From Aureimonas ureilytica DSM 18598 = NBRC 106430 (GTDB taxonomy: Bacteria; Pseudomonadota; Alphaproteobacteria; Rhizobiales; Rhizobiaceae): 64,000 nucleotides of DNA. The notes under the pieces are model-generated. The model was given only the letters and a program-made list of their open reading frames with translations. It searched no databases and was not told the DNA's origin. The position numbers and the translations under genes were made by a program. The stretch spans positions 62,001 to 126,000 of the forward strand of contig NZ_ARQE01000012.1 of the NCBI RefSeq assembly GCF_000382705.1. The letters are read 5' to 3'. Shown in pieces: positions 1-64,000 of this stretch (position 1 is the stretch's first letter; each line of letters opens with the position of its first letter).

Positions 1-644
1 GCGCAGATGCCGACGCCGTAGCGATTGGGCGCGCCCGCCTCGGTGAGGCGCCTGGCGGCCTCGCGGTACTCGGCGAAGGTGCGCGGCGGCTGCGCGATGC
101 CGGCGGCCTCCAGAAGGTCCTTGCGATAGTGCAGGATATAGGTCGTGCTGCGATAGGGGATGCCGCGCTGCACGCCGTCGTAGCTCGCGAGGTCGATCGA
201 GGCGGGCGAGAACTCGTCCATGCCGAAATCGGCGGCGTAGCGACCGCCCGCCGTCTTCATCAGCTCGTTCACGTCGGCCATGTAGGGATGCATCCAGCCG
301 ATCATCGACGCGCCCATCTGCACGACGTCGAAACTCGTGGTGCCGCCGCCCGTCAGCTCGGCGCGCGCCCGCGTCACCATGGGCTCGTTGGGCAGCTGGA
401 CATATTCGACTTCGATGCCGGTCTCGCGGGTGAAGGCGGGGATCGCGTCCTGGATGATCGTGCCCTTCCAGGGCGCGGTGTCGCCGATCACGGTGAGCTT
501 GCTGGGCTTGCTCTGGGCGAGCGCGGGGCGATAGGCCCCGAACGCCGTGGCGCCCAGCGCCAGCCCGGCCGCGCCCAGCATGAGGCTGCGCCTGTTCATC
601 GTCGGCATCGCACTTGAGCCGTTCGGCCGCTTGGTCTCGTTCAT
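1..644 (-). CDS. Sugar ABC transporter substrate-binding protein (partial, C-terminus beyond left edge)
   Basis: Periplasmic solute-binding component of a CUT1-type carbohydrate importer; about 214 N-terminal residues are present and the gene runs off the left edge. ATG at 644 follows a good Shine-Dalgarno (GGGAGG). A twin-arginine export signal with the motif NRRSLML starts near residue 17, then a hydrophobic stretch and a probable cleavage site near ALAQ (about residue 44). The mature part reads like an extracellular solute-binding protein family 1 fold. It lies 34 nt downstream of two permease genes on the same strand, so it is the last visible gene of the importer operon. Substrate unknown; the neighbouring DhaKL pair suggests a short sugar or polyol. 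Confidence 0.85.
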   Translation of the reverse strand, partial: MNETKRPNGSSAMPTMNRRSLMLGAAGLALGATAFGAYRPALAQSKPSKLTVIGDTAPWKGTIIQDAIPAFTRETGIEVEYVQLPNEPMVTRARAELTGGGTTSFDVVQMGASMIGWMHPYMADVNELMKTAGGRYAADFGMDEFSPASIDLASYDGVQRGIPYRSTTYILHYRKDLLEAAGIAQPPRTFAEYREAARRLTEAGAPNRYGVGIC

Positions 645-678
645 CAACTTGGTCCTCCCACCGCGTTGTTGCTTCGGA

Positions 679-1524
679 TTACTTGACCGCTCCCGACGAA
701 AGCCCCTGGACGAGGTGCTTCTGGACAATGAGCGAGAAGATGATGACGGGGATGATGACGAGCATGCCGGAGGCGGTGATGGCGCCCCAGTTCGTCCCCG
801 TTTCGCCGCCGGCATAGCTGGCGAGCAGCACGGGCGACGTCCGCGTCTGGTTGCTGGTCAGGATCGCCGAGAAGATGAAGTCGTTCCAGGCCAGCAGAAG
901 CGACAGGATCGAGGCGGTGACGATGCCCGGCCGCGCCAAGGGCAGCGCGATCTTGACGAAGGTCAGCATGCGCGAGGCGCCGTCGATATAGGCGGCCTCC
1001 TCCAGCTCCTTCGGCAGGCTCGCGAAATAGTCCTTCATCACCCAGACGATCAGCGGCAGGCTGAGCGTCGTGTAGGCGAGGATGATGGCAAAGCGCGTGT
1101 TGGAAATACCCATCGCCTGGAACAGGACGAAGATCGGCAAGAGGATCGCGATGGGCGGCAGCATGCGCATCACGAGAAGCGCGATCATCGCGACGTTCTG
1201 CCCGCGAAAGCGGAACCGGGCGAGCGTGTAGGACGCCGGCACCGCGATCACCAGCGACAGGAGCACCGAGGCGGTCGTGGCGATCAGCGAATTGACGAAG
1301 GACGCCATGAAGTCGCTGCGGGTGAGAACCTCGACATAGTTCTCGAAGGTCGGGACCCAGAAGAAGACCGGCGGATTGGTGAAGATCTGCTCGCGCGTCT
1401 TGAGGGAGATGCCGACGATCCACAGGAGCGGCATGAGGAACAGGACGAGGAGGCTGCACAGCCCGGCATAGACCAGCGTCTTGCCGATGATGTTGCGGCG
1501 GCGGGCACGGGCGGAACGGGCCAT
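679..1524 (-). CDS. Carbohydrate ABC transporter permease, MalG type
   Basis: Inner-membrane permease of 281 residues with about six membrane segments. The first is at residues 14-38, followed by a periplasmic loop. The cytoplasmic EAA loop that docks the ATPase is at about residues 172-200 (ELEEAAYIDGAS, then LPLARPG). Length and order fit the MalG/CUT1 family. The ATG overlaps the stop of the preceding permease by one base (TGATG), so the two are translationally coupled. No ATPase gene lies beside this operon in the window. It may be beyond the left edge, or the UgpC/MalK-like ATPase at 12825-13904 may serve it. Assignment firm; substrate not inferable. Confidence 0.93.
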   Translation of the reverse strand: MARSARARRRNIIGKTLVYAGLCSLLVLFLMPLLWIVGISLKTREQIFTNPPVFFWVPTFENYVEVLTRSDFMASFVNSLIATTASVLLSLVIAVPASYTLARFRFRGQNVAMIALLVMRMLPPIAILLPIFVLFQAMGISNTRFAIILAYTTLSLPLIVWVMKDYFASLPKELEEAAYIDGASRMLTFVKIALPLARPGIVTASILSLLLAWNDFIFSAILTSNQTRTSPVLLASYAGGETGTNWGAITASGMLVIIPVIIFSLIVQKHLVQGLSSGAVK

Positions 1525-2486
1525 CACGCCACCTCCTTTCGGCGCGAGGCCATGATGAAGAACACGCAGAAGACGAGCACGATCAGGAGCATGACCCAGG
1601 ACGCGGCGGCGGCGAGCGTCAGGTCGAAGGCCAGGAACGAGGCCTCGAACGTGTAGACGGAGAGAAGCTTGGTCGCGTTGGCCGGCCCGCCGCCCGTCAT
1701 GACCCAGACGTTCTCGAAGGAGCGGAACTCGAAGATCGTCCGCAGCAGCAGGGCGACCACGACATAGGGCATCAGCAAGGGCAGCGTCACATGACGGAAG
1801 CTCTGCCAGCGGTTCGCCCCGTCGACGGCCGCCGCTTCCAGAGGCTCGCTCGGCAGCGACTGGAGCCCCGCCAGAAGCAGGATCGCGACGAAGGGCGCGT
1901 TCTGCCAGACATTGACGATGCCGACCGCGATGAGCGCGAGATCGGGATCGCCGAGCCAGACCGTGCGGGTGCCGAGCAGCGCGTTGACGAGCCCGTAGTT
2001 CGGATCGAGAAGCAGCTTCCAGGTCAGCGCCGCGACGATGGGCGTGATCATCATGGGCACGATCAGGGCCGTGCGGAAGAAGCGGATGAAGGGCACGCGG
2101 GCGTTGAGGAGCATCGCGATGCCCAGGCCGATCAGAAGCTCCGCCAGAACCGTGATCGCGGTATAGCCGATCGTGAGCATGAGGCTGGAGCGGAACAGCG
2201 GGTCGGCGAAGAGGTCCTCGTAGTTGCGAAAGCCGACGAACTCGCCGCCGAGAAGCGGCTTGCTGATCGACCACCCCTGGAAGCTCAGGATCAGCGAAAA
2301 CAACAGCGGAACGCCGAAGACGAACAGGCTGAGCAAGACGGTCGGCAGCACCGTCAACGGCACGAAGACGCGGTCGTAGATCTTGGTCAGACGGTTGCGA
2401 CGCTCCGCGCCGGCATCATCCTCGCCCCTGCCCTCTTCCACGAACGGGTCGAGACGCGCAGCGGTGCCGGCTTCCTGGATAGCCAT
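1524..2486 (-). CDS. Carbohydrate ABC transporter permease, MalF type
   Basis: Inner-membrane permease of 320 residues. A charged cytoplasmic N-terminus of about 35 residues is followed by six predicted membrane segments and an EAA loop (LEAAAVDGANRWQSF) in the C-terminal third, as in MalF/UgpA proteins. I chose the ATG at 2486 because a strong Shine-Dalgarno (GGGAGGG) stands directly before it. An upstream in-frame ATG at 2567 would add 27 residues without family support. It overlaps the MalG-type permease by one base. This is the first gene of the importer; the 379-nt gap upstream probably holds its promoter. Confidence 0.92.
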   Translation of the reverse strand: MAIQEAGTAARLDPFVEEGRGEDDAGAERRNRLTKIYDRVFVPLTVLPTVLLSLFVFGVPLLFSLILSFQGWSISKPLLGGEFVGFRNYEDLFADPLFRSSLMLTIGYTAITVLAELLIGLGIAMLLNARVPFIRFFRTALIVPMMITPIVAALTWKLLLDPNYGLVNALLGTRTVWLGDPDLALIAVGIVNVWQNAPFVAILLLAGLQSLPSEPLEAAAVDGANRWQSFRHVTLPLLMPYVVVALLLRTIFEFRSFENVWVMTGGGPANATKLLSVYTFEASFLAFDLTLAAAASWVMLLIVLVFCVFFIMASRRKEVA

Positions 2487-2865
2487 CGGACCCTCCCTTG
2501 TCGCCCGGACCCCTTGTTGCCCGGGCCTGTCGAGGCCGGTTCGCTCCCTTTTGGGCAGGTCCGGCACTTCCTCTTTGTTTCAATAAGCTTGGCTTAATGC
2601 CAAACAGATCGCAAGGTATTTGTTGCTCTAGTTAGGTAAAAAGACCGCGCTCGGGCATTGATCCCAACTCGAACGATCACGGGCCCTCATCCGCATGGCA
2701 GCAGGCGGGCATGCCCGAGGCTTCCCGCCTGGGCCGTCCCAAATTCGGGGTTCATGCGCGAGCCCCGATCTGCGCTGCCATGTCGTCGATCGACTTTTGC
2801 CTCGGCCATTGGCGGCCCGTCTCGCGTCGGATGCAACGTGGCCGGAGCGAACGCTCCAGATTTTG
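2487..2865. other. Intergenic region between DhaL gene and importer operon
   Basis: 379 nt without a convincing gene. It contains an AT-rich stretch (about 2570-2640) in front of the MalF-type permease gene, which is the likely promoter region of the importer, and the palindrome listed separately at 2589-2603. The remainder (2640-2865) is high-GC; I see no terminator hairpin or small gene. Confidence 0.5.
2589..2603. promoter_or_regulatory. Palindrome TTGGC-TTAAT-GCCAA, candidate operator
   Basis: Perfect 5-bp inverted repeat around a 5-base AT-rich centre, about 100 nt upstream of the importer start codon, inside the AT-rich stretch expected to hold the promoter. The sequence GCCAAAC running out of its right arm resembles the half-sites of the 9877-9891 palindrome. 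Inference: operator for the LacI-family regulator encoded at 7401-8450. Confidence 0.35.
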
Positions 2866-3498
2866 TTAGGTTCGTTGCTCTTCTGTTTGGTCCAGCATCG
2901 ATAGGGCGGACGAGACCCGTACCAGCGCAAGCATCCCCGGATCGTCCAGACCGACGCTGCGTTCGGCGAAGAACTTCGCTCGCCCCATGCGGCAGGGCCG
3001 ATCGCGAAACTCCGCGAGCACGGCTTCGCCGGCCGCCGCGGCGTTCCCATGGGCCGATGGCGCGTCGCTCACGCCGTCGAGCGCCGTTGCCAGCGCATCC
3101 AGCGCGTCGAGCACCGTCTTGTCGCCGAGCGCGGCGCCGCCGCGCGCGAGGCAGGCGTCGCGCGCGGCGGCGAGATGGCCCGATAGCTCCGTCCAGTCCA
3201 CGCCGTCCCGCCCCCTGGTCCGCTTCGACAGCGTCATCAGCGCGGTCGCGACCAGCGTGCCGAGGCTCGACCCCGTCGCGGCCATCGCGGCACGGGCGAG
3301 CGCGCCGAAGGCTTCGCTGGGGCTTGCCGCCCGTTCGACACCGGAAGCCGCCATGGCTTCGGACAGGCGCACCAGCATCGAGCCGGTGTCGCCATCGCCG
3401 AGCTTGGCGTCAGCGGCATTCAATGTCTGCTCCAGATCCAGAAGCGCCTTTCGTGCGCGCGCCGCTCCGGCCGCGATGGCGCCGACCGTCACGTCCAT
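2866..3498 (-). CDS. dhaL: Dihydroxyacetone kinase family, DhaL (ATP-binding) subunit
   Basis: Soluble 210-residue nucleotide-binding subunit of a two-component DAK-family kinase, which phosphorylates the ketose bound covalently by DhaK. The Mg-binding acidic loop is seen as AADAKLGDGDTGS at about residues 28-40 (Asp30, Asp35, Asp37), and the glycine/serine-rich turn ATGSSLGTL at about 74-82 binds phosphate. Length matches DhaL (about 210). The ATG overlaps the DhaK stop by one base (TGATG). No DhaM or other PTS component is visible, so an ATP-dependent enzyme is more likely. DAK-family members act on dihydroxyacetone but also on erythrulose, apulose and other ketotetroses, so the substrate is open. 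Confidence 0.9.
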   Translation of the reverse strand: MDVTVGAIAAGAARARKALLDLEQTLNAADAKLGDGDTGSMLVRLSEAMAASGVERAASPSEAFGALARAAMAATGSSLGTLVATALMTLSKRTRGRDGVDWTELSGHLAAARDACLARGGAALGDKTVLDALDALATALDGVSDAPSAHGNAAAAGEAVLAEFRDRPCRMGRAKFFAERSVGLDDPGMLALVRVSSALSMLDQTEEQRT

Positions 3499-4493
3499 CA
3501 GCCGACCCTCCAGAAGGGGCACTCGGCGGGGGCGTCCAGAAGCGCGGCGAGTTCGTCGTCGAGATGAAAAAGGCTGATCGAAGCGCCGGCCATCTCCATG
3601 GACGTCACGAAATTGCCGACCAGGGGACGATGGATCGAAAGACCGAGCGAGCCCAGGCGCTCGGCGACCCGGCGATACAGGATGAACAGCTCTTCCAGCG
3701 GCGTCGCGCCGAGGCCGTTCACGAGAACCGAAACCCGGCCGTCCGGCGCGGGCAGATCGGCGAGCAGCCGGTCCACCATCTCGTCGGCGATGGCGTCGGC
3801 GGGTTTCAGCTTGTCGCGCCAGATGCCGGGTTCGCCGTGGATGCCCATGCCCATCTCGATCTCGTCGTCGCCCAAGGTGAAACTCGGCTCGCGGGCGGCC
3901 GGCAGGCGGCAGGGTGCCAGCGCCACGCCGATCGTGCGCGTGGCGGCGACGGCCTTGGCGGCAACGCGGGTGACCTCTCCGAGGTCGGCGCCGGCTTCGG
4001 CCGACGCGCCGGCCGCCTTGTAGGCATAGACGATCCCCGCGACGCCCCGACGCCGGCCGATGTCGTCCGGCGTGCCACTCGCGATGTCGTCGGTGCCGAG
4101 AACCGTGGTCGTCTCGACGCCTTCGTCCTCCAGCATTTCGCCGGCCATGTCGAAATTCATGCGGTCGCCGCCGTAATTGCCATAGAGGCGCAGGACGCCG
4201 CGCCCGCCATCCGCGAGCCGAATGGCGTCCATGCAGCTCGCCGCGTTCGGCCCTTCGAAGACATTGCCGATCGCGCACGTATCGAGAAGGCCCGGCCCGA
4301 CATAGCCCGTGAAGAGCGGGAGGTGGCCGCTGCCGCCGCCCGAGGCGATGCCGACCTTGCCCGGGCGAATGCCGGCGGCGCGGCGCACCACGCGGCCGGC
4401 GGTTCCGTCGCGCCGCAACGAGGGCTGGGCGGCGACGAGGCCGTCGAGCATCTCGTCGACATAGGCCGAAGGGTCGTTGATCAGCTTCTTCAT
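3498..4493 (-). CDS. dhaK: Dihydroxyacetone kinase family, DhaK (substrate-binding) subunit
   Basis: 331-residue substrate subunit. The glycine-rich motif GGGSGH is at residues 52-57. The histidine that forms the covalent hemiaminal with the carbonyl substrate in DhaK proteins is His219 within MGMGIHGEPG. The AIGNVF and GNYGGD family motifs lie at about 74-79 and 105-110. I start at the ATG at 4493 (MKKLINDP), which matches the usual family N-terminus; the open frame extends further upstream but with no homologous sequence. It is 90 nt downstream of the amidohydrolase pair and coupled to DhaL, so the kinase probably acts on a ketose released by, or imported with, this operon. Confidence 0.92.
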   Translation of the reverse strand: MKKLINDPSAYVDEMLDGLVAAQPSLRRDGTAGRVVRRAAGIRPGKVGIASGGGSGHLPLFTGYVGPGLLDTCAIGNVFEGPNAASCMDAIRLADGGRGVLRLYGNYGGDRMNFDMAGEMLEDEGVETTTVLGTDDIASGTPDDIGRRRGVAGIVYAYKAAGASAEAGADLGEVTRVAAKAVAATRTIGVALAPCRLPAAREPSFTLGDDEIEMGMGIHGEPGIWRDKLKPADAIADEMVDRLLADLPAPDGRVSVLVNGLGATPLEELFILYRRVAERLGSLGLSIHRPLVGNFVTSMEMAGASISLFHLDDELAALLDAPAECPFWRVG

Positions 4494-4583
4494 GGGCGGT
4501 CCTCGGAGCGTGGGGCCGGTCGCGCTCCGACGCTCCGTCAAGGCGGCTCGAGCGGGAGGCACAGGGCGATGGATGGGAAAGGA

Positions 4584-5693
4584 TCAGTCGAGATGGGCGT
4601 AGAAGGCCCTGGCATTGTCGTGGAAGATCATCTGCCGCTCTTCCGGCGACAGGCGCATCGGCAAGGCGCGGTCCGGGTCGTCAAAGTCCCAGTGCGGGTA
4701 ATCGGTGGCGAACATCATGCGATCGAAGCCGATCCACTCGAAGAGGCGCCGCAGATCGCCCTTGCGCTCGGGTTCTTCCGAAGGCTGCGTCGTGAACCAG
4801 ACGTTGCGGCGGATATAATGCGACGGCGGATGCACGCAGCGCGGCGTCTCGGCCCGCATCTTGCGCCAATGGGCATCGAGCCTCCAGGTGAAGGACGGGA
4901 CCCAGGCAAAGCCGGCCTCGATGATCACGATGCGAAGCCTGGGAAACATCTCGAAGATTCCTTCGAGGATCATGCTCGCGAGCTGCGCCTGCGCGCTGTG
5001 GATCAGGACGTGGTGGTCCTCCACGTAATAGTCCGGCCAGCCGCCCGGCGTCGGCGCAAAGGCGGAAGGGCCGCCGATATGGAAGCCGATCGGCAGGTCG
5101 TGGCGCTCGGCCGCCGCGAAGATCGGCCAGTATCGCTTGCGCCCGATCGGCTCCAGCGAACGCGAGCCGAGCTGGACCTGCGCGAAATCGGACCTCTCGG
5201 CGCGCCGCTCGATCTCGGCGACCGCCCCTTCCGCATCTTCGGCGCAAATGTGGATCGAAGCCTTCAATCGGGGCTCGCGCGAGGTGAAGGCGTCCACCTG
5301 CCAGTCGTTGGTCGCCGCGCACATCGCCGTCGAGAGATCGGTGTTGCGCGGATTGTTGGCGTTGACGATCGGCAGAAGGATGGCGCGATGGATGTTGTGC
5401 GCGTCGAGATGCTGCTCGCGCAGGAAGGCGAGATCGGAGCCCGGCGGCTGGCCGTTCGGCGGCCAGGCGTCGCGCCGGGCGGTTTCCGGCGTGAAGCGCG
5501 GATAGGCGCCGCGCCCGGCATAGACCCCGTGGGTCAGGGCGCCGAACGTGTCCAGAAAGTCGCGCCATTCCTGAGCGAGATACGGGTAGAGCGCCTTTCG
5601 ATGCGGCAAGGCGGGATGGACGTCGCTGTCGATGAGGGATGGCCGGGACGCCGCGTTCGAGGCGATGTCCGGGGCGGGGGCGGCCGCACTCAT
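4584..5693 (-). CDS. Amidohydrolase family 2 protein (tandem copy A)
   Basis: 369-residue TIM-barrel metal-dependent hydrolase or decarboxylase of the Amidohydro_2/ACMSD superfamily. The N-terminal metal motif DVH is at residues 24-26, a barrel His sits in GFHIGG, and the C-terminal ATDYPHWDF supplies the catalytic Asp. The ATG at 5693 overlaps the stop of copy B by four bases (ATGA). The two neighbours are clearly paralogous (shared CAATNDW, DYPHW and a W-x-P-x-F-x-W block), so this looks like a duplicated and diverged pair. Members of this family hydrolyse lactones or decarboxylate aromatic and keto acids; the reaction here cannot be read from sequence. Confidence 0.85.
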   Translation of the reverse strand: MSAAAPAPDIASNAASRPSLIDSDVHPALPHRKALYPYLAQEWRDFLDTFGALTHGVYAGRGAYPRFTPETARRDAWPPNGQPPGSDLAFLREQHLDAHNIHRAILLPIVNANNPRNTDLSTAMCAATNDWQVDAFTSREPRLKASIHICAEDAEGAVAEIERRAERSDFAQVQLGSRSLEPIGRKRYWPIFAAAERHDLPIGFHIGGPSAFAPTPGGWPDYYVEDHHVLIHSAQAQLASMILEGIFEMFPRLRIVIIEAGFAWVPSFTWRLDAHWRKMRAETPRCVHPPSHYIRRNVWFTTQPSEEPERKGDLRRLFEWIGFDRMMFATDYPHWDFDDPDRALPMRLSPEERQMIFHDNARAFYAHLD

Positions 5694-6751
5694 GGGCGCG
5701 CCTCCGAAAGGCGGGGATAGGTCGCGAGCGCGTTGTCGCGGCGGATCTTCTCCAGAAGCCGGGCGGGAATGCCCGGCGGCAGAACCGCGTCGCCCTCGAA
5801 CTGCCAGTGCGGATAGTCCGAGGCGAAGAGCAGCATGTCGTCGCTGCCGATCTGCTCGATCACCTGTTCGAGGATCGCGGGGTCGGCCGGCGCATCGATC
5901 GGCTGGGCCGTCAGGCGCACGTGCCGGCGAACGATCTCGGCCGGCGATTCCGAGATCCAGGGCACTTCCGGGCGCAGCGCCCGCCATGTCTTGCGCGCCC
6001 GCCACAGGAAGCCGGGCAGCCAGGTCACGCCGGACTCGATGAGAACGATCGTCAGCTCGGGAAAGCGGAGGAACGTGCCGTGATGGATGAGGCTGAGGAG
6101 CTGGCTTTCGAACCCCTGCGTCTGCCCCGCATAGTCCTGAAGCTGATGGGTCGGCCAGCCGGTGGAACTCGGCGCGAAGCGATACATCGATCCCGCATGG
6201 AGGCCGACCGGCAGCTTGTGGCGCACCGCCGCCTCGAAGATCGGATCGTAGAAGGACTTGCCGAGCATCATGTCGAGCGAGACCGGCAGGAGAACCTGCA
6301 CGAAGCGATGATCCTCCGCGACGCGCTCGATCTCCTGCGCCGCCAGATGCGGGTTCTGCGCCGGCACGAGGATCGAGGCGCGAAGACGGGGCTCACGGTC
6401 CAGCCATTCGCGGGCGATCCAGTCGTTCGTCGCCGCGCACAAGGCCGCCGCCATCGTCTCGCTGAGCGCGAAGGCGCCGCCGAAAAACGGGTTGCAGATG
6501 GCGAGCTCGCTGCCGAAGCCGTCCAGCGCCTCTCGCCGCAGCGCCTCCAGATCGCTGCCCGGCACGACGCCCTCTTGCCGCCAATCCGGGCGGCAGGCGA
6601 GCGGCGCGCTCGGTGGGTAGCTCGCGGACTGAAAACCGTCCTGCCCACGCGAGGTGAAGCTTTCGCGCCAGTAATCGTCCATATGAGAGAGGAGCGCAGC
6701 GATGCCGGGCACGGCCGGATGGATGTCGCAGTCGATGCTTCCCGAAATCAA
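5690..6751 (-). CDS. Amidohydrolase family 2 protein (tandem copy B)
   Basis: 353-residue paralogue of the adjacent amidohydrolase, with the metal motif DIH at residues 9-11, GLHAGS in the barrel and ASDYPHWQF near the C-terminus. The start is a TTG at 6751, chosen because GGGAGG lies about 6 nt upstream and the DIH motif begins nine residues in, as is normal for the family. It follows the Rieske gene by 34 nt and overlaps copy A, so all are co-transcribed. The two copies may form a heteromer or act on successive intermediates (inference). Confidence 0.85.
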   Translation of the reverse strand: MISGSIDCDIHPAVPGIAALLSHMDDYWRESFTSRGQDGFQSASYPPSAPLACRPDWRQEGVVPGSDLEALRREALDGFGSELAICNPFFGGAFALSETMAAALCAATNDWIAREWLDREPRLRASILVPAQNPHLAAQEIERVAEDHRFVQVLLPVSLDMMLGKSFYDPIFEAAVRHKLPVGLHAGSMYRFAPSSTGWPTHQLQDYAGQTQGFESQLLSLIHHGTFLRFPELTIVLIESGVTWLPGFLWRARKTWRALRPEVPWISESPAEIVRRHVRLTAQPIDAPADPAILEQVIEQIGSDDMLLFASDYPHWQFEGDAVLPPGIPARLLEKIRRDNALATYPRLSEARP

Positions 6752-6785
6752 CGAACCCTCCCCCGGACGCTCCGCCCGGCCTTTT

Positions 6786-7199
6786 TCAGATTTCGACGAC
6801 GAGGTATTGGCCGTCCACCGACACCTCGAAGGTCTCGGCCCGGAGCAGGCTGTCCTCGACCGCCTCCCCCGGCACCACGTCGAGCGCGAAGGCGCGCACG
6901 CGCATGGTGCGCGGGTCGCAGACCGAACGCCCCGTCCTCAGGTCGAACTCCCAGGCATGCCACGGACAGCGCACCATGAGGCGGCAGTTCGAATGGCTGT
7001 ACCGGCCGGGCGTGTCGGACAGGGTGAGCCCGACGGTCACGCCGACGCTGAGCGGGCCGCCCTGGTGCGGACACGCGTCGGCGATGCCGTAATAGGCTCC
7101 GTCGACATTGAAGAGCGCGATGGCCCGGCCGTGCGCCTGGACGCGCAGGCTCGAACCCGAAGGCACATCCTCGACGCGCGCCACGACGTGCTTCGCCAT
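6786..7199 (-). CDS. Rieske [2Fe-2S] ferredoxin-like protein
   Basis: Small soluble electron-transfer protein of 137 residues. It carries both halves of a Rieske cluster site: CPH at residues 43-45 and CPWH at 78-81, with the usual glycine-rich neighbourhood (HQGGPL). It is the first gene of the minus-strand operon, divergent from the LacI regulator. A Rieske ferredoxin normally feeds a mononuclear-iron oxygenase, but no oxygenase alpha subunit is visible in the operon. Either its partner is elsewhere or it has another role with the amidohydrolases. The CxH...CxxH spacing (32 residues between motifs) is wide because of an insertion rich in Gly, Thr and Ser. Confidence 0.88.
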   Translation of the reverse strand: MAKHVVARVEDVPSGSSLRVQAHGRAIALFNVDGAYYGIADACPHQGGPLSVGVTVGLTLSDTPGRYSHSNCRLMVRCPWHAWEFDLRTGRSVCDPRTMRVRAFALDVVPGEAVEDSLLRAETFEVSVDGQYLVVEI

Positions 7200-7270
7200 G
7201 CAGCCTCCCGATGGCACTCGGCGCCGCCAAGCGGCGGTTCGAGCACACCACGCATTCCGATGTTTGTTTG

Positions 7271-7304
7271 GTTTTGTTAGTTCATATGCTAATACCAACA
7301 AAAC
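7271..7304. promoter_or_regulatory. Divergent promoter region with inverted repeat GTTTTGTT / AACAAAAC
   Basis: AT-rich stretch in an otherwise GC-rich spacer between the Rieske operon (minus) and the LacI-type regulator gene (plus). Perfect 8-bp arms lie at 7271-7278 and 7297-7304, separated by 18 nt centred near CATATG. GTTTGG immediately before the left arm recalls the half-sites at 9877-9891. Likely operator and promoter area for both directions, with autoregulation by the LacI-type protein (inference). Confidence 0.4.
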
Positions 7305-7400
7305 AATGGCGCAAGGAGGTTGCGGTTCGGAATTTGCTTGCCCTGGCGTTTCCAGCGCCTTTAGAGCAGGATGCGGCACCCAAACAGAAGCGCAACACAC

Positions 7401-8450
7401 ATGGCTGGAAACAGGGTCACGATACAGGATCTGGCTGACAAGCTCGGTCTGTCCAAGTTCTCGGTCTCGCGTGCGCTGTCGGGCAAGCCCGGTGTGGGCG
7501 AGGCGACGCGCAGCCGCGTGTTCCGCGCGGCGCAGGCGATGGGCTACCGGATCAACCAGGACGTGCCCATCACGACGGGCCAGATCCTGTTCGTCCGCCA
7601 GGAGATCGACCCCGTCAGCAGCGAATTGTGGCTCAACATCATGCATGGCGCCGAGCAGGAGGCGGACCGGCTGGGCTTTGCGATCGTGCCGCGGCAGGTG
7701 CGCCATCTGGGCGACGCGCGGCAGATGGAATCGTCGATCGTCGGGATCATTCTCGCCGTTCCCCGCCCGGCCGAATGGACGGCGGCGGCCCTGTCCACCG
7801 GGTTGCCGGTCGTCTGCGCGAGCTATGTCGCGCCGATGGAGCCGATCGATCAGGTCGTCGGCGCCGACTGGGAAGCCGGCTTCGGCGTCGCCGGCCTGCT
7901 TGCAAGCCTCGGTCACACCGACATGGCCTTCGTTCACGGCAGCGTCGCGCCGCTCGGCCGGCACGAGCGGCTCCGGGGCTTTCGCGACGGCGTGCAGCAA
8001 CATCTCGGCGCCGCCGTCGAGGACATCGTCTTCGACGAGGGGCTGGGCTTCCGGCGCGCCTTCTTCGCCTATCTGCGCGCCGGCGGCGCGCCGACCGCCC
8101 TGTTCTGCGCCCATGACGGCATCGCCGTCAGCGTGATCTCGGAGCTTCTGCGACTGGGCATTCGGGTGCCCGACGACATTTCCGTCGTCGGCTTCAACGA
8201 TTTCGTCTCCGCCATGCAGGTGTCGCCGCGCCTGACCACCGTGCGCACCGCGCAGGTGGAGATGGGCGGCGCCATGGTGCGCTGCATCGCCGACCGCCTG
8301 ATCGGCCCGGAGGGCGCGTCCCGCCCGCCGGTGCGCCTGTCGCTCGTGTCGGAAATCGTCGTGCGGGAATCGACGGGTCCGGTCGCGCCGAAGACCTGGC
8401 TCGCGCGCGCCCTCGACCTGGCGAAGGCCGACGAAGCCCTGCCCGCATAA
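7401..8450 (+). CDS. LacI-family transcriptional regulator
   Basis: 349-residue DNA-binding repressor. The N-terminal helix-turn-helix is at about residues 6-27 (VTIQDLADKLGLSKFSVSRA) and the hinge region ends near GYRINQ. The remainder is a periplasmic-binding-protein-like sensor domain; its C-terminal part carries the usual DISVVGFND segment. I chose the ATG at 7401, giving four residues before the HTH, typical of LacI proteins. It is divergent from the Rieske-amidohydrolase-DhaKL-importer operon and therefore its probable regulator, with a sugar or sugar phosphate as effector. Palindromes at 2589, 7271 and 9877 are candidate binding sites. Confidence 0.92.
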   Translation: MAGNRVTIQDLADKLGLSKFSVSRALSGKPGVGEATRSRVFRAAQAMGYRINQDVPITTGQILFVRQEIDPVSSELWLNIMHGAEQEADRLGFAIVPRQVRHLGDARQMESSIVGIILAVPRPAEWTAAALSTGLPVVCASYVAPMEPIDQVVGADWEAGFGVAGLLASLGHTDMAFVHGSVAPLGRHERLRGFRDGVQQHLGAAVEDIVFDEGLGFRRAFFAYLRAGGAPTALFCAHDGIAVSVISELLRLGIRVPDDISVVGFNDFVSAMQVSPRLTTVRTAQVEMGGAMVRCIADRLIGPEGASRPPVRLSLVSEIVVRESTGPVAPKTWLARALDLAKADEALPA

Positions 8451-8719
8451 GGGTTTTCATGAGCCTTCGACGGATATCGCGCGGGCCGGGCTCGGCCGGC
8501 GGGTAGACCCGCGCGCCGCGACGGGAGCGGGAACGGCCGGAGAGGGTGGAGCGATCGGCAAGGTCGCCCCCCATCAGCCAACCCGGCTTGCTCGAAGGGT
8601 CAGGCGACCTCGCTGACCCGATGCAAGACCTGACCCGAGTCCGTCATCGCCTTCGACCGATCGGCGCAGACCCGCGCCCGGCAACGTGCCGAGCGCAGGG
8701 CTAGGCGCGGAAGCCGCGC

Positions 8720-9700
8720 TTACTCGAAGCCCATGATCCGATGCGGCACGTAATGGGCCTCCAGCTCGCGCACGTCCTCTTCCGTCAGGCGGATGTCGAC
8801 GGCCTTGACGGCGTCCTCGATCTGGCCTTCCCGGCTGGCTCCGATGATGGGCGCCGCGAGGCCCGCGCGCGACAGAAGCCAGGCGATGGCGATGCGCGCG
8901 CGCGGCACGCCGTGGCGCCCCGCCACGCTCGCCACGGCGTCGATGACCCGGCCGTCGGCCTCCTCCGTATCGCCGTAGAGAACCGGCCGCAGGATATCGG
9001 TGCCCTTGCGCACGGACTCATGCCCGTCCTCGCGCGCCAGGAGCCCGCGCGCCAGAGGCGACCAGGGGATGAGACCGACGCCTTCGGCCACGCAGAGCGG
9101 GATCATCTCCCGTTCCTCCTCGCGGTTGAGGAGGTTGTAGTGGTTCTGCATGGAAACGAAACGCGCCCAGCCGTTGCGGTCCGACAGGTAAAGCGCCTTG
9201 GCGAACTTCCAGGCATGCATGGAGGAGGCGCCGATATAGCGGACCTTGCCCGCCTTCACGACGTCGGTCAGGGCCTCCAGCGTTTCCTCGATCGGCGTCA
9301 CCGGGTCCCAGCGATGGATCTGATAGAGGTCGACATAATCCGTGCCGAGCCGGCGCAGGCTGTGATCGATCTCCTGCATGATCGCCTTGCGCGAGAGGCC
9401 TTTGGCGTTCGGCCCCTCGCGCAGCGGCGAGTTGATCTTGGTGGCGATGACGATCTCGTCGCGCTGGGCGAAGTCCTTCAGAGCCCGGCCGACAATCTCC
9501 TCGCTATGGCCGTTGGAATAGATGTTGGCGGTGTCGAAGAAGTTGATGCCCTCTTCCACGGCCTTGCGGATCAGGGGCCGGCTCGCCTCCTCCACCAGCG
9601 TCCATTTCGGGTTTCCACGGTCGGGATCGCCAAAGGTCATGCAGCCGAGGCAGATGCGCGAGACCTCGAGGCCCGAGCGGCCGAGTCTGGTATAGTCCAT
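8720..9700 (-). CDS. Aldo/keto reductase
   Basis: 326-residue NAD(P)H-dependent (beta/alpha)8 oxidoreductase. The catalytic tetrad is visible: Asp56 and Tyr61 in FDTANIYSNG, Lys88 in IATKIN, and a His in YQIHRWDP near residue 128. IIGASR near the C-terminus binds the cofactor phosphate. The ATG at 9700 has a good Shine-Dalgarno (GGGAGA); the reading frame continues upstream but without family sequence. It reads away from the SDR gene, sharing an AT-rich divergent promoter with a palindrome at 9877-9891. Probable role: oxidation or reduction of a sugar or polyol intermediate; substrate unknown. Confidence 0.92.
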   Translation of the reverse strand: MDYTRLGRSGLEVSRICLGCMTFGDPDRGNPKWTLVEEASRPLIRKAVEEGINFFDTANIYSNGHSEEIVGRALKDFAQRDEIVIATKINSPLREGPNAKGLSRKAIMQEIDHSLRRLGTDYVDLYQIHRWDPVTPIEETLEALTDVVKAGKVRYIGASSMHAWKFAKALYLSDRNGWARFVSMQNHYNLLNREEEREMIPLCVAEGVGLIPWSPLARGLLAREDGHESVRKGTDILRPVLYGDTEEADGRVIDAVASVAGRHGVPRARIAIAWLLSRAGLAAPIIGASREGQIEDAVKAVDIRLTEEDVRELEAHYVPHRIMGFE

Positions 9701-9876
9701 TCGTTTCTCCCAAGGGCCTGTTCGCCACCTGTCCAGCCGACGCGCGGCCGACGGGCGGTCTTTGTTGCGGCCCTCCCGGCCGCTCCAGCCTAAATCCCGC
9801 GCCGCCCTACGGCGTCCGGCTGGCCTTTTTAGAGCTTGAATTTCCACTCCGGTTTCGTCAACTTGTTTTTCATACG

Positions 9877-9891
9877 CCAAACTTTGTTTGG
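9877..9891. promoter_or_regulatory. Palindrome CCAAAC-TTT-GTTTGG, candidate operator
   Basis: Perfect 6-bp inverted repeat with a 3-base centre, nested beside a second inverted repeat (GTCAAC at 9857-9862, GTTGAC at 9891-9896). It lies in the only AT-rich stretch between the divergent aldo/keto reductase and short-chain dehydrogenase genes, directly upstream of the latter. It resembles a compact LacI-family operator. GTTTGG/CCAAAC half-sites recur near 2600 and 7266 in front of the other genes of this region. Confidence 0.45.
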
Positions 9892-9917
9892 TTGACGGAA
9901 TGGGAGTAAGGGCGGGA

Positions 9918-10715
9918 ATGGGCGTGGCGGTTCGGGACCTCGAGGGTCGATGCGCCCTGGTGACGGGCGCGGGATCGGGCATTGGCCGCGCTTCGGCTCT
10001 TCTTCTGGCCGCGCGCGGGGCGCGGGTCGGCGTCCTCGCGCGCTCGGCTCACGATATCCAAGCGGTGGTCGCGGAGATCGAGGCGGCGGAGGGAGAGGCA
10101 CTCCCGCTCGTTGCCGACGTCTCGGACGAAGCGGCGATGCGGGAGGCCGTGGAGCGCTTCATGGCGCGCTTCGGGCGGCTCGACATCGTCGTCGCCAATG
10201 CCGGCATCAACGGGGTCTGGGCGCCGATCGACGATCTGAAACCCGACGAATGGGACCGGACGATCGCGGTCAATCTGCGCGGCACCTATCTGACGCTGCA
10301 CTTCACCGTCCCGCATCTGAAGGCGGCCGGCGGCGGCTCGGTGGTCGTCGTGTCCTCGATCAACGGCACGCGCACCTTCTCCACCGCGGGGGCCACGGCC
10401 TATGCCGCCAGCAAGGCGGCGCAGCTCGCCATGGTGCAGCAGCTGGCCCTGGAACTCGGCCGGCACCGCATCCGCGTCAACGCCGTCTGTCCCGGCCTCA
10501 TCGCGACCGATATCGCCGATTCCACCATCAAGCGGAACCAGGACCTGGCGCGCGTACCCGTGACCTGGCCGGAGGGCGACATTCCCATCACCGGGGGCAA
10601 GCCCGGCAGAGCCGAGGACGTCGCCGCGACGATCGCCTTTCTCGCCTCGGACGCCGCCGCGCATATCACCGGCAGCCCCGTCTTCATCGACGGCGGGCAG
10701 GGTCTTCTGCGCTGA
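9918..10715 (+). CDS. Short-chain dehydrogenase/reductase (SDR)
   Basis: Classical SDR of 265 residues, NAD(P)-dependent. TGAGSGIG (residues 16-23) is the nucleotide-binding loop, NAG follows beta-strand 4, and the catalytic Ser, Tyr and Lys are in VVSSINGT and the YAASK motif. The C-terminal FIDGGQ is typical. I chose the ATG at 9918 because it gives the normal distance to the Rossmann motif and has GGAG and AGGG upstream. ATG 9900 (six residues longer) is possible but has a poor ribosome site and would abut the palindrome. It is followed after 61 nt by the RraA-type gene, so both probably form one operon. Confidence 0.9.
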   Translation: MGVAVRDLEGRCALVTGAGSGIGRASALLLAARGARVGVLARSAHDIQAVVAEIEAAEGEALPLVADVSDEAAMREAVERFMARFGRLDIVVANAGINGVWAPIDDLKPDEWDRTIAVNLRGTYLTLHFTVPHLKAAGGGSVVVVSSINGTRTFSTAGATAYAASKAAQLAMVQQLALELGRHRIRVNAVCPGLIATDIADSTIKRNQDLARVPVTWPEGDIPITGGKPGRAEDVAATIAFLASDAAAHITGSPVFIDGGQGLLR

Positions 10716-10776
10716 CGCCACGCCCCGCCAAAACCACACGCATCGCAACGGGAGGGGCGCGATCCGCGCCGCAGAC

Positions 10777-11526
10777 ATGACGATCGAAACCCATGACATC
10801 ACCCGTCCGTCGCCGGAGATCATCGAGGCGCTCGGTGCCATCGGCGCGGCGACCGCCAGCAGCCAGCTTTCCAAGATGGGCGTGCGCAACTCGCATATTT
10901 TCGGCCCGGTCTCGCGCTCGCCCGGCCGCCGGATCGTCGGGCCGGCCCTGACGCTTCAGTTCATGCCCAAGCGCGAGGACCAGTACGACGCCGACGAATA
11001 TGCCGACCCGGAAAAGCAGCTGCACCGGCATGTGCTCTACCACACGCAGCCGGGCGACGTGGTGGTGGTGGACGCGCGCGGCGACATGCGCAGCGGCATT
11101 TTCGGCGAGATGATGCTGACCTATTTTCGTGGGAAGGGCGGCATCGGCGTGGTGATCGACGGGTGCCTGCGCGATTATCCCAATTACGGCGACCTCGACC
11201 TCGGCTACTGGATCAAGGGTCTGACGCCCAACTTCCATACCCAGACCGACATCATGCCCTTCGGCGTCAACGTGCCCATCGCCTGCGGCGGCTGCCTCGT
11301 GATGCCGGGCGATATCATCATCGCCGACGATGACGGCGCGGTGGTCGTGCCGGCGCAGCTTGCCCCGACGTTGATCGCCCGCGCGTCGAAGCATCATGAG
11401 TGGGAGGCCTTCTCGAAGGAGCGCCTCATGGAAGGGGGCGAGCTCAAGCGCTACTACCCCCTCACCGAGGAGGCCCGCCCGGAATACGAGGCCTGGCTCG
11501 CGGCGAAGGCGGGTGCGGCCGGCTGA
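10777..11526 (+). CDS. RraA-like / HMG aldolase family protein
   Basis: 249-residue protein of the RraA/4-hydroxy-4-methyl-2-oxoglutarate aldolase superfamily, soluble class II pyruvate aldolases or oxaloacetate decarboxylases. Seen: SSQLSKMGV near residue 28, GDMRSGIFGEMM and the conserved DGCLRD (about residues 128-133), where Arg and Asp bind the metal and the keto acid. Family members also include a regulator of RNase E, but the catabolic setting (SDR upstream, kinase and amidohydrolases nearby) favours an aldolase or decarboxylase that splits a keto acid. It lies 61 nt behind the SDR gene on the same strand. Confidence 0.85.
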   Translation: MTIETHDITRPSPEIIEALGAIGAATASSQLSKMGVRNSHIFGPVSRSPGRRIVGPALTLQFMPKREDQYDADEYADPEKQLHRHVLYHTQPGDVVVVDARGDMRSGIFGEMMLTYFRGKGGIGVVIDGCLRDYPNYGDLDLGYWIKGLTPNFHTQTDIMPFGVNVPIACGGCLVMPGDIIIADDDGAVVVPAQLAPTLIARASKHHEWEAFSKERLMEGGELKRYYPLTEEARPEYEAWLAAKAGAAG

Positions 11527-11648
11527 CGCTCGCCGCCGAGCGCAGCCATGCCACTGCTCGCCATTCTCCGCGCGGGCGTGGTGCTTGGCCCCCAAGGTCG
11601 GCGGCACGGCCGAGAGCGCCGTCCGTCCGCCTGCCCCCTTGCGCCGCG

Positions 11649-12701
11649 TCAGCCCCCGGCCTCCGGAAACACGATCAGCATCTCATGCCGGTACGTTTCC
11701 CCCTCCCGTAGCATCACGGACGGAAAATCCGGACAGTTGGGGGCGTTCGGATAGGCTTGCGTTTCGAGGGCGAAGCCGGCGTATTTCTCATAGACGGCGC
11801 CGCCTTTGCCCCGTGCCGGCGCCAGTCCGAGATGGTTGGCCGTATAGAGTTGAAGGCCCGGCTGGTTGGAATGGATGTCCATCCGGCGACCGCTGCCGGG
11901 GTCCCAGGCCGACACGCAGCGCCGCAGCCCTCTAGCGCGGCCCCTCAGGCAAAAATTGTGATCGTAGCCGCCATCGATCGAGGCTTCGGCGATATCTGCA
12001 CCGATCGCCTTGAACCGCCGGAAGTCGAACGGGCCGCCTTCGACCGATAGGATCTCGCCGGTCGGGATCTTGTCCGGCCGGACCGGCGTGTAGTGATCCG
12101 CCTCGATCTGCAGCTGCTGCTCCAGGACGCTGCCGCTCGCATGACCCGCGAGGTTCCAGTAGCCGTGGTGGACGAGGTTGACGATCGTGTTTCGGTCGGC
12201 CCGCGCCTGCATCGCGATGGAGACGGCCCCGTCCGCAGCGACACCGTAGGTCACCGACGCATCGAGGGCGCCGGGATAGCCTTCGTCGCCGTCGGGGCTC
12301 GCGAGGCGAAACTCGACGGCGTTCGCCGACGGATCGGGATGCGCGCTCCAGAAGCGTTTTCCAAAGCCCCGAACGCCGCCATGCAGATGATGCGCGCCGC
12401 TGTTGCGCGCGAGCTGAAACACTTGCCCGTCGAGTTCGAACCGGCCGTGGGCGAGCCGATTGGCAAGCCGCCCGCAGAGGGCGCCTGCGTTGCCGGGCAT
12501 CGTTTCATAGTCTGCGGGGTCGTCATATCCGAGCACGATATCCTCGACCACGCCGTGACGGTCGGGCCGCGTCAGCCGCGTCAGGATGGCGCCGAAGCCG
12601 ATCACCTCGAGTTCCGTGCCGCCGCCGCAGAGGCGAAACGCTTCAACGGGCCGGCCTTCGATCGCGCCGGTGATGCGGCGGTCCGGCGTCGCGATCGACA
12701 T
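11649..12701 (-). CDS. galM: Aldose 1-epimerase (mutarotase)
   Basis: 350-residue cytoplasmic GalM-type protein that interconverts alpha and beta anomers of aldoses. Substrate-binding residues are visible in GRLANR (about 75-80), the HHLHGG motif (about 101-106), HHGYWNL (His near 180) and the C-terminal ETQ segment with the catalytic Glu (FALETQAYP). ATG 12701 has GAGGAAA upstream. The gene lies 123 nt downstream of the UgpC-type ATPase gene on the same strand and may be read with it, consistent with a sugar-importing locus. Confidence 0.92.
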   Translation of the reverse strand: MSIATPDRRITGAIEGRPVEAFRLCGGGTELEVIGFGAILTRLTRPDRHGVVEDIVLGYDDPADYETMPGNAGALCGRLANRLAHGRFELDGQVFQLARNSGAHHLHGGVRGFGKRFWSAHPDPSANAVEFRLASPDGDEGYPGALDASVTYGVAADGAVSIAMQARADRNTIVNLVHHGYWNLAGHASGSVLEQQLQIEADHYTPVRPDKIPTGEILSVEGGPFDFRRFKAIGADIAEASIDGGYDHNFCLRGRARGLRRCVSAWDPGSGRRMDIHSNQPGLQLYTANHLGLAPARGKGGAVYEKYAGFALETQAYPNAPNCPDFPSVMLREGETYRHEMLIVFPEAGG

Positions 12702-12824
12702 GGGTTTTTCCTCGCTTTGCTTGAGACGCGGCACCTGAGCCGACCCGCACCCTAACCTTGATCACGATGGCTTTCCGCAACGCTTCAATGTCCCTGCGGG
12801 TCGGCGGCCACCGAAGGCCGGCGA

Positions 12825-13904
12825 TCAGTTCAGGCGCTGACCGCTCGCGGGATCGAAGAGGTGGACATGCTCGGGCCGCCCCGCCACGCAGAGGCGCTGG
12901 CCCACCGCGATGTCGCTGGTGCGGGGAAATTCGACGGTGATCATGCGCTCCCCGCCGATGTCGAGATAGCCGAAGGTCTGGCTTCCGAGCCGTTCCACGA
13001 CGGAGAGTTCGCCCGCGAACCAGGCCTCGCCCGGCTCGCAGACCGCGAGGTCTTCCGGCCGGATGCCGAGCGTCACCCGCCCCTGCCCCGTCGAGGCGCT
13101 CGCGAGCGGCAGGGCGATTTCGCCGGCGGGAAGCTGGAGGCGAATGCGTCCCTCTCCGTGGCCGGTCACGTCGCATTCCAGCGTGTTCATGGTCGGGCTG
13201 CCGATGAACTTGGCGACGAAGAGCGTGTTCGGGCGCCGGTAGAGTTCGAGCGGCGGGCCGACCTGTTCCATGTTGCCGCCGTTCATGACCACGATGCGGT
13301 CGGCCAGCGTCATCGCCTCGACCTGATCATGCGTGACATAGACGGTGGTGGCCTTGATGCGCCGGTGCAGCTTGGCGATCTCCAGACGCATTTCGACGCG
13401 CAGCGCCGCGTCGAGATTGGACAGCGGCTCGTCGAACAGGAAAGCCTGCGGATCGCGCACGATGGCCCGGCCCATGGCCACGCGCTGGCGCTGGCCGCCG
13501 GACAGCTGCGCCGGCAGGCGCGCCAGGAACGGGTCGAGCTTCAGGATGGCGGAGGCGTCCTTGACCTTGCGCGAAATATCCGCCGGGTCGCCGTCGCGCA
13601 TCTTGAGGCCGAAGGACATGTTGTCCTCGACGCTCATATGCGGATAGAGCGCATAATCCTGGAACACCATGGCGATGTTGCGCTCGGCCGGCGGCAGATG
13701 GCCGATGCTGCGCCCACCCATGACGAGATCGCCGCCGGAAATCTCCTCGAGGCCCGCGATCATGCGCAGGAGCGTCGACTTCCCGCAGCCGGACGGCCCG
13801 ACCAGCACCACGAACTCCCCGCTGCCGATCTCCAGATCGATGCGGCGGATGACATTGACCGAGCCATAATCCTTGCGGATGGCCTTCAATGAGATGGCTG
13901 ACAT
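12825..13904 (-). CDS. Carbohydrate ABC transporter ATP-binding protein, UgpC/MalK type
   Basis: 359-residue ATPase that energises CUT1 permeases. Walker A GPSGCGKST is at residues 36-44, Q-loop in FQDYALYP, signature LSGGQRQR, Walker B FLFDEPLSNLD and H-loop VTHDQVE. The C-terminal third is the TOBE/MalK regulatory domain (LGIRPEDL). It is divergent from the regulator-esterase-importer operon, whose permeases lack their own ATPase, so it most likely serves them and possibly also the importer at 1-2486. ATG 13904 gives the standard family N-terminus. A palindromic AT-rich region (13936-13959) separates it from the FadR-type regulator. Confidence 0.95.
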   Translation of the reverse strand: MSAISLKAIRKDYGSVNVIRRIDLEIGSGEFVVLVGPSGCGKSTLLRMIAGLEEISGGDLVMGGRSIGHLPPAERNIAMVFQDYALYPHMSVEDNMSFGLKMRDGDPADISRKVKDASAILKLDPFLARLPAQLSGGQRQRVAMGRAIVRDPQAFLFDEPLSNLDAALRVEMRLEIAKLHRRIKATTVYVTHDQVEAMTLADRIVVMNGGNMEQVGPPLELYRRPNTLFVAKFIGSPTMNTLECDVTGHGEGRIRLQLPAGEIALPLASASTGQGRVTLGIRPEDLAVCEPGEAWFAGELSVVERLGSQTFGYLDIGGERMITVEFPRTSDIAVGQRLCVAGRPEHVHLFDPASGQRLN

Positions 13905-13935
13905 GGGTCCTCCCAAACCGCTTGATCTTTGCTCT

Positions 13936-13959
13936 ATTATCAATAATGATATCGATAAT
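13936..13959. promoter_or_regulatory. Inverted repeat ATTATC ... GATAAT, candidate operator
   Basis: Arms ATTATC (13936-13941) and GATAAT (13954-13959) flank a 12-base AT-rich centre that contains GATATC. The site lies in the 74-nt divergent region between the ATPase gene (minus) and the FCD regulator gene (plus). FadR/FCD regulators usually bind short AT-rich palindromes next to their own gene, so this is a plausible binding site for the neighbouring protein. Confidence 0.4.
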
Positions 13960-13978
13960 GACAAGCGGGGAGTTGGCG

Positions 13979-14677
13979 ATGATCGAGCCGGACGCGGAGG
14001 GAGAGCGCAGGCGCAGCCGGACGGAGCGGGTTCCGACGGGCAAGTCCGCCGCCGCCTTCGTTTCCTTGAAGCGCGCGATCATGCTAGGCGACCTTCCGGC
14101 CGGACAGCCGCTGGTGGAACTGGAACTCGCCACCCGCTTCGGCTGCAGCCAGGGCACGGTGCGCGAGGCGCTGCTTCAGTTGCAGGACGAAGGGCTCGTC
14201 CTGCGCAACGGCTATCGCGGCACGCAGGTCTCCGCCTGCACCGTGGAGGAAGCGGTGGAGCTGTTCCGCATTCGCCAATCCATCGAATGCCGGGGTATCG
14301 TGCATGTCCTCCAGCATCCGAGCCGCACGCTGGTGGCCGACCTCAAGGCGCTTCTGGCCGACATGACGGCGGCTGCGACGAAGGCGGACGAGCTGGAACT
14401 GGCCTCGATCGACCGCGAGTTCCATGGCCGCATCTTCGCCGATGCCGGGCTGCCCGCACTCGACCCGATCCTGCGGCGCTGCCTGATCCACAATCACCGC
14501 TTCAAGATTTCCCGTTCCATGGGAGGGCGCGATCTCCTGCAGACCGCCCAGCGGCACGAACCCATCGTCGCCGCCATCGAGGCGCGCGACCTCAAGGCCG
14601 CCTCCGCCGCGCTGTTCCACCATATCGCGACGATCGTCGACTTCGGGCCGAACGTCTTCCCGGATCAGGTCCAATGA
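13979..14677 (+). CDS. GntR-family regulator, FadR/FCD subfamily
   Basis: 232-residue transcription factor with an N-terminal winged helix-turn-helix (about residues 20-85, including CSQGTVREALLQL, the recognition region, and EGLVLRNGYRGT, the wing). An alpha-helical FCD ligand-binding domain follows, with the metal-binding His and Asp/Glu residues (DREFH and a late HHIATI). GTG and ATG codons exist further upstream, but ATG 13979 has GGGGAG at a proper distance. The last four bases overlap the esterase start (ATGA), so it is the first gene of the sugar operon and probably controls it and the divergent ATPase. Confidence 0.92.
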   Translation: MIEPDAEGERRRSRTERVPTGKSAAAFVSLKRAIMLGDLPAGQPLVELELATRFGCSQGTVREALLQLQDEGLVLRNGYRGTQVSACTVEEAVELFRIRQSIECRGIVHVLQHPSRTLVADLKALLADMTAAATKADELELASIDREFHGRIFADAGLPALDPILRRCLIHNHRFKISRSMGGRDLLQTAQRHEPIVAAIEARDLKAASAALFHHIATIVDFGPNVFPDQVQ

Positions 14678-15645
14678 ACGCGCGCACCGAAAGCTTCCCC
14701 ACCGATCTCGCGCCCGAAATGGCCGCGCTCGCGGCGCGGGTTCTGGCCGAGGACGGCCCGCAGCCCGACCCGACGCTGCTTTCCCCTGCCGAGGGGCGAC
14801 GCGCCGCCGAGCTCGGCAACCGGCGCTGGAACGTCGCCCTGCCGGTGATGGAGCGCGTCGAAACGGTTCATGTTCCCGCCGATCCGGCCCTCGGCTCGGC
14901 CGACGTGCGGCTCCTCGTCCTCGTGCCGCCGGACGCGCGGGCGGGCGCGATCCTCTTCGTTCACGGCGGCGGCTTCGCCTTCTGCAGCCCTGAAACGCAC
15001 GAGCGCTGCGCGCGCGTCCTCGCCGCCGAGACCGGCCTGCCGGTGATCCTGCCGGATTATCGCCTCGCGCCCGAACATCCCTTCCCCGCCGGGCTTCTCG
15101 ACGTCGTGGCGTCCTGGCGCGCAGCCTTCGCGGCGACGGCGGAGATCGGCGTGCGCCGGGGGCCGCTGATCCTCGCCGGCGACAGCGCGGGCGCGGGGCT
15201 CTGCGTCTCGGCCCTCCTGCATGAAGGAAGCAGGACACAGGCCGACGCCGCGCTTCTCTTCTACGGGGTCTATGACGCCGATTTCGACACGCCGTCCTAC
15301 CGGACCTTCACGGACGGGCCGGGCCTGACGCGCGCCAAGATGCAGCGCTATTGGGACTTCTACGTCGCGGATGCGGCGGCGCGGGCAACGCCCCTCGTCG
15401 CCCCGCTGCTTGCCGAGGACGCCGCGCTGGCCGCCCTGCCGCCCTTGCACCTGATGGCGGCCGGCATCGATCCGCTTCTCAGCGACACGTTGAACCTCGA
15501 AGCGCGGCTCGCCGCGCTGGGCCGGCCGGAGCGCACGCGGATCGTGCCCGGCGTCGTCCACGGGTTCCTGCAGATGAGCCATGACCTGCCCCAGGCGCGG
15601 GAGGCGCTGGGGCAGGCCGCAGACTTCGTCAAAAGCCGCATCTAG
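14674..15645 (+). CDS. Alpha/beta hydrolase (HSL family esterase)
   Basis: 323-residue esterase of the hormone-sensitive-lipase family. The oxyanion motif HGGG is at residues 97-100, the nucleophile Ser171 in GDSAG, the acid in GIDPL and the catalytic His in VVHGF near the C-terminus. There is no signal peptide, so it is probably cytoplasmic. The start overlaps the regulator stop (ATGA) and the importer binding-protein gene follows 24 nt after its stop. A role in de-esterifying an imported acylated or otherwise esterified sugar is plausible but inferred from context only. Confidence 0.9.
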   Translation: MNARTESFPTDLAPEMAALAARVLAEDGPQPDPTLLSPAEGRRAAELGNRRWNVALPVMERVETVHVPADPALGSADVRLLVLVPPDARAGAILFVHGGGFAFCSPETHERCARVLAAETGLPVILPDYRLAPEHPFPAGLLDVVASWRAAFAATAEIGVRRGPLILAGDSAGAGLCVSALLHEGSRTQADAALLFYGVYDADFDTPSYRTFTDGPGLTRAKMQRYWDFYVADAAARATPLVAPLLAEDAALAALPPLHLMAAGIDPLLSDTLNLEARLAALGRPERTRIVPGVVHGFLQMSHDLPQAREALGQAADFVKSRI

Positions 15646-15669
15646 ACGGCACGACCGGGAGGAATGACC

Positions 15670-16869
15670 ATGACACGACTGAAGGCGCTCACCGCCGCGC
15701 TCGCCCTCTTCACCACGCTCGGCGCCTCGGCCGCTGAAGCCGAGACCGTCCGCTTCTGGTACCATTTCGACAATCCGGAAAATCCGATGTCGGCCCTGGT
15801 GCAGAAGTTCGAGGGGGCCAATCCCGGCATCGAGATCGAGGCCGAGAACGTTCCCTGGAACAGCTATTACGACAATCTCTACACCGCGCTCGTCGGCGGC
15901 AACGCGCCGGACGCGGCGATGGTGAAGCTCTTCGCCCAGCCCCGCCTCCTGGAAATGGGCGCGCTCGAGCCCTTGAAGGAGCGCATCGACGCCTGGCCGG
16001 GCAAGGCCGAGCTTCTCGACAACCTCCTGACGCTGAACGCCGGGCCGGACGGGAACAACTACTACCTGCCGATCCAGTATGTCGTTCTCTACCTCTACTA
16101 CCGAACGGACCTCTTCCAGGCCGCCGGCCTCCAGCCACCCAAGACCTGCGAGGAGTTCCGCACCGCCGCCAAGACGCTGACCAAGGCGCCCGACACCTAC
16201 GGTTTCGGTTTCCGGGGCGGCAAGGGCGGCTGGGACCAGTGGGGCACGTTCGTCTTCTCGCGCGGCGCCGAGCTGAAGCCGGGCGGCCTCGACAATCCGC
16301 GAGCGATCGCCGCCAACGAATGGCTGGTCGACATGTTCGCCAAGGACAAGTCGATCCCGCCCTCCTCCCCCAATGACGGGTTCCAGGAGATCATCGGCGC
16401 CTTCAAGTCCGGCAAGACCGCGATGACGATCCACCATATCGGCTCGTCCAAGGACCTCGTGGCCGCCCTCGGCGACAAGGTCTCGGCCGTGCCTGTTCCG
16501 GCCTGCGACGGCAAGGCGTGGACGTCGTATGGCGACGAGTCTCTCGCGATCTTCGCCAATTCCGAGAACAAGGACGCCGCCTGGAAGTGGATTTCCTTCC
16601 TCGCCGAGCCCGAGAACAATGTCGAGTTCGTGAAGGCGACGAACCAGCTGCCGGTGACGAAGACCGGCTCCGCCAACTGGACGGGTCACGAGAAGCGCTT
16701 CGTGGACGCGACGCTGCAATCCCTGCCCTTCGCGGCCGTCCTGCCGCAGTCTTCCGCCACGGCCGACTTCGTGAACACCGAGTGGCAGGCCAGCATGCAG
16801 CAGGCGATGACCGGCCAGATCACGCCGGCCGACATGATGAAGAAGCTGCAGGCGCTCTTCACGCAGTAA
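15670..16869 (+). CDS. Sugar ABC transporter substrate-binding protein
   Basis: Periplasmic binding protein of 399 residues, extracellular solute-binding family 1. It has an N-terminal Sec signal peptide (about residues 1-24, ending ASAAEAE) and then the typical VRFWYHFDN start of the mature domain. I prefer ATG 15670 over 15664 because GGAGG is then spaced seven bases away. It is followed by a 10-bp hairpin (16888-16913) and then by two permease genes, the classical layout in which the binding protein is made in excess. Confidence 0.93.
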   Translation: MTRLKALTAALALFTTLGASAAEAETVRFWYHFDNPENPMSALVQKFEGANPGIEIEAENVPWNSYYDNLYTALVGGNAPDAAMVKLFAQPRLLEMGALEPLKERIDAWPGKAELLDNLLTLNAGPDGNNYYLPIQYVVLYLYYRTDLFQAAGLQPPKTCEEFRTAAKTLTKAPDTYGFGFRGGKGGWDQWGTFVFSRGAELKPGGLDNPRAIAANEWLVDMFAKDKSIPPSSPNDGFQEIIGAFKSGKTAMTIHHIGSSKDLVAALGDKVSAVPVPACDGKAWTSYGDESLAIFANSENKDAAWKWISFLAEPENNVEFVKATNQLPVTKTGSANWTGHEKRFVDATLQSLPFAAVLPQSSATADFVNTEWQASMQQAMTGQITPADMMKKLQALFTQ

Positions 16870-16887
16870 CCGACCAGACCGTCCGAC

Positions 16888-16913
16888 GGGCGTCGGCCTT
16901 CCCGCCGACGCCC
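16888..16913 (+). other. Intercistronic hairpin after binding-protein gene
   Basis: Perfect 10-bp stem GGGCGTCGGC / GCCGACGCCC with loop CTTCCC, 19 nt after the binding-protein stop and without a U-tract. Such hairpins between binding-protein and permease genes (as in mal operons) stabilise the upstream mRNA or act as partial terminators, favouring the binding protein. The role here is inferred from position. Confidence 0.6.
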
Positions 16914-16947
16914 CCTTCCCTCGGCGAACCCGAAGGCTTGAGGTCCC

Positions 16948-17874
16948 ATGACAACCATCGACGATCTCGCAGCGCTCGAAGGCGCGCCGAGGCGGCGCCT
17001 CTCGCGCGCCCGGCTGATGCCCTATGCGCTCCTCGCGCCCGCCGTCATCGTGGTCGCGATCGTCGTCTTCCTGCCGATGGCGGAGGCGGTGATCACGAGC
17101 TTCTACGAGCTGATCCTGTTCCGGCCGAATGCCAGCCGGTTCGTGGGGCTCGCCAACTACGTCAAGCTCTTCGCCGATCCCGTGTTCTGGGAAGCGCTCG
17201 GCCACACGGCGCTCTGGATCGGGCTGACCGTGCCGCTCCAGATGGGGCTCGGCCTTCTCGCCGCGATCCTCCTCAACCGCGAATTCGCTTGGCGGGGCCT
17301 CGCCCGCGCGCTCGTCATCATCCCCTGGGCGCTGCCGAGCGTCGTGATCGCGCTGATGTGGCGCTGGATCTACGATCCCAATATCGGCGTCCTCAACGAT
17401 CTGCTTCTCACTCTCTCCGTCATCACGACGGCGGTTCCCTGGCTCGCCGATCCCTCGATCGCGATCTACGCGATCATCGCCACCCTCACCTGGCAGGGCT
17501 TCCCCTTCTTCGCGGTGATGATCCTCGCCGCGCTCCAGGGCATTCCGAAGAGCCAGTACGAGGCGGCCTCGATCGACGGGGCCAGCGCCTGGCGCCAGTT
17601 CCGCCACATCACCCTGCCCGGCATCGCGCCGGTGCTCGCCACGGCCGGGCTCCTGCGGGTCATCTGGGTCGCCAATTCCATGGACGTGATCTTCGTCATG
17701 ACCTCGGGCGGCCCCGGCTACGCCACCACGACCCTGCCGCTCTACGCCTTCGTCAAGGCGCGGCAGAATCTCGATTTCGGCTACGGCTCGGCCATCGCCG
17801 TCACCTTCACCCTGATTCTCGGCAGCTTCGTCGCGATCTACATCGCGCGCACCATGCGGGAGGTCGAACGATGA
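16948..17874 (+). CDS. Carbohydrate ABC transporter permease, MalF type
   Basis: 308-residue inner-membrane permease. It has a short cytoplasmic N-terminus with many Arg, six predicted membrane segments (first about residues 24-48) and an EAA loop (QYEAASIDGASAWRQF) that contacts the ATPase. Its stop overlaps the start of the MalG-type permease by four bases. It belongs to the importer formed with the binding protein at 15670 and probably the divergent ATPase at 12825. Confidence 0.94.
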   Translation: MTTIDDLAALEGAPRRRLSRARLMPYALLAPAVIVVAIVVFLPMAEAVITSFYELILFRPNASRFVGLANYVKLFADPVFWEALGHTALWIGLTVPLQMGLGLLAAILLNREFAWRGLARALVIIPWALPSVVIALMWRWIYDPNIGVLNDLLLTLSVITTAVPWLADPSIAIYAIIATLTWQGFPFFAVMILAALQGIPKSQYEAASIDGASAWRQFRHITLPGIAPVLATAGLLRVIWVANSMDVIFVMTSGGPGYATTTLPLYAFVKARQNLDFGYGSAIAVTFTLILGSFVAIYIARTMREVER

Positions 17875-18704
17875 AGAAGGACAGCTTTCTCAAGCGTCTC
17901 CTGACGACGCATATTCCCGTCGCGCTGATCGTGCTCCTGGCGATCGGCCCCTTCGCCTGGATGATCCTGACCTCGCTCACCCCCTCGGCCGAGATCGTCG
18001 CGCAAGGCGTCTCGCTCAAACCCTCCGGGTGGAGCGCCGACAATTACTCGCGGCTCCTGCGCCAGACCTCCTTCCTCGGCAATATGGGCCATAGCCTCAT
18101 CGTGGCGCTCGGCACCGTCGCGCTCGGCCTTCTCGTTTCGGTGACGGCGGCTTATGCCTTCTCGCGCTTCCGCTTTGCCGGGCGGCGGGCGTTCATGCTG
18201 CAGTTCCTGCTCGTGAACATGTTCCCGATCGTGCTTCTGATCCTGCCGCTCTTCGTGATGATGCGCCGGCTCGGCCTTCTCGACACGCATGTCGCGCTCA
18301 TCATCGCCAATGCCACGACCGCCATTCCCTTCGCGGTCTGGATGCTGACGAGCTATGTCGGCGCGATCCCCAAGAGCCTCGACGAGGCGGCGATGATGGA
18401 CGGCTGCTCGCGGCTGACGGCCATGCGCCGCGTCGTCCTGCCGCTCGCTTTGCCCGGCATCATCTCGACCGGCATCTACATCTTCATCACCGCCTGGAAC
18501 GAGTATCTCTATGCCCTGACGCTCGGCGGGCGGAACGTGCGCACCGTCACCGTCGCCATCCAGACCCTGATCGGCGAATACCAGATCGAATGGGGCCTGC
18601 TCGCGGCCGGCGGCGTCGTCGGCGCCCTGCCCGTCACCATCCTCTTCCTTCTCGTCCAGCGCCGGCTCGTCGGCGGCCTCACGCAAGGGGCGGTCAAGGG
18701 CTGA
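17871..18704 (+). CDS. Carbohydrate ABC transporter permease, MalG type
   Basis: 277-residue inner-membrane permease with six predicted membrane segments (first about residues 15-35) and an EAA loop ([16 protein letters not shown]). The C-terminus [12 protein letters not shown] is the usual MalG ending. The ATG overlaps the upstream permease stop (ATGA), giving coupled translation of the two channel subunits. The next gene, a TIM-barrel isomerase, begins 56 nt later in the same operon. Confidence 0.95.
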
Positions 18705-18760
18705 CCCGAAGCCCCCACGCCGCTCCGCCCCCCTTCCCCAATCCAAGGAACACTCCTGCC

Positions 18761-19642
18761 ATGAACCCGGTCGGGTTGATCTCGATGCAATATGCCAGGC
18801 CCTTCACGGCCGAGCATTTCCCGCTTTTTGCGACGATGAAGTCGCTCGGCTACGACTTCGTCGAACTGCTCGTCCCCGAGAAGGGCGAGTTGGACACGCG
18901 CGAAACCGCCCAGGCGCTCGCCGACGCCGGGCTCGGCGTGGTTCTGGCCGCGCGCGTCAACCTCCAGCGCAATCTCTCCGCGGTCGAGAAGCCGAACTGG
19001 CAGGGCGGCGTCGATTATCTCCGCTATGCCGTGGATACGGCCGTGGAACTCGGGGCCACCATCGTCGGCGGCCCGCTGACCGGCAATCCGCTGGTCTTCG
19101 CGGGCCGAGCGCCCGCGCCGGTTTCCGAAAACGAGCGCTGGGCGCGCAAGGCGCGCTGCGTCGAGGGGCTTCAGATCGCGGGCGCGCATGCGGAGGGCAG
19201 CGGCGTGACGCTCGCCGTCGAGCCGCTGAACCGCTTCGAGAGCGACGTTCTCTGCACCACCGCCCAGGCGATCGAGCTTCTCGACGCGGTGGATCACGCC
19301 AGCGTCCAGCTTATGCTCGACACGTTCCACATGGCCATGGAAGAGGCCTCGATCGCCGAGGCCATCCGGCTTGGGGCCAAGCGCATCGCCCATTTCCAGG
19401 CCAACGAGAACCATCGCGGCTTTCCCGGCACCGGCTCGGTCGACTGGGTGTCGGTCTTCCGGGCGCTCAACGAGGTCGGCTATCGCGGACCGGTCTCGCT
19501 GGAGCCGTTCCGGCGCAACGACGACCGCTTCGGCGTGCCCTTCGCGCAATGGCGCCCGCCGCACGAGGACGAAAGCGAACGCCTCGCCGCCAGCGCCCGG
19601 TTCATCAAGTCCCACATCGCATTGACGGAGTTCAGACGATGA
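18761..19642 (+). CDS. Sugar phosphate isomerase/epimerase (TIM barrel, xylose-isomerase-like)
   Basis: 293-residue AP-endonuclease-2-type TIM barrel like D-tagatose/D-psicose 3-epimerases and IolE/IolH-type enzymes. Metal and catalytic residues are recognisable: Glu in VEPLNRFE, Asp in LMLDTFHM, His in the FQANENHRG segment and Glu in SLEPF. No signal peptide, so cytoplasmic. The stop overlaps the start of the Gfo/Idh gene (ATGA). Together the two genes suggest keto-sugar epimerisation followed or preceded by NAD-dependent oxidation of the imported sugar. Confidence 0.88.
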   Translation: MNPVGLISMQYARPFTAEHFPLFATMKSLGYDFVELLVPEKGELDTRETAQALADAGLGVVLAARVNLQRNLSAVEKPNWQGGVDYLRYAVDTAVELGATIVGGPLTGNPLVFAGRAPAPVSENERWARKARCVEGLQIAGAHAEGSGVTLAVEPLNRFESDVLCTTAQAIELLDAVDHASVQLMLDTFHMAMEEASIAEAIRLGAKRIAHFQANENHRGFPGTGSVDWVSVFRALNEVGYRGPVSLEPFRRNDDRFGVPFAQWRPPHEDESERLAASARFIKSHIALTEFRR

Positions 19643-20634
19643 CCCTTCGGATCGGCTGGATCGGCTGCGGCATCCACGCGACGCAGATGCTGCTGCCACA
19701 ATTGCTGCGCCACGACGTCCAGATCGTCGCCCTTTGCGACATCGACGCCGAGCGCCTCGCCCAGGCCGGTCGCCAGTTCGGCGTCGAGCGCCTCACGACG
19801 GACGCGCACGAGCTGATCGCCACCCCCGGCCTCGACGCCGTCGGCATGGCCGTCGGCCCCGACCAGCATCTCGCCTTCGGCCTCGCGGCGCTGGAAAAAG
19901 GCCTGCCGGTCTTCATGGAGAAGCCGCCCTCCGGCTCGGCGGCCGGGGCGCGGCAACTGGCGGAGGCCTCGCGCCGCTCCGGCAAGCCGCTTCTCGTCGG
20001 CTTCATGAAGCGCTATTCCGTCGGCAACAAGATCGCCCACAACGTCCTGAAGTCGGGCCGCTTCGGCGATGTCCTCGGCCTCACCGGCTATTACATGACG
20101 GCGCCCGGCTATTTCGCCGGCAATGTCGACTACACCGGCTTCCTCCTGCATCACTGCGTCCACTACATGGACCTCGTCTCGCATCTCGTCTCGCCGGTCA
20201 CCAGGATCGCCGCCCGCAAGGTCGAGAAGACGCCCGGCCGCATCCTCTTCCATGTCGGCTTCGACTTCGAATGCGGCGCGATCGGCACGATCGTCATGGG
20301 CACGGTCCAGTCGCGCGGCACGCCGGTCGAGCGCATCGAGATCATGGGCGACCACCAGCGCCTGGAGGTCGAGGACGTGGTGGAGGTGCGCTGGCACCGC
20401 AACCCGCCCTTCAAGGTCGCCGACCCCGCCGCCACGCTTCTCGACGCCGAGGACTCCCTCACCTGGAAGCCCAACTTCACCGCCGCCGCCAACGAGGACT
20501 ACAAGGGCTACCACGCGCTATTGGCCGACGTCGTGCCGGCCCTCCAGGGCGAGACGACCCCGGCCCCGACCATCCACGACGGCGTGATCGCCATGGAGCG
20601 CCTGGAAGACATGCGCCGCCAGCTCGCCATCTGA
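19639..20634 (+). CDS. Gfo/Idh/MocA family oxidoreductase
   Basis: 331-residue NAD(P)-dependent sugar dehydrogenase. An N-terminal Rossmann motif (GWIGCGIHA, residues 5-13) and the family EKP motif in FMEKPPSG (about residues 93-100) are visible. The C-terminal alpha/beta domain contains HHCVHYMD with catalytic His residues. The ATG overlaps the isomerase stop. It is the last gene of the operon; an 8-bp GC hairpin follows at once. Substrate not determinable; inositol, glucose or other aldose derivatives are typical. Confidence 0.93.
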   Translation: MTLRIGWIGCGIHATQMLLPQLLRHDVQIVALCDIDAERLAQAGRQFGVERLTTDAHELIATPGLDAVGMAVGPDQHLAFGLAALEKGLPVFMEKPPSGSAAGARQLAEASRRSGKPLLVGFMKRYSVGNKIAHNVLKSGRFGDVLGLTGYYMTAPGYFAGNVDYTGFLLHHCVHYMDLVSHLVSPVTRIAARKVEKTPGRILFHVGFDFECGAIGTIVMGTVQSRGTPVERIEIMGDHQRLEVEDVVEVRWHRNPPFKVADPAATLLDAEDSLTWKPNFTAAANEDYKGYHALLADVVPALQGETTPAPTIHDGVIAMERLEDMRRQLAI

Positions 20635-20642
20635 CGCAACGA

Positions 20643-20662
20643 CCGCCCGCTCCGGCGGGCGG
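20643..20662 (+). terminator. GC-rich hairpin after the sugar operon
   Basis: 8-bp perfect stem CCGCCCGC / GCGGGCGG with a TCCG loop, starting 9 nt after the Gfo/Idh stop codon. It lacks a clear U-tract but stands exactly at the operon end; a terminator or 3'-end-stabilising hairpin is likely. Confidence 0.55.
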
Positions 20663-20996
20663 CCGCCAAGACGGAGCTTGCGGACCATGCTTCGTGTCGT
20701 GGCCACAGCAAAATCTCATCGAGGAACGGCGAGCGATCCGGCGGCGATTCCGAAAAGCGCTTGTCCAATCCAGCATCTGCCGTTGCAGGGCCGTTCGGAT
20801 GCGCGCGGCCTTGGGAGGCTCCAGTTCGGATCGCCGCACGGGAACGAGTGGAGAAACGGCACCGCCAGATCGGGGTCCGCTGTGACGTTCTCGCTGAACG
20901 AGACCAGGGAGCCAAGCTGCAGGGCTGCGGTGGACGGGTGATTTCCTTCGAGATCCGGCTCGGCCGGCACCTTTTCCCTTCTTATGGATTTCGCGC
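20663..20996. other. Gene-free stretch before a hydrolase remnant
   Basis: About 330 nt without a supported gene. None of the frames shows the N-terminal half (oxyanion and nucleophile motifs) of the alpha/beta hydrolase whose C-terminal remnant follows at 20997, so the missing half has been deleted or replaced. No repeat or terminal inverted repeat was recognised. Confidence 0.4.
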
Positions 20997-21467
20997 GTGC
21001 CAGAAACCCTGATCCAGGGCGGCGAGCGTGAGTTCTGGGAAATCTGGATCAAGGCCGAGACCTGGAGCCCGACCGCCATCGGCGACGAGGCGATCCTGGA
21101 ATGGAGCGCGCGCCTCTCGGCGCAGGGCGGCCTGCGCGGGTGCCTCGCGACCTACCGCGCCGGCCTCGAGAACAGCGGGATCAACAAGGAGCTCAAGGAG
21201 ACGAAGCCGACGCTGCCGATCCATCCGGTCGGCGTGCCGGCATTCGTCGGCCCGCTCCTGCGCGTCCGGATGCTCAGAATGTCGGAAGGCGTCGAGCGCT
21301 GCGAGGTCTTCGGGGAATGCGGCCACAGCTCCGCCTGGGAGGCCGAGGATCGGTTGGCGAGGATGCCGCATGAATCCATGCTGGAGCGGAAAGCCGGCTG
21401 GGTCTCGATGCCGGCGGGCGCAGAGCGGGGGCGAGCGGCATCACCGCTCGCCCCTCGCGTTCAGTAG
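20997..21467 (+). pseudogene. C-terminal remnant of an alpha/beta hydrolase
   Basis: A 156-codon open frame (apparent GTG start) resembles only the C-terminal half of epoxide-hydrolase-like alpha/beta hydrolases: a lid segment (ILEWSARLSAQGGLRG, then TYRAGLENS) and the final GECGHSSAWEAEDRLA block, which carries the catalytic His. The nucleophile elbow and oxyanion motif are missing, as is the strand with the acid residue in normal form. The last 30 residues have no family resemblance. No good ribosome site. It overlaps the end of the maleate isomerase gene by 7 nt tail to tail. Most likely a decaying fragment; expression as a short protein cannot be excluded. Confidence 0.6.
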
Positions 21468-22219
21468 CGACCCGACAGGAGCGCGCCGTAGCCCGGCACG
21501 TCGGTCGCGAGACCGAGGCGCTTCATCATGGCGTAGGTCGTGGCGACCGAGGAGGAGATCACCGGCAAGCCCAGGCGATCCTCGATCGGCTGGATCGAGG
21601 GCAGCGAGGGCATCTGCACGCAGGCCGAGGCCACGACCGCATCGACATGGGACGTGTCGAGGCGCTTGGTGATCTCGCTCGGAGCCCTCGGGTCCTGGCG
21701 CCCGACTTCGAGATTGTCGGGAATCTCGAGCGAGATGCTGTCGACCACCTCGATGCCCTCGTTCTCGATATAGTCGATCACCAGCCGCGTCAGCGGCTTC
21801 ATGTAGGGCGCCAGGATCGCGACCTTCTTCGCTCCGAGCGCATGAAGCCCCTCGACCAGGGCGCCCGCGCTGGAGACGACCGGCGCCGCGCCGCCGTTCT
21901 CGGCGGTTCGCCGATGCAGGCGCTCCTCCGAGACCTTGTGATAGCCAAGGCCCATGCTCATGATCGCCACGAGACAGGCATAGCCGAGCACGTCCATGCG
22001 GGCGTCGGACAGTTCCAGCGCGCAGCGGTCGCTGTCGGCGTCCATCCGGACGAGTTCGTCCTTGGTCACGTGCTTCATGCGCATGCGGCTCGAATGGAAG
22101 GTGAAGCGTTCGGGATGGCGGAGTTCGCGCGAGCGGAAGACCGCCGGAATCTCGGTCTCCATCGTGGTGTTCGAGGAGGGTACGATCTGGCCGATGCGAA
22201 AGGAACGGGCATCGCTCAT
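21461..22219 (-). CDS. Maleate cis-trans isomerase (Asp/Glu racemase superfamily)
   Basis: 252-residue cytoplasmic enzyme expected to convert maleate to fumarate. The two catalytic cysteines of maleate isomerases are seen as Cys82 in LGYACLVA and Cys200 in VASACVQMPSL, with the N-terminal PSSNTTME substrate loop (residues 14-21). ATG 22219 overlaps the nitrilase stop (ATGA). It is the last gene of the minus-strand aromatic operon that starts with a gentisate-type dioxygenase, giving a chemical reason for its presence: maleate from maleylpyruvate hydrolysis enters the TCA cycle as fumarate. Arylmalonate decarboxylase is a related alternative, but the cysteine pattern favours the isomerase. Confidence 0.85.
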   Translation of the reverse strand: MSDARSFRIGQIVPSSNTTMETEIPAVFRSRELRHPERFTFHSSRMRMKHVTKDELVRMDADSDRCALELSDARMDVLGYACLVAIMSMGLGYHKVSEERLHRRTAENGGAAPVVSSAGALVEGLHALGAKKVAILAPYMKPLTRLVIDYIENEGIEVVDSISLEIPDNLEVGRQDPRAPSEITKRLDTSHVDAVVASACVQMPSLPSIQPIEDRLGLPVISSSVATTYAMMKRLGLATDVPGYGALLSGRY

Positions 22220-23241
22220 GGCTGGTTCTCCTGGTCCTCGGCCCGCAGGCCGTCGAGTTCGCGCGTGTCCGGGCCGGGATCGTCCACGAAGCGCGCCGCC
22301 TGGAGCGAGCGCCGGTTCACGCGCAGGTCGAAAATGTCGAAGCGGTTGTAGTGGCCGACGATGTCGTGCATCTGCCGCGGCTGGATGCAGCGGGACAGGT
22401 CGATCTCGGCATAGATCATCCCTTCCGCGTCGATCAGCGGCTCGCCGATGACGCGCCCGTCGGGCCCCAGAAAGCCGGAGAAGGCGCTGTTGCGGCGGGT
22501 CAGCGCTTCCCGCGCGCCCGGAAAATCCACCTCCAGCATCGCGATGGCCTCCTCCGAGATGGTGGAGCACGAGACGATCGTGAACAGCTTGCCCTCGAAA
22601 CTATGGGCGGCCGAGCGGACCTTGATCGCCTCGGCCATGTCGTAGTCCTTGGGCGCGACAGGCAGGGAGATGTAGCTCGCGACATGGACCAGCTCGCCCT
22701 CGGCGAGAAGCGCGAAGCGCGCCAGCGTGTTGGTGTTCTCGCCGCAGGCGAGGCATCCCAGGCGCCCGACCGACGTCTCGTGGACCCGCAGAGCGGATGC
22801 GTCGCCCGGCGTCCAGGTCAGCTTCTCCGCCCAGGTGGGAACCAGCTTGCGATGGCGGCCGAGGATGCGGCCCTCGTCCGAGATGACGACCATCGTGTTG
22901 TAGATCGTGCCGATCCCGTAGGCGCTGCGCTCGTTCACCCCGATCACGACATTGATCCGGTGCCGCCGCGCGGCGTCCGCGATCTTGGCGATCTCGGGTC
23001 CCGGAATCTCGATGGCCGATCGCGCCAGCTTCTCGAACCAGGGGCCTCCCTGGATCGGATTGCCGATCCAGCTCCAGTAGGGATAGGCCGAGACGAAGAC
23101 TTCCGGGAAGGCGATCAGACGCGCCCCGTTGTCCGCCGCCTCCGCGACGAGGCGAACGACCTTGTCGACGGTGGCATCCGTATCGAGGAAGACGGGCGCC
23201 GTCTGCACGGCCGCCGCCTTGAACGCGGGGAGTTCGAGCAC
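22216..23241 (-). CDS. Nitrilase (aliphatic/aryl nitrilase family)
   Basis: 341-residue carbon-nitrogen hydrolase that converts nitriles to acids plus ammonia. The catalytic triad is clear: Glu47 in FPEVF, Lys132 in HRKLVPTW and Cys166 in CLACGENTN, with the conserved KLTW segment after the lysine. Length is typical of true nitrilases (330-370) and longer than the amidase branch. It overlaps the maleate isomerase gene by four bases and lies 154 nt behind the arylformamidase-like gene. In this operon it may release an aromatic or indolic acid from a nitrile precursor; substrate not readable. Confidence 0.9.
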   Translation of the reverse strand: MLELPAFKAAAVQTAPVFLDTDATVDKVVRLVAEAADNGARLIAFPEVFVSAYPYWSWIGNPIQGGPWFEKLARSAIEIPGPEIAKIADAARRHRINVVIGVNERSAYGIGTIYNTMVVISDEGRILGRHRKLVPTWAEKLTWTPGDASALRVHETSVGRLGCLACGENTNTLARFALLAEGELVHVASYISLPVAPKDYDMAEAIKVRSAAHSFEGKLFTIVSCSTISEEAIAMLEVDFPGAREALTRRNSAFSGFLGPDGRVIGEPLIDAEGMIYAEIDLSRCIQPRQMHDIVGHYNRFDIFDLRVNRRSLQAARFVDDPGPDTRELDGLRAEDQENQP

Positions 23242-23395
23242 GGAGGATCTCCTTGGGTCTGTCTTGAGGGTCGGACGGCCGCATGACGGGCCTTCGCGAA
23301 AGGTCGGGAGCCGCGTTTCACGCGCCGTCGGAGGACTGCGAAACGGGCTTTGCGGCGGATCGAGGCGCGGCCCCTCCCCTGCCGGAGCCTGGGGA

Positions 23396-24271
23396 TCAGG
23401 CGCGCGGGCGGTCGCGCCCGGCGGCCCGCAGCACCGCCCGCATCAGCGGGCCCTCGGGATCGGCGAGCGTCAGGGGCAGGTCGAAATGGTTGCGGTCGGG
23501 CATGTCGATCACGCTCGTTTCGTGGCCGGCCGCGCGCCAGGCCGCGGCGTAGTCGGCGGTCTGGCGCCGGAACTCCGCGGTTTCCAGACCGCCGACCGAG
23601 GCCACGAGATGCGCGCTCGACACCTTGGGGATATGGGCTTGCGGACTGTTGCGCCGGATCATCCCCTCGTCCAGGCGCAGCCAGTCGTCGACGCGGGTCT
23701 GCCGCAGGGGCGTCAGGTCGTGGAGGCCGGACAGGTCGAGCGCGACGCCGACGATGTCGGCCGGAACGCCGAAGTCGCGCTGCCAGTCGTCGGCCAGAAG
23801 CATGGCGGTGAGATGCCCGCCGGCGGACGTGCCGCCCACCACGAACCGCTCGTCCGAAATGGCGAGCGCGTGTCGTCGCGCGTGAAGGCAGGCGATGGCC
23901 GCACGAACCTCGCGGACGATCTCGTCGATCGTCACCTCCGGCGCCTTTGCGTAATCGAGCAACGCCACATGAAAGCCGTGGGCATGCGGGCCGGGCACGA
24001 CGAAGGCGTTGTCGGCGGCCTGGCCCGCGCGCCAATAGCCGCCATGAATCCAGACGAAGAGCGGCGCGGCTCCCCGGGCGCGATAGAAGTCCAGCGTCTG
24101 GCCCGATGCCTCGTCATAGACGAAGCGTTCGGGCGGCAGCGCCGCGGAGACGCGCCGGCTGGCGGCGACGAGCGCGGCATATTCCTCGTCGAAGGAGCGC
24201 ACGCTCCCGCGCGCGTCGTACTGGATGTCGAGATCGGCCGGCGCGTAGTCCCTGAAACCCTCGGCGCCCAT
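23396..24271 (-). CDS. Arylformamidase-like alpha/beta hydrolase
   Basis: 291-residue alpha/beta hydrolase of the kynurenine-formamidase (AFMID-like) type. The oxyanion motif HGGYW is at residues 76-80, the nucleophile Ser149 in GGTSAGG, the acid probably in the VIDMPDRNHFDLP segment and the His in RNHFD. Such enzymes hydrolyse N-formylkynurenine or small aryl esters and carbamates. Tryptophan 2,3-dioxygenase is encoded about 8 kb away (32342), which supports a kynurenine link, although the two are not in one operon. The start lies one base after the LivF stop. Confidence 0.8.
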   Translation of the reverse strand: MGAEGFRDYAPADLDIQYDARGSVRSFDEEYAALVAASRRVSAALPPERFVYDEASGQTLDFYRARGAAPLFVWIHGGYWRAGQAADNAFVVPGPHAHGFHVALLDYAKAPEVTIDEIVREVRAAIACLHARRHALAISDERFVVGGTSAGGHLTAMLLADDWQRDFGVPADIVGVALDLSGLHDLTPLRQTRVDDWLRLDEGMIRRNSPQAHIPKVSSAHLVASVGGLETAEFRRQTADYAAAWRAAGHETSVIDMPDRNHFDLPLTLADPEGPLMRAVLRAAGRDRPRA

Positions 24272-24272
24272 G

Positions 24273-24959
24273 TCAGACTCCCAGATAGCGGCTGGAAAGG
24301 CCGGCGTCGGCCGCAAGCTCCCTCGGCGTGCCCGTCCAGACCACGCAGCCCTTGTCGACGATGTTGTGCCGATCCACGAGCGTCGCCATTTCCGACAGGT
24401 TCTTGTCGATCACGAGGATGGTCTGGCCGAGTTCCTTCAGCCCGTGCAGGCAACGCCAGATCTCGGTCCGGATGATCGGGGCGAGCCCTTCGGTCGCCTC
24501 GTCGAGGATCAGGAGCTTGGGGTTGGTCAGGAGGGCCCGTCCGATGGAGAGCATCTGCTGCTCGCCGCCCGACAGCGTGCCGGCCATCTGGCCGCGCCGC
24601 TCCCGCAGGCGCGGGAAGAGGTCCATCACCCGATCCACCGTCCAGCCGCCGGGGCGCGAGGTGGCGACGAGGTTCTCCTCGACGTTCAGCGAGGCGAAGA
24701 GCCGGCGCCCCTCGGGCACGAGGCCGATGCCGAGCCGGGCGATGGCGTTCGGCGGCAATCTGTTCAGCACCTTCTCCTCGAAGGTGATGGTGCCGCCGGT
24801 CGGCTTCAGCAGCCCCATGATCGACTTGACCGTCGTCGACTTGCCCATGCCGTTGCGGCCGATCAGGGAGACGATCTCCCCGCCCCTGGCCTCCAGCGAC
24901 ATGCCGAAGAGGACGCGCGCCTGGCCGTAGCCGGCCTCCACCTTATCGAGCTTCAGCAA
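24273..24959 (-). CDS. livF: Branched-chain amino acid-type ABC transporter ATP-binding protein LivF
   Basis: 228-residue ATPase. Walker A GRNGMGKST, signature LSGGEQQM, Walker B LLILDEATEGL and the LivF-typical EGLAP segment are visible. It starts with TTG (24959) inside the end of livG (17-nt overlap); TTG gives the standard N-terminus (MLKLDKVEAGYGQ). Final gene of the Liv importer block. In this operon the importer probably carries an aromatic acid or amino-acid-like compound rather than leucine (inference from neighbours). Confidence 0.93.
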   Translation of the reverse strand: MLKLDKVEAGYGQARVLFGMSLEARGGEIVSLIGRNGMGKSTTVKSIMGLLKPTGGTITFEEKVLNRLPPNAIARLGIGLVPEGRRLFASLNVEENLVATSRPGGWTVDRVMDLFPRLRERRGQMAGTLSGGEQQMLSIGRALLTNPKLLILDEATEGLAPIIRTEIWRCLHGLKELGQTILVIDKNLSEMATLVDRHNIVDKGCVVWTGTPRELAADAGLSSRYLGV

Positions 24960-25716
24960 CGCTTTCTTCTCCCAGATAGGCGGCCTTGACCTCGGGATGG
25001 GCCCGGATCTCGCTCGCCGAGCCGGTGAAGATCACGCGGCCGTAGACGAGGACGCTGATCCGGTCGGCGAGCGCGAACACGGCGTCCATGTCGTGCTCGA
25101 TCAGGAGGATCGGATAATCCTTCTTGAGGTCGAGCAGCAGTGCGGTGAGCTGCGCGGATTCCTCCGGCCCCATGCCGGCCATCGGCTCGTCCAGAAGGAT
25201 CAGACGGGGACCGCGCGCGAGCGCGACGGCGATTTCGAGCTGGCGCCGCTGGCCATGGCCGAGGCTCGAAACGAGGCGCCCCTGCAGCGCCTCCAGCCCG
25301 ACGCGCTCCAGCCAGGCCAGAGCGCGCTCCCGGTGATCAAGGTTCCGGCGCGGATTGCGGAAGATGTCGGCCGATCCGCCCGCCACGGCCTCCAGCGACA
25401 GGAGCACGTTTTCCAGCGCCGTGAAATCGTTGCAGAGCTGCGTGATCTGGAAGGACCGTCCGATGCCCATGCGCGCCCGCCGATAGGCCGGAAGCTGGGT
25501 GACGTCGTGCCCGTCGAAGACGATCCGCCCGCCATTGGGCAGGATTTCGCCGCAGATCTGCGCGATCAGCGTCGATTTTCCCGCCCCGTTCGGCCCGATC
25601 AGCGCGTGAAGTTCGCCGTGCCGGACGTCGAGATCGACCTCGTTGGTGACCACCAGAGCGCCGAAGCGCTTGGTGAGCCCTCGGATCGAGAGAACGGCTT
25701 CTCCGAGTTCAGCCAT
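24943..25716 (-). CDS. livG: Branched-chain amino acid-type ABC transporter ATP-binding protein LivG
   Basis: 257-residue ATPase of the Liv family. Walker A GPNGAGKST, Q-loop in GRSFQITQL, a signature region in the variant form LGHGQRRQLEIA, Walker B LILLDEPMAGM and H-loop IEHDMD. It overlaps livM by 8 nt upstream and livF downstream. Signature loops reading S-x-G-x-Q/R are normal in LivG proteins. Works with LivF, LivH, LivM and the binding protein at 27727. Confidence 0.93.
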   Translation of the reverse strand: MAELGEAVLSIRGLTKRFGALVVTNEVDLDVRHGELHALIGPNGAGKSTLIAQICGEILPNGGRIVFDGHDVTQLPAYRRARMGIGRSFQITQLCNDFTALENVLLSLEAVAGGSADIFRNPRRNLDHRERALAWLERVGLEALQGRLVSSLGHGQRRQLEIAVALARGPRLILLDEPMAGMGPEESAQLTALLLDLKKDYPILLIEHDMDAVFALADRISVLVYGRVIFTGSASEIRAHPEVKAAYLGEESVAEAR

Positions 25717-26677
25717 GCGACCTCTCCAGGACGCGGCCCAGGGCGCCCCTCTGCCCGAACAGGGCGATCAGCGTCAGGATCGGACCCATGACGAGCATCC
25801 AGTGCTCGGTCCATCCCGTCAGAATCTGCTCCAGGACGATGAAGATGGCCGCGCCCGCGATCGGCCCCAGAAGCGTGCCGAGCCCGCCGAGCACCACGAT
25901 GGCCATGAATTCCCCCGACTTCGTCCAGGCGGCCATGTCGGGGGTGACGAACTGGGCGTAATTGGCCCAGAGAATGCCGGCGAGCCCGGTGCCGAAGGCC
26001 GAGATCACGAAGGCGGCCAGACGGAAGGTGAGAGGCCGAACGCCGAGATTGACGGCGCGCCGCTCGCTCTGGCGCAGGGCCTGGAGGATCAGGCCGTAGC
26101 GCGAATTCACGACCATGATGCAGAAGCCCGTCCAGGCGACCAGGAGGGCCAGACAGAGATAGTAGAAGCTCGTGGCGTCGCTGGTCTCCACGCCGGGAAG
26201 CGTGTTGCGGGCATCGATCAGCAGTCCGTCGTCGCCGCCATAGGTCTGGAGGGAGACGAGCACGAAGAAGACCATCTGCGCGAAGGCGAGCGTGATCATG
26301 ATGAACTGCACGCCGGCCGTCTTCAGGGCGAGCCAGCCGACCGCCAGCGCCAGGAGGACGCAGGCCGCGAGCGCGATGGGCCAGACCACGAGCGCCGCGT
26401 TGGAGCCATCCCATCCCAGCAGCGGCTCGCCCATGCTGGTGTGATAGGCGACGATGCCGACGACATAGCCGCCGAGACCGAAGAACATCGCGTGGCCGAA
26501 GCTCACCAGCGCGCCGTAGCCGATGATGAGATCGAGGCTCACGGCGGCGATGGCGTAGATCACGATGCGCGTCGCCAAGCCTTCCAGGGAGTTCAGGCCG
26601 CCGAGATCGGCGACGAAGGGCACCAGTGCGAAGGCGAGGAGGCCGGCGAGGATCACCATCGTTCGAACAGGCTGCAT
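25709..26677 (-). CDS. livM: Branched-chain amino acid-type ABC transporter permease LivM
   Basis: 322-residue inner-membrane permease with about nine to ten hydrophobic segments and the LivM hallmark GYGALVSFGHAMFFGLG near residues 53-69. The cytoplasmic coupling loop (ALRQSERRAVNLGV) and the segment VVLGGLGTLLGP follow. Starts 3 nt after the livH stop and overlaps livG. Confidence 0.94.
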   Translation of the reverse strand: MQPVRTMVILAGLLAFALVPFVADLGGLNSLEGLATRIVIYAIAAVSLDLIIGYGALVSFGHAMFFGLGGYVVGIVAYHTSMGEPLLGWDGSNAALVVWPIALAACVLLALAVGWLALKTAGVQFIMITLAFAQMVFFVLVSLQTYGGDDGLLIDARNTLPGVETSDATSFYYLCLALLVAWTGFCIMVVNSRYGLILQALRQSERRAVNLGVRPLTFRLAAFVISAFGTGLAGILWANYAQFVTPDMAAWTKSGEFMAIVVLGGLGTLLGPIAGAAIFIVLEQILTGWTEHWMLVMGPILTLIALFGQRGALGRVLERSHG

Positions 26678-26680
26678 GGC

Positions 26681-27595
26681 TCAGCTCCGCTTCGGCAGAA
26701 GGCCCAGGGGCCGGAACAGGAGAACGATGGCCATCAGCACGTAGGCGCTGGCCGAGACGAGGCCGGCGCTGAGCGTGTCGGCGGTCGCCGGCGGCAGGAG
26801 CAGCAGCATGATCTGCGGCAGGTAGGCCCGGCCGAGACTGTCCACCATGCCGACCAGGAGCGCCCCCACGAAGGCGCCCTTCACCGATCCCACGCCACCG
26901 ATCACGATCACGACGAAGGTGGTGATGAGCACGCGCTCGCCCATCCCGATCTCCACGGCGAGAAGCGGAGCCGCCATGACGCCGGCAAGGCCGCACAGCG
27001 CGCCGCCGAGGCCGAACAGGAGCGTGTAGAGCCGCCGGACATTGATGCCGAGCGCGTCCACCATCTCCCGGTCGTCGGCGCCCGCCCGGATCAGCATGCC
27101 GATGCGGGTCTTGTTGACGAGCGCCCAGAGACCGATCGCCACGAGCGCGCCCACCAGAATGAAGCTGAGGCGCATGACCGGGTAGTCGAGGCCGGGAAAC
27201 ACCGTCACCGCCCCCTGCAGCGCCGGGGGGATGTCCACGAAGGGAGGCTGCCGGCCGAACAGGATGCTGACCGCCTCGTTGGTGAAGAAGATCATCCCGA
27301 GCGTCGCCAGCACCTGGTAGAGATGATCGCGCCGGTAGAGCCACTGGATCACGGCGAGTTCGACGGCGACGGCGTAGAGGCCGGCGGCCAGGAGCGCGGC
27401 GGCCAGCCCCACCCAGAAACTGCCCGAGGCGAGAATGGCGTAGGCGGCGCAATAGGCGCCGACCATGTAGAAGGAGCCATGGGTGAGATTGATCACGCCC
27501 ATGATGCCGAAGATCAGCGTCAGCCCCGAAGCCAGCATGAAGAGCATGGCGCCGTATTGCAGCCCGTTGAGAATCTGCTCGACGAAAAGCAGCAT
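26681..27595 (-). CDS. livH: Branched-chain amino acid-type ABC transporter permease LivH
   Basis: 304-residue inner-membrane permease with the LivH signature INLTHGSFYMVGAY near residue 35, a cytoplasmic coupling loop with ADDREMVDALGINV and the IGGVGSVKGAFVGA segment. About eight membrane helices. It lies 131 nt behind the binding-protein gene, a common spacing that allows excess binding protein. Confidence 0.94.
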   Translation of the reverse strand: MLLFVEQILNGLQYGAMLFMLASGLTLIFGIMGVINLTHGSFYMVGAYCAAYAILASGSFWVGLAAALLAAGLYAVAVELAVIQWLYRRDHLYQVLATLGMIFFTNEAVSILFGRQPPFVDIPPALQGAVTVFPGLDYPVMRLSFILVGALVAIGLWALVNKTRIGMLIRAGADDREMVDALGINVRRLYTLLFGLGGALCGLAGVMAAPLLAVEIGMGERVLITTFVVIVIGGVGSVKGAFVGALLVGMVDSLGRAYLPQIMLLLLPPATADTLSAGLVSASAYVLMAIVLLFRPLGLLPKRS

Positions 27596-27726
27596 GCGCC
27601 GTCCTCTGGTTCGGTGAGTGGCGGCCGCCCCGCCCCGGGGGGCGGCGCGGCGGGCGGCGATGAAAGAGGGGCGGCGGCGGCCGTCAGCGAAGCGACGGTC
27701 GGGCGCCCGTCACGGCAGGCGGCGCG

Positions 27727-28917
27727 TCAGGGCATGGTGCACTTGGCGGCATAGACGTCGCCGTAGTCGGACGCGACCTTCCGGACGATCTTCTGGACGA
27801 TCTTGCCTTCGCCGTTCTTCTCGAACCGGGTGAGGTAGTAATCCTGGATGGGGTGCTGGTTCGGACCGAACTTGAAGTTTCCGCGCACCGAGGCGATGTC
27901 GGCCTTTCGGAGGGCCGCGCGGAACCCGTCCTTGTCGGCGAGGTCGCCGTCCACCGCCTTGAGGCCCGTCCCGATCAGCATCGCCGTGTCGTAGGCCTGC
28001 GCGGCATAGAGGGTCGGGTCGCGGCCGTAGTCCCGGCGGAACGCCTCGACGAAGGCCTTGGAAGCCGGATTGTCGGTTTCCGTCGTCCAGAGCGCCGAGG
28101 CATAGACGCCGGATGCCGCCTCGCCGGTCGCATCGATCATCCGGGCGTCCATGGAGAAGCTCGGGATGATCATCGGGACCGAGGCCGCCATGCCGGAATT
28201 GGCGTATTGCTTGGCGAAGTTGATGCCGGCGCCGCCGGGATGGAACTGATAGATCGCGTCCGGGGCGAGCGACTTGATGCGGGCGAGTTCGACGGAGAAG
28301 TCGGACTGGTCGAGCTTGGTGTAGATCTCGCCGGCCACCTCGCCCTTGTAGGCGCGCTTGAAGCCTTCGAGCGCGTCGCGTCCGGCCTGATAGTTCGGCG
28401 CGAGGATCACCACCTTCTTGAAGCCGAGTTCGTTCGCGCCGAGCCCGGCCGCCTCGTGGAACGCATCGTTCTGGTAGGAGGCGACGAAGTAGTTCGGGTT
28501 GCAGCGCTCGCCGGCGAAGGTCGAGGGGCCGGGATTGCTGCTGACATAGAAGGCGTCGCCGTTCAGGACGCTCGGCAGGACGGCGGCAAGGACATTGGAG
28601 AAGTTGACGCCGCTGAACAGCTTCACGCCGTCGGCCACCATCTTGTCGGCGATCTGCTTGCCGTTGGCGGGCTTCAGGCCATCGTCCTCGACCCTCAGAT
28701 CGACCGGCACGCCGCCCAGCGTGCCTCCCGATTCCTTGATCGCGAGGTTGAAGGCGTCGCGCAGGTCCTGCCCGATATAGCCGGCCGGCGTGGACAAGGT
28801 GGTGATGAACCCGATCGTGACCGGCTTGCGATCCTCGGCATGGGCCGGGAAGGAACCCACGAAGGCGCTGGCCGCCAGCAGGCCCAGGAGGCAGCGTCGG
28901 GTAACGGAATGCGGCAT
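27727..28917 (-). CDS. Liv-type ABC transporter substrate-binding protein
   Basis: 396-residue periplasmic binding protein of the leucine/isoleucine/valine-binding family (type I fold). The signal peptide covers residues 1-29 with a twin-arginine-like TRRCLLG start and an AHAED cleavage region. The mature part begins VTIGFITTLSTPAGYIGQ. The family also binds amides, urea and aromatic acids. ATG 28917 is 56 nt behind the FAH-family hydrolase stop. Confidence 0.92.
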   Translation of the reverse strand: MPHSVTRRCLLGLLAASAFVGSFPAHAEDRKPVTIGFITTLSTPAGYIGQDLRDAFNLAIKESGGTLGGVPVDLRVEDDGLKPANGKQIADKMVADGVKLFSGVNFSNVLAAVLPSVLNGDAFYVSSNPGPSTFAGERCNPNYFVASYQNDAFHEAAGLGANELGFKKVVILAPNYQAGRDALEGFKRAYKGEVAGEIYTKLDQSDFSVELARIKSLAPDAIYQFHPGGAGINFAKQYANSGMAASVPMIIPSFSMDARMIDATGEAASGVYASALWTTETDNPASKAFVEAFRRDYGRDPTLYAAQAYDTAMLIGTGLKAVDGDLADKDGFRAALRKADIASVRGNFKFGPNQHPIQDYYLTRFEKNGEGKIVQKIVRKVASDYGDVYAAKCTMP

Positions 28918-28973
28918 GAGAGTCCCCTTTCGTGAGTTCGGCAGATGAAGCGCGGCCACCCCGCGACCCCTTG

Positions 28974-29885
28974 TCAGACGGCGACCACCGGATGGCGGAT
29001 GGTGCCGATCCCTTCGACGCAGGCCTCGACGACGTCGCCCGGCCACATCCATTCCTGCGGCGTGCGACCGGCGCCCACCCCTTCCGGGGTTCCGGTGGCG
29101 ATGATGTCGCCCGGCTCCAGCGTGATGCCGGAGCTGATGTCGGAGATCAGCGTCGGAACGTCGAACAGCATGTGGCGCGTGTTGGAGCGCTGCTTCTCGA
29201 CGCCGTTCACGGTGAGCCAGAGGTCGAGACCATGGGGGTCGGCGATCTCGTCGGCGGTGACGATGCAGGGGCCGAACGGCGCGTAGGTGTCTTGGCCCTT
29301 GGAGAAGATCCACTGCCCCGCCCGGCGGTTGTCGCGGGCGCTGACGTCGATCATGACACTGTAGCCGAAGACATGGTCCAACGCGCGCTCGCGGCTGACC
29401 CGGCGCGCCGTGGCACCGATGATCACGGCAAGCTCCACCTCCCAGTCGAGCTGCTGCGTGATCCTCGCATTGTGCTCGATGGCGTCGCCCGGGCCGATCA
29501 CGGTGGTCGGCGGCTTCGAGAAGATCACGGGCTGCTTGGGCAGGTCCTTGGACGTGTCGAGCGACTGGGCGGACTCGGCCACGTGCTCGACATAGTTGAG
29601 ACCGATCCCGAAGATGTTCTTGCGCGGCCGCGGGATCGGCGCGAGCAGCCTGACATTGACGGCCGGAAACGCCGTGCCCGCCGCGAACCGCCCATCGCAA
29701 CCGGCAAGCGCTTCGGCGAGGCGCGACAGGCCGACCGGTCCCAGATCGATGAGATCCAGCATGCTGCGCGGCAGGGCGAGGCCCAGGTCCTCGCCGAGGC
29801 TTTCCACGTCGACCACGAGATCGCCCTGGAGAACGCCGAGGCGCGCCTCGGCCTCGACCGAACTGCGATAGGTGACTAGGCGCAT
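28974..29885 (-). CDS. Fumarylacetoacetate hydrolase (FAH) family protein, probable maleylpyruvate/fumarylpyruvate hydrolase
   Basis: 303-residue metal-dependent C-C hydrolase. It has an N-terminal cap of about 70 residues and then the FAH core starting at FGIGLNYVEH. Metal-binding Glu residues are in DWEVELAVI and the Asp in MIDVSARD; KGQDTYAPFGP and DIIATGTPEGVG are family signatures. FAH-superfamily enzymes that follow gentisate dioxygenase cleave maleylpyruvate or fumarylpyruvate. No maleylpyruvate isomerase gene is in this operon, whereas a maleate isomerase is, so direct hydrolysis of maleylpyruvate to maleate plus pyruvate is the better guess. ATG 29885 is 101 nt after the dioxygenase. 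Confidence 0.88.
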   Translation of the reverse strand: MRLVTYRSSVEAEARLGVLQGDLVVDVESLGEDLGLALPRSMLDLIDLGPVGLSRLAEALAGCDGRFAAGTAFPAVNVRLLAPIPRPRKNIFGIGLNYVEHVAESAQSLDTSKDLPKQPVIFSKPPTTVIGPGDAIEHNARITQQLDWEVELAVIIGATARRVSRERALDHVFGYSVMIDVSARDNRRAGQWIFSKGQDTYAPFGPCIVTADEIADPHGLDLWLTVNGVEKQRSNTRHMLFDVPTLISDISSGITLEPGDIIATGTPEGVGAGRTPQEWMWPGDVVEACVEGIGTIRHPVVAV

Positions 29886-29986
29886 GGATTTCCTTTCGAG
29901 ACTATGGGGAATGGACGCCCGTCCCGGCGCCCGCTCACGCGCGGGACCTCGCCTCGCGGCGCGAGCCCAAGCGCGCTTCGTCGCCC

Positions 29987-31111
29987 TCAGCCGGTCACGG
30001 GCTGGTGCCCGCCACCCTCCGGGAAGGCTTCCTCGCGATACAGGCCGAGAGATTGCATCACCGGCATGTCGTTGAAGGAGAACAGGCAGGCGTCGTCCCG
30101 GTCGGAGGCGTTGGCATGCTCGTGCCAGGCCCAGGACGGAACGCAGAAAATGTCCCGCTCCTTCCAGTCGAAGCGCCGGCCGTCGATGACGGAATACCCG
30201 CTGCCCCGCGCGCACTGGTAGATGACGCTGCCCGTGTGGCGATGGGCCTTCGTCGCCTCGCCGGGCCGCAGCATCTGCATGGAGGCGCCGATCGTCTGCA
30301 TGACCGGCCCGCCCGTCAGCGGGTTGACGTAGTTCATGAAGACGCCGTCATAGGCGGAGCCCTCGGCGGCCTTGGCGAAACGGCCGAGCGCCTCGTAGGT
30401 CGGCGCCCATTCGTATTTGAACATGGGCGAATAGGCCTTCGCCCATTTGCCCTCCGCCGGCCGAAGGCCCGGATTGCCCCAGGTCGCCGTCATGTCGTCC
30501 ACGGGATGGCCGACCACCTGCCGCAGGTCGGGATGAACCGCGTAGAAATTGGCCTCGAGCGCGTTCACCAGCGGAATGTCGAGCCCGTCCTGCCAGATGC
30601 AGGGCGCCCCGTCCGACGAAACGCCGTGCTCGTGCCAGGTGCCGTTCGGCGTCAGGACGAAATCGTTGGCGCCGAGCGTCATCTTGTGACCGTCCACCAC
30701 GGTGTAGGCGCCCGCGCCCTCCATGATGAAGCGCAGGGCCGAGGCGGAGTGGGCGTGCGCGGAGGCCACCTCGCCGGGATGCATGACCTGCAGGCCGGAA
30801 TAGAGCCATCCCACGGCGGCGGCCACGTCCTGCCGGCCCGGATTGTTGAGATAGATGACGCGCCGCCCGGCCTTTTCGGGGGAGACCAGCTCCACCGAAC
30901 GCAGGACCTTCTCGCGCAGATCGGCATAGCGCCAGAGGACGGGAACGGAACTCGATCGCGGCTGCCAGGGCTCGATCTTGTTGGCGACCGTCCAGAGCGC
31001 GCCGGCCTTCAGCTCGTCCAGTTCGGAATAATAGGCGAGGAGCTCCGGCGTGTCCGCGACATTGGCGCGCCCCGCGACGTCCTCGCGATGATTCTCTCGA
31101 GTGCTGGTCAT
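29987..31111 (-). CDS. Gentisate 1,2-dioxygenase-like bicupin dioxygenase
   Basis: 374-residue cytoplasmic bicupin extradiol-type dioxygenase. The N-terminal cupin carries the iron-ligand pattern HAHSASALRF with Gly-rich flanks and a later His in WHEHG. The C-terminal cupin keeps AHRHTGSVIY and WHEHAN. Length and the ERF-like RFIMEG block match gentisate 1,2-dioxygenases, which open 2,5-dihydroxybenzoate to maleylpyruvate; relatives act on salicylate, 5-nitrosalicylate or 1-hydroxy-2-naphthoate. It heads the ten-gene minus-strand operon and is divergent from an FCD regulator, with a 9-bp inverted repeat just upstream of its ATG. Confidence 0.88.
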   Translation of the reverse strand: MTSTRENHREDVAGRANVADTPELLAYYSELDELKAGALWTVANKIEPWQPRSSSVPVLWRYADLREKVLRSVELVSPEKAGRRVIYLNNPGRQDVAAAVGWLYSGLQVMHPGEVASAHAHSASALRFIMEGAGAYTVVDGHKMTLGANDFVLTPNGTWHEHGVSSDGAPCIWQDGLDIPLVNALEANFYAVHPDLRQVVGHPVDDMTATWGNPGLRPAEGKWAKAYSPMFKYEWAPTYEALGRFAKAAEGSAYDGVFMNYVNPLTGGPVMQTIGASMQMLRPGEATKAHRHTGSVIYQCARGSGYSVIDGRRFDWKERDIFCVPSWAWHEHANASDRDDACLFSFNDMPVMQSLGLYREEAFPEGGGHQPVTG

Positions 31112-31124
31112 GACGCCTTCCCCG

Positions 31125-31156
31125 TATGAGATGTGCTATTTCGTTAGCATCTCATA
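31125..31156. promoter_or_regulatory. 9-bp inverted repeat TATGAGATG / CATCTCATA, candidate FCD-regulator operator
   Basis: Perfect arms at 31125-31133 and 31148-31156, separated by 14 nt, in an AT-rich stretch starting 14 nt upstream of the dioxygenase ATG and facing the divergent FCD regulator gene. Position between divergent genes, AT-richness and symmetry fit a regulator binding site that would block the aromatic operon promoter. Effector unknown. Confidence 0.5.
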
Positions 31157-31508
31157 TTTTCGAAAGAAAGATGGATTTTCGATTTTTGGATTGCGCATGT
31201 GGGCGTGGCAAGCGAAACTGAGGACACACAAGCGCATCACGCGATCCCTGCGGGCCGGACCGTCGCACCGCCCCGTCGGATCGCGTTTGGGAGGAGCCGG
31301 TGAGACGAAAAGGATGCCTTGCGGCCGGCTGCGGCCGTCGACGATCGGCTCGGCCTGCGGGGCCGGCACGGCCCTTCGCCGCGACCCGCCGCCACGGAAG
31401 GCGACCTTCGCTTCCCATTCGCCATGGCGCGTGGCATGGACCTGCGCCATGGCCCGCCCCGAGCCGTCCCTCCGAGGGCGGATCGCCGATGGCCGGAACC
31501 GCGAGCGA
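31157..31508. other. Spacer upstream of FCD regulator gene
   Basis: About 350 nt. The first 40 nt are AT-rich and probably hold the promoters of both divergent genes. The rest is GC-rich with open frames but no recognisable protein similarity and no ribosome site. A longer regulator N-terminus starting at ATG 31449 would fall here but has no family support. Confidence 0.4.
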
Positions 31509-32321
31509 ATGCATCCGCTGCAGGTCCTTGAGGAAAGAGCGGTCGAAGTGGTCGTGGTGAAGAGCGTGTCCCGCAGAACCCGGACCATCCCCGAGACGGA
31601 TGGCGCCTCGAAGCTCGCCCTCGAGAAGGAGCAGCCGACCCTGTCGGAGACGGCCTACCGCCAGATCCGGAGCGACATCATTTCCGGCGCGTTCCAGCCC
31701 GGACAGCCGCTGCGCCTGGAAGCGCTGAAGCTGCGATATGGCTTGAGCTTCTCGCCCATCCGCGAGGCGCTCAACCGCCTGCAGACCGAGCGCCTGGTGG
31801 TCGGCGTCGCATCGCGCGGCTTCTTCGTCGAGATTCTGTCGATCGAGGAAATGTGGGACGCCACGAACACGCGCATCCTCATCGAATCCGAGGCCCTGCG
31901 GCGCTCGATCCAGACGGGCGGCGACGACTGGGAGGCCGAGATCGTCGCCGCCTTCCACTCGCTGGACCTCCAGTCCCAGCGCCAGCGCTCCCATCCCGGA
32001 AGCCCGACGGACGCCGAGTTCACGCTTCTGGAAACGCGGCATCAGGACTTCCACAAGTCCCTGATCAAGAGCTGCCATTCGAAGCGGCTCCTCAACATCG
32101 CCGACCAGCTCTATGTCGAGACCCAGCGCTATCGCCTGCCGGTTCTGGTCGGCGGGAACGGCGCGGCCCCGGCGCGGGACCTGTCGGACGAGCATCGGCG
32201 CATCATGGATGCGACGCTGGCGCGCCAGAGCGACAAGGCGGTCGAACTCCTGACGCGGCACTATGTCGAGACGGCCCGCTTCATCGAGCGGAACTCCGAG
32301 CGCCAGAAGCTGGGGCCCTAG
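31509..32321 (+). CDS. GntR-family regulator, FadR/FCD subfamily
   Basis: About 270 residues. The winged HTH starts with LSETAYRQIRSDIISG; LRYGLSFSPIREALNRL is the recognition region and SRGFFVEILS the wing. The C-terminal FCD domain contains TRHQDFHKSL and DEHRRIMDA with metal-binding His and Asp/Glu. The start is uncertain: ATG 31509 is used here; GTG 31548, with AGGAAAGAG upstream, would give a 257-residue protein whose HTH lies closer to the N-terminus. Divergent from the gentisate-type operon and its likely regulator. Confidence 0.87.
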   Translation: MHPLQVLEERAVEVVVVKSVSRRTRTIPETDGASKLALEKEQPTLSETAYRQIRSDIISGAFQPGQPLRLEALKLRYGLSFSPIREALNRLQTERLVVGVASRGFFVEILSIEEMWDATNTRILIESEALRRSIQTGGDDWEAEIVAAFHSLDLQSQRQRSHPGSPTDAEFTLLETRHQDFHKSLIKSCHSKRLLNIADQLYVETQRYRLPVLVGGNGAAPARDLSDEHRRIMDATLARQSDKAVELLTRHYVETARFIERNSERQKLGP

Positions 32322-32341
32322 CCGGACCCCGGCACCGCGCG

Positions 32342-33172
32342 TCAGAGCTCGGTGCGAACCTGCCAGAGCTCGGGGAAGAGCACGGTGTCGAGCATCCGCT
32401 TCAGATAGTTGATCCCGGCTGTTCCTCCGGTTCCCCGCTTGAAGCCGATCACGCGCTCCACCGTGGTCACATGGTTGAACCGCCATCGCCGGAAATAATC
32501 CTCGAAATCCACCAGCTTCTCGGCCAGTTCGTAAGCCGACCAGTGCGTGGAGGGGGATTGGTAGACGATCTTCCAGACGCCGAGCACGGCCTCGTTCGCC
32601 GTCCAGGCCTGCCGCTGGTCCCGGTTCAAGACATCCGCCGGCACCGGCAGGCCGCTCCGCGCGAGCCATCGCAGGACCTCGTCGTAGAGGGACGGCAATG
32701 CCAGTTCGGCTTCCAGTCTGGCGAGAATGTCGGGCCGGTGCTCGTGCGGCTTCAGCATGGCCTGATTGCGGTTGCCGACCGCGTATTCGATCAGGCGATA
32801 TTGCCAGGACTGGAACCCCGAGGACTGGCCGAGATCGTCCCGGAAGCGCGTGTATTCCGAGGGCGTCATGGTTCGCAGCACGTCCCAGGCGGAGTTCAGC
32901 TGCTCGAAGATGCGCGCCACGCGCGACAGCATCTTCATGGCCTCGTGCGGCTGATCGGTCGCGATCATCCGGCGCGCGGCGGCGATCTCGTAGAGCGCCA
33001 GCTTCATCCAGAGTTCCGACGTCTGATGCTGAATGATGAACAGCATCTCGTCATGGGCGGACGAAAGCGGGTGCTGCGCCGACAGGATCTGATCGACCTG
33101 GAGGTAGTCGCCGTAGGACATCCGTCGCCGGAAATCCATCTGGGCGCCATCTTGGGAAGGATCGTAGGTCAT
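32342..33172 (-). CDS. kynA: Tryptophan 2,3-dioxygenase
   Basis: 276-residue cytoplasmic haem dioxygenase that opens the indole ring of L-tryptophan to N-formylkynurenine. Substrate-site HQTSELWMK lies near residue 50, and the C-terminal haem/substrate block contains [10 protein letters not shown] and the signature [11 protein letters not shown]. Length matches bacterial TDO (about 280). ATG 33172 has GGAG upstream; an upstream ATG at 33220 would add 16 residues without similarity. It lies 218 nt downstream of the aryl-CoA ligase on the same strand and converges on the FCD regulator. No kynureninase gene is visible in the window. Confidence 0.95.
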
Positions 33173-33390
33173 GCTCGGCTCTCCATCGTCAGTCTGAGCC
33201 GGCGCCCGGTGACGGGACATCGCAGGCGGATCATCCGTCCTTCGGATCGCCCGGCCCGGCCCGCCCTGAAGATCGGCTGGGCCTGACGCGGGCCTGACAT
33301 CGCCCTCGCCGGCGCTTCGCGGGGCGTGGAAGGCCCACGCGGGTTCCCTCGAAACGCATCACCGCCGAGGCGCGCGGGGCGGCCGGGGGA

Positions 33391-35052
33391 TCAACGCCCC
33401 GCCGCCTCCGGGCGCAGGCGGAAGCGCTGGATCTTGCCGGTCTGGGTTCGCGGCAGGGCGGCCACGAACCGGATCGAGCGGGGATATTTGTAAGGGGCGA
33501 TGGTCGCCTTGACGTGATCCTGCAGCCGCTTGACCGTCAATCCGTCCGCCTCCACGCCCTCCGCCAGAACGACATGGGCTTCCACGATCTGCCCGCGATC
33601 CCCGTCCGGCGCGCCGATCACGGCGCATTCCGCGACGTCCGGATGGGTGAGAAGCGCTTCCTCGACCTCAGGGCCGGCGATGTTGTAGCCGGCGCTCACG
33701 ATCATGTCGTCCGAGCGCGCCGCGAAATGGAAGAACCCGTCCTCGTCCTGATAGAAGGCGTCGCCGGTGAGATTCCAGCCGTCCCGCACGTAGTCGCGCT
33801 GGCGATCGTCGGCCATGTAGCGGCACCCGGTCGGCCCACGGACGGCGAGCCGGCCGACGGTTCCGCGCGGCACCTCGCGCATGTCGCCATCGACGATCCG
33901 CGCCTCGTAGCCCCTCACCGCCTTGCCGGTGGAATTGGGCTTTCGATCCTCGAACCGGTTGGAAATGAAGATATGCAGCATCTCGGTCGAGCCGATCCCG
34001 TCGAGGATCGGCTTGCCGGTCTGTTGCGTCCAGTCCTCGAAGACCGCCCCGGGCAGGGTCTCGCCGGCCGAGATGGCGACGCGCAGCGAGGACAGGTCCG
34101 CGCCGGTCTCCATCGCCTTCAGCATGGCGCGATAGGCCGTGGGCGCGGTGAAGGAGACGGTCGCCCTGTAGGTCTCGATGATCTCGACCATGTTCGGCGG
34201 CGTCGCATGTTCGAGAAGGGTCGCGGCGGCGCCGAAGCGCAGCGGAAAGATCGCCAGGCCGCCAAGGCCGAAGGTGAAGGCGAGCGGCGGCGAGCCGACG
34301 AAAATATCGTCCGGCCGCACCTCCAGAACCTCCCGCGCATAGCCGTCGGCGGCGATCAGGAGGTCGCGGTGGAAATGCATCGTGGCCTTGGGGACGCCCG
34401 TCGTGCCGGAGGTGAAGCCGAGCAGCGCCACGTCGTCACGACCCGTCTTCACCGCGTCGAACCGCACGGGCTTGTCGAGGGCGATGCGATCGAGTTCGGC
34501 GTCGTGGTTGGCGGTTCCGTCGAAGCCCACCACCTGCTTGAGGAAGGCGCTGTCCTTGGCGCAGGCGACCATTTCCTCCATCAGCCGCGTGTCGCAGAGC
34601 GCCAGGGCGATCTCGGCCTTGTCGACGATCTTCGCCAGTTCCCCGGCGCGCAGCATCGGCATGGTGTTGACGACCACGGCGCCGGCCTTGGTGGCCGCCA
34701 GCCAGCAGGCGACCATGGCCGGATTGTTGGCGGAGCGGATCAGCACGCGGTTGCCGGGCTTCAGGCCGTAGACATCCACCAGCGCGTGGGCGATCCGGCT
34801 CGTCCAGTCGGCCAGTTCCTTGTAGGTGCGGCGCCGGCCATTGCCGATCAGGGCCGTGTTGTCGCCGAAGCCGCGCTCGACCATCCGGTCGGTCAGTTCG
34901 ACCGCGGCGTTGACGTGCTCGGGATAGTCGAACCCGTCGAGAAGGAGATCCGGCCAGTCCTCGATCGGAGGAAGATTGTCCCGCGTGAAAGTGTCGACAT
35001 GGGCAGTTGGACCGAGCACCGTGGTTCCCTCGAGATGACGGTTGCAATGCAT
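33391..35052 (-). CDS. Aryl-CoA ligase, 2-aminobenzoate/benzoate-CoA ligase-like
   Basis: About 553 residues; ANL-superfamily AMP-forming ligase. The ATP motif TSGTTGVPKATMHFHRD, A5-like GIGSTEMLHIF, A8 hinge region DDMIVSAGYNI and the catalytic Lys in RTQTGKIQRF are all present. The N-terminal THE-type block AHVDTFTRDNLPP and the -DGFDYPEHVN- segment are characteristic of the anthranilate/benzoate-CoA ligase branch; salicylate-CoA ligase is also possible. Start uncertain: ATG 35052 chosen; no clear ribosome site, and a start 60 nt upstream is open. With TDO just downstream, an anthranilate substrate (tryptophan to kynurenine to anthranilate) is attractive but inferred. Confidence 0.87.
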   Translation of the reverse strand: MHCNRHLEGTTVLGPTAHVDTFTRDNLPPIEDWPDLLLDGFDYPEHVNAAVELTDRMVERGFGDNTALIGNGRRRTYKELADWTSRIAHALVDVYGLKPGNRVLIRSANNPAMVACWLAATKAGAVVVNTMPMLRAGELAKIVDKAEIALALCDTRLMEEMVACAKDSAFLKQVVGFDGTANHDAELDRIALDKPVRFDAVKTGRDDVALLGFTSGTTGVPKATMHFHRDLLIAADGYAREVLEVRPDDIFVGSPPLAFTFGLGGLAIFPLRFGAAATLLEHATPPNMVEIIETYRATVSFTAPTAYRAMLKAMETGADLSSLRVAISAGETLPGAVFEDWTQQTGKPILDGIGSTEMLHIFISNRFEDRKPNSTGKAVRGYEARIVDGDMREVPRGTVGRLAVRGPTGCRYMADDRQRDYVRDGWNLTGDAFYQDEDGFFHFAARSDDMIVSAGYNIAGPEVEEALLTHPDVAECAVIGAPDGDRGQIVEAHVVLAEGVEADGLTVKRLQDHVKATIAPYKYPRSIRFVAALPRTQTGKIQRFRLRPEAAGR

Positions 35053-35349
35053 CGCGGCTTGGGGACCCGGCACGAAGGCTCGGCTCCGGTCCACCGGTTT
35101 GGGCCGGGGCATCTCGAAAAGCTGTCACAGGCCCCAAATCATTTCAAGTCTAAAGTTTTGGCATCGGATGCTCGAAACTTCACCTCTTCGCGACGGCTCT
35201 GCGCCCGCCGTCCGAGGACGCAAAGCTCCGGGACGCAGGGACAAGAACGGGGGTCGTGGGTGAGACGCCCGGCCTAACGCCCGGGAGCGGGTGAGCTTTA
35301 GGGTGAGGCCGTCGCAAGTCCTCGTCTTATCTCATCGGCAGATGTCGCC
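35053..35349. other. Divergent spacer between aryl-CoA ligase and AraC regulator 1
   Basis: 297 nt between divergent genes. It holds an AT-richer segment at about 35125-35190 (likely promoter of the ligase operon) and a GC-rich part with a short hairpin (GACGG...CCGTC near 35192-35212). The string GGACGCAAAGC at 35216-35226 resembles part of a c-di-GMP riboswitch core, but the rest of that motif is missing. No gene seen. Confidence 0.4.
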
Positions 35350-36459
35350 ATGATCCATCAGGTCGCCCCCTTTCATTCCTCCCTTCGGGCCGACGACAGC
35401 GTCGTCTCCCGTTTCCGCCGCGTCGTCGCCTCGGGCAACGGGGCGGAGGGATTGGGCGAGGCGCGTGCGGGGTTGAGGGCGTTCGCCGGCTTCGCCATCG
35501 GTGTGCTCGATGCGTGCGAGGCCGCGTCCCTCGGTCTTGCGAGAGGGTCGGGCGGCGCCGTGATCGAGGAACAGGATCTCCTGATCCTGTGCCCCCCGGA
35601 AGTCGCGTCTTCTCCCGACAAGGAACGAACGAGCGCAGCTTCGGGCGGCGACATCCTCTGCATCGATCTGGCACAGGCCTGGGAGCCGGTCGGCGAAGGG
35701 CGGATGCTGGCGCTTCTCGTTCCGCGCAGTCTCGTGCGCCTCGCGCCCACCGTGATCGAGGCCGCGCACCGCGCCCGTCTCGACGCCGACACGGGCCTGG
35801 GGCGCGTTCTCGCCGGGCAGATCGCGCTTCTCGCCAAGGCCGCGCAGGGGCTCAGCGCGCAGGAGGGCGCGGCCCTCACCGAAACCGTCAGCGCGCTCGT
35901 CACGACCCTCTTCACCAAGGCCGCGCCGCAGGGGGACGCAGCGATGACGGACCTGCCGCTCGCCGCCATCCAGGCGTTCATCGGCCAGAATCTGGCGCGA
36001 CCGGACCTGTCGCAGGCCCTCATCTGCCGCGAGTTCGGCCTGTCGCGCTCGGCGCTCTACCGCCTCTTCGCGCCGCTCGGGGGCGTCGCGGGCGTCATTC
36101 GGGAGCGGCGCCTGGACTGCGCGAAGCGTTACTTGAGCATGATGGGCGACAAGCGGGTGAGCGTCGCGCGGATCGCCGCCGCCGCGGGCTTTCCGAGCGA
36201 TGCCGCCTTCACGCGGGCGTTCCGCCAGCGCTTCGGCATCGCGCCGAGCGCCGTTTCCCCGCCGACGCGCCTCGCCTGCGGCACGGGTCTCGAGGACGCG
36301 ACGCTGTGGCGTCGCCGCTGGCTCGACAACAGCCGCATTCAGGACAGCCCCGTCTCGACCGGCGACGGCGCGACGCCCCGCTGGCACCCGAGGCGGAGCG
36401 GGCGGCAAGCGGGGCGCATTGTCGGCGCCGGACCGTTCCAAGCCTCCGCCGAGGCGTGA
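35350..36459 (+). CDS. AraC-family transcriptional regulator 1
   Basis: 369-residue protein. An N-terminal cupin-like effector region of about 190 residues is followed by an AraC-type double HTH at about 205-300: LICREFGLSRSALYRLFAPL (first HTH) and SVARIAAAAGFPSDAAF, then RAFRQRFGIAPS (second HTH). The C-terminal 60 residues are a low-complexity, Arg/Gly-rich extension beyond the usual AraC end, possibly because an original stop was lost. Divergent from the aryl-CoA ligase, so it may control it. First of four consecutive AraC paralogues. Confidence 0.9.
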   Translation: MIHQVAPFHSSLRADDSVVSRFRRVVASGNGAEGLGEARAGLRAFAGFAIGVLDACEAASLGLARGSGGAVIEEQDLLILCPPEVASSPDKERTSAASGGDILCIDLAQAWEPVGEGRMLALLVPRSLVRLAPTVIEAAHRARLDADTGLGRVLAGQIALLAKAAQGLSAQEGAALTETVSALVTTLFTKAAPQGDAAMTDLPLAAIQAFIGQNLARPDLSQALICREFGLSRSALYRLFAPLGGVAGVIRERRLDCAKRYLSMMGDKRVSVARIAAAAGFPSDAAFTRAFRQRFGIAPSAVSPPTRLACGTGLEDATLWRRRWLDNSRIQDSPVSTGDGATPRWHPRRSGRQAGRIVGAGPFQASAEA

Positions 36460-36479
36460 CGGCGGAAGGGTGCGTCCGT

Positions 36480-37472
36480 TCAGGCCCCGCTTCGAAACCG
36501 CAGAACCGTTTCGATCCAGTCTTCCGGGGTGCGGGCGGCGGATCGGCTGTCCTCGCATCGCTCGCGCCGCCACTCGCCCGGCGAGAGTTGGAACGCCCTC
36601 CGAAAGGCCCGGGAGAAGCCGGCGGCGTCGTTGAAGCCGCAGGCGTCGGCGATATCCTGGAGCGGCTCCTGCGGGCGCTCCTCGATCAAGCGCCGCGCCC
36701 GCTCCAGCCGCTCGCGCCGGACGAAGGCCTGAACGCCGCCGTCCGCCTGGAAGAGACGATAAAGGGATGCCCGCGACAGGCCGCAATGTCGGGCGAGCCC
36801 GATCATGTCGATCTCGGGCTGCGCGAGATGCCGCCTGAGGTAGATTTCGGCGATCTGCCGCGCCGTGGAGCGGACGAAAGGCACGACCTCCGGGTCCGCT
36901 TCGGCGAGCGGCGTACCGGACAGGAGAACGAGAAAGGCGGCGATGGCCTTCGTGGCGTCCGCCTCGCCGAGGCGCTCGGCCGCATTCGACAGGCCCGCGA
37001 GATGGGCGGCCGCAAGGCGCCCCAAGGCCCCGTCGCCGCGCAGCACCGTTCCATGCCGCAGGGTGGACAAGCGCGTCTCGACCGTGTCTCGGGGCAGGAT
37101 CAGGTTGAGATCCTGTTCGTCGCTGCTTTCCTTGGCGTAGGGCTGGCTCATGTCGATGACGTTGATGTCGCCCGGCCCGGCCTGCACGATGGCCTCGCCA
37201 TAGAGCCCCTTGAAGGTCCCTTTCCGATACATCTGGAAGGCGATCTGATCCCAGCCGCCGCTGCGCGCGTGCTGCGCCGTGTGATCGTAGCGCTGCCCCG
37301 ACACATCGGTTTCGATCAGCAGCGCATCGCCCCACTGGCGCGTCGCCATGCGGCACTGGAAGGCCCCGCCGGCAGGCTCGGCTCTGGACACGGCGAAGAA
37401 CGGCTCGGTGATATCCTTCCACGCGTCGAAGCGCTGCTGTTCGGGAAGATGGTTGAGGTCGAGCCGCTGCAT
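36480..37472 (-). CDS. AraC-family transcriptional regulator 2
   Basis: 330-residue AraC-type regulator of the AraC_binding_2 kind. The N-terminal sensor begins MQRLDLNHLPEQQRFDAW. The C-terminal DNA-binding part has ARHCGLSRASLYRLFQADGG, then IADACGFNDAAGFSRAFRRA. Convergent with regulator 1 (20-nt gap) and followed upstream by regulator 3 on the same strand. The sensor domain resembles those of TetD/NphR-like aromatic-degradation activators. Confidence 0.92.
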   Translation of the reverse strand: MQRLDLNHLPEQQRFDAWKDITEPFFAVSRAEPAGGAFQCRMATRQWGDALLIETDVSGQRYDHTAQHARSGGWDQIAFQMYRKGTFKGLYGEAIVQAGPGDINVIDMSQPYAKESSDEQDLNLILPRDTVETRLSTLRHGTVLRGDGALGRLAAAHLAGLSNAAERLGEADATKAIAAFLVLLSGTPLAEADPEVVPFVRSTARQIAEIYLRRHLAQPEIDMIGLARHCGLSRASLYRLFQADGGVQAFVRRERLERARRLIEERPQEPLQDIADACGFNDAAGFSRAFRRAFQLSPGEWRRERCEDSRSAARTPEDWIETVLRFRSGA

Positions 37473-37542
37473 TCAAACGTCCGTCGGAGGACCGATAGCC
37501 GTCTTATAGACCGCGAAGGGACGATCGTCACATGCGGCAAAC

Positions 37543-38586
37543 TCATCGCGCGCCGCGGGCCTGCGGGCCGTCCGCGTCGCCCTCCCCCCATTCCGCTCGG
37601 AGCCAAAGCAGAAAGCGGGGATCGATCCGCGCCTCGCCGCCGGCTTGCCAGAGCGTGCGATAGGCTGCGGGAGACAGGCCGAAGCGCCGTTTGAACGCGC
37701 GGGAGAAGAAGGCGGGCGACGAGAAGCCCGAGGCTCGAGCGATCTCCCCGACCGATGGCGCGGCTTCCGGGCCACCGGCGAGGAGTCCGGCCGCATGGCG
37801 CAGCCTTGCGTCCTGGATCAGGCGCTCGACGCCCCCGTCCGGGGCCGCGAGGCGATAAAGCGCGGAGCGCGAAAGGCCGAGGAGCGAGGCGAGCTTGGCG
37901 GGCGAAAGATCGGCGTCCTCGACGCGCCGCGCGAGTTCGACGTCGAGTTCGGCACTAAGATGGGCATCGAGATCGCACGAAGGGTCCGAAGCGCGGGCGA
38001 GAGGCTGCGCCGCGCTCCGCGCTTCGGGGCGGGCGAGGAGGTCGATCGCCTCGACGACCGCCCGCGCCTCCATGGGAGACAGATCGGGAGGGCCCTCGGT
38101 GAGAAGGCGGATCGGCGCGCCGATCAGCGCATTCGCTCCCTCCTCCGCCCGGAGCCAGCGGCCATGCGCGGGCGCCCCCTCGCCACGCTCGCCGCGCGGC
38201 AGGAACAGGAAGGCGATCTCGGCCCCCGCTTCGCAGCGGATCGAGAAGGGGCGGGTCATGTCGAACAGCATCGTGTCGCCGGCCTCAAGGGTCCGGTCGT
38301 CCGCCTCGGCGCGGGCGGAGCAGCGCCCCGAAAGAGCATGAAGGATCAGGCGATGGTCCCAGCCGCCCCGCCGTTCGGCTTGCGCGGGCCGGCCAAGTTG
38401 CAGCGCGCCCGCGTCCAGCTTGAGCAGGAGCCCGCCGCCGACCGGGCGCGCCGCGAAGCGCACGGGAAAGCTCGCATCCCCCAACTCACCCAGTTCGAAG
38501 ATCGGCGCGAGGGCGGCGGCGAGAGGCCACGCGGCTGAACGGTTCGGGAAGACGCCGCTTCGCTCATGGGTCGAGAGGACGATCAT
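37543..38586 (-). CDS. AraC-family transcriptional regulator 3
   Basis: 347-residue AraC-type regulator, more diverged and Ala/Arg-rich. The sensor region covers about residues 30-230. The HTH pair contains LASLLGLSRSALYRLAAPDGG and ARASGFSSPAFFSRAFKRRF. The start ATG 38586 fits the length of its neighbours. It lies 70 nt upstream of regulator 2 on the same strand, so the two could be co-transcribed. Confidence 0.88.
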   Translation of the reverse strand: MIVLSTHERSGVFPNRSAAWPLAAALAPIFELGELGDASFPVRFAARPVGGGLLLKLDAGALQLGRPAQAERRGGWDHRLILHALSGRCSARAEADDRTLEAGDTMLFDMTRPFSIRCEAGAEIAFLFLPRGERGEGAPAHGRWLRAEEGANALIGAPIRLLTEGPPDLSPMEARAVVEAIDLLARPEARSAAQPLARASDPSCDLDAHLSAELDVELARRVEDADLSPAKLASLLGLSRSALYRLAAPDGGVERLIQDARLRHAAGLLAGGPEAAPSVGEIARASGFSSPAFFSRAFKRRFGLSPAAYRTLWQAGGEARIDPRFLLWLRAEWGEGDADGPQARGAR

Positions 38587-38646
38587 GGCGGCGCTTGTCG
38601 CAGGGGCGTGCGGTCCCGGTCAATGCGGCGATCGTCGACCGCCGGC

Positions 38647-39702
38647 CTATCCGTTGCGGCCGGAGGCCAGATCCTCGAGCCAGGCCTGAATCCAGTTCTG
38701 CTCGGCCTCCAGCGCATCGGCGGCCGCTTCGTCGATGCGCAGCCGCGCCTTGAGGATGGCCTCGCGCGGGGTGAGACCGTAGCGATTGCGGAACGCGCGG
38801 GAGAAGGAAGCCTCGCTCGGAAAGCCGCAGGCAAGTCCCAGACGCGCGACCGCGCCGCGCCCCATGCCGACGGAGGCCAGACGCAGGGCGGCGCGTTCCA
38901 GCCGGCGGTCGCGAATATAGTCGGCGATGCCGCCGAGCGGCTCGAAGATGCGATAGAGCGCCGAGCGCGACAGGCCGAAATGCCGGCTGATCGAGTCGAT
39001 CGACAGCGCGGGGTCGGCGAGATTGTTCTCGATATGGGCGCGGATCGAGCTCAGCGTCAGCGCCAGCACGCCCGCGGGGTCCTCGACCTTACCCCGCCCC
39101 GCCACGGACAGGCCGACGCTCAGGAGCGTCGAGGCGAAACTGGTGATCGGGTCGAGATCGGAGGCCGTGACGCGGGCGGCGGTCGCGGCCAGCGCCGTCA
39201 GCTGCTGGCCGAGCAGCGCTCCGATCGGCGAGGCGCCGTCGATCACCATGCCATGCGCCGTGTCGATGGTGCGCGGCGGCAGATGGATCAGCGTCCGGGG
39301 CATGACGATGCTCACCGTGTCGAGCTTCGACAGCGTGGCGGCGTGGCGGCGCGACAGGTCGAAGCAGACGAGATCGCCCGCCTTCACCCGTCCGTCGCGC
39401 CCCTCCGCCTCGAACTCGCCCTCGCCCTTCTCGTAGAGCTGAAACAGGATGTGGTCGACGCCGACCGCGCCGACCAGCGCCTCGTCGCGCCGCGTCCGCA
39501 GCGGGCTGTTGCTCGACGTGCCGATCAGGAAGCGCCCGAGATGGTGGGTGAGGAGCCGACCGCGAAAGCTCTCGCGGTAATCGGTGGCGGCGGGCTGCGC
39601 CTCGAAGATGCTGGCGACCGCGAGACGCCAGTGCTCGAAGGTCTCCTCCGCATTCAGCCCGTCCGGCAGGGCGATCGTGGTGGCGATGGGCGTGCCCGTC
39701 AT
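38647..39702 (-). CDS. AraC-family transcriptional regulator 4
   Basis: 351-residue AraC-type regulator. The cupin-like sensor spans about residues 20-225. The DNA-binding part has SRHFGLSRSALYRIFEPLGG and LACGFPSEASFSRAFRNRYG. ATG 39702 (MTGTPIATT) was chosen because upstream sequence in the frame is repetitive and unlike regulators. Shares the LSRSALYR core with the other three, indicating local duplication. It lies 60 nt upstream of regulator 3. Target genes unknown. Confidence 0.9.
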   Translation of the reverse strand: MTGTPIATTIALPDGLNAEETFEHWRLAVASIFEAQPAATDYRESFRGRLLTHHLGRFLIGTSSNSPLRTRRDEALVGAVGVDHILFQLYEKGEGEFEAEGRDGRVKAGDLVCFDLSRRHAATLSKLDTVSIVMPRTLIHLPPRTIDTAHGMVIDGASPIGALLGQQLTALAATAARVTASDLDPITSFASTLLSVGLSVAGRGKVEDPAGVLALTLSSIRAHIENNLADPALSIDSISRHFGLSRSALYRIFEPLGGIADYIRDRRLERAALRLASVGMGRGAVARLGLACGFPSEASFSRAFRNRYGLTPREAILKARLRIDEAAADALEAEQNWIQAWLEDLASGRNG

Positions 39703-39789
39703 CGGGCGCGATCCGCGCGCACGGGGCGGCGGGCCTTCGTCCGGCAGGGCGATCCGGGCACGCTCCGCCCCGTGCCCCTTCCAAACCCA

Positions 39790-39834
39790 GGGATGCCAAA
39801 CCCCGGGATGCCAACTCCCGGGATGCCAGCCCCT
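39790..39834. repeat. 15-bp tandem repeat, three copies
   Basis: Three adjacent imperfect copies of GGGATGCCAAACCCC: 39790-39804, 39805-39819 (GGGATGCCAACTCCC) and 39820-39834 (GGGATGCCAGCCCCT), preceded by a partial copy. About 90 nt upstream of the AraC regulator 4 start codon. Could be tandem regulator binding sites or slippage. Confidence 0.75.
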
Positions 39835-40091
39835 ACGATTCCAACGGCGACGCGACGGATAGTCGATCCGATCATCGTGTTGCCGCCCGTGACTGCATAC
39901 TGGAAACCGCGCCCGACTCGAGGGAAAGACGGCGAGGGATTTAAGGGCCCTGCGCGAGGGCCTCAAGTGGCTTTCGTCCCAGGGATGGCCCGGATCGTCC
40001 CAACGTTCGAAAGGGTGCCGAAATGCCCGCTTCGGCCTCGGATCGCGGCATGACATGGGACGGTGAGCCGTTCGTCCGGCACCGAAGCGAA

Positions 40092-40140
40092 GGACGCGGA
40101 CGGGCGCGGGCCGTTTCCAGCCTCGCGCCCGCCCGCGTCC
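40092..40140 (-). terminator. Long GC hairpin behind the RidA/flavoprotein operon
   Basis: Arms of 17 bp with one mismatch (40092-40108 and 40124-40140, beginning GGACGCGG and ending CCGCGTCC) around a 15-nt loop, five bases beyond the RidA stop codon at 40146. No U-tract, but position at the end of the long minus-strand operon suggests transcription termination or 3'-end protection. Confidence 0.55.
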
Positions 40141-40145
40141 GGCTC

Positions 40146-40490
40146 TTACCTGGCGGCGGTGACGACCACTTCGATCAGGACGTTCTTGCCGAGATCGGCG
40201 ACGCCGATCGTTGCGCGGGTCGGCAGGTCGGCGGCGGCGATCCACGAGGTCCAGGCCTCGTTCATCTCGCCCTTCTGGCTCATGTCGGTGACATAGAGCA
40301 TGGCCGACAGAAGCTTGGTCTTGTCGGTGCCGGCTTCGGCCAGAAGCTTGTCGAGCTTGGCGCAGATATCGGCGGTCTGGCCGCCCATGGTCTGCGTCAG
40401 GTCGTCGGCGATGAGGCCGCCGAGAAACACGATGCCGTTGTGCTCGACGATGCGATGCATGATCGGCGTCTGAAGGATGCGCTGGACCAT
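40146..40490 (-). CDS. RidA family (imine/enamine deaminase) protein
   Basis: 114-residue YjgF/YER057c/UK114-type trimeric protein. It speeds hydrolysis of reactive imines or 2-aminoacrylate released by PLP enzymes and amino-acid oxidases. Visible: N-terminal RIVEHNGIVFLGG, central LLSAMLYVTDM and the C-terminal RATIGVADLGKNVLIEV, where the conserved Arg binds the acid substrate. Excellent ribosome site (AAGGAG). It is the last gene of the minus-strand operon, directly behind a DAO-type flavoprotein, matching a role in clearing imino acids made by the oxidases. Confidence 0.93.
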   Translation of the reverse strand: MVQRILQTPIMHRIVEHNGIVFLGGLIADDLTQTMGGQTADICAKLDKLLAEAGTDKTKLLSAMLYVTDMSQKGEMNEAWTSWIAAADLPTRATIGVADLGKNVLIEVVVTAAR

Positions 40491-40558
40491 GATGAACTCC
40501 TTGTGGTCTGCGGACGGGAGTGCGCCGCCCTGACAAGGGCGAGCGCTGCGGAAAAGGG

Positions 40559-41680
40559 TCAGGCGGCCCGGGCGCCGAAGCGCGCGATGGAAAAGGGCTC
40601 GACGGGAAGATTGGTGCGCCCGGTCGTGACGAGCTCGGCGAGGATCGCGCCGCAGATCGGCCCGAGCTGGAAGCCGTGCAGCGAATAGCCGAAGGAGTGG
40701 AACAGCCCCTCCTCCGTCCGGCTCGGCCCGATCACCGGAATGCCGTCCTTCATGCGCGCCTCGATGCCGGCCCAGGCGCGCACGACGCGCGCGTCGCGCA
40801 TGACCGGAAAGAGATCGCGCACCGTGCGCGCGTTCTCGCCGAGCTTGGCGTAGTCGAGCACGGTGCGGTTGGTGTCGGGGTCGGCGCGGCCCAAATAGCC
40901 GCCGCCGATGAGAACCGTGCCATTGGCGAACTGCTTGAAGGACAGGGTGCGCGAGGTCGCGCCGACCACGGGCTTCAGGAACGGCGCGCGCCGCTCGGTG
41001 ATCATCAGCATGGGCGCGACGACCTCGAGCGGCACCGGCTCGCCGAAGCGTTCCGCGACGCGGCCCGCCCAGGCGCCGGCCGCGTTCACGAGGATCGGCG
41101 CGGACAGCTCGCGCCCGTCGGCGAGCCGCGCCACGAAGTCCCGCCCCTCGCGCCGAAGATCGGTGACGGCGACGCCCTCGACGATCCGCGCGCCGAGCCG
41201 CTCGGCCTTGTTGCGGAAGGCCTGCACGGTGCGAAAGGGCAGCGCCGCGCCGTCGCCGCGCGACACGAGGCCGCCCACCACATGGGGCGCGGCGGCGGGC
41301 ACGAGATCGCGCAGCTCGCGCTCGTCGATGACCTCCTCGTGGTCGAAGCCCATGGCACGGAGCGTCTCGGCGCGCTCCCGGCAGGTGGCGAGATCGGCTT
41401 CGGATTCGGCGAGTTTCACCTGCCCATGGCTTTCGAAGCCGCACTCGTCGTCCACGAGATCGGCGATGCGGTGCCAAAGCTCCATCGAGGCGATGGAGAG
41501 CGGGATTTCCGGCAGGGCGCGGCCGAGCCGGCGCACGCCCCCGGCATTGACGCCCGAGGCATGGCGGCCCGGATAATCCTTCTCGACCAGCGTCACGGAT
41601 GCGCCGCGCATCGCCAGATGCAGGGCGGCCGAGCAGCCATGCAGGCCGCCGCCGATGACGAGAACGTCGCTCCCCGCCAC
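40559..41680 (-). CDS. FAD-dependent oxidoreductase, DAO family (second flavoprotein)
   Basis: 373-residue DAO-type flavoenzyme, similar to glycine/sarcosine/D-amino acid oxidases. The dinucleotide motif VIGGGLHGC is close to the N-terminus and a second FAD segment is in VNAAGAWAG. The C-terminal part contains GPSRTEEGLFHSFGYSLHGFQLGP. The start is a GTG at 41680, two bases after the stop of the preceding subunit gene; no ATG lies in a suitable place. This is a second DAO protein in the operon beside the one at 43399-44517; it is not simply a copy, since the two are clearly diverged. Confidence 0.88.
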   Translation of the reverse strand: MAGSDVLVIGGGLHGCSAALHLAMRGASVTLVEKDYPGRHASGVNAGGVRRLGRALPEIPLSIASMELWHRIADLVDDECGFESHGQVKLAESEADLATCRERAETLRAMGFDHEEVIDERELRDLVPAAAPHVVGGLVSRGDGAALPFRTVQAFRNKAERLGARIVEGVAVTDLRREGRDFVARLADGRELSAPILVNAAGAWAGRVAERFGEPVPLEVVAPMLMITERRAPFLKPVVGATSRTLSFKQFANGTVLIGGGYLGRADPDTNRTVLDYAKLGENARTVRDLFPVMRDARVVRAWAGIEARMKDGIPVIGPSRTEEGLFHSFGYSLHGFQLGPICGAILAELVTTGRTNLPVEPFSIARFGARAA

Positions 41681-41682
41681 GC

Positions 41683-43119
41683 TCAGCCCCGCGCCACCGT
41701 TCGGATTTCCGTTTCGCTCCGCTCGAGCGTGGCGAGTTCGGCGAGCGTGATCGGCTTCACCGGCGCGCGGAGCCGGTAATAGCCGACCGCCTCGGGCGTG
41801 ACGCCGCGCGCCTCGGCGATCGTTTCCGAAACGGTGAGGCCGCAGAGCCGGCCCTGGCACGGGCCCATGCCGCAGCGCAGGAAGCTCTTCAGCTGGTTGG
41901 GACCGGCGATGTTCAGCGTGGTCACCGCCTTGCGGATCTGGCCGCCCGTCACCTCCTCGCAGCGGCAGGCGATGGCTTCCTCGGCGGCGACGCGGAACTG
42001 CCGCGCCGGGCGATAGAGCTTGTCGAGAAAGGCCCGGCCCCGGTCGTAGCGCGCGATGACGGTGCGGATCGGCTCGGCCTGCCGGTCCCGCTCCGCCGCC
42101 GAAAGCCGCCCGAGCGCTTCCAGCGCGCCGAGCGCGGCGATGCGGCCCCGTTCGGCGGCGGCCTCGGCGCCGGCAATGCCCGCGCCGTCGCCGGCCACCG
42201 CGATGCCCGGCACGCTGGTCGCGCCCCAGGCGTCGAGCTTCGGCTTCCAGGCGAGCTGCGTCTCGTCATAGGCGAGCTCGCATCCTGCCGCGCTCGCCAT
42301 GTTGATGTTGGGCGTCACGCCCTGGTGCAGAAGCAGGTGATCGGCCTCGATCACATGGGCCTGCCCGCCGGCCGTGTAGCGCACGCGGGACAGGTGCTTG
42401 TCGCCTTCGGCCTCCAGCGCCGTGACGCCGGTGATGACCTCCGCCTCGCGACGGACCTTGGCCATGAGCTTCAGGCCCTTGGCGAGATAGGGCGAGGCGA
42501 GGAAGCGCGGCAGGTCGCGGATCGCGGCCCGCCAGTTGCCGCGCGGCGTCGTGTCGAGAATAGCGTCGAAGCGCTTGCCGGCGGCGAGATACTGCGCGGC
42601 GATCAGCCAGAGGAGCGGGCCGCAGCCGGCGAGCACGACCTTGCCCGACACCGCGACGCCCGACGTCTTCAGGAGGATCTGCGCCGCGCCCGCCGTCATC
42701 ACGCCGGGCAGCGTCCAGCCCTTGATCGGAAAGGGCCGCTCCAGGGCGCCGGTCGCCATGACGACATGGCCGGCGCGGATCATCGCCGTGCGCCCGCGCG
42801 AGGACAGGCCGAGTTCGAGATCGGCCGAAAGCTGCCAGACCGTCGCGCCGGGAAAGTAGCTCGCCCCGCTCGCCGCGAAATCCGCGCCGATGCGCTCGCC
42901 CTTCCAGTAGTCCTCGCCCAGAAGCGCGCGCTTTTTCAGCGGCGTCGTGCCGATGCCGCGATAGATCTGGCCGCCGATGGCGGGATTCTCGTCCACGAGA
43001 AGCGTGCGCGCGCCGTTGGCCGAGGCGAGCGTCGCGGCGGCCATGCCGGCCGGCCCCGCGCCGATCACCACGAGATCGTAGCTTGCGGCGAGTTCGCCGA
43101 CGGTTGCGATCCGGTTCAT
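41683..43119 (-). CDS. NAD(P)/FAD-dependent oxidoreductase with C-terminal BFD-like [2Fe-2S] domain (opine oxidase/HcnB-like)
   Basis: 478-residue large subunit. Its N-terminal nucleotide-binding motif VIGAGPAGMAAA (residues 18-29) is followed by DENPAIGGQIYRG and a second Rossmann motif (VLAGCGPLLW). The C-terminal Fry/BFD-like domain has cysteines at 385, 387, 416 and 421 (CRCEE...RCGMGPC), ligands of a [2Fe-2S] cluster. The architecture equals HcnB, opine oxidase subunit A (OoxA/NoxA) and the alpha subunit of D-hydroxyproline or dye-linked proline dehydrogenases. It overlaps the 100-residue ferredoxin-like subunit (ATGA). Confidence 0.92.
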   Translation of the reverse strand: MNRIATVGELAASYDLVVIGAGPAGMAAATLASANGARTLLVDENPAIGGQIYRGIGTTPLKKRALLGEDYWKGERIGADFAASGASYFPGATVWQLSADLELGLSSRGRTAMIRAGHVVMATGALERPFPIKGWTLPGVMTAGAAQILLKTSGVAVSGKVVLAGCGPLLWLIAAQYLAAGKRFDAILDTTPRGNWRAAIRDLPRFLASPYLAKGLKLMAKVRREAEVITGVTALEAEGDKHLSRVRYTAGGQAHVIEADHLLLHQGVTPNINMASAAGCELAYDETQLAWKPKLDAWGATSVPGIAVAGDGAGIAGAEAAAERGRIAALGALEALGRLSAAERDRQAEPIRTVIARYDRGRAFLDKLYRPARQFRVAAEEAIACRCEEVTGGQIRKAVTTLNIAGPNQLKSFLRCGMGPCQGRLCGLTVSETIAEARGVTPEAVGYYRLRAPVKPITLAELATLERSETEIRTVARG

Positions 43120-43418
43120 CGCGCCAACTCCCGCTTGCCATGGCCGATCTGCGTCTCGACGCTCATGCCGGATCGCAGGGGCACGAGGCAGCCCTGCTGG
43201 TTGCCGACCCCATCCACCGTGACGAGGCATTCGAAGCACACGCCCATCAGGCAATAGGGCGCGCGCGGCTCGCCGCCGACCGCGCTGGTGCGGCAGGTCT
43301 CGACGCCGGCGGCGAGAAGCGCCGAGGCGACCGTATCGCCCTCGCGTCCCTCGACGGTCCGCCCGTCGAGCGTGAAGGACAGGGGCGTGCCGGCAAGATC
43401 AGGAAGCCGCTGGAACAT
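43116..43418 (-). CDS. Small [2Fe-2S] ferredoxin-like subunit (HcnA-like)
   Basis: 100-residue protein like the N-terminal part of sarcosine oxidase alpha and HcnA. Plant-type ferredoxin cysteine pattern Cys56-x4-Cys61-x2-Cys64 and Cys77 (PYCLMGVCFEC, then QQGC). It starts 20 nt after the opening of the beta subunit's final codons (the two genes overlap slightly, 43399-43418) and its stop overlaps the start of the alpha subunit. Bridges the two flavin subunits in this type of dehydrogenase. Confidence 0.9.
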   Translation of the reverse strand: MFQRLPDLAGTPLSFTLDGRTVEGREGDTVASALLAAGVETCRTSAVGGEPRAPYCLMGVCFECLVTVDGVGNQQGCLVPLRSGMSVETQIGHGKRELAR

Positions 43419-44517
43419 GGAACCTCCGTGCGGAAAAGGCGTCGAACTCGGATGCGAGGCCGCCCGAGGCGAAGGCCGGGGCGAGAAGCTCGGCATGGGC
43501 GGCGGCGAGCGTCACGCCGCTGTGGCAGGTGGCGACGAAGGCGCCGGGATGGGTCGGCGACTGCTCGTAGATCGGGAAGCCGTCGCGGCTGTAGACGCGC
43601 AGCGCCGACCAGGTGCGCACGACGTTGAGCCGGCCGAGGCGCGGGAACATGCGCACCGCGCGATCCGCCATCACGGCGTTGATGCCGTGGCGCATGACGG
43701 CGTGGTCGTCGGCCTCCTCCTGGCTGTCGCCGATCATGACGCCGCCTTCGTCGGTCTGGCGCACGGTGGAAAGCGGCACGTCGAGAAAGGGCTCGGTCTT
43801 CTCGGTGACGATGACCTGCCCGCGCAGCGGGCGGACCGGCACGTCGAGCCCGATCATCCGGCCGAGGCGCAGATTGTCGAGACCGGCGGCGAGCACGATC
43901 CGCCCGGCCTGGAACGTGCCTTCGGCCGTCTTCAGCGCGTAGCCGTCGGCCCCGCCCCTGATCTCGTCCACCAGCGCCCCCGAGCGATAGGCGCCGCCCA
44001 CCGCCGCGAAGCCGGCATGGAGCGCGCGGAACAGCTTCAGCGAGTTCACGTCGCCGTCGAGGGCGCAATAGGTGCCGCCGACCACTTCCGGCCCGACCTC
44101 GGGCAGGTGCCGGCGCACCTCGTCGCCGTCGAGGACGTCGATCCGGTAGGGCTCGATCTCGGCCTGATTGTGCAGGCGGTTGATATTGGCCGCGCGCCGG
44201 TCCAGCTCGTCCTGCGACAGGCAGAGATGGTAGCCGCCGGGGCGGCGGTAATGGAGCGAGAAGCCGGCATGGCTCTCGAGCTCGCTGGCGAAGGCCCCCC
44301 AGCGGTCGGAGGATTGCCGCGTCCAGGTGGCGTAGGCGGGCATGCCGAGCCCCTTGCTCTGGACCCAGACGAGCGCGAAATTGCCGCGCGAGGCGCGCTT
44401 GGCGACGTCCCCCTCGTCCAGCATCAGGACCTTGAGCCCGCGCTTGGCGAGGCCATAGCCGATGGCAGCACCGACCAGCCCGCCGCCGAGGACGGCGAAG
44501 TCGTATTCTGTTGTCAT
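43399..44517 (-). CDS. FAD-dependent oxidoreductase, DAO family (beta subunit, opine oxidase B/HcnC-like)
   Basis: 372-residue DAO flavoprotein that should hold the substrate-oxidising FAD. FAD motif VLGGGLVGAAIGYGLAKRG at residues 9-27; ILAAGLDNLR region; C-terminal CHSGVTLAAAH. ATG 44517 was preferred to a GTG nine bases upstream. With the small [2Fe-2S] subunit and the 478-residue subunit it forms the classic three-component membrane-linked dehydrogenase for opines, D-hydroxyproline, glycine (cyanide synthase) or proline. First enzyme gene after the Pot-type transporter. Confidence 0.9.
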   Translation of the reverse strand: MTTEYDFAVLGGGLVGAAIGYGLAKRGLKVLMLDEGDVAKRASRGNFALVWVQSKGLGMPAYATWTRQSSDRWGAFASELESHAGFSLHYRRPGGYHLCLSQDELDRRAANINRLHNQAEIEPYRIDVLDGDEVRRHLPEVGPEVVGGTYCALDGDVNSLKLFRALHAGFAAVGGAYRSGALVDEIRGGADGYALKTAEGTFQAGRIVLAAGLDNLRLGRMIGLDVPVRPLRGQVIVTEKTEPFLDVPLSTVRQTDEGGVMIGDSQEEADDHAVMRHGINAVMADRAVRMFPRLGRLNVVRTWSALRVYSRDGFPIYEQSPTHPGAFVATCHSGVTLAAAHAELLAPAFASGGLASEFDAFSARRFHVPAAS

Positions 44518-44533
44518 GTGTTTCACCCTGAAC

Positions 44534-45334
44534 TCAGCCGCGACCGGGGCCGACCAGCAGACGTTCCATTCCGAAGAGGCGGTCGAGCACCACCATCACG
44601 ATCACCGTCAGCGCGATCAGGATGGCCGAGACCGAGGCGACGAGCGGGTCGATATTGTCCTGGATGTAGAGGAAGAGCCGCACCGGAAGCGTCGTGGTCT
44701 GGGGCGTCGAGATGAAGACGCTCATCGTCACCTCGTCGAAGCTCTGGATGAAGGAGAGAATCCAGCCCGACACGACGCCCGGCAGGATGAGCGGCAGCGT
44801 CACCCGGCGGAAGGTCGTCCAGCGCGAGGCGCCGAGCGAGACCGCCGCGTTCTCGATCTGGCGGTCGAGGCCGACCGAGGTCGTGAGGATCAGCCGGATC
44901 GCGAAGGGAAACACCACGATCAGGTGGCCGGCCACCAGCGTCCAGCCGGAAATGCCGAGCCCGGCCTCGGAAAAGAAGCGCAGAAGCGCGATGCCGAGAA
45001 CGAGATGCGGGATCATCAGCGGCGACAGGAAGAGGCTGAGGAGAAGGCCCCGCCCGGCGAACTGCATCCGACCGATGGCGAGCGCCGCCGGAATGGCCAG
45101 CCCCACGGCGAGCGTCGAGGCGAGCGCGGCGAGCCAGAGGCTGGTGCGGAACGAGGCGAGGAATTCCGGCCGGTCGGCGATGGCATAGAACCAGCGCAGC
45201 GACAGTCCATTGGTCGGCAGCGAGAGATAGCCGTTCGGCGTGAAGGCGACGACGCAGACGACGAGGATCGGCGCCACCGTGAACAGGACCACGAATGTGT
45301 GGAAGGCGAGAGCGAGAGGCCCGTTGCGGTTCAT
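44534..45334 (-). CDS. Pot-type (spermidine/putrescine family) ABC transporter permease, PotC-like
   Basis: 266-residue inner-membrane permease with six predicted helices and an EAA loop of the Pot type (IENAAVSLGASRWTTFRRV). The N-terminus MNRNGPLALAFHTFVVLF leads into the first helix. Overlaps the PotB-like permease by four bases. Pot-type importers in alphaproteobacteria carry polyamines but also opines, betaine-like compounds and amino acids. Confidence 0.93.
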   Translation of the reverse strand: MNRNGPLALAFHTFVVLFTVAPILVVCVVAFTPNGYLSLPTNGLSLRWFYAIADRPEFLASFRTSLWLAALASTLAVGLAIPAALAIGRMQFAGRGLLLSLFLSPLMIPHLVLGIALLRFFSEAGLGISGWTLVAGHLIVVFPFAIRLILTTSVGLDRQIENAAVSLGASRWTTFRRVTLPLILPGVVSGWILSFIQSFDEVTMSVFISTPQTTTLPVRLFLYIQDNIDPLVASVSAILIALTVIVMVVLDRLFGMERLLVGPGRG

Positions 45335-46239
45335 TGGAACACCTGCGCGTAGCGCCGCTCCACCAGCCGGTTGCAGCCGATGATGATGACGATGTTGGCG
45401 AGAAGCAGAAGCACGGCGATGGCGGCGCCGAGCGGCCAGTTCAGGGTCGACAGGAACTCGTCATAGGCGAGCGTCGCCGCGACCTTGAGGCGCCGGCCGC
45501 CGATGATGGCGGGCGTGGCGAAGGCGGAGGCCGCGAGCGCGAAGACGATGATCGAGCCCGACAGGATGCCCGGCATGATCTGCGGCAGCACGACCCGGCG
45601 CACCACGGTGAAGGGCGAGGCGCCGAGCGAGACGGCGGCGTTCTCCACCTGCGGGTCGAGGCGCTGGAGCGCGGCCCAGACCGAGATCACCATGAAGGGC
45701 ATGAGGACATGGGCGAGCGCGATCACGACGCCGGTCTCGGTGTACATGAACTGCACCGGCGAGGAGAGAAGGCCGAGCCCGGTCAGCGCCTGGTTGACGA
45801 CGCCGGTGGAGCCGAGAAGCATGGCCCAGCCGAGCGTGCGCGCCACGACCGAGATGAGAAGCGGCCCGAGCATCACCAGAAGGAAGATCGAACGCCAGGG
45901 CGCGCGCATCTTGTGCAGGATATAGGCTTCCGGCGCGCCGAGCGCGGCGGCGGCGAGCGTCGTGAAGAGCGAGATGCGCAGCGTGCGCAGGAAGATCTCG
46001 TGGAAATAGGGGTCGGAGACGATCTCGGCATAGTTCTTCAGCGAGATGTCGTCGGTGACGCCCGTGTACATGCCGAAGGAATGCAGCGACAGGATCAGCG
46101 TCATCACGAGCGGCACGACGAGAAGCGTGCCGACCACGACGAGCGCGGGCAGGTTGAGGAGATAGGGGGCGAGCCAGGCCCGGTTTCGAACGGTCGTGGC
46201 GGCGACCGGCTTCTGCGCTTGCGCGGTCACGGCGCTCAT
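45331..46239 (-). CDS. Pot-type ABC transporter permease, PotB-like
   Basis: 302-residue inner-membrane permease. A cytoplasmic N-terminus of about 25 residues precedes six helices; EAA loop VENAAVSLGASPFTVVRRV. I chose ATG 46239, whose sequence overlaps the stop of the ATPase gene (ATGA); the frame is open for 50 codons more upstream inside the ATPase gene. Partner of the PotC-like permease. Confidence 0.93.
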   Translation of the reverse strand: MSAVTAQAQKPVAATTVRNRAWLAPYLLNLPALVVVGTLLVVPLVMTLILSLHSFGMYTGVTDDISLKNYAEIVSDPYFHEIFLRTLRISLFTTLAAAALGAPEAYILHKMRAPWRSIFLLVMLGPLLISVVARTLGWAMLLGSTGVVNQALTGLGLLSSPVQFMYTETGVVIALAHVLMPFMVISVWAALQRLDPQVENAAVSLGASPFTVVRRVVLPQIMPGILSGSIIVFALAASAFATPAIIGGRRLKVAATLAYDEFLSTLNWPLGAAIAVLLLLANIVIIIGCNRLVERRYAQVFQ

Positions 46240-47288
46240 CGCGGCGCCGCCTCGTCCCGCGCGAGAACGCGCATGTCCTCGGCGCTCCAGACGAGGCCGA
46301 CCGTTTCGCCCGTGGCCGGCAGGGCGCCGCTTCCGTTGGGGGCGAGAACGAAGACCTGCCCCGCCTCGCTTTCCACGTCGAAGAACCATTGGCTGCCCTG
46401 GAACACGCGCTTGCGCACGACGCCCCGGAGCCCGCCGGCACCGAAGGACACGCGCTCGGGGCGCACGGCGACGACGATCGGCCCGGCCGCGCCCGCGCCC
46501 GTGCCCTCGCCCGCCACCGTCCAGCGCTGGTCGCGCACCGTCACCGTTTCGCCCGCGCGCACGCCGTCCAGCGTGTTGGTGCGGCCAAGAAAGCTCGCGA
46601 CGAAATGCGAGGACGGCGTTTGGTAGGCCGCTTCCGGCGGCCCGACCTGTTCGATCACGCCCCGGTTCATGACCACCACACGGTCCGACAGGGCCATGGC
46701 CTCGGACTGGTCGTGCGTCACGAGGATCGTGGTGAGGCCGGTGCGCTCCTGGATGTCGCGCAGCTCGCCCTGCATCTCGTCGCGCAGCTTGGCGTCGAGA
46801 TTGGACAGGGGCTCGTCCAGAAGAAGAAGGCTCGGCTCGATCACCAGCGCCCGGGCCAGCGCCACGCGCTGCTGCTGCCCGCCCGACATGCGCCGGGGAT
46901 AGCGGTCCGCCATGGCGGACAGGCCGACGAGCTGCAGGGCGGCGGCGACCTTGCGATCGCGCTCGGCCCGGCCGACCTTGCGCATTTCGAGGCCGAAGCC
47001 GACATTCTGCGCGACCGTCATGTGCGGAAAGAGCGCGTAGCTCTGGAACACCATGCCGAGCCCGCGCTTGGCCGGCGGCACTTCGGCCAGATCCCGCCCC
47101 TCGAGCACGATGCGGCCGGACGTGACCTCCACGAAACCCGCGATCATCTGCAGCGTCGTGGTCTTGCCGCAGCCGGAGGGGCCGAGCAGGGAGATGAACT
47201 CGCCCTGCTCGATGTCGAGCGAGATGCCGCCCACGGCGACGATCTGGTCGTAGGTCTTGGTCAGGCGTTCGATCGTCAGGAAGCTCAT
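46236..47288 (-). CDS. Pot-type ABC transporter ATP-binding protein, PotA-like
   Basis: 350-residue ATPase. Walker A GPSGCGKTT, Q-loop in MVFQSYALFPHM, signature MSGGQQQRVA, Walker B LLLLDEPLSNLD, H-loop VTHDQSEAM and a C-terminal TOBE domain starting VAVRPERVSFG. ATG 47288 has GAGG eight bases upstream. It is separated from the binding-protein gene by 242 nt that hold a hairpin (47313-47337) and the structured element A (47361-47523). Confidence 0.94.
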   Translation of the reverse strand: MSFLTIERLTKTYDQIVAVGGISLDIEQGEFISLLGPSGCGKTTTLQMIAGFVEVTSGRIVLEGRDLAEVPPAKRGLGMVFQSYALFPHMTVAQNVGFGLEMRKVGRAERDRKVAAALQLVGLSAMADRYPRRMSGGQQQRVALARALVIEPSLLLLDEPLSNLDAKLRDEMQGELRDIQERTGLTTILVTHDQSEAMALSDRVVVMNRGVIEQVGPPEAAYQTPSSHFVASFLGRTNTLDGVRAGETVTVRDQRWTVAGEGTGAGAAGPIVVAVRPERVSFGAGGLRGVVRKRVFQGSQWFFDVESEAGQVFVLAPNGSGALPATGETVGLVWSAEDMRVLARDEAAPR

Positions 47289-47312
47289 CGGCGACACCTC
47301 TCGGGGGGACGG

Positions 47313-47337
47313 GTTCCGCCCGTCGGCCGGGCGGAAC
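47313..47337 (-). other. Perfect hairpin upstream of the PotA-like gene
   Basis: 10-bp stem GTTCCGCCCG / CGGGCGGAAC with loop TCGGC, 24 nt before the PotA-like ATG and within the binding-protein to ATPase spacer. No U-tract. Analogous in position to the hairpin at 16888-16913: both separate a binding-protein gene from the rest of an importer operon and may set the expression ratio. Confidence 0.6.
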
Positions 47338-47360
47338 GAGTGAAAAGGCGAAAGGTCCTT

Positions 47361-47523
47361 GAGCCCGTCCGGAACGTCACCGGCGGAGGATCGCCGAGGA
47401 ATTATCGTCGCGATCGAGGCGCCGAACGCAGTCGATGCGAGGTCAGCATCGGCGAGGATCGGCAACGAGGAGGGCGACGAAAAGACCCGGCGAGCCGACC
47501 CGGCGGACTTTCGGGACGGGCTC
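47361..47523 (+). ncRNA. Structured element A, homologous to the decarboxylase leader (orientation uncertain)
   Basis: 163-nt element homologous to 51355-51517 when both are read on the plus strand. Closing helix: 47361-47378 pairs with 47506-47523 (16 of 18 pairs). Conserved blocks: GAGGCGCC at 47416-47423, AACGCAGTCGATGC at 47425-47438, GGCAACGA at 47461-47468, GAAAAGACCCGGCG at 47479-47492. Internal hairpins: CGGCG...CGCCG around GAGGAT near 47380-47396, and CGATGC/GCATCG at 47433-47451; TCGTCGC near 47405 can pair with GCGACGA near 47474. Both flanking genes are on the minus strand, so on the plus strand it would be an independent or antisense RNA. On the minus strand it would be an intercistronic structure between the binding-protein and ATPase genes. 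Confidence 0.6.
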
Positions 47524-47530
47524 TAAGCCC

Positions 47531-48577
47531 TCAACGCTCCACTTCGCGCGTCCAGCGCGTGTTCCATTCCTCGCGGACGGGGTTCACGTAGTCCCAGTCG
47601 ATCACGCGCAGCTGGCCGACCTGCTCGGGGCCGTAGGGAATGCCCTTGGCTTCCTCGTCGGTGAGCTTGGCCTTCTTGTTGACCGGGCCGTAGCCATAGC
47701 CGCGCGCCACCTTTTCCTGCACCTCGGGCGACAGGAGATATTGCAGGAGCGCCTGCGCCTCCGGCGTGTCGCGGCCGGCGATCGGGCAGCCGATGATGCC
47801 GAGCGAGACCGCGCCTTCCTTCGGATAGACCATCTCCACGGGGAAGCCGGTGTTGGCGAGCGAGTTGATGCGCGCCGAGCCCCAGACGCCCAGCACGGCC
47901 TGCCCGCTCTGGAAGAGCGAGGTCATCTGGCCGGGCGAGGCCTCGTAGGCGAGGACGTTGGGATCGATCTCGCTCTTGAAGGCCGTGAAGCCGGGATCGA
48001 TGTTGCGCTCGTTGCCGCCGCCGAGCTCGGCTTCCATCACCAGGGCATGGAGGCCGTAGGTGTTGGAGAGCGGCGGCACGACGAGCTTGCCGGCGTATTT
48101 GGGGTCCTTCAGATCGGCCCAGGAGGTCGGCGCGGGCCAGCCCTGCTCGGCGAAATACTTGGTGTTGTACATGAGGCCGGTCGCCACCGCGCCGAGGCCC
48201 GTCGCCTTGCCGCCGCTGACCTTGGCCATGTCGTAGAGATCGTCGTAGACCGGGGCGGCCTCGACCTCCTTGCACAGGCCGAGCGCGATCGCCTGATACA
48301 TCGGGCCGTCGTCCATGATGGCGACGTCGATCTGCGGGGCGGAGCGGGTCGCGACGAGACGCGCCAGCGTGTCGGTCGAATTGCCGGCCGTGTATTCGAT
48401 GCGGACCCCGTGCTCCTTCTCGAAGGCCGGGAAGATCTGCTCGCGCATCAGCTGCTCGTAGGAGCCGCCATAGGCCGCGACGTAAAGGACCTTCTCCTGC
48501 GCCACCGCAGCTGACGATGCGGACACCGCCACGAGGGCGACCGTCGTGAGAAGACGCGAAGGGAATGGGATGCTCAT
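47531..48577 (-). CDS. Pot-type ABC transporter substrate-binding protein, PotD-like
   Basis: 348-residue periplasmic binding protein with a Sec signal peptide (about residues 1-27, ending AAVAQEK). The mature start VLYVAAYGGSYEQLM is typical of the PotD/PotF and AttC-like branch, and DPKYAGKLVVPP is a family block. It is the first gene of the minus-strand operon, divergent from a LysR regulator, and has GAGG upstream of its ATG. Confidence 0.93.
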   Translation of the reverse strand: MSIPFPSRLLTTVALVAVSASSAAVAQEKVLYVAAYGGSYEQLMREQIFPAFEKEHGVRIEYTAGNSTDTLARLVATRSAPQIDVAIMDDGPMYQAIALGLCKEVEAAPVYDDLYDMAKVSGGKATGLGAVATGLMYNTKYFAEQGWPAPTSWADLKDPKYAGKLVVPPLSNTYGLHALVMEAELGGGNERNIDPGFTAFKSEIDPNVLAYEASPGQMTSLFQSGQAVLGVWGSARINSLANTGFPVEMVYPKEGAVSLGIIGCPIAGRDTPEAQALLQYLLSPEVQEKVARGYGYGPVNKKAKLTDEEAKGIPYGPEQVGQLRVIDWDYVNPVREEWNTRWTREVER

Positions 48578-48699
48578 CGAAGGTCCTCGGTTTAGGGGTC
48601 AATCATTCTGTAACCTTTCGAAACTTGCGCCCATTCGTCAAATCGGTTTTCATCACTACTCCATAACTAAATATTATGCTGGCGAACGGATAGGCAGGG

Positions 48700-49617
48700 A
48701 TGTTGAAATCGAGGCAGGTGGAGGCGTTTCGGGCCGTGATCCTGACCGGATCGGCGACGGAAGCGGCGCAGTTTCTCGGCGTCACGCAGCCCGCGATCAG
48801 CCGGCTCCTTAGCGATCTGGAATATGCCGTCGGCCTGCAACTCTTTGAGCGCAAAGGCGGAAAGCTGATGCCGACCGCCGAGGCGATCACCTTCTACCGC
48901 GAGGTCGAGCGCTCCTTCGTCGGTCTGGAGCGGATCGAGAAGGCGGCTAAGGACATTCGCGAGCGCCGGGGCGGCGAATTGCGCGTCGCGGCGCTTCCCG
49001 CGCTGGCGACGAGCCTCCTGCCGAGCGTCACCGCCGATTTCGCCGCCGCCCGGCCCGGCGTCGACATCACGCTCTACGGCATGACCTCGCCCTCGGTTCT
49101 CGACTGGGTCATCACCGGACGCTGCGATCTCGGCATCGTCCACGAGCGCATTCCCCATTCGGCGATCACGACCCACGAACTTCCCCCGATGGAGGCCGTG
49201 TTCATCGCGCCGAAGGGCCATCCGCTTCTGGAGCGGGACGTCGTCATTCCGCAGGACCTCCATGGGCGCGACTTCGTCGGCCTCGCCTCCTCCTCCTCCA
49301 TGCGGCGCGCCTTCGACGCGATGATGGTGACGCATCGCTGCGCGCCGACGATCCGCATGGAAAGCCCGCTGACCATGATCCTGTGCAGCCTCGTCGATGC
49401 CGGGTTCGGCTGTGCCGTGGTCGATCCCTTCACCGCCTCGCGCCTGCCCTGGCGCCATCTGGAGGTGCGCCCCTTCCGACCGGCCATCGAGTTCGAATGG
49501 TCGATCATCCTGCCGAACTTCTCGCCCATCTCCTCGCTCGCCGGCGACTTCGCGGCGGAATTCGCGGGCGCCTTCGCCAAGTCCCTTGCGGAATTGCGTT
49601 TGCTCGCACCGGACTAA
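48700..49617 (+). CDS. LysR-family transcriptional regulator
   Basis: 305-residue LysR-type activator. N-terminal winged HTH: SRQVEAFRAVILTGSATEA, then FLGVTQPAISRLLSDLE (recognition helix). The effector domain begins ELRVAALPAL. The HTH with SATEAA-FLGVTQPAIS resembles regulators of opine catabolism (OccR/NocR group). Divergent from the binding-protein/flavoprotein operon with 122 nt between, an AT-rich spacer in which LysR boxes are expected. Likely activates that operon in response to the transported compound. Confidence 0.93.
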   Translation: MLKSRQVEAFRAVILTGSATEAAQFLGVTQPAISRLLSDLEYAVGLQLFERKGGKLMPTAEAITFYREVERSFVGLERIEKAAKDIRERRGGELRVAALPALATSLLPSVTADFAAARPGVDITLYGMTSPSVLDWVITGRCDLGIVHERIPHSAITTHELPPMEAVFIAPKGHPLLERDVVIPQDLHGRDFVGLASSSSMRRAFDAMMVTHRCAPTIRMESPLTMILCSLVDAGFGCAVVDPFTASRLPWRHLEVRPFRPAIEFEWSIILPNFSPISSLAGDFAAEFAGAFAKSLAELRLLAPD

Positions 49618-49706
49618 GAGCACGCCGAGCGCCCCGCCTTGCCCCATTTCGGCGGGCATGGTCTCCTCGCCTTTCACCGAGAGCCGGAGTGCGAGGAGGC
49701 CGAGCC

Positions 49707-50336
49707 ATGCCGCTTCAGAACCGCGTGACGCCGCTCGGTGAGATCGTCGCCGATTCCGCGCGCGGGCTCTTCATGGGCAATCGCGGCATCCTGCACGACG
49801 ACCAAAAGCGGCTCGGCCGCAGCCGCTGGCGACATCCGAACTGGATCGTCTGCAGCCTCGATTACCGCGCGACGCCGCGCCCGCTGATGGCGCCCGGCGC
49901 CTATACCGAACTCTTCTTCCTGGACGAGGCGACGGCGCTCGCTGCCGGCCACCGCCCCTGCGCGCTCTGCCGCCGGCCCGCCTTCCGGCGCTTCGCGGCG
50001 GCCTGGGGCGCGGCGGCCAGCGGGGCACAAGGAGCGGACGCGCCGCCCTCGGCCGGGCGGATCGACCGCGAACTGCACGCCGCCCGGCTGACCGACGACC
50101 GGCGACAGCGCCGGCACCCCGCCCCGCTCGCGAGCCTGCCGGACGGCGCGATGGTGGAGATCGACGGCGCTCCCTGGCTGGTCCATGCCGGGCGGCGGCA
50201 CCGATGGACGCTCGCCGGTTATCGCGAGGCCGAGCCGCTGGACGGGCGAACAGTCGCGGTGCTGACGCCGGAACCAAGCGTGGCGGCGCTGCGGGCGGGC
50301 TTCGCGCCGGTCTTGCATCCCTCCTTAAGCGGTTGA
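49707..50336 (+). CDS. Conserved hypothetical protein with a CxxC motif
   Basis: 209-residue protein of unknown function. ATG 49707 is preceded by GAGGAGG. The N-terminus has RGLFMGNRGILHDD and HPNWIVCSLDY. The middle carries HRPCALCRRPAFR (residues about 90-102), a Cys-x2-Cys that could bind zinc together with nearby His. The C-terminal part contains IDGAPWLVHAGRRHRWTLAGY. No signal peptide or membrane segment. Homologues without known function are common in alphaproteobacteria as far as I recall. Independent of the LysR gene (89-nt gap) and of the next gene. Confidence 0.8.
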   Translation: MPLQNRVTPLGEIVADSARGLFMGNRGILHDDQKRLGRSRWRHPNWIVCSLDYRATPRPLMAPGAYTELFFLDEATALAAGHRPCALCRRPAFRRFAAAWGAAASGAQGADAPPSAGRIDRELHAARLTDDRRQRRHPAPLASLPDGAMVEIDGAPWLVHAGRRHRWTLAGYREAEPLDGRTVAVLTPEPSVAALRAGFAPVLHPSLSG

Positions 50337-50477
50337 AACACGCGGAGTTTCCGCAGCCTGCCTGCGACACGTTCGTGCCCTCGGCGAAAAATTCGCCGCC
50401 GTGGCGAGCGGGACCTTGCGCATGTCAAAATCAAATGTGCGTTATGCCGCATCGAATCGCGCGGCGGAGCTGCATCC

Positions 50478-51317
50478 ATGAACAAGGCCACCAAGAAGGC
50501 GCTGCGGCGCACGGCGATCGCGCTGCCGGTGATTGCGCTGCTCCTGTGGTTCGTGCCCTGGCTGACCCTGTTCTGGCTGGTCTGCGGCGCGATCGACGTC
50601 GCGCGCAACAAGGGCAAGAACCGCCTGCTGCTCAGCCGCTACTTCATGGGCAACGGCATTCTGACCTGGCTGCTCTCGCCCTTCAACCTCTTCGTCGACC
50701 TCGTCAGCCGCCGCAATCCGGGCATCTACACGCTCGATGATTTCCCCGCCGAATGGCGCGAGGAGATCGAGACGGTGCTGAACACGTTCCGCACTCGCCG
50801 CGACGAGATCACCAGCGAGATCGACGCCAAGTTCCACGACGGGCGGCGCGGCATGTATGTCTATCGCTGGTACGGCAAGCCGAACATCGACACGGTGCCG
50901 GAGTTCAACCGCGAGTTCAAATATGTGAAGACCATCGCGGTGTCGGTCTTTTCCGGCAAGGAATCCACCACCTGGCATTACGGCCCGCTGCGCCTGACGC
51001 TGCGCGTCCTGCTCAACCTGAAGCCCGCCGACAGCGACCGCGTCTTCATCGAGTGCAACGGCGAGCGCCATCTCTGGCGCGACAACCCGCTCTACATTTT
51101 CGACGACACGCTGTTCCACCGCTCTGTGAACGAGGTGGACGCGCGCCGCTACAATGTCTTCATGGACGTGATCCGCCCGACCCCGGTGCCCGGCTTCATC
51201 AGTGCGCTCCTGTCGGTCGTCTCGATGATCGCCGACCAGATGAAGTCGCTGTTCTACAAGAACTGGCGCATGATCGGAAACCGCACCGCCACCCCCGCCG
51301 GCGCCGCCAAGGGCTGA
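50478..51317 (+). CDS. Aspartyl/asparaginyl beta-hydroxylase family protein (LpxO/OlsC-like)
   Basis: 279-residue membrane-anchored dioxygenase-like protein with one or two hydrophobic segments at residues 12-38 and possibly 55-75. The cytoplasmic part resembles the Asp_Arg_Hydrox family (Fe(II)/2-oxoglutarate dioxygenases such as LpxO and OlsC, which 2-hydroxylate acyl chains of lipid A and ornithine lipids). Candidate iron ligands are His167 in TTWHYGPLRLTLR and His214 in FDDTLFHRSVNE; RYNVFMDVIRP is the conserved 2-oxoglutarate-binding end. It precedes the structured leader of the Orn/Lys/Arg decarboxylase by about 40 nt on the same strand. Confidence 0.82.
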   Translation: MNKATKKALRRTAIALPVIALLLWFVPWLTLFWLVCGAIDVARNKGKNRLLLSRYFMGNGILTWLLSPFNLFVDLVSRRNPGIYTLDDFPAEWREEIETVLNTFRTRRDEITSEIDAKFHDGRRGMYVYRWYGKPNIDTVPEFNREFKYVKTIAVSVFSGKESTTWHYGPLRLTLRVLLNLKPADSDRVFIECNGERHLWRDNPLYIFDDTLFHRSVNEVDARRYNVFMDVIRPTPVPGFISALLSVVSMIADQMKSLFYKNWRMIGNRTATPAGAAKG

Positions 51318-51354
51318 GAGCCCTCCCCTTTCGAGCGCTGACCGGACCCGCCCT

Positions 51355-51517
51355 GGAGGCCGTTTGACAATCCGGCGGCGGAGGACCCGCGAGGGATTTT
51401 TCGTTCTCACGAGGCGCCAAACGCAGTCGATGCCGGCGGCATCGTCTGACATTGGCAACGAAGTGAGGGCGGAAAAGACCCGGCGTGCCGACCCGATCGG
51501 GTTGTCAAACGGCCTCC
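51355..51517 (+). ncRNA. Structured leader element B upstream of Orn/Lys/Arg decarboxylase
   Basis: 163-nt element closed by a perfect 16-bp helix (51355-51370 with 51502-51517), homologous to element A. Shared blocks: GAGGCGCC 51411-51418, AACGCAGTCGATGC 51420-51433, GGCAACGA 51454-51461, GAAAAGACCCGGCG 51472-51485. Internal helices: GCGG/CCGC around AGGAC near 51380, CGATGCC/GGCATCG at 51428-51444, CTCAC near 51406 with GTGAG near 51463. A competing 10-bp helix AAAAGACCCG (51473-51482) with CGGGTCTTTT (51526-51535) would reach out of the element and disturb the closing helix, as in riboswitch expression platforms. The decarboxylase ATG is at 51668. A speF RNA motif is known upstream of alphaproteobacterial ornithine decarboxylase genes; whether this is that family must be tested. 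Confidence 0.7.
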
Positions 51518-51667
51518 AAAAGGAGCGGGTCTTTTCGTTGGCGCGTCCTTGGCGTATCGACCGGGCCGTACTGACCGGGCAGGGCGCCGAGCGGATGAAA
51601 TGAGGGATTGTCTTGGTCCTGTCATGAAACGCACCGATGGTCCGCGCCACCACGAACCGGGTGCCTC

Positions 51668-54025
51668 ATGGATTATTTCAGACGCTTCACCTTCCTCTTC
51701 GCCACGCCTTCCTTCGACGCCGACGATCTGGAAGGGGCCCGGTACAACCAGATCGTGGACGAGATCGAGAAGTCCGGCTTCGAGGTCGTGCGCGCCCGCA
51801 CGCTGGAAGACGCCGCGATCTCCGTGCAGACGGATGCCGCCATCGGCTGCATGATGGTGGACTGGGGCAAGAAGGGCCTCGAGGGCAAGACCGCCGCCCT
51901 CATCAACCTGATGCGCCGGCGCGGGCTCGACTTCCCGATCATCCTCCTCATCCGCCGCAAGCGCTTCGAGGACGTGCCGGTCGAGGTGCTCGACTTCATC
52001 GACGGCTATGTCTTCCTGTCGGAGGAAACGCCGGCCTTCATCGCCAAGAACCTCATCAGCCGCCTGAAGCAATATGCCGAGACGCTGAAGACGCCCTTTT
52101 TCGGCGCGCTGGTGGACTATGCCGAGGAGGGCAACCAGCTCTGGACCTGCCCCGGGCATAATGGCGGCGTGTTCTACAGCCGCTCGCCGATCGGGCGCGT
52201 CTTCATGGAGCATCTCGGCGAAGCCGTGTTCCGCGACGATCTCGACAACTCGGTTCTCGATCTCGGCGACCTCCTGACCCACGAGGGGCCGGCGCTCGCC
52301 GCGCAGAAGGAAGCGGCGAAGATCTTCGGCGCCGAGAAGACCTATTTTGTCCTGAACGGCACCTCCACCTCAAACAAGGTGGCGCTGGCAGCCTTGGTGA
52401 CGGACGGCGATCTCGTCCTGTTCGACCGCAACAACCACAAGGCCGCCCACCATGGCGCGCTCTTGATCTCCGGCGGCATCCCCGTCTACGTGCCGACCTC
52501 GCGCAATTCCTACGGCCTGATCGGCCCGATGGATTTTGCCTCCCTGGACGAGGACGCGCTTCGCGAGCGCATCCGCACCCATCCCCTGGTGAAGGACCCC
52601 GAGGCCTGGAAGAAGCCCCGCCCCTTCCGCGTCGCCGTGGTCGAACAGTGCACCTATGACGGCACGATCCACAATGCCGAGATGATCCTGAAGCGGATCG
52701 GGCACCTGTGCGAATACATCCTGTTCGACGAGGCCTGGGCGGGCTTCATGAAGTTCCACCCGCTCTATGCCGGGCGCTTCGCCATGGGTCTGGCCGATCT
52801 CGGCCCCGACGCGCCGGGCATCATCGCCACGCAATCCACCCACAAGCAGCTGGCGAGCTTCTCCCAGGCCTCGCAGATCCACATCAAGGATCGGCACATC
52901 AAGGGCCAGAAGCGCCGCGTGGAGCATCGCCGCTTCAACGAAAGCTTCATGCAGCACGCCTCGACCTCGCCCTTCTATCCGCTCTTCGCCTCGCTCGATG
53001 TCGGCGCGCAGATGATGAAGGGCCGCTCGGGCGAAGTGCTCTGGGACGACACGATCCGGCTCGGCATCGAGCTTCGCAAGAAGATCCGCGCCGTGCGGCG
53101 CGAGTTCGAGGAAAAGGAGCAGCGGCCCGAGCGGCGCTGGTTCTTCGAGCCCTTCGTGCCCGACACCGTGTCGATCCCCGACGCCGCGCGCCCCGGCAGC
53201 GCGCATGTCGTGCCCTGGGAAAGCGTCTCGACCGACCAGCTCGCCACCAACCCCGCCTTCTGGCAGCTTTCGCCCGGCGCTTCCTGGCACGGCTTCCAGA
53301 ACATGGAGCCGGGCTTCGCGATGACCGACCCCAACAAGCTGGTGCTGCTCACGCCCGGCTTCGACGGGGCGAACGGCGCCTATGGCGAGCACGGCATTCC
53401 CGCCCCCGTGGTCGCGCAATATCTTCGCGAAAACCGCATCGTGGCGGAAAAGAACGATCTGAACTCGCTTCTCTTCCTCCTGACGCCGGGCGTCGAGGCA
53501 TCCAAGGCCGGAACGCTGATTTCCGGTCTCGTCGCCTTCAAGCGCCTGCATGACGAGAACGCGCCGCTGGAAGAGGTGATCCCGGAATTCTACCGCCGCC
53601 GGGCCGGCCGCTACGCGGGCGTCCGGGTGCGCGATCTCTGCGCCGCGATGCACCGCTTCTTCCGCGCCGCCAATGTCAGCGCGCTTCAGGTCCTGCAATT
53701 CTCGGCCGACCATCTGCCCGACATCGCCATGTCGCCGCACGACGCGGCGCGCTGCCTCGTGCGCAACGATGTCGACTATCTGCCGATCGGCGAGATCGGC
53801 GGGCGCATCGCGACGACGCCCTTCGTGGTCTATCCGCCGGGCATCGCCACCATCGTTCCGGGCGAGCGCCTGAGCGAGCGCGCCCAGCCGATGATCGACT
53901 ATCTCAAGATGTTCGAAGCCTCGTTCAACACGTTCCCGGGCTTCGAGGTCGAAATCCAGGGCGTCTACCGCGAGGTGGATGCGTCGGGCCGCGTGCGGCT
54001 CTATACCTACGTCGTCGCGGAATAG
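51668..54025 (+). CDS. Orn/Lys/Arg decarboxylase, large PLP fold type I
   Basis: 785-residue class of bacterial ornithine/lysine/arginine decarboxylases. The N-terminal wing (residues about 1-135) has a response-regulator-like fold with DFPIILLIRRKR. The PLP domain begins near TCPGHNGGVFY; the cofactor Lys is Lys393 in STHKQLASFSQ, with VEQCTYDGTIHN and FDEAWAGF supplying the Asp that binds the pyridine nitrogen. The C-terminal domain starts near FVPDTVSIPD. ATG 51668 gives the usual N-terminus. A GNAT acetyltransferase gene follows 22 nt later. The expected product is putrescine (from ornithine) or cadaverine/agmatine; exact specificity cannot be read here. Confidence 0.93.
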   Translation: MDYFRRFTFLFATPSFDADDLEGARYNQIVDEIEKSGFEVVRARTLEDAAISVQTDAAIGCMMVDWGKKGLEGKTAALINLMRRRGLDFPIILLIRRKRFEDVPVEVLDFIDGYVFLSEETPAFIAKNLISRLKQYAETLKTPFFGALVDYAEEGNQLWTCPGHNGGVFYSRSPIGRVFMEHLGEAVFRDDLDNSVLDLGDLLTHEGPALAAQKEAAKIFGAEKTYFVLNGTSTSNKVALAALVTDGDLVLFDRNNHKAAHHGALLISGGIPVYVPTSRNSYGLIGPMDFASLDEDALRERIRTHPLVKDPEAWKKPRPFRVAVVEQCTYDGTIHNAEMILKRIGHLCEYILFDEAWAGFMKFHPLYAGRFAMGLADLGPDAPGIIATQSTHKQLASFSQASQIHIKDRHIKGQKRRVEHRRFNESFMQHASTSPFYPLFASLDVGAQMMKGRSGEVLWDDTIRLGIELRKKIRAVRREFEEKEQRPERRWFFEPFVPDTVSIPDAARPGSAHVVPWESVSTDQLATNPAFWQLSPGASWHGFQNMEPGFAMTDPNKLVLLTPGFDGANGAYGEHGIPAPVVAQYLRENRIVAEKNDLNSLLFLLTPGVEASKAGTLISGLVAFKRLHDENAPLEEVIPEFYRRRAGRYAGVRVRDLCAAMHRFFRAANVSALQVLQFSADHLPDIAMSPHDAARCLVRNDVDYLPIGEIGGRIATTPFVVYPPGIATIVPGERLSERAQPMIDYLKMFEASFNTFPGFEVEIQGVYREVDASGRVRLYTYVVAE

Positions 54026-54047
54026 AGCCGGAGTTTCGAGTTCGTTC

Positions 54048-54608
54048 ATGGATCAGGAGAATGAGATCGCGATCCGCCCCTCGCGCGATTCCGACGTGGA
54101 GCCCATGCTGGCGATCTATCGCCGGCATATCCATCGCGGCGTCGAGGCGGGCGTGGAGGACAGCGAGACGCCGGAGCCTGACGATCTGCGCGACCGGCGC
54201 AAGAACCTGAAGAACCGGCGCATGCCCCATCTCGTCGCGACCCGTCGCGGCGAGGTGGTGGGCTATGCCTATGTCGTGCAGTTCCGCAAGCGGCCGGCCT
54301 ATCGCTACGCGGTGAAGCACTCGATCTACGTGCACCACCAGCATCTCGGCCAAGGCATCGGCCGGCTCCTGATGCGCGGTCTGATCGACGCCTGCGCGGC
54401 GGCGGGTTTCCGGCAGATGATCGGCTATATCGACTCGGACAACGCCGCCTCGCTGTCGCTCCATGCGAGCTTCGACTTCCAGCGCGTCGGCCACCTGCCG
54501 GCGGTGGCCTATCGCTACGGGCGCTGGGCCGACAGCGTCATGGTGCAGCGCTCGCTCGGCCCCGGCGCCACCGAACCGCCCCCGCCCCTGCCGCTGTCGA
54601 TCCGCTGA
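54048..54608 (+). CDS. GNAT-family N-acetyltransferase
   Basis: 186-residue acetyltransferase of the phosphinothricin-acetyltransferase-like branch. IRPSRDSDVEPMLAIYRRHI is the start of the fold, HLGQGIGRLLM (about residues 100-110) the acetyl-CoA pyrophosphate loop, and DNAASLSLHASFDFQRVG the C-terminal motif B. ATG 54048 is 22 nt after the decarboxylase stop, so the two are co-expressed; acetylation of the resulting amine is a plausible role. The last 15 residues are Pro-rich. Confidence 0.9.
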   Translation: MDQENEIAIRPSRDSDVEPMLAIYRRHIHRGVEAGVEDSETPEPDDLRDRRKNLKNRRMPHLVATRRGEVVGYAYVVQFRKRPAYRYAVKHSIYVHHQHLGQGIGRLLMRGLIDACAAAGFRQMIGYIDSDNAASLSLHASFDFQRVGHLPAVAYRYGRWADSVMVQRSLGPGATEPPPPLPLSIR

Positions 54609-54628
54609 GCGCATGGGCGCAAACCCGT

Positions 54629-55063
54629 CTAGCGGGATTGCGTGCGCAGATAGGCGATCAGATCGGCGCGGGCGAGCGCGTCCGGGATGCCCGGAAAGAT
54701 CATCTTGGTGCCGGGGGCGAAGCGCGCGGGGTCGGCGAGCCAGCGGTCCATGGCCGCGTCGGTCCAGGTGCCGCCGACCGAGCGCAGCGCCGCCGTCGCG
54801 CCATAGCGCGCCAGCCGCTGGCCGATCGGCGCGTCCATCACGCCATGAAGATTGGGGCCGGCGAGATCCGGCCCGCCTCGGCCGATCGTGTGGCAGGCCT
54901 TGCAGGGGCCGAAAACCGACGCGCCGGCCGCCGGATCGGCGACGCTCATGCGCGCCTCCAGCGTCGGCTCGGGGCCGAGCCGCGCCCGCCGCGCCTCCCG
55001 GTCGCCATCGCCGCAGCCGGACAGAGAGGCGAGCGCCAGAAGCGCGAGAGGGAGTCGGATCAC
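54629..55063 (-). CDS. Lipoprotein c-type cytochrome
   Basis: 144-residue monohaem cytochrome c. The start is a GTG at 55063 with AGGAGG ten bases upstream; earlier in-frame starts lack this. The signal peptide ends in the lipobox LSGC (Cys17), so the protein should be anchored to a membrane facing the periplasm. Haem motif CKACH is at residues 54-58 and the axial Met121 in GTKMIFPG. Class I cytochrome of the c550/c2 type with the usual NLHGVMDAPIG block. Converges with the GNAT gene (20-nt gap). Redox partner unknown. Confidence 0.9.
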   Translation of the reverse strand: MIRLPLALLALASLSGCGDGDREARRARLGPEPTLEARMSVADPAAGASVFGPCKACHTIGRGGPDLAGPNLHGVMDAPIGQRLARYGATAALRSVGGTWTDAAMDRWLADPARFAPGTKMIFPGIPDALARADLIAYLRTQSR

Positions 55064-55187
55064 GGCCCGAAGCCTCCTGGCGCGAAGCGCAGTCGGCGGC
55101 GCGTCGGGTGCGTCTTCAGCATCACTCGTCTTGCCTCCCGCAGCCGGCCTCCGCCGCGTGGCGGTGCGAAGACCCATTGAGAAAAGA

Positions 55188-56420
55188 CTATTGGCGAATG
55201 CGCAGGTTCCGGCGAACGATTTCGTTCGCGAGCCCGGTCAGCCGTTCGCTGGCCTGGTTGGAGTCGGTGGCCAGATAATAGTAGCCGGGCGAGGCGCACA
55301 TCATCAGCGCGGGCGAGATCTGGGGGTAGGTTCTCCCTACTCGATCGAGGAAGAAGTTCCACGGATCATTGTTCGGGACGTATTTGATTTCGAGAACGGC
55401 AAGTTTGATGCCTTTGCCCTTGATGCGACTGCAATAGGATTGATCAACAGGGGCCGTTAACATCCATGGCGCCCGACCAATTCCCACATCGTTGACGCCA
55501 TCGGTTATAATGACAGCCACTTTTTCTGGCTTGTCTTGGCTTGAACCATCCTCTTGGGTTCCGAGCATAGTCTCAAACCCGGACAACGCCTCGCGGAAAT
55601 ACGTATGCTTGCTCGGGATGTTTTTGAAATCCAAGGATTTCACGAGCGTATTCTCGTCGGTACTTCTCTCGACACCCCTCGCGAAAATCTCACTGAAGCC
55701 AGCGGTCGAGATTCGAATGGATAGGTTCTGGCTCTTATCCGCATTGATTTGCAGAAGTTTTTGAGCCGTCGTCTTGAACGCATCCCGCAGCACGTCGATG
55801 CGCAACCGCGCCGGTCCGCCCCTCTCGGGTGGGATCAATCGGTTCATTTCATAGGCGGAAATCCGCCATTTCGTCCAATCTTCCGGCATGTGACAGGCGA
55901 ACGCGCAAGGCCGGTCATTCTTCTCTGCCGTCCAATCTTCCAGCTTTTTCCGCTCGACCTCATCCGCGGCGATGTTCATCGACTCGGAAACATCGAGCAG
56001 GAAATAGAAGTCCATGAAGCCGTCGCGCTTGATGCTGGACTGGGACGAGCGCGAATAGCTGATCGTCTTCGTACCGCCGAGCCGCAGGAAGGCCGTGTCG
56101 TAGCTGTTCGAGATCGCCACGTTCACGACGCCCTGCGCCGTGTCGATATCGCTGGTGATCTTCGACGATTTTAGCCGATCGGGCAGATTGGCCAGCGCGA
56201 CGGCCTGGATGGCGATCTGGGCCTCCGCGACGCTGCCGCTTTCCATGGTCTTGGCGCCCGCGAGCGCCGCCGCGTCCGCCGCGCCCTGGGCCGATGTCTC
56301 GTCCATGGAGACCATGCTGATATCCACCGCGCCGCCGATCGCCAGGGCGAGGACGCTGAAGCTCAGCGCCGCCATGATCGCGAAATTGCCGCGTCGATCG
56401 ATCCAGTATCTCTTGAACAT
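55188..56420 (-). CDS. TadG-like pilus-assembly protein with VWA domain
   Basis: 410 residues. The N-terminus (residues 11-33, a DRRGNFAIMAAL-type start and hydrophobic stretch) is the TadE/TadG pseudopilin-like membrane anchor. A von Willebrand A domain follows with MIDAS residues in LLDVSESMN (Asp143, Ser145, Ser147) and later IITDGVND. Four or more cysteines (e.g. CAFACHM) suggest disulfides outside the cytoplasm. No other tad/flp genes are nearby. The middle (about 55370-55860) is clearly more AT-rich than the rest of the window, with codons otherwise avoided, suggesting a different origin or relaxed constraint. Confidence 0.88.
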   Translation of the reverse strand: MFKRYWIDRRGNFAIMAALSFSVLALAIGGAVDISMVSMDETSAQGAADAAALAGAKTMESGSVAEAQIAIQAVALANLPDRLKSSKITSDIDTAQGVVNVAISNSYDTAFLRLGGTKTISYSRSSQSSIKRDGFMDFYFLLDVSESMNIAADEVERKKLEDWTAEKNDRPCAFACHMPEDWTKWRISAYEMNRLIPPERGGPARLRIDVLRDAFKTTAQKLLQINADKSQNLSIRISTAGFSEIFARGVERSTDENTLVKSLDFKNIPSKHTYFREALSGFETMLGTQEDGSSQDKPEKVAVIITDGVNDVGIGRAPWMLTAPVDQSYCSRIKGKGIKLAVLEIKYVPNNDPWNFFLDRVGRTYPQISPALMMCASPGYYYLATDSNQASERLTGLANEIVRRNLRIRQ

Positions 56421-56771
56421 GCGGTGTCCTCGATCATGGTCTTAAAACGCGCACTGGGTGCGCTCGGCGCTACTCTCCCTTTTTCCTTTGCTAGCTGAAC
56501 GATGTGGATGCGGCGTTAAGGCGGTGTCCAAACTTGATCGGATCGCCGGTGGCCGTTGCGTGAGCGGGGCTGATGGCCGGGACCTTCCATTCGAGCGCAG
56601 AAGGCCGATCATCGTCCGACCCGCTCCGGCGGGACGGCCGTGTCCCGACACCGTGCAACGACGGCAGGCAGGATCACTCCCTCGTGAGGACGGGGCCACG
56701 CCGTTCCCCTCGGCCATCCGGTGTGCATCTTCGTCTTGACGAATGCCGAAGGTTTTGGGGTTGGGGGAAGC
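56421..56771. other. Intergenic region between TadG-like and RTX-like genes
   Basis: 351 nt between divergent genes. An AT-richer part (about 56430-56520) probably holds the promoter of the TadG-like gene. The remainder is GC-rich with open frames but no recognisable protein and no repeat. Confidence 0.4.
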
Positions 56772-57776
56772 ATGGTTCGTTTTGCGGAACGCTTTGGGAC
56801 GGCGGGAGCCGACAGCCTTACGGGCTCGTATGCCACGGTCACATACGGCCTCGCCGGGTCGGACCTTCTCACGACGCAGCGCGGCTCGGCCTATTCGATC
56901 CTGATCGGCGGCAGCGGCTCGGACGTCTACGTCTCCAAGGCCAACACCACCGTCACTATCGCCGATCGCGGCGGCACCGGCATCGACACGCTCTACACGG
57001 AGACGCTGGGTCCCGGCTCCTATGCCATGACCGCGCTGATCGACAATCGCCACTTCGTCGCCTCGGACCGGAACACCGGCGAGACGATCTACATTCTCGA
57101 TTTCTTCTCGCAGGCAAACTATATCGAGCAGATCAACACGCCGGACGGGATCTTTACCACGAACGAACTCTGGCAGTTCGCCCGCTCGCAGCCGAGCTTC
57201 CTCGGCAATCTGCGCTGGGAAGACCTCAATTCGGTCGGGCTGACCCACCCCTTTTCCACGGCCGAGACGAACGAGGCGATCTCCTTCTACGGCAAGCGCG
57301 CGGCGGCGCTGGAAGTGACGCTGCCGGTCGGCGACGAGGGGTCGGTCTATCGCTTCTACAACACGGAAAAGGGCTCGCACTTCTTCACCGCGAGCGTCGC
57401 CGAGCGCGACAGCATCGCCCAGAACCTCTTCCAGTACCAATACGAGGGCGAGGCCTTCGACGCCGCGACGCGCAGCGCGAACACGATCGACATCTTCCGC
57501 TTCTACAACAGCGCGACGGGCACTCATTTCTACACCGCCAGCGCCGCCGAGCGGGATCAGGTGATCCGCACGCTGCCGGTCTTCCAGTACGAAGGCGTGG
57601 CCTACAAGGCCTATGCGAGCAGCGAGGGCGGCGCCCACGAGGAACTCTACCGCTTCTACAACGAGAAGAGCGGAACGCATTTCTACACGACCAGCGAAGC
57701 GGAGCGCGACAGCATCATCGGCACGCTGCCGAGCTATCGCTTCGAGGGCATCGCCTACTATGTCGACAACGCCTGA
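56772..57776 (+). CDS. RTX-type protein with three C-terminal DUF5648-like repeats
   Basis: 334 residues. The N-terminal part (about 1-85) resembles hemolysin-type calcium-binding repeats (GTAGADSLTGS, then LIGGSGSDVYV at residues 44-54) without a cleavable signal peptide, as in type I secreted proteins. The C-terminal half contains three repeats of about 42 residues at 191-232, 240-281 and 290-331, each with a pattern YRFYN-x-x-x-G-x-HFYT-x-S-x-x-ERD...Y-x-x-EG. Such repeats are known as DUF5648 in secreted enzymes and adhesins. ATG 56772 has GGGGGA upstream. No enzymatic domain seen; a surface-binding role is only a guess. Confidence 0.82.
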   Translation: MVRFAERFGTAGADSLTGSYATVTYGLAGSDLLTTQRGSAYSILIGGSGSDVYVSKANTTVTIADRGGTGIDTLYTETLGPGSYAMTALIDNRHFVASDRNTGETIYILDFFSQANYIEQINTPDGIFTTNELWQFARSQPSFLGNLRWEDLNSVGLTHPFSTAETNEAISFYGKRAAALEVTLPVGDEGSVYRFYNTEKGSHFFTASVAERDSIAQNLFQYQYEGEAFDAATRSANTIDIFRFYNSATGTHFYTASAAERDQVIRTLPVFQYEGVAYKAYASSEGGAHEELYRFYNEKSGTHFYTTSEAERDSIIGTLPSYRFEGIAYYVDNA

Positions 57777-57785
57777 CGGCGACAG

Positions 57786-57820
57786 CCCCCTCGGACGCGA
57801 GACCTTCGCGTCCGAGGGGG
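57786..57820 (+). terminator. 15-bp perfect hairpin behind RTX-like gene
   Basis: Stem CCCCCTCGGACGCGA (57786-57800) / TCGCGTCCGAGGGGG (57806-57820), loop GACCT, 10 nt after the RTX-like stop. No U-tract. It probably ends or protects that transcript. The right arm contains GAGGGGG, the only ribosome-binding site for the small ORF at 57826, so the hairpin would also hide that site in read-through transcripts. Confidence 0.65.
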
Positions 57821-57825
57821 CGATC

Positions 57826-58014
57826 ATGGAACCCGAGCCATCGTGGATTCGTAACGCTTCCATGACCAAGAGCGAAGACGACGCAGCCCGAAGCGAAAGC
57901 CGCGAGAGCGTGTTCTCTCCGATCCCGATCCTCATGATGATCGGGGGCGGGTTCGCGACGCTGGTTCTGGCCAAGGCAGGCTGGGACCTCCTGCGAACCT
58001 ATGGCGGATTGTGA
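57826..58014 (+). CDS. Small membrane protein ORF (hypothetical)
   Basis: 62-codon ORF. The first half is polar and acidic (residues 1-33, many Glu, Ser and Arg). The second half has a hydrophobic helix (about 38-54, PILMMIGGGFATLVLAKAG) and a short end DLLRTYGGL. ATG 57826 has GAGGGGG six bases upstream, inside the arm of the 57786-57820 hairpin. An internal ATG at 57862 would give 50 residues. Single-pass membrane protein of unknown function; could be an artefact, but the hydrophobic helix and ribosome site speak for it. Confidence 0.5.
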   Translation: MEPEPSWIRNASMTKSEDDAARSESRESVFSPIPILMMIGGGFATLVLAKAGWDLLRTYGGL

Positions 58015-58215
58015 ACCGCGATCGGCGATTCCAGGCCCCGATTTAGAAGCGGCCTCCCGCCCGAGCTGGGCGGCCCGTCCCCAAGGGCAGGCGCGGACCT
58101 CTCCTTGGGGAACCCTGTCCTGATATCCTCCTATTATCTTCCCGCAAGCCCGGGCTGCTTCAATTTATCTTAAACCCTGCCGACTAGCGTCCTTGCCACT
58201 CGATCCAGTGGGGAG

Positions 58216-58710
58216 ATGGCCGTGCTTGACCGTCGGCAAATGATCCTGGCGCTTGCCGCCCTGCCGCTTCTCGTCTCGAAGCCATCGCGTGCCCTGGCCG
58301 CGAAGCCGGTGCTGCGCGTGTCGGGCGGCGCATCGGGCGCGTCGGTCACCTATGACGCCGCCGGGCTGGACGCCCTGCCGCAGACCCGCTTCGTCACCGC
58401 CACGCCCTGGAATGCCAAACCGATCGAGTTTCGAGGCGTTTCGGCTCGCGACCTGTTCCAGGCGGCGGGGGTGCAAGGGGAGCACCTGCAGCTCATCGCG
58501 CTCAACGACTATGTGGTCGAGGCGAAGACGAGCGATATCCTGGCCGGCGATGGCTTGTTCGCCACCCATCAGGACGGCGTTCCCATGCCGCTCAGCGCCA
58601 AGGGGCCGGTCTTTCTCATGTTCCCCTTCGACCTGCGCCCGGAACTGAAGCATCAGTCCTATTACAGCCGGTCCGTCTGGCAGCTGGCCGAGGTCGTCGT
58701 CACGCCATGA
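58216..58710 (+). CDS. Periplasmic sulfite-oxidase-fold (molybdopterin-binding-like) domain protein
   Basis: 164 residues with an N-terminal signal peptide (DRRQMILALAALPLL, cleavage near ALAAKP, residue about 30). The rest matches the oxidoreductase molybdopterin-binding domain in small single-domain proteins: FRGVSARDLFQAAG, ALNDYVVEA, GPVFLMFPFD and the final YSRSVWQLAEVVV. The cofactor-coordinating cysteine of sulfite oxidases is absent, so a sensory or binding role rather than catalysis is likely. The stop overlaps the start of the GGDEF-EAL gene (ATGA), implying a functional pair. Confidence 0.85.
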   Translation: MAVLDRRQMILALAALPLLVSKPSRALAAKPVLRVSGGASGASVTYDAAGLDALPQTRFVTATPWNAKPIEFRGVSARDLFQAAGVQGEHLQLIALNDYVVEAKTSDILAGDGLFATHQDGVPMPLSAKGPVFLMFPFDLRPELKHQSYYSRSVWQLAEVVVTP

Positions 58711-60647
58711 TCCAACGCGGGAAGTTGACGTTACCGCGCAGCTTCCATCGGTTAGGCCTCGGACTGGCTGCCGTGACCGCCCTCCTGGCGGTCTTCGCCG
58801 TTGCCGTTTCCCTTCTGGCCGCAGCCTACCAGCAGCGGATCGACGAGGCCTCGAGGTACAACCGGACCTTCGACGCCGCCCAGACCCTGGCGGAGCTTCT
58901 GCGCCTGCAACTCGCCTTCGCCGGCGCGCGCGAGCCCGACGATATCGACGAGATCCGGATGCGCGCCGCGATCCTGGAGAATCGGATAGGGGTTGTGGGC
59001 AATGCGGTCTGGCCGATTCCGGAAATGCGCGCGGATTTCCTCCCGAGCCTCGCCGACGCGCTGCGGCAGGTCACGCCCTTGATCGACCACATGCCGGAAG
59101 CGGGCGTCGGCATGGACGCCGTGACCATCCTGAAGCCCCTGGTGCAGCCCCTGGCGCGCATGACCTCGCGCAGCCACGCAATCGCGAACGACGAAATCGG
59201 CCGCACGCAGGCGCAGTTGCGCCTCTTGTTCGCGGTGCTTTGCGGCCTGACGGTGTTCCTCGTCCTGTTCGGGGCGGCGCTCGTGACCTTCGTCCTGTGG
59301 CAGAACCGGCGCCTCGACCGCACGGCGCGATCCGACGCGCTGACCGGCCTCGCCAACCGGCTGCAATTCGGCTTCAGTCTCGATCGCCTGGCGAGCGCGA
59401 ACGGGTGCGCGGTCATGCTGATCGACGTCGACCATTTCAAGACGCTGAACGACACGAACGGACACGATATCGGCGACGCCGTTCTCACCCGCGTCGGGCA
59501 GCGTCTCGACCAGGCGGCGCCCGATGCGCTTCTGGTGGCGCGCGTCGGCGGCGACGAGTTCGCGATCCTCTACGAGGGGGCCGAGGCGGCGGCGCGCAGC
59601 CGCGCGGCCGCAACGCGCATTCTCGAAATGATGCGCCAGCCGATCATGGCGAACGGACGCTGCGTGAAGGTCAGCGTGACGCTGGGCTTCCGCACGGTCG
59701 AGAGGACGGGCGACAGGCACACGTCCCATACGCTCCTGAAGGACGCGGATCTGGCGCTCTACGAGGCCAAGGCCGCCGGACGACGCTGCGCCACCGAGTT
59801 CCAGCCGGAGATGAAGAAGTCCTTCCTCGAGCGCCACCGGCTGGAAGCCGACCTGCACGGCGCCATCGACCGGGGCGAACATCATCTCCAGTTCCAGCCC
59901 GTGGTGGATCTGCGATCGAAGACGACCTTGGGCTTCGAAGCCCTGCTCCGGTGGAACCACCCCGAATTCGGCTTCGTGCCGCCGTCTCAGTTCGTGCCCC
60001 TCGCGGAGGAAAGCGATCTCATTCTCGATCTCGGCCGCTGGGTCCTCACCGAGGCCATCGCGGCGGCGCGCCATTGGCCGGGCGACGTGTTCGTCGCCGT
60101 CAACATCTCGGCCCGGCAACTGAACGATGCGGACCTCGCCATCTTCGTCGCCAAGACGCTGGCCGAGGCCGGCTTCCCGGCACGTCGGCTCGAAATCGAG
60201 GTGACGGAAACCGCGCTGATCCAGAACGAGGCGCTCGCGACGCAGACCCTCCAGGCGCTTCGCGCACTGGGATGCCGCATCGCGCTCGATGATTTCGGCA
60301 CGGGCTACGCCTCCTTGAGCTATCTCCAGCGCTTCGTGTTCGACAAGCTCAAGATCGACCGTTCCTTCGTGGAAAGCTGCCGCGAGGACAAGAACAGCTC
60401 GGCGATCGTCGCGGCGGTCTGCGCCCTCGCCCACCGCCTGCAACTCGGCGTCGTCGCCGAAGGCATCGAAACGCAAGAGCATTGCGCCTTCGTGGCGGAA
60501 GCCGGCTGCGGCGCGGGACAGGGCTATCTGTTCGACCGCCCCCTATCCAGGGACAAGGCGCTGGAACGGCTCCTGCGCGAGGCCGAAGAAGCGCAATGGC
60601 TCGTGCAAGCGGACAGGGCGCCCCGACATCTGGTCCTCGCCCTGTAG
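58707..60647 (+). CDS. GGDEF-EAL protein (c-di-GMP cyclase/phosphodiesterase) with periplasmic sensor
   Basis: 646 residues: membrane helix at 17-41, a periplasmic helical region of about 120 residues, second membrane helix at about 168-192, GGDEF domain (about 205-370) with an intact GGDEF active site at 281-285, then an EAL domain (about 385-635) with EALL at 411-414 and the conserved DDFGTGYASL and KLKIDRSFV segments. Both active sites look intact. No RxxD inhibitory site precedes GGDEF. The gene overlaps the sulfite-oxidase-fold gene, so that periplasmic protein probably delivers the signal to the sensor loop. A terminator follows at 60671. Confidence 0.94.
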   Translation: MIQRGKLTLPRSFHRLGLGLAAVTALLAVFAVAVSLLAAAYQQRIDEASRYNRTFDAAQTLAELLRLQLAFAGAREPDDIDEIRMRAAILENRIGVVGNAVWPIPEMRADFLPSLADALRQVTPLIDHMPEAGVGMDAVTILKPLVQPLARMTSRSHAIANDEIGRTQAQLRLLFAVLCGLTVFLVLFGAALVTFVLWQNRRLDRTARSDALTGLANRLQFGFSLDRLASANGCAVMLIDVDHFKTLNDTNGHDIGDAVLTRVGQRLDQAAPDALLVARVGGDEFAILYEGAEAAARSRAAATRILEMMRQPIMANGRCVKVSVTLGFRTVERTGDRHTSHTLLKDADLALYEAKAAGRRCATEFQPEMKKSFLERHRLEADLHGAIDRGEHHLQFQPVVDLRSKTTLGFEALLRWNHPEFGFVPPSQFVPLAEESDLILDLGRWVLTEAIAAARHWPGDVFVAVNISARQLNDADLAIFVAKTLAEAGFPARRLEIEVTETALIQNEALATQTLQALRALGCRIALDDFGTGYASLSYLQRFVFDKLKIDRSFVESCREDKNSSAIVAAVCALAHRLQLGVVAEGIETQEHCAFVAEAGCGAGQGYLFDRPLSRDKALERLLREAEEAQWLVQADRAPRHLVLAL

Positions 60648-60670
60648 GGCTCGGCGCGCATGTTGAGGGA

Positions 60671-60703
60671 AAGGCGGAGCGGCGGGCGACGCCGCTCCGC
60701 CTT
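60671..60703 (+). terminator. Terminator hairpin after GGDEF-EAL gene
   Basis: 13-bp stem AAGGCGGAGCGGC / GCCGCTCCGCCTT with loop GGGCGAC, 24 nt after the stop codon. Strong GC stem with short flanking A and T; typical factor-independent terminator though with a weak U-tract. Confidence 0.75.
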
Positions 60704-61348
60704 ATGCGCCCCTCCGCCTTTGTGCCTCTTCCATTGCAACGCACGGCCCGCCCGCAGGGTAATGGCCGAGCGAGGGCGATCTGTTTCGCGCCAGCCGTTC
60801 GATGCGTGATGCCTCAGGGTTCGAGAGCCAAGCCCCCGTCCTCTTCGAGCCGGTCGGGCCGCTTCTTCTGCTGATGACAGCGTCCCACAGGCTGGCCGAT
60901 GCGCCCCGCACGGTTTCCGCTCGGTCGCTCTGCCCGGAGCGAAGCGCCCTTCTCGCCCCTGCCCCCTCGGTCGCCTCCCAACCCTTAGCCTGATCCAGCG
61001 AAGGCTCGCGCTCGAAACCGAGAGCCCGATCGCCAGGGCCCGGTCGCACGGGCCACGGAGATTCACGGCTGAAGGCGCGGGGCGCAGACGCCTTCGACGC
61101 GCCCGGACCGGCCTTCATCCCCTCCCCTCCGTGCCGGGATTCGGCTGCCCGATGAGCAGCGGCACGACCGCTCGGCCCCCAATCTCGACCTCGCCCCGAA
61201 GACCGCAACCGTCCTTCGCCGGGGTGAACAGCTGCGCTCGTCGGGGCCGTCCTGCGAAAAGCCCAAGGACGCGGCCGCCCCCTCCTTCTGTCGCGAGACG
61301 CTCCGGCTCGCGGCGACCTGAGACGTCGCGGCGGGGAACCCAAGCGCG
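60704..61348. other. Gene-free region between convergent GGDEF-EAL and MCP genes
   Basis: 645 nt of GC-rich DNA between the ends of two convergent genes. Several open frames exist but all are Arg/Pro/Ser-rich without similarity or ribosome site. No repeats, tRNA or mobile-element ends recognised. Confidence 0.5.
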
Positions 61349-61389
61349 AAAAAGCCCCGCCCCGCGCGGTCAAGCGCGGGACAGGGCTT
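61349..61389 (-). terminator. Rho-independent terminator of the chemotaxis receptor gene
   Basis: On the minus strand a GC-rich stem (GAAGCCCTGTCCCGCGC paired with GCGCGGGGCGGGGCTT, small internal mismatches) is followed directly by TTTTT, 33 nt after the MCP stop codon. It has both the strong stem and the U-tract. Confidence 0.85.
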
Positions 61390-61421
61390 CCATAGGCTTC
61401 GAAGGTCGGCCTAGCGGCCGG

Positions 61422-63443
61422 TCAGGAACTCAGTCTTTCGAAGGCGACCTGATCGTCCGGACCAAGGTCCAGCGCGATGCCGCCGCGGGCGACGGGCGTG
61501 GAGGGAGAGCGCACGGGAGGCGCCTTGCGCTCGGGCAGAGGCTTGGTTTCCCGGACGGGGGCAGCGCTGGCCGCCGGAGCGCTCGGGCGGCTCGCCACGA
61601 ACCGATCCACCCTCGCCTGCAGGGCGCGAACGGTCGGCGCGGCCGGAGCCTTCGGGGTCTCCTGTCGCGGGGCCGGCACCGCCACGCCCTCGCCAAGCTG
61701 GAAGAAGCTGACGCGATCGGTCAGGCGCAGGGCCTCGGCCGACAGCTGCTCGGCCGTCGTGGACATTTCATTGGAGGCCGCCGCATTCTGCTGCGTGATC
61801 TCGTCGAGCTGCTGGACCGCCACCGCGTTCTGCTGCGCGATCTCGTCGAGCTGGCGCACCGCCTCGGCATTCTGCTGGGCCGCCGTGTCGAGCTGCTGGA
61901 CGGACTGGCTGGTCTGCTGCGTCACCTGATCGAGCTGCTGGATCGCCTGGTTGATCTGCTCCGCGCCCGCATGCTGCTCGCGGCAGGCCGCCGAAATCTC
62001 GGCGACGAGTTCGGCCGTGCGCTCGATATCGGGAACGAGCAGTTCCAGCATCCGGCCCGCTTCCTCCGAGATGTGGAGGGTCGAGGCGGCGAGTTCGCTG
62101 ATCTCCGACGCCGCGCCCTGGCTGCGCTCGGCGAGCTTGCGCACTTCCGAGGCCACCACCGCGAAACCCTTGCCATGCTGGCCGGCGCGCGCCGCCTCGA
62201 TCGCGGCGTTCAGCGCCAGTAGGTCGGTCTGACGAGCGATCTCCTGCACGATGCGGATCTTGCCCGCGATGGTGCGCATCGCCTCCAGGGAGCTGACGAC
62301 AGCCTGCCCGCTGCGCTTGGTGTTCTGGGAGGCCTGCGCGGCGATCTTTTCGGTGGTCGTGGCGTTCTCGGCGGTCTGCCGGATATTGGCCGACATTTCC
62401 TCCATCGCGGCGGAGGCCTGTTCGGTCGCGGCCGCCTGTTCGATCGCGCCCTGGCTGAGGCGTTCGGCGGCGACCGCCTGCTCGGCGAGGCCCCGCGCCA
62501 ATTGCTGCGCCGAAAGCGCCTGCTCGGACGTGCCACGGCCGAGCTGTTCGGTGGACGCGGCCTGCTCGCTGGCGGACTGGCTCAGCTGCTCGGAGGTCGA
62601 GGCCGAAAGCTGCGAGCCCGCCGCCACCTGCTGGGCGGAGGTGATGACGTCCTCGATCGTGCCGCGCAGCGTTTCGCGCATGGCGTTCATGGCGCGAAGG
62701 AGATCGGCCACCTCGTCACGGCCCCGCACCTCGGCGGACTGGGTGAGATCGCCCTGGCTGATGGCCTGCGCCAGTTCCACGGCGCGCTGCAAGGGCGGGC
62801 AGGTCGCGCGCACCAGGACGATGCCGGCGCCTATGAGAGCGAGAATCATGCCGGCGAGACCGCCGCCGATCGCCCATTTGATCATCTCCTCCGCTGCGGC
62901 CGCCTTCTCCTGACGCTCCGCGAGGAGGCTGCGCTCGGTGGCGACGATCTGCGCCGTCACCGCCCGGATCTGATCCATGTCGCGCTTGCCGACGGAGGAA
63001 ATCTCCAGATCCCAGGCCTTCTGGCGCGTATCGGGATCGGCCATGAAGGCCATGGCCGGCTCGGCGACCTGCGCCGCCCAACGCCGCGCGAGATCGCGCA
63101 CTTCCAGGAGGCGCGATTGCTGGACGGGATTGTCGGCCGTGAGCGCCACGGCCCGGTCGAGCGCCCTGGTGAACATGTCCAAGCCGCTGCGATAGGGCTC
63201 CAGATTGGCCTCGGCGCCGGTGATCATGTAGCCGCGCACGGCGGTTTCCTGATCCACCATGCCTTCCACGATCTGATCGATCTGGTTCACGACCTCATAG
63301 GTGTGGTCGTTCCAGCGCATCGTGTCCGACAGGGTGGTCCTGCCGACATGGATGAATCCGATCGCGGACACCGTGATCACGGCGACGATGCTGAAGAGAA
63401 GGGTGATCTTCGCTTTCAGCCGAAGCTTGGACATACTGAACAT
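61422..63443 (-). CDS. Methyl-accepting chemotaxis protein with expanded coiled-coil repeats
   Basis: 673-residue receptor: membrane helices at 12-32 and 189-211, a CHASE3-type helical periplasmic domain between them, HAMP at about 212-265, then the signalling hairpin with its tip at about 400-441 ([20 protein letters not shown] and [18 protein letters not shown]). Both arms carry tandem 14-residue repeats: 284-353 (five units, e.g. [14 protein letters not shown]) and 502-557 (four units, e.g. [14 protein letters not shown]), equidistant from the tip. The tail (585-673) is Pro/Ala-rich and disordered, without the CheR-binding pentapeptide NWETF. Ligand unknown. ATG 63443; an internal ATG three codons later is possible. 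Confidence 0.95.
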
Positions 63444-63961
63444 TCAGCGACTCTTTCGATGGCGATGCGGCCAGGAGGATGCGATCGGGTAAGGCCCACG
63501 CGAACTCGTCCGAGCGGCGCGCCATGGGCGGCGACCCGGTTGCGAACCCGCGAAGGGGATGCCGCAGCTCGTGCTTCGGCAGGGGATGGACAACGGGAGA
63601 GGCCGACCGGCGAAGACGGGGGGACTTGGGCGTATCCGACGACCAACGGGGTCCGCCCTCCCCGAAGGTTCGTCGTCAGAAATCAACGGCCGGCTGCTTT
63701 CCGTGCGACATTTTGACTCATCGTCGCCAAACAAGAGCTTAAGATCAGAGGCCGTCCCGCGAAAATAGTCGCGGCTACCGGGCGACATGTGTTGCGGCGG
63801 GCGTTGGATAGCGCAGCAGACTGAAGCAAGGATGACGGGCCGCCCTCGGATCGCCTCGGATCGATCCGGAGCGGCGCGATCCGATCGAGGGCGCTCAGTC
63901 CGGCCGTCGCAGCCGGAGCGCCGCCGCAATCGCGGGGGTCGAGCGCGCGCGGCGTCACCCA
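63444..63961. other. Region upstream of the chemotaxis receptor gene
   Basis: 518 nt. An AT-richer part at about 63700-63770 may contain the receptor promoter; I could not recognise a convincing sigma-28 or sigma-70 pair. The open frames here show no similarity to known proteins. Confidence 0.4.
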
Positions 63962-64000
63962 TCACCCCATTTCGCCGAACAGGCTCCGGAAGGCCCCCGG
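63962..64000 (-). CDS. Possible C-terminal end of a gene beyond the right edge
   Basis: On the minus strand the last 39 nt read PGAFRSLFGEMG followed by TGA. The composition fits the end of a real protein, but only 12 residues are visible and no function can be assigned. Confidence 0.3.
   Translation of the reverse strand, partial: PGAFRSLFGEMG

Follow-up and report, generated by a model that had tools for sequence, protein, structure and literature searches.

Element A and its surroundings

The window studied here is a stretch of 64,000 nucleotides from the genome of Aureimonas ureilytica DSM 18598 (5.09 Mb in 44 contigs). It holds, at 47361-47523 on the plus strand, a 163-bp element that we call A and that lies between two minus-strand ABC transporter genes. 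The gene to its left (46236-47288) encodes a PotA/PhnT-like ATPase recognised by Pfam ABC_tran and TOBE_2, its best NCBIfam matches scoring under their cut-offs, and the gene to its right (47531-48577) encodes a solute-binding protein recognised by Pfam SBP_bac_8, with NCBIfam matches that are far under their cut-offs. The second copy in the window, element B, lies at 51356-51516 on the plus strand, upstream of an Orn/Lys/Arg decarboxylase gene (51668-54025, plus strand; Pfam OKR_DC_1).

The original prediction saw in A and B two structured RNA-like elements of the same length, 163 nt, sharing sequence blocks and closed by helices of unrelated sequence. Much of this description holds. Covariance model R1, built from 61 copies with A itself among them, matches A over all 162 model positions and in plus orientation (144.6 bits, E 3e-31), and B at full length with 154 bits. 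The shared blocks were found again, A is indeed antisense to both of its neighbours, and its closing helix, given as 16 of 18 pairs, is in line with the 16 of 20 terminal positions that match as an inverted repeat. The closing helices do differ in sequence, A and B being identical in 24 of 45 columns of the arms versus 86 of 118 of the core. The equal length was mistaken: by its own ends, B measures 161 nt.

On the plus strand, A consists of a left terminal inverted repeat (TIR) beginning with GAGCCCGTCCGGAA (47361-47383), which is assigned to type II from its agreement with the IS5-family element L242, a core with the inner helices, conserved loops and apical helix (47384-47500, approximate borders drawn from the alignment and pair counts), and a right TIR delimited by end comparison (47501-47523). 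It is flanked by the triplets CTT (47358-47360) and TAA (47524-47526), the latter of TNA type, and its target duplication is no longer intact. A is predicted to be strongly folded. Rfam 15 gave 0 matches at the gathering threshold in the whole window and, around A and B at E up to 10, chance-like matches only, with nothing credible. Downstream of B, about 12 nt (window 51533-51547) are complementary to the element's GAAAAGACCCG block; this stretch may be what had been described as an outward competing helix of B, and could be the remnant of an inverted copy or due to chance. R1 gives no match there.

Copies in the genome, the genus and beyond

A and B, first taken as a pair, belong to a much larger set. 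The genome-wide covariance search proposed in the original prediction, run with the 61-sequence model, identified 44 copies at E<=0.001 in the A. ureilytica genome, and BLAST with A at E<=1e-5 finds 30 places there, A included; two of these 30, at other sites, share 98% and 95% identity with A. The same prediction had named many dispersed copies with conserved ends as the sign of a mobile palindromic repeat, and this is what we observed, good inverted ends being present in 179 of 195 flank-distinct copies (the other 16 were dropped). Most copies measure 159-164 bp and lie between genes, the commonest lengths being 162 nt (73 copies), 161 nt (43), 163 nt (18) and 159 nt (18).

Model matches were found in 13 of 21 Aureimonas genomes and in none of the remaining 8. 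Aureimonas sp. AU20 (G013) has 91 copies, G019 has 58 and G008 has 23; copy number thus spans 0 to 91 among species of one genus. A scan of named genomes for the core pattern recovered 59 stretches, 38 of them from Aureimonas and the others from Jiella, Shinella, two Rhizobiaceae metagenome bins, and Chelatococcus and Xanthobacter bins. In a sample of 40 other genera, three matches at E<=1e-5 lie outside Aureimonas (L043, from genome G046 of another family of the order). A blastn search with A of a plasmid collection that includes S. meliloti pSymB, which presumably carries RIMEs, gave no match outside Aureimonas AU20. On the 50 kb of pSymB that were scanned, the model has a weak partial match at L389 30285-30342 (20.7 bits, E 0.003) and no full copy. 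No match to the element was found in the phages searched.

Empty sites were found for several copies. A is absent from the orthologous transporter spacer in four relatives (G018, G003, G014 and G005) in which both flanking genes could be aligned, the spacers themselves being short and poorly alignable in these genomes and nearly absent in G014 and G005. Further cases are provided by copy L190, with empty alignable counterparts in relatives and a stop codon at the junction in 4 of 4 aligned, and by copy L022 of A. ureilytica, with an empty alignable counterpart in G013 (L301). Copy L344 likewise has an empty counterpart, near the A. ureilytica locus L024.

Ends and target duplication

Copies are bounded by GAG...CTC inverted repeats with a 3-bp TNA duplication alongside. 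As the first placement of the ends favoured TNA, ends were reset from the inverted repeat alone, which left 132 of the 179 copies scorable. With these ends, a TNA triplet is found on the left in 97 of 132 copies and on the right in 101 of 132. The two flanking triplets are identical in 60 of 132 copies, all TNA, versus a mean of 26.5 and a maximum of 40 in 1000 re-pairings; they are unequal in the other 72, and identical 4-mers flank 0 of 132. The excess of identical triplets together with the lack of identical 4-mers indicates a target duplication of 3 bp, TNA.

A few copies depart from the common length. L026 (own C1:215991) and L030 (own C1:268282) have an additional hairpin, GGGCGAGACACG.GGCTCGCCC, within their right half, and six of the 179 copies are 188-197 nt long and may resemble these two. 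L020 (own C7:101794) and L028 (own C1:442301) have been reduced by internal deletions to 123 and 55 nt, respectively, and retain both ends and identical TNA triplets.

TIR types shared with IS5-family elements

The TIRs attached to the one conserved core are of at least three types. Each type was also found at the ends of longer elements of the genus: type II, as in A, in L242 (911 bp, TTA/TTA flanks); type III in L259:299-1155 (857 bp, TTA/TAA flanks); and type I in L377 and L378 (845 bp each, with TTA/TTA and TAA/TAA flanks, respectively). All four overlap matches to the IS5 transposase model NF033580. When their 17-nt ends are compared with the best of 358 ends of the short copies, 15-16 positions agree, and for each end 0-2 of 300 shuffles do as well. 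The element L241 (G003), which is related to type II, has a weaker left end (13 of 17, reached by 8 of 300 shuffles) and unequal triplets (TAA/TGA), two copies having been examined. Related ends also occur in IS5-family elements of other genera.

Using reference strings chosen by us, both ends could be typed in 147 of the 179 copies, and the two types agree in 147 of 147 (74 of type II, 57 of type I and 16 of type III); one end was typed in 8 copies and neither in 24. A quick tree built from 172 cores, with few columns behind it and many open forks, gives 5 changes of TIR type for a minimum of 2.

In the A. ureilytica genome itself, a transposase search with PF01609, PF13340 and NF033580 combined with TIR scans revealed no matching GAG ends with TNA; several IS5-family genes of this genome sit at contig ends. 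The TIR pattern scan was there barely over its control (12 forward and 20 reverse versus 10 and 13), with ends of the short copies as its best matches. The L110 transposase, used as a protein query against a sample of 151 genomes of the family, matched 36 at E<=1e-20, and A. ureilytica is not among these 36.

Fold and strand preference

Across the 61 copies, standard pairs make up 95.9% of pair cells, and both partners vary in 38 of 53 pairs; these figures are favoured by the derivation of the structure from the same 61 sequences. The covariation measures were reached by 0 of 500 shuffles, and slid structures score far lower. The original prediction took the differing sequence and kept pairing of the closing helix as covariation due to selection on RNA structure. 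This argument is weak for that helix because it is the TIR, whose three types equal those of IS5-family elements, and covariation there is expected from the recognition of the ends. It fares better in the interior, where 21 of 25 pairs of inner helices 2-4 change on both sides, the apical helix hardly varying at all. The preference of the whole element for one strand also speaks for it: the plus strand has the better fold in 61 of 61 copies and in 151 of 172 of a larger set. G.U pairs also outnumber A.C at TIR positions 4-13, by 122 to 32, or 101 to 31 after collapsing local context. Together, the covarying hairpin, the better plus-strand fold and the G.U excess point either to a plus-strand RNA under selection or to mutation that is biased by strand.

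The first of these would make the core itself the selfish entity, an RNA gene that is mobile, transcribed and structured and has the transposon ends as its vehicle. It would have swapped transposase several times by changing both ends together, its fold and length being fixed across several Hyphomicrobiales genera. The predicted folded plus-strand RNA of about 160 nt would be selected across copies, for example for protecting against nucleases, for binding a protein or for acting on the helper. Such a gene would be an addition to transposition rather than a full alternative to it, and we consider it possible, at perhaps one chance in four. Besides the inner covariation and the strand preference, the nearly constant length and the purine bias of the unpaired core letters (33 of 44) argue for it. 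Several observations weigh on the other side: G.U exceeds A.C among strand-neutral core pairs in 259 versus 120 cells but not significantly by site (21 versus 11), conservation is not clearly higher in unpaired than in paired core columns (0.815 versus 0.763, p 0.08), the minus strand folds better or equally in 21 of 172 copies, and no Rfam family matches at the gathering threshold. Moreover, a plus-strand-biased C-to-T mutation would yield a G.U excess of the same sign.

Such a mutational bias, combined with palindrome correction in which one arm is copied onto the other, might even explain both the covariation and the G.U excess with no selection on the fold. The constant agreement in type between the two ends of a copy is what arm-to-arm copying predicts. 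However, correction of this kind should erase internal loops, and the unpaired core positions persist and are conserved; we regard this explanation as unlikely, a little behind that of a selected RNA.

Position and orientation relative to genes

Gene context was scored for the 163 of 170 flank clusters that had enough flank, with ORFs called by a rough codon-based method for which eight window genes served as the training set. An ORF runs across the whole of one copy, and in one other an ORF enters the element. Orientation relative to genes is near random, with no fixed arrangement (++ 48, +- 45, -- 35, -+ 31, three incomplete). The split is 94 versus 66 for left genes (p 0.03 without correction) and 80 versus 81 for right genes.

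Among gene ends that face the element, 34 of 94 on its left and 36 of 81 on its right have their stop codon at its edge (distance 0 or an overlap of 1-2 nt), and in the RefSeq annotation of the Aureimonas sp. AU20 plasmids 4 of 6 examined copies abut or overlap a CDS end. Copies might hence be kept as hairpins that protect or end host mRNAs at gene 3′ ends, which we consider improbable, at about one chance in eight. The coincidence with stops is found equally often on the two strands and is accounted for by the TNA target together with the purging of intragenic insertions. As TNA includes TAA and TGA, and as TTA followed by G gives TAG, an insertion at a stop restores the stop, and some of the edge stops may instead be new ones that the insertion brought. 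In addition, 161 of 170 flank clusters are single-copy, which lends no support to long retention.

That A is an antisense regulator of the transporter, or a free-standing sRNA tied to polyamine genes, as its antisense position and strong predicted fold could suggest, is very improbable given the dozens of copies elsewhere, the absence of A in four relatives with the same genes and the near-random orientation over 163 contexts. Regulation of neighbouring genes in general was also considered and was rejected on orientation; the lean to sense seen in a smaller first set of 67 copies (++ 23 versus -- 9) shrank to 48 versus 35 in the larger one (p 0.19).

A non-autonomous element with IS5-type ends

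The original prediction left a choice between a free-standing sRNA, an antisense regulator and a mobile structured repeat; the last is retained, and control of the transporter is unlikely in view of the orientations. We conclude with high confidence that A belongs, as one copy among many, to a dispersed family of non-autonomous transposons (miniature inverted-repeat transposable elements, MITEs), present in Aureimonas and other Hyphomicrobiales, with IS5-type ends and presumably moved in trans. Its marks are those of a MITE: near-constant length, GAG...CTC ends, TNA duplication, intergenic location, near-identical copies elsewhere and empty sites. IS5-family elements of the genus have the same three TIR types and TNA flanks, and the element apparently depends on transposases supplied by several distinct insertion sequences. 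The proximity of A and B to polyamine or amine genes looks like a coincidence, as copies are many and dispersed.

IS5-family transposases would recognise two matching ends and mobilise the element in trans, and core lineages would have changed TIR type, and hence helper, a few times. More tentatively, the plus strand may at some stage be single-stranded or give rise to a transcript, and the conserved hairpin that it forms could matter to the element rather than to adjoining host genes. Counted against the MITE reading are the lack of a matching helper in the searches of the A. ureilytica genome and the decayed duplication of A, as well as the 72 scored copies with unequal triplets, the 16 copies dropped for their poor ends and the less good match of L241; the conserved length and inner covariation also exceed the needs of a plain MITE. 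One hairpin core with several TIR types, each with its own IS5-family match, would show that a non-autonomous element can outlive its helpers by switching between them, and the family would supply natural substrates for studying the TIR specificity of IS5-family transposases. In practice, a repeat of this kind, about 160 nt long, can pass for a regulatory RNA; masking is advisable before Aureimonas and its relatives are searched for sRNAs or riboswitches.

Comparison with known systems

No paper naming this family was among the literature matches listed, most subscription journals lying outside the search; PMC5107571 is an unrelated sRNA paper. Rhizobial RIMEs and similar repeats are alike in being intergenic, in many copies and conserved in sequence and secondary structure, according to PMC2573895; in the plasmid collection with pSymB, blastn with A matched nothing outside Aureimonas. 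The IS5-family elements L242, L259 and L377/L378 resemble the element in having TNA flanks and, at about 15-16 of 17 positions, the same terminal bases; these are 845-911 bp long with a transposase, and the likeness is observed in the ends. QMITE2 of Coxiella, as presented in PMC10969869, is similar in size, has a strong predicted hairpin, lies mainly in 3′ untranslated regions and is a source of sRNA, but has 7-9 bp direct repeats and a variable size where the Aureimonas element has 3-bp TNA and a nearly constant one. More generally, in the same review, bacterial MITEs are less than 500 bp long, intergenic and hairpin-forming, with TIRs, a target duplication and a helper insertion sequence acting in trans; those resembling their helper in the TIRs alone are termed type II, and MITEs are typically AT-rich (PMC10969869). 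The Aureimonas element agrees with that description in size, TIRs, duplication, intergenic site, hairpin and TIR-only likeness, and differs from it by its GC-rich sequence, its nearly constant length and a core whose TIRs are of at least three types, with different IS5-family elements as their matches.
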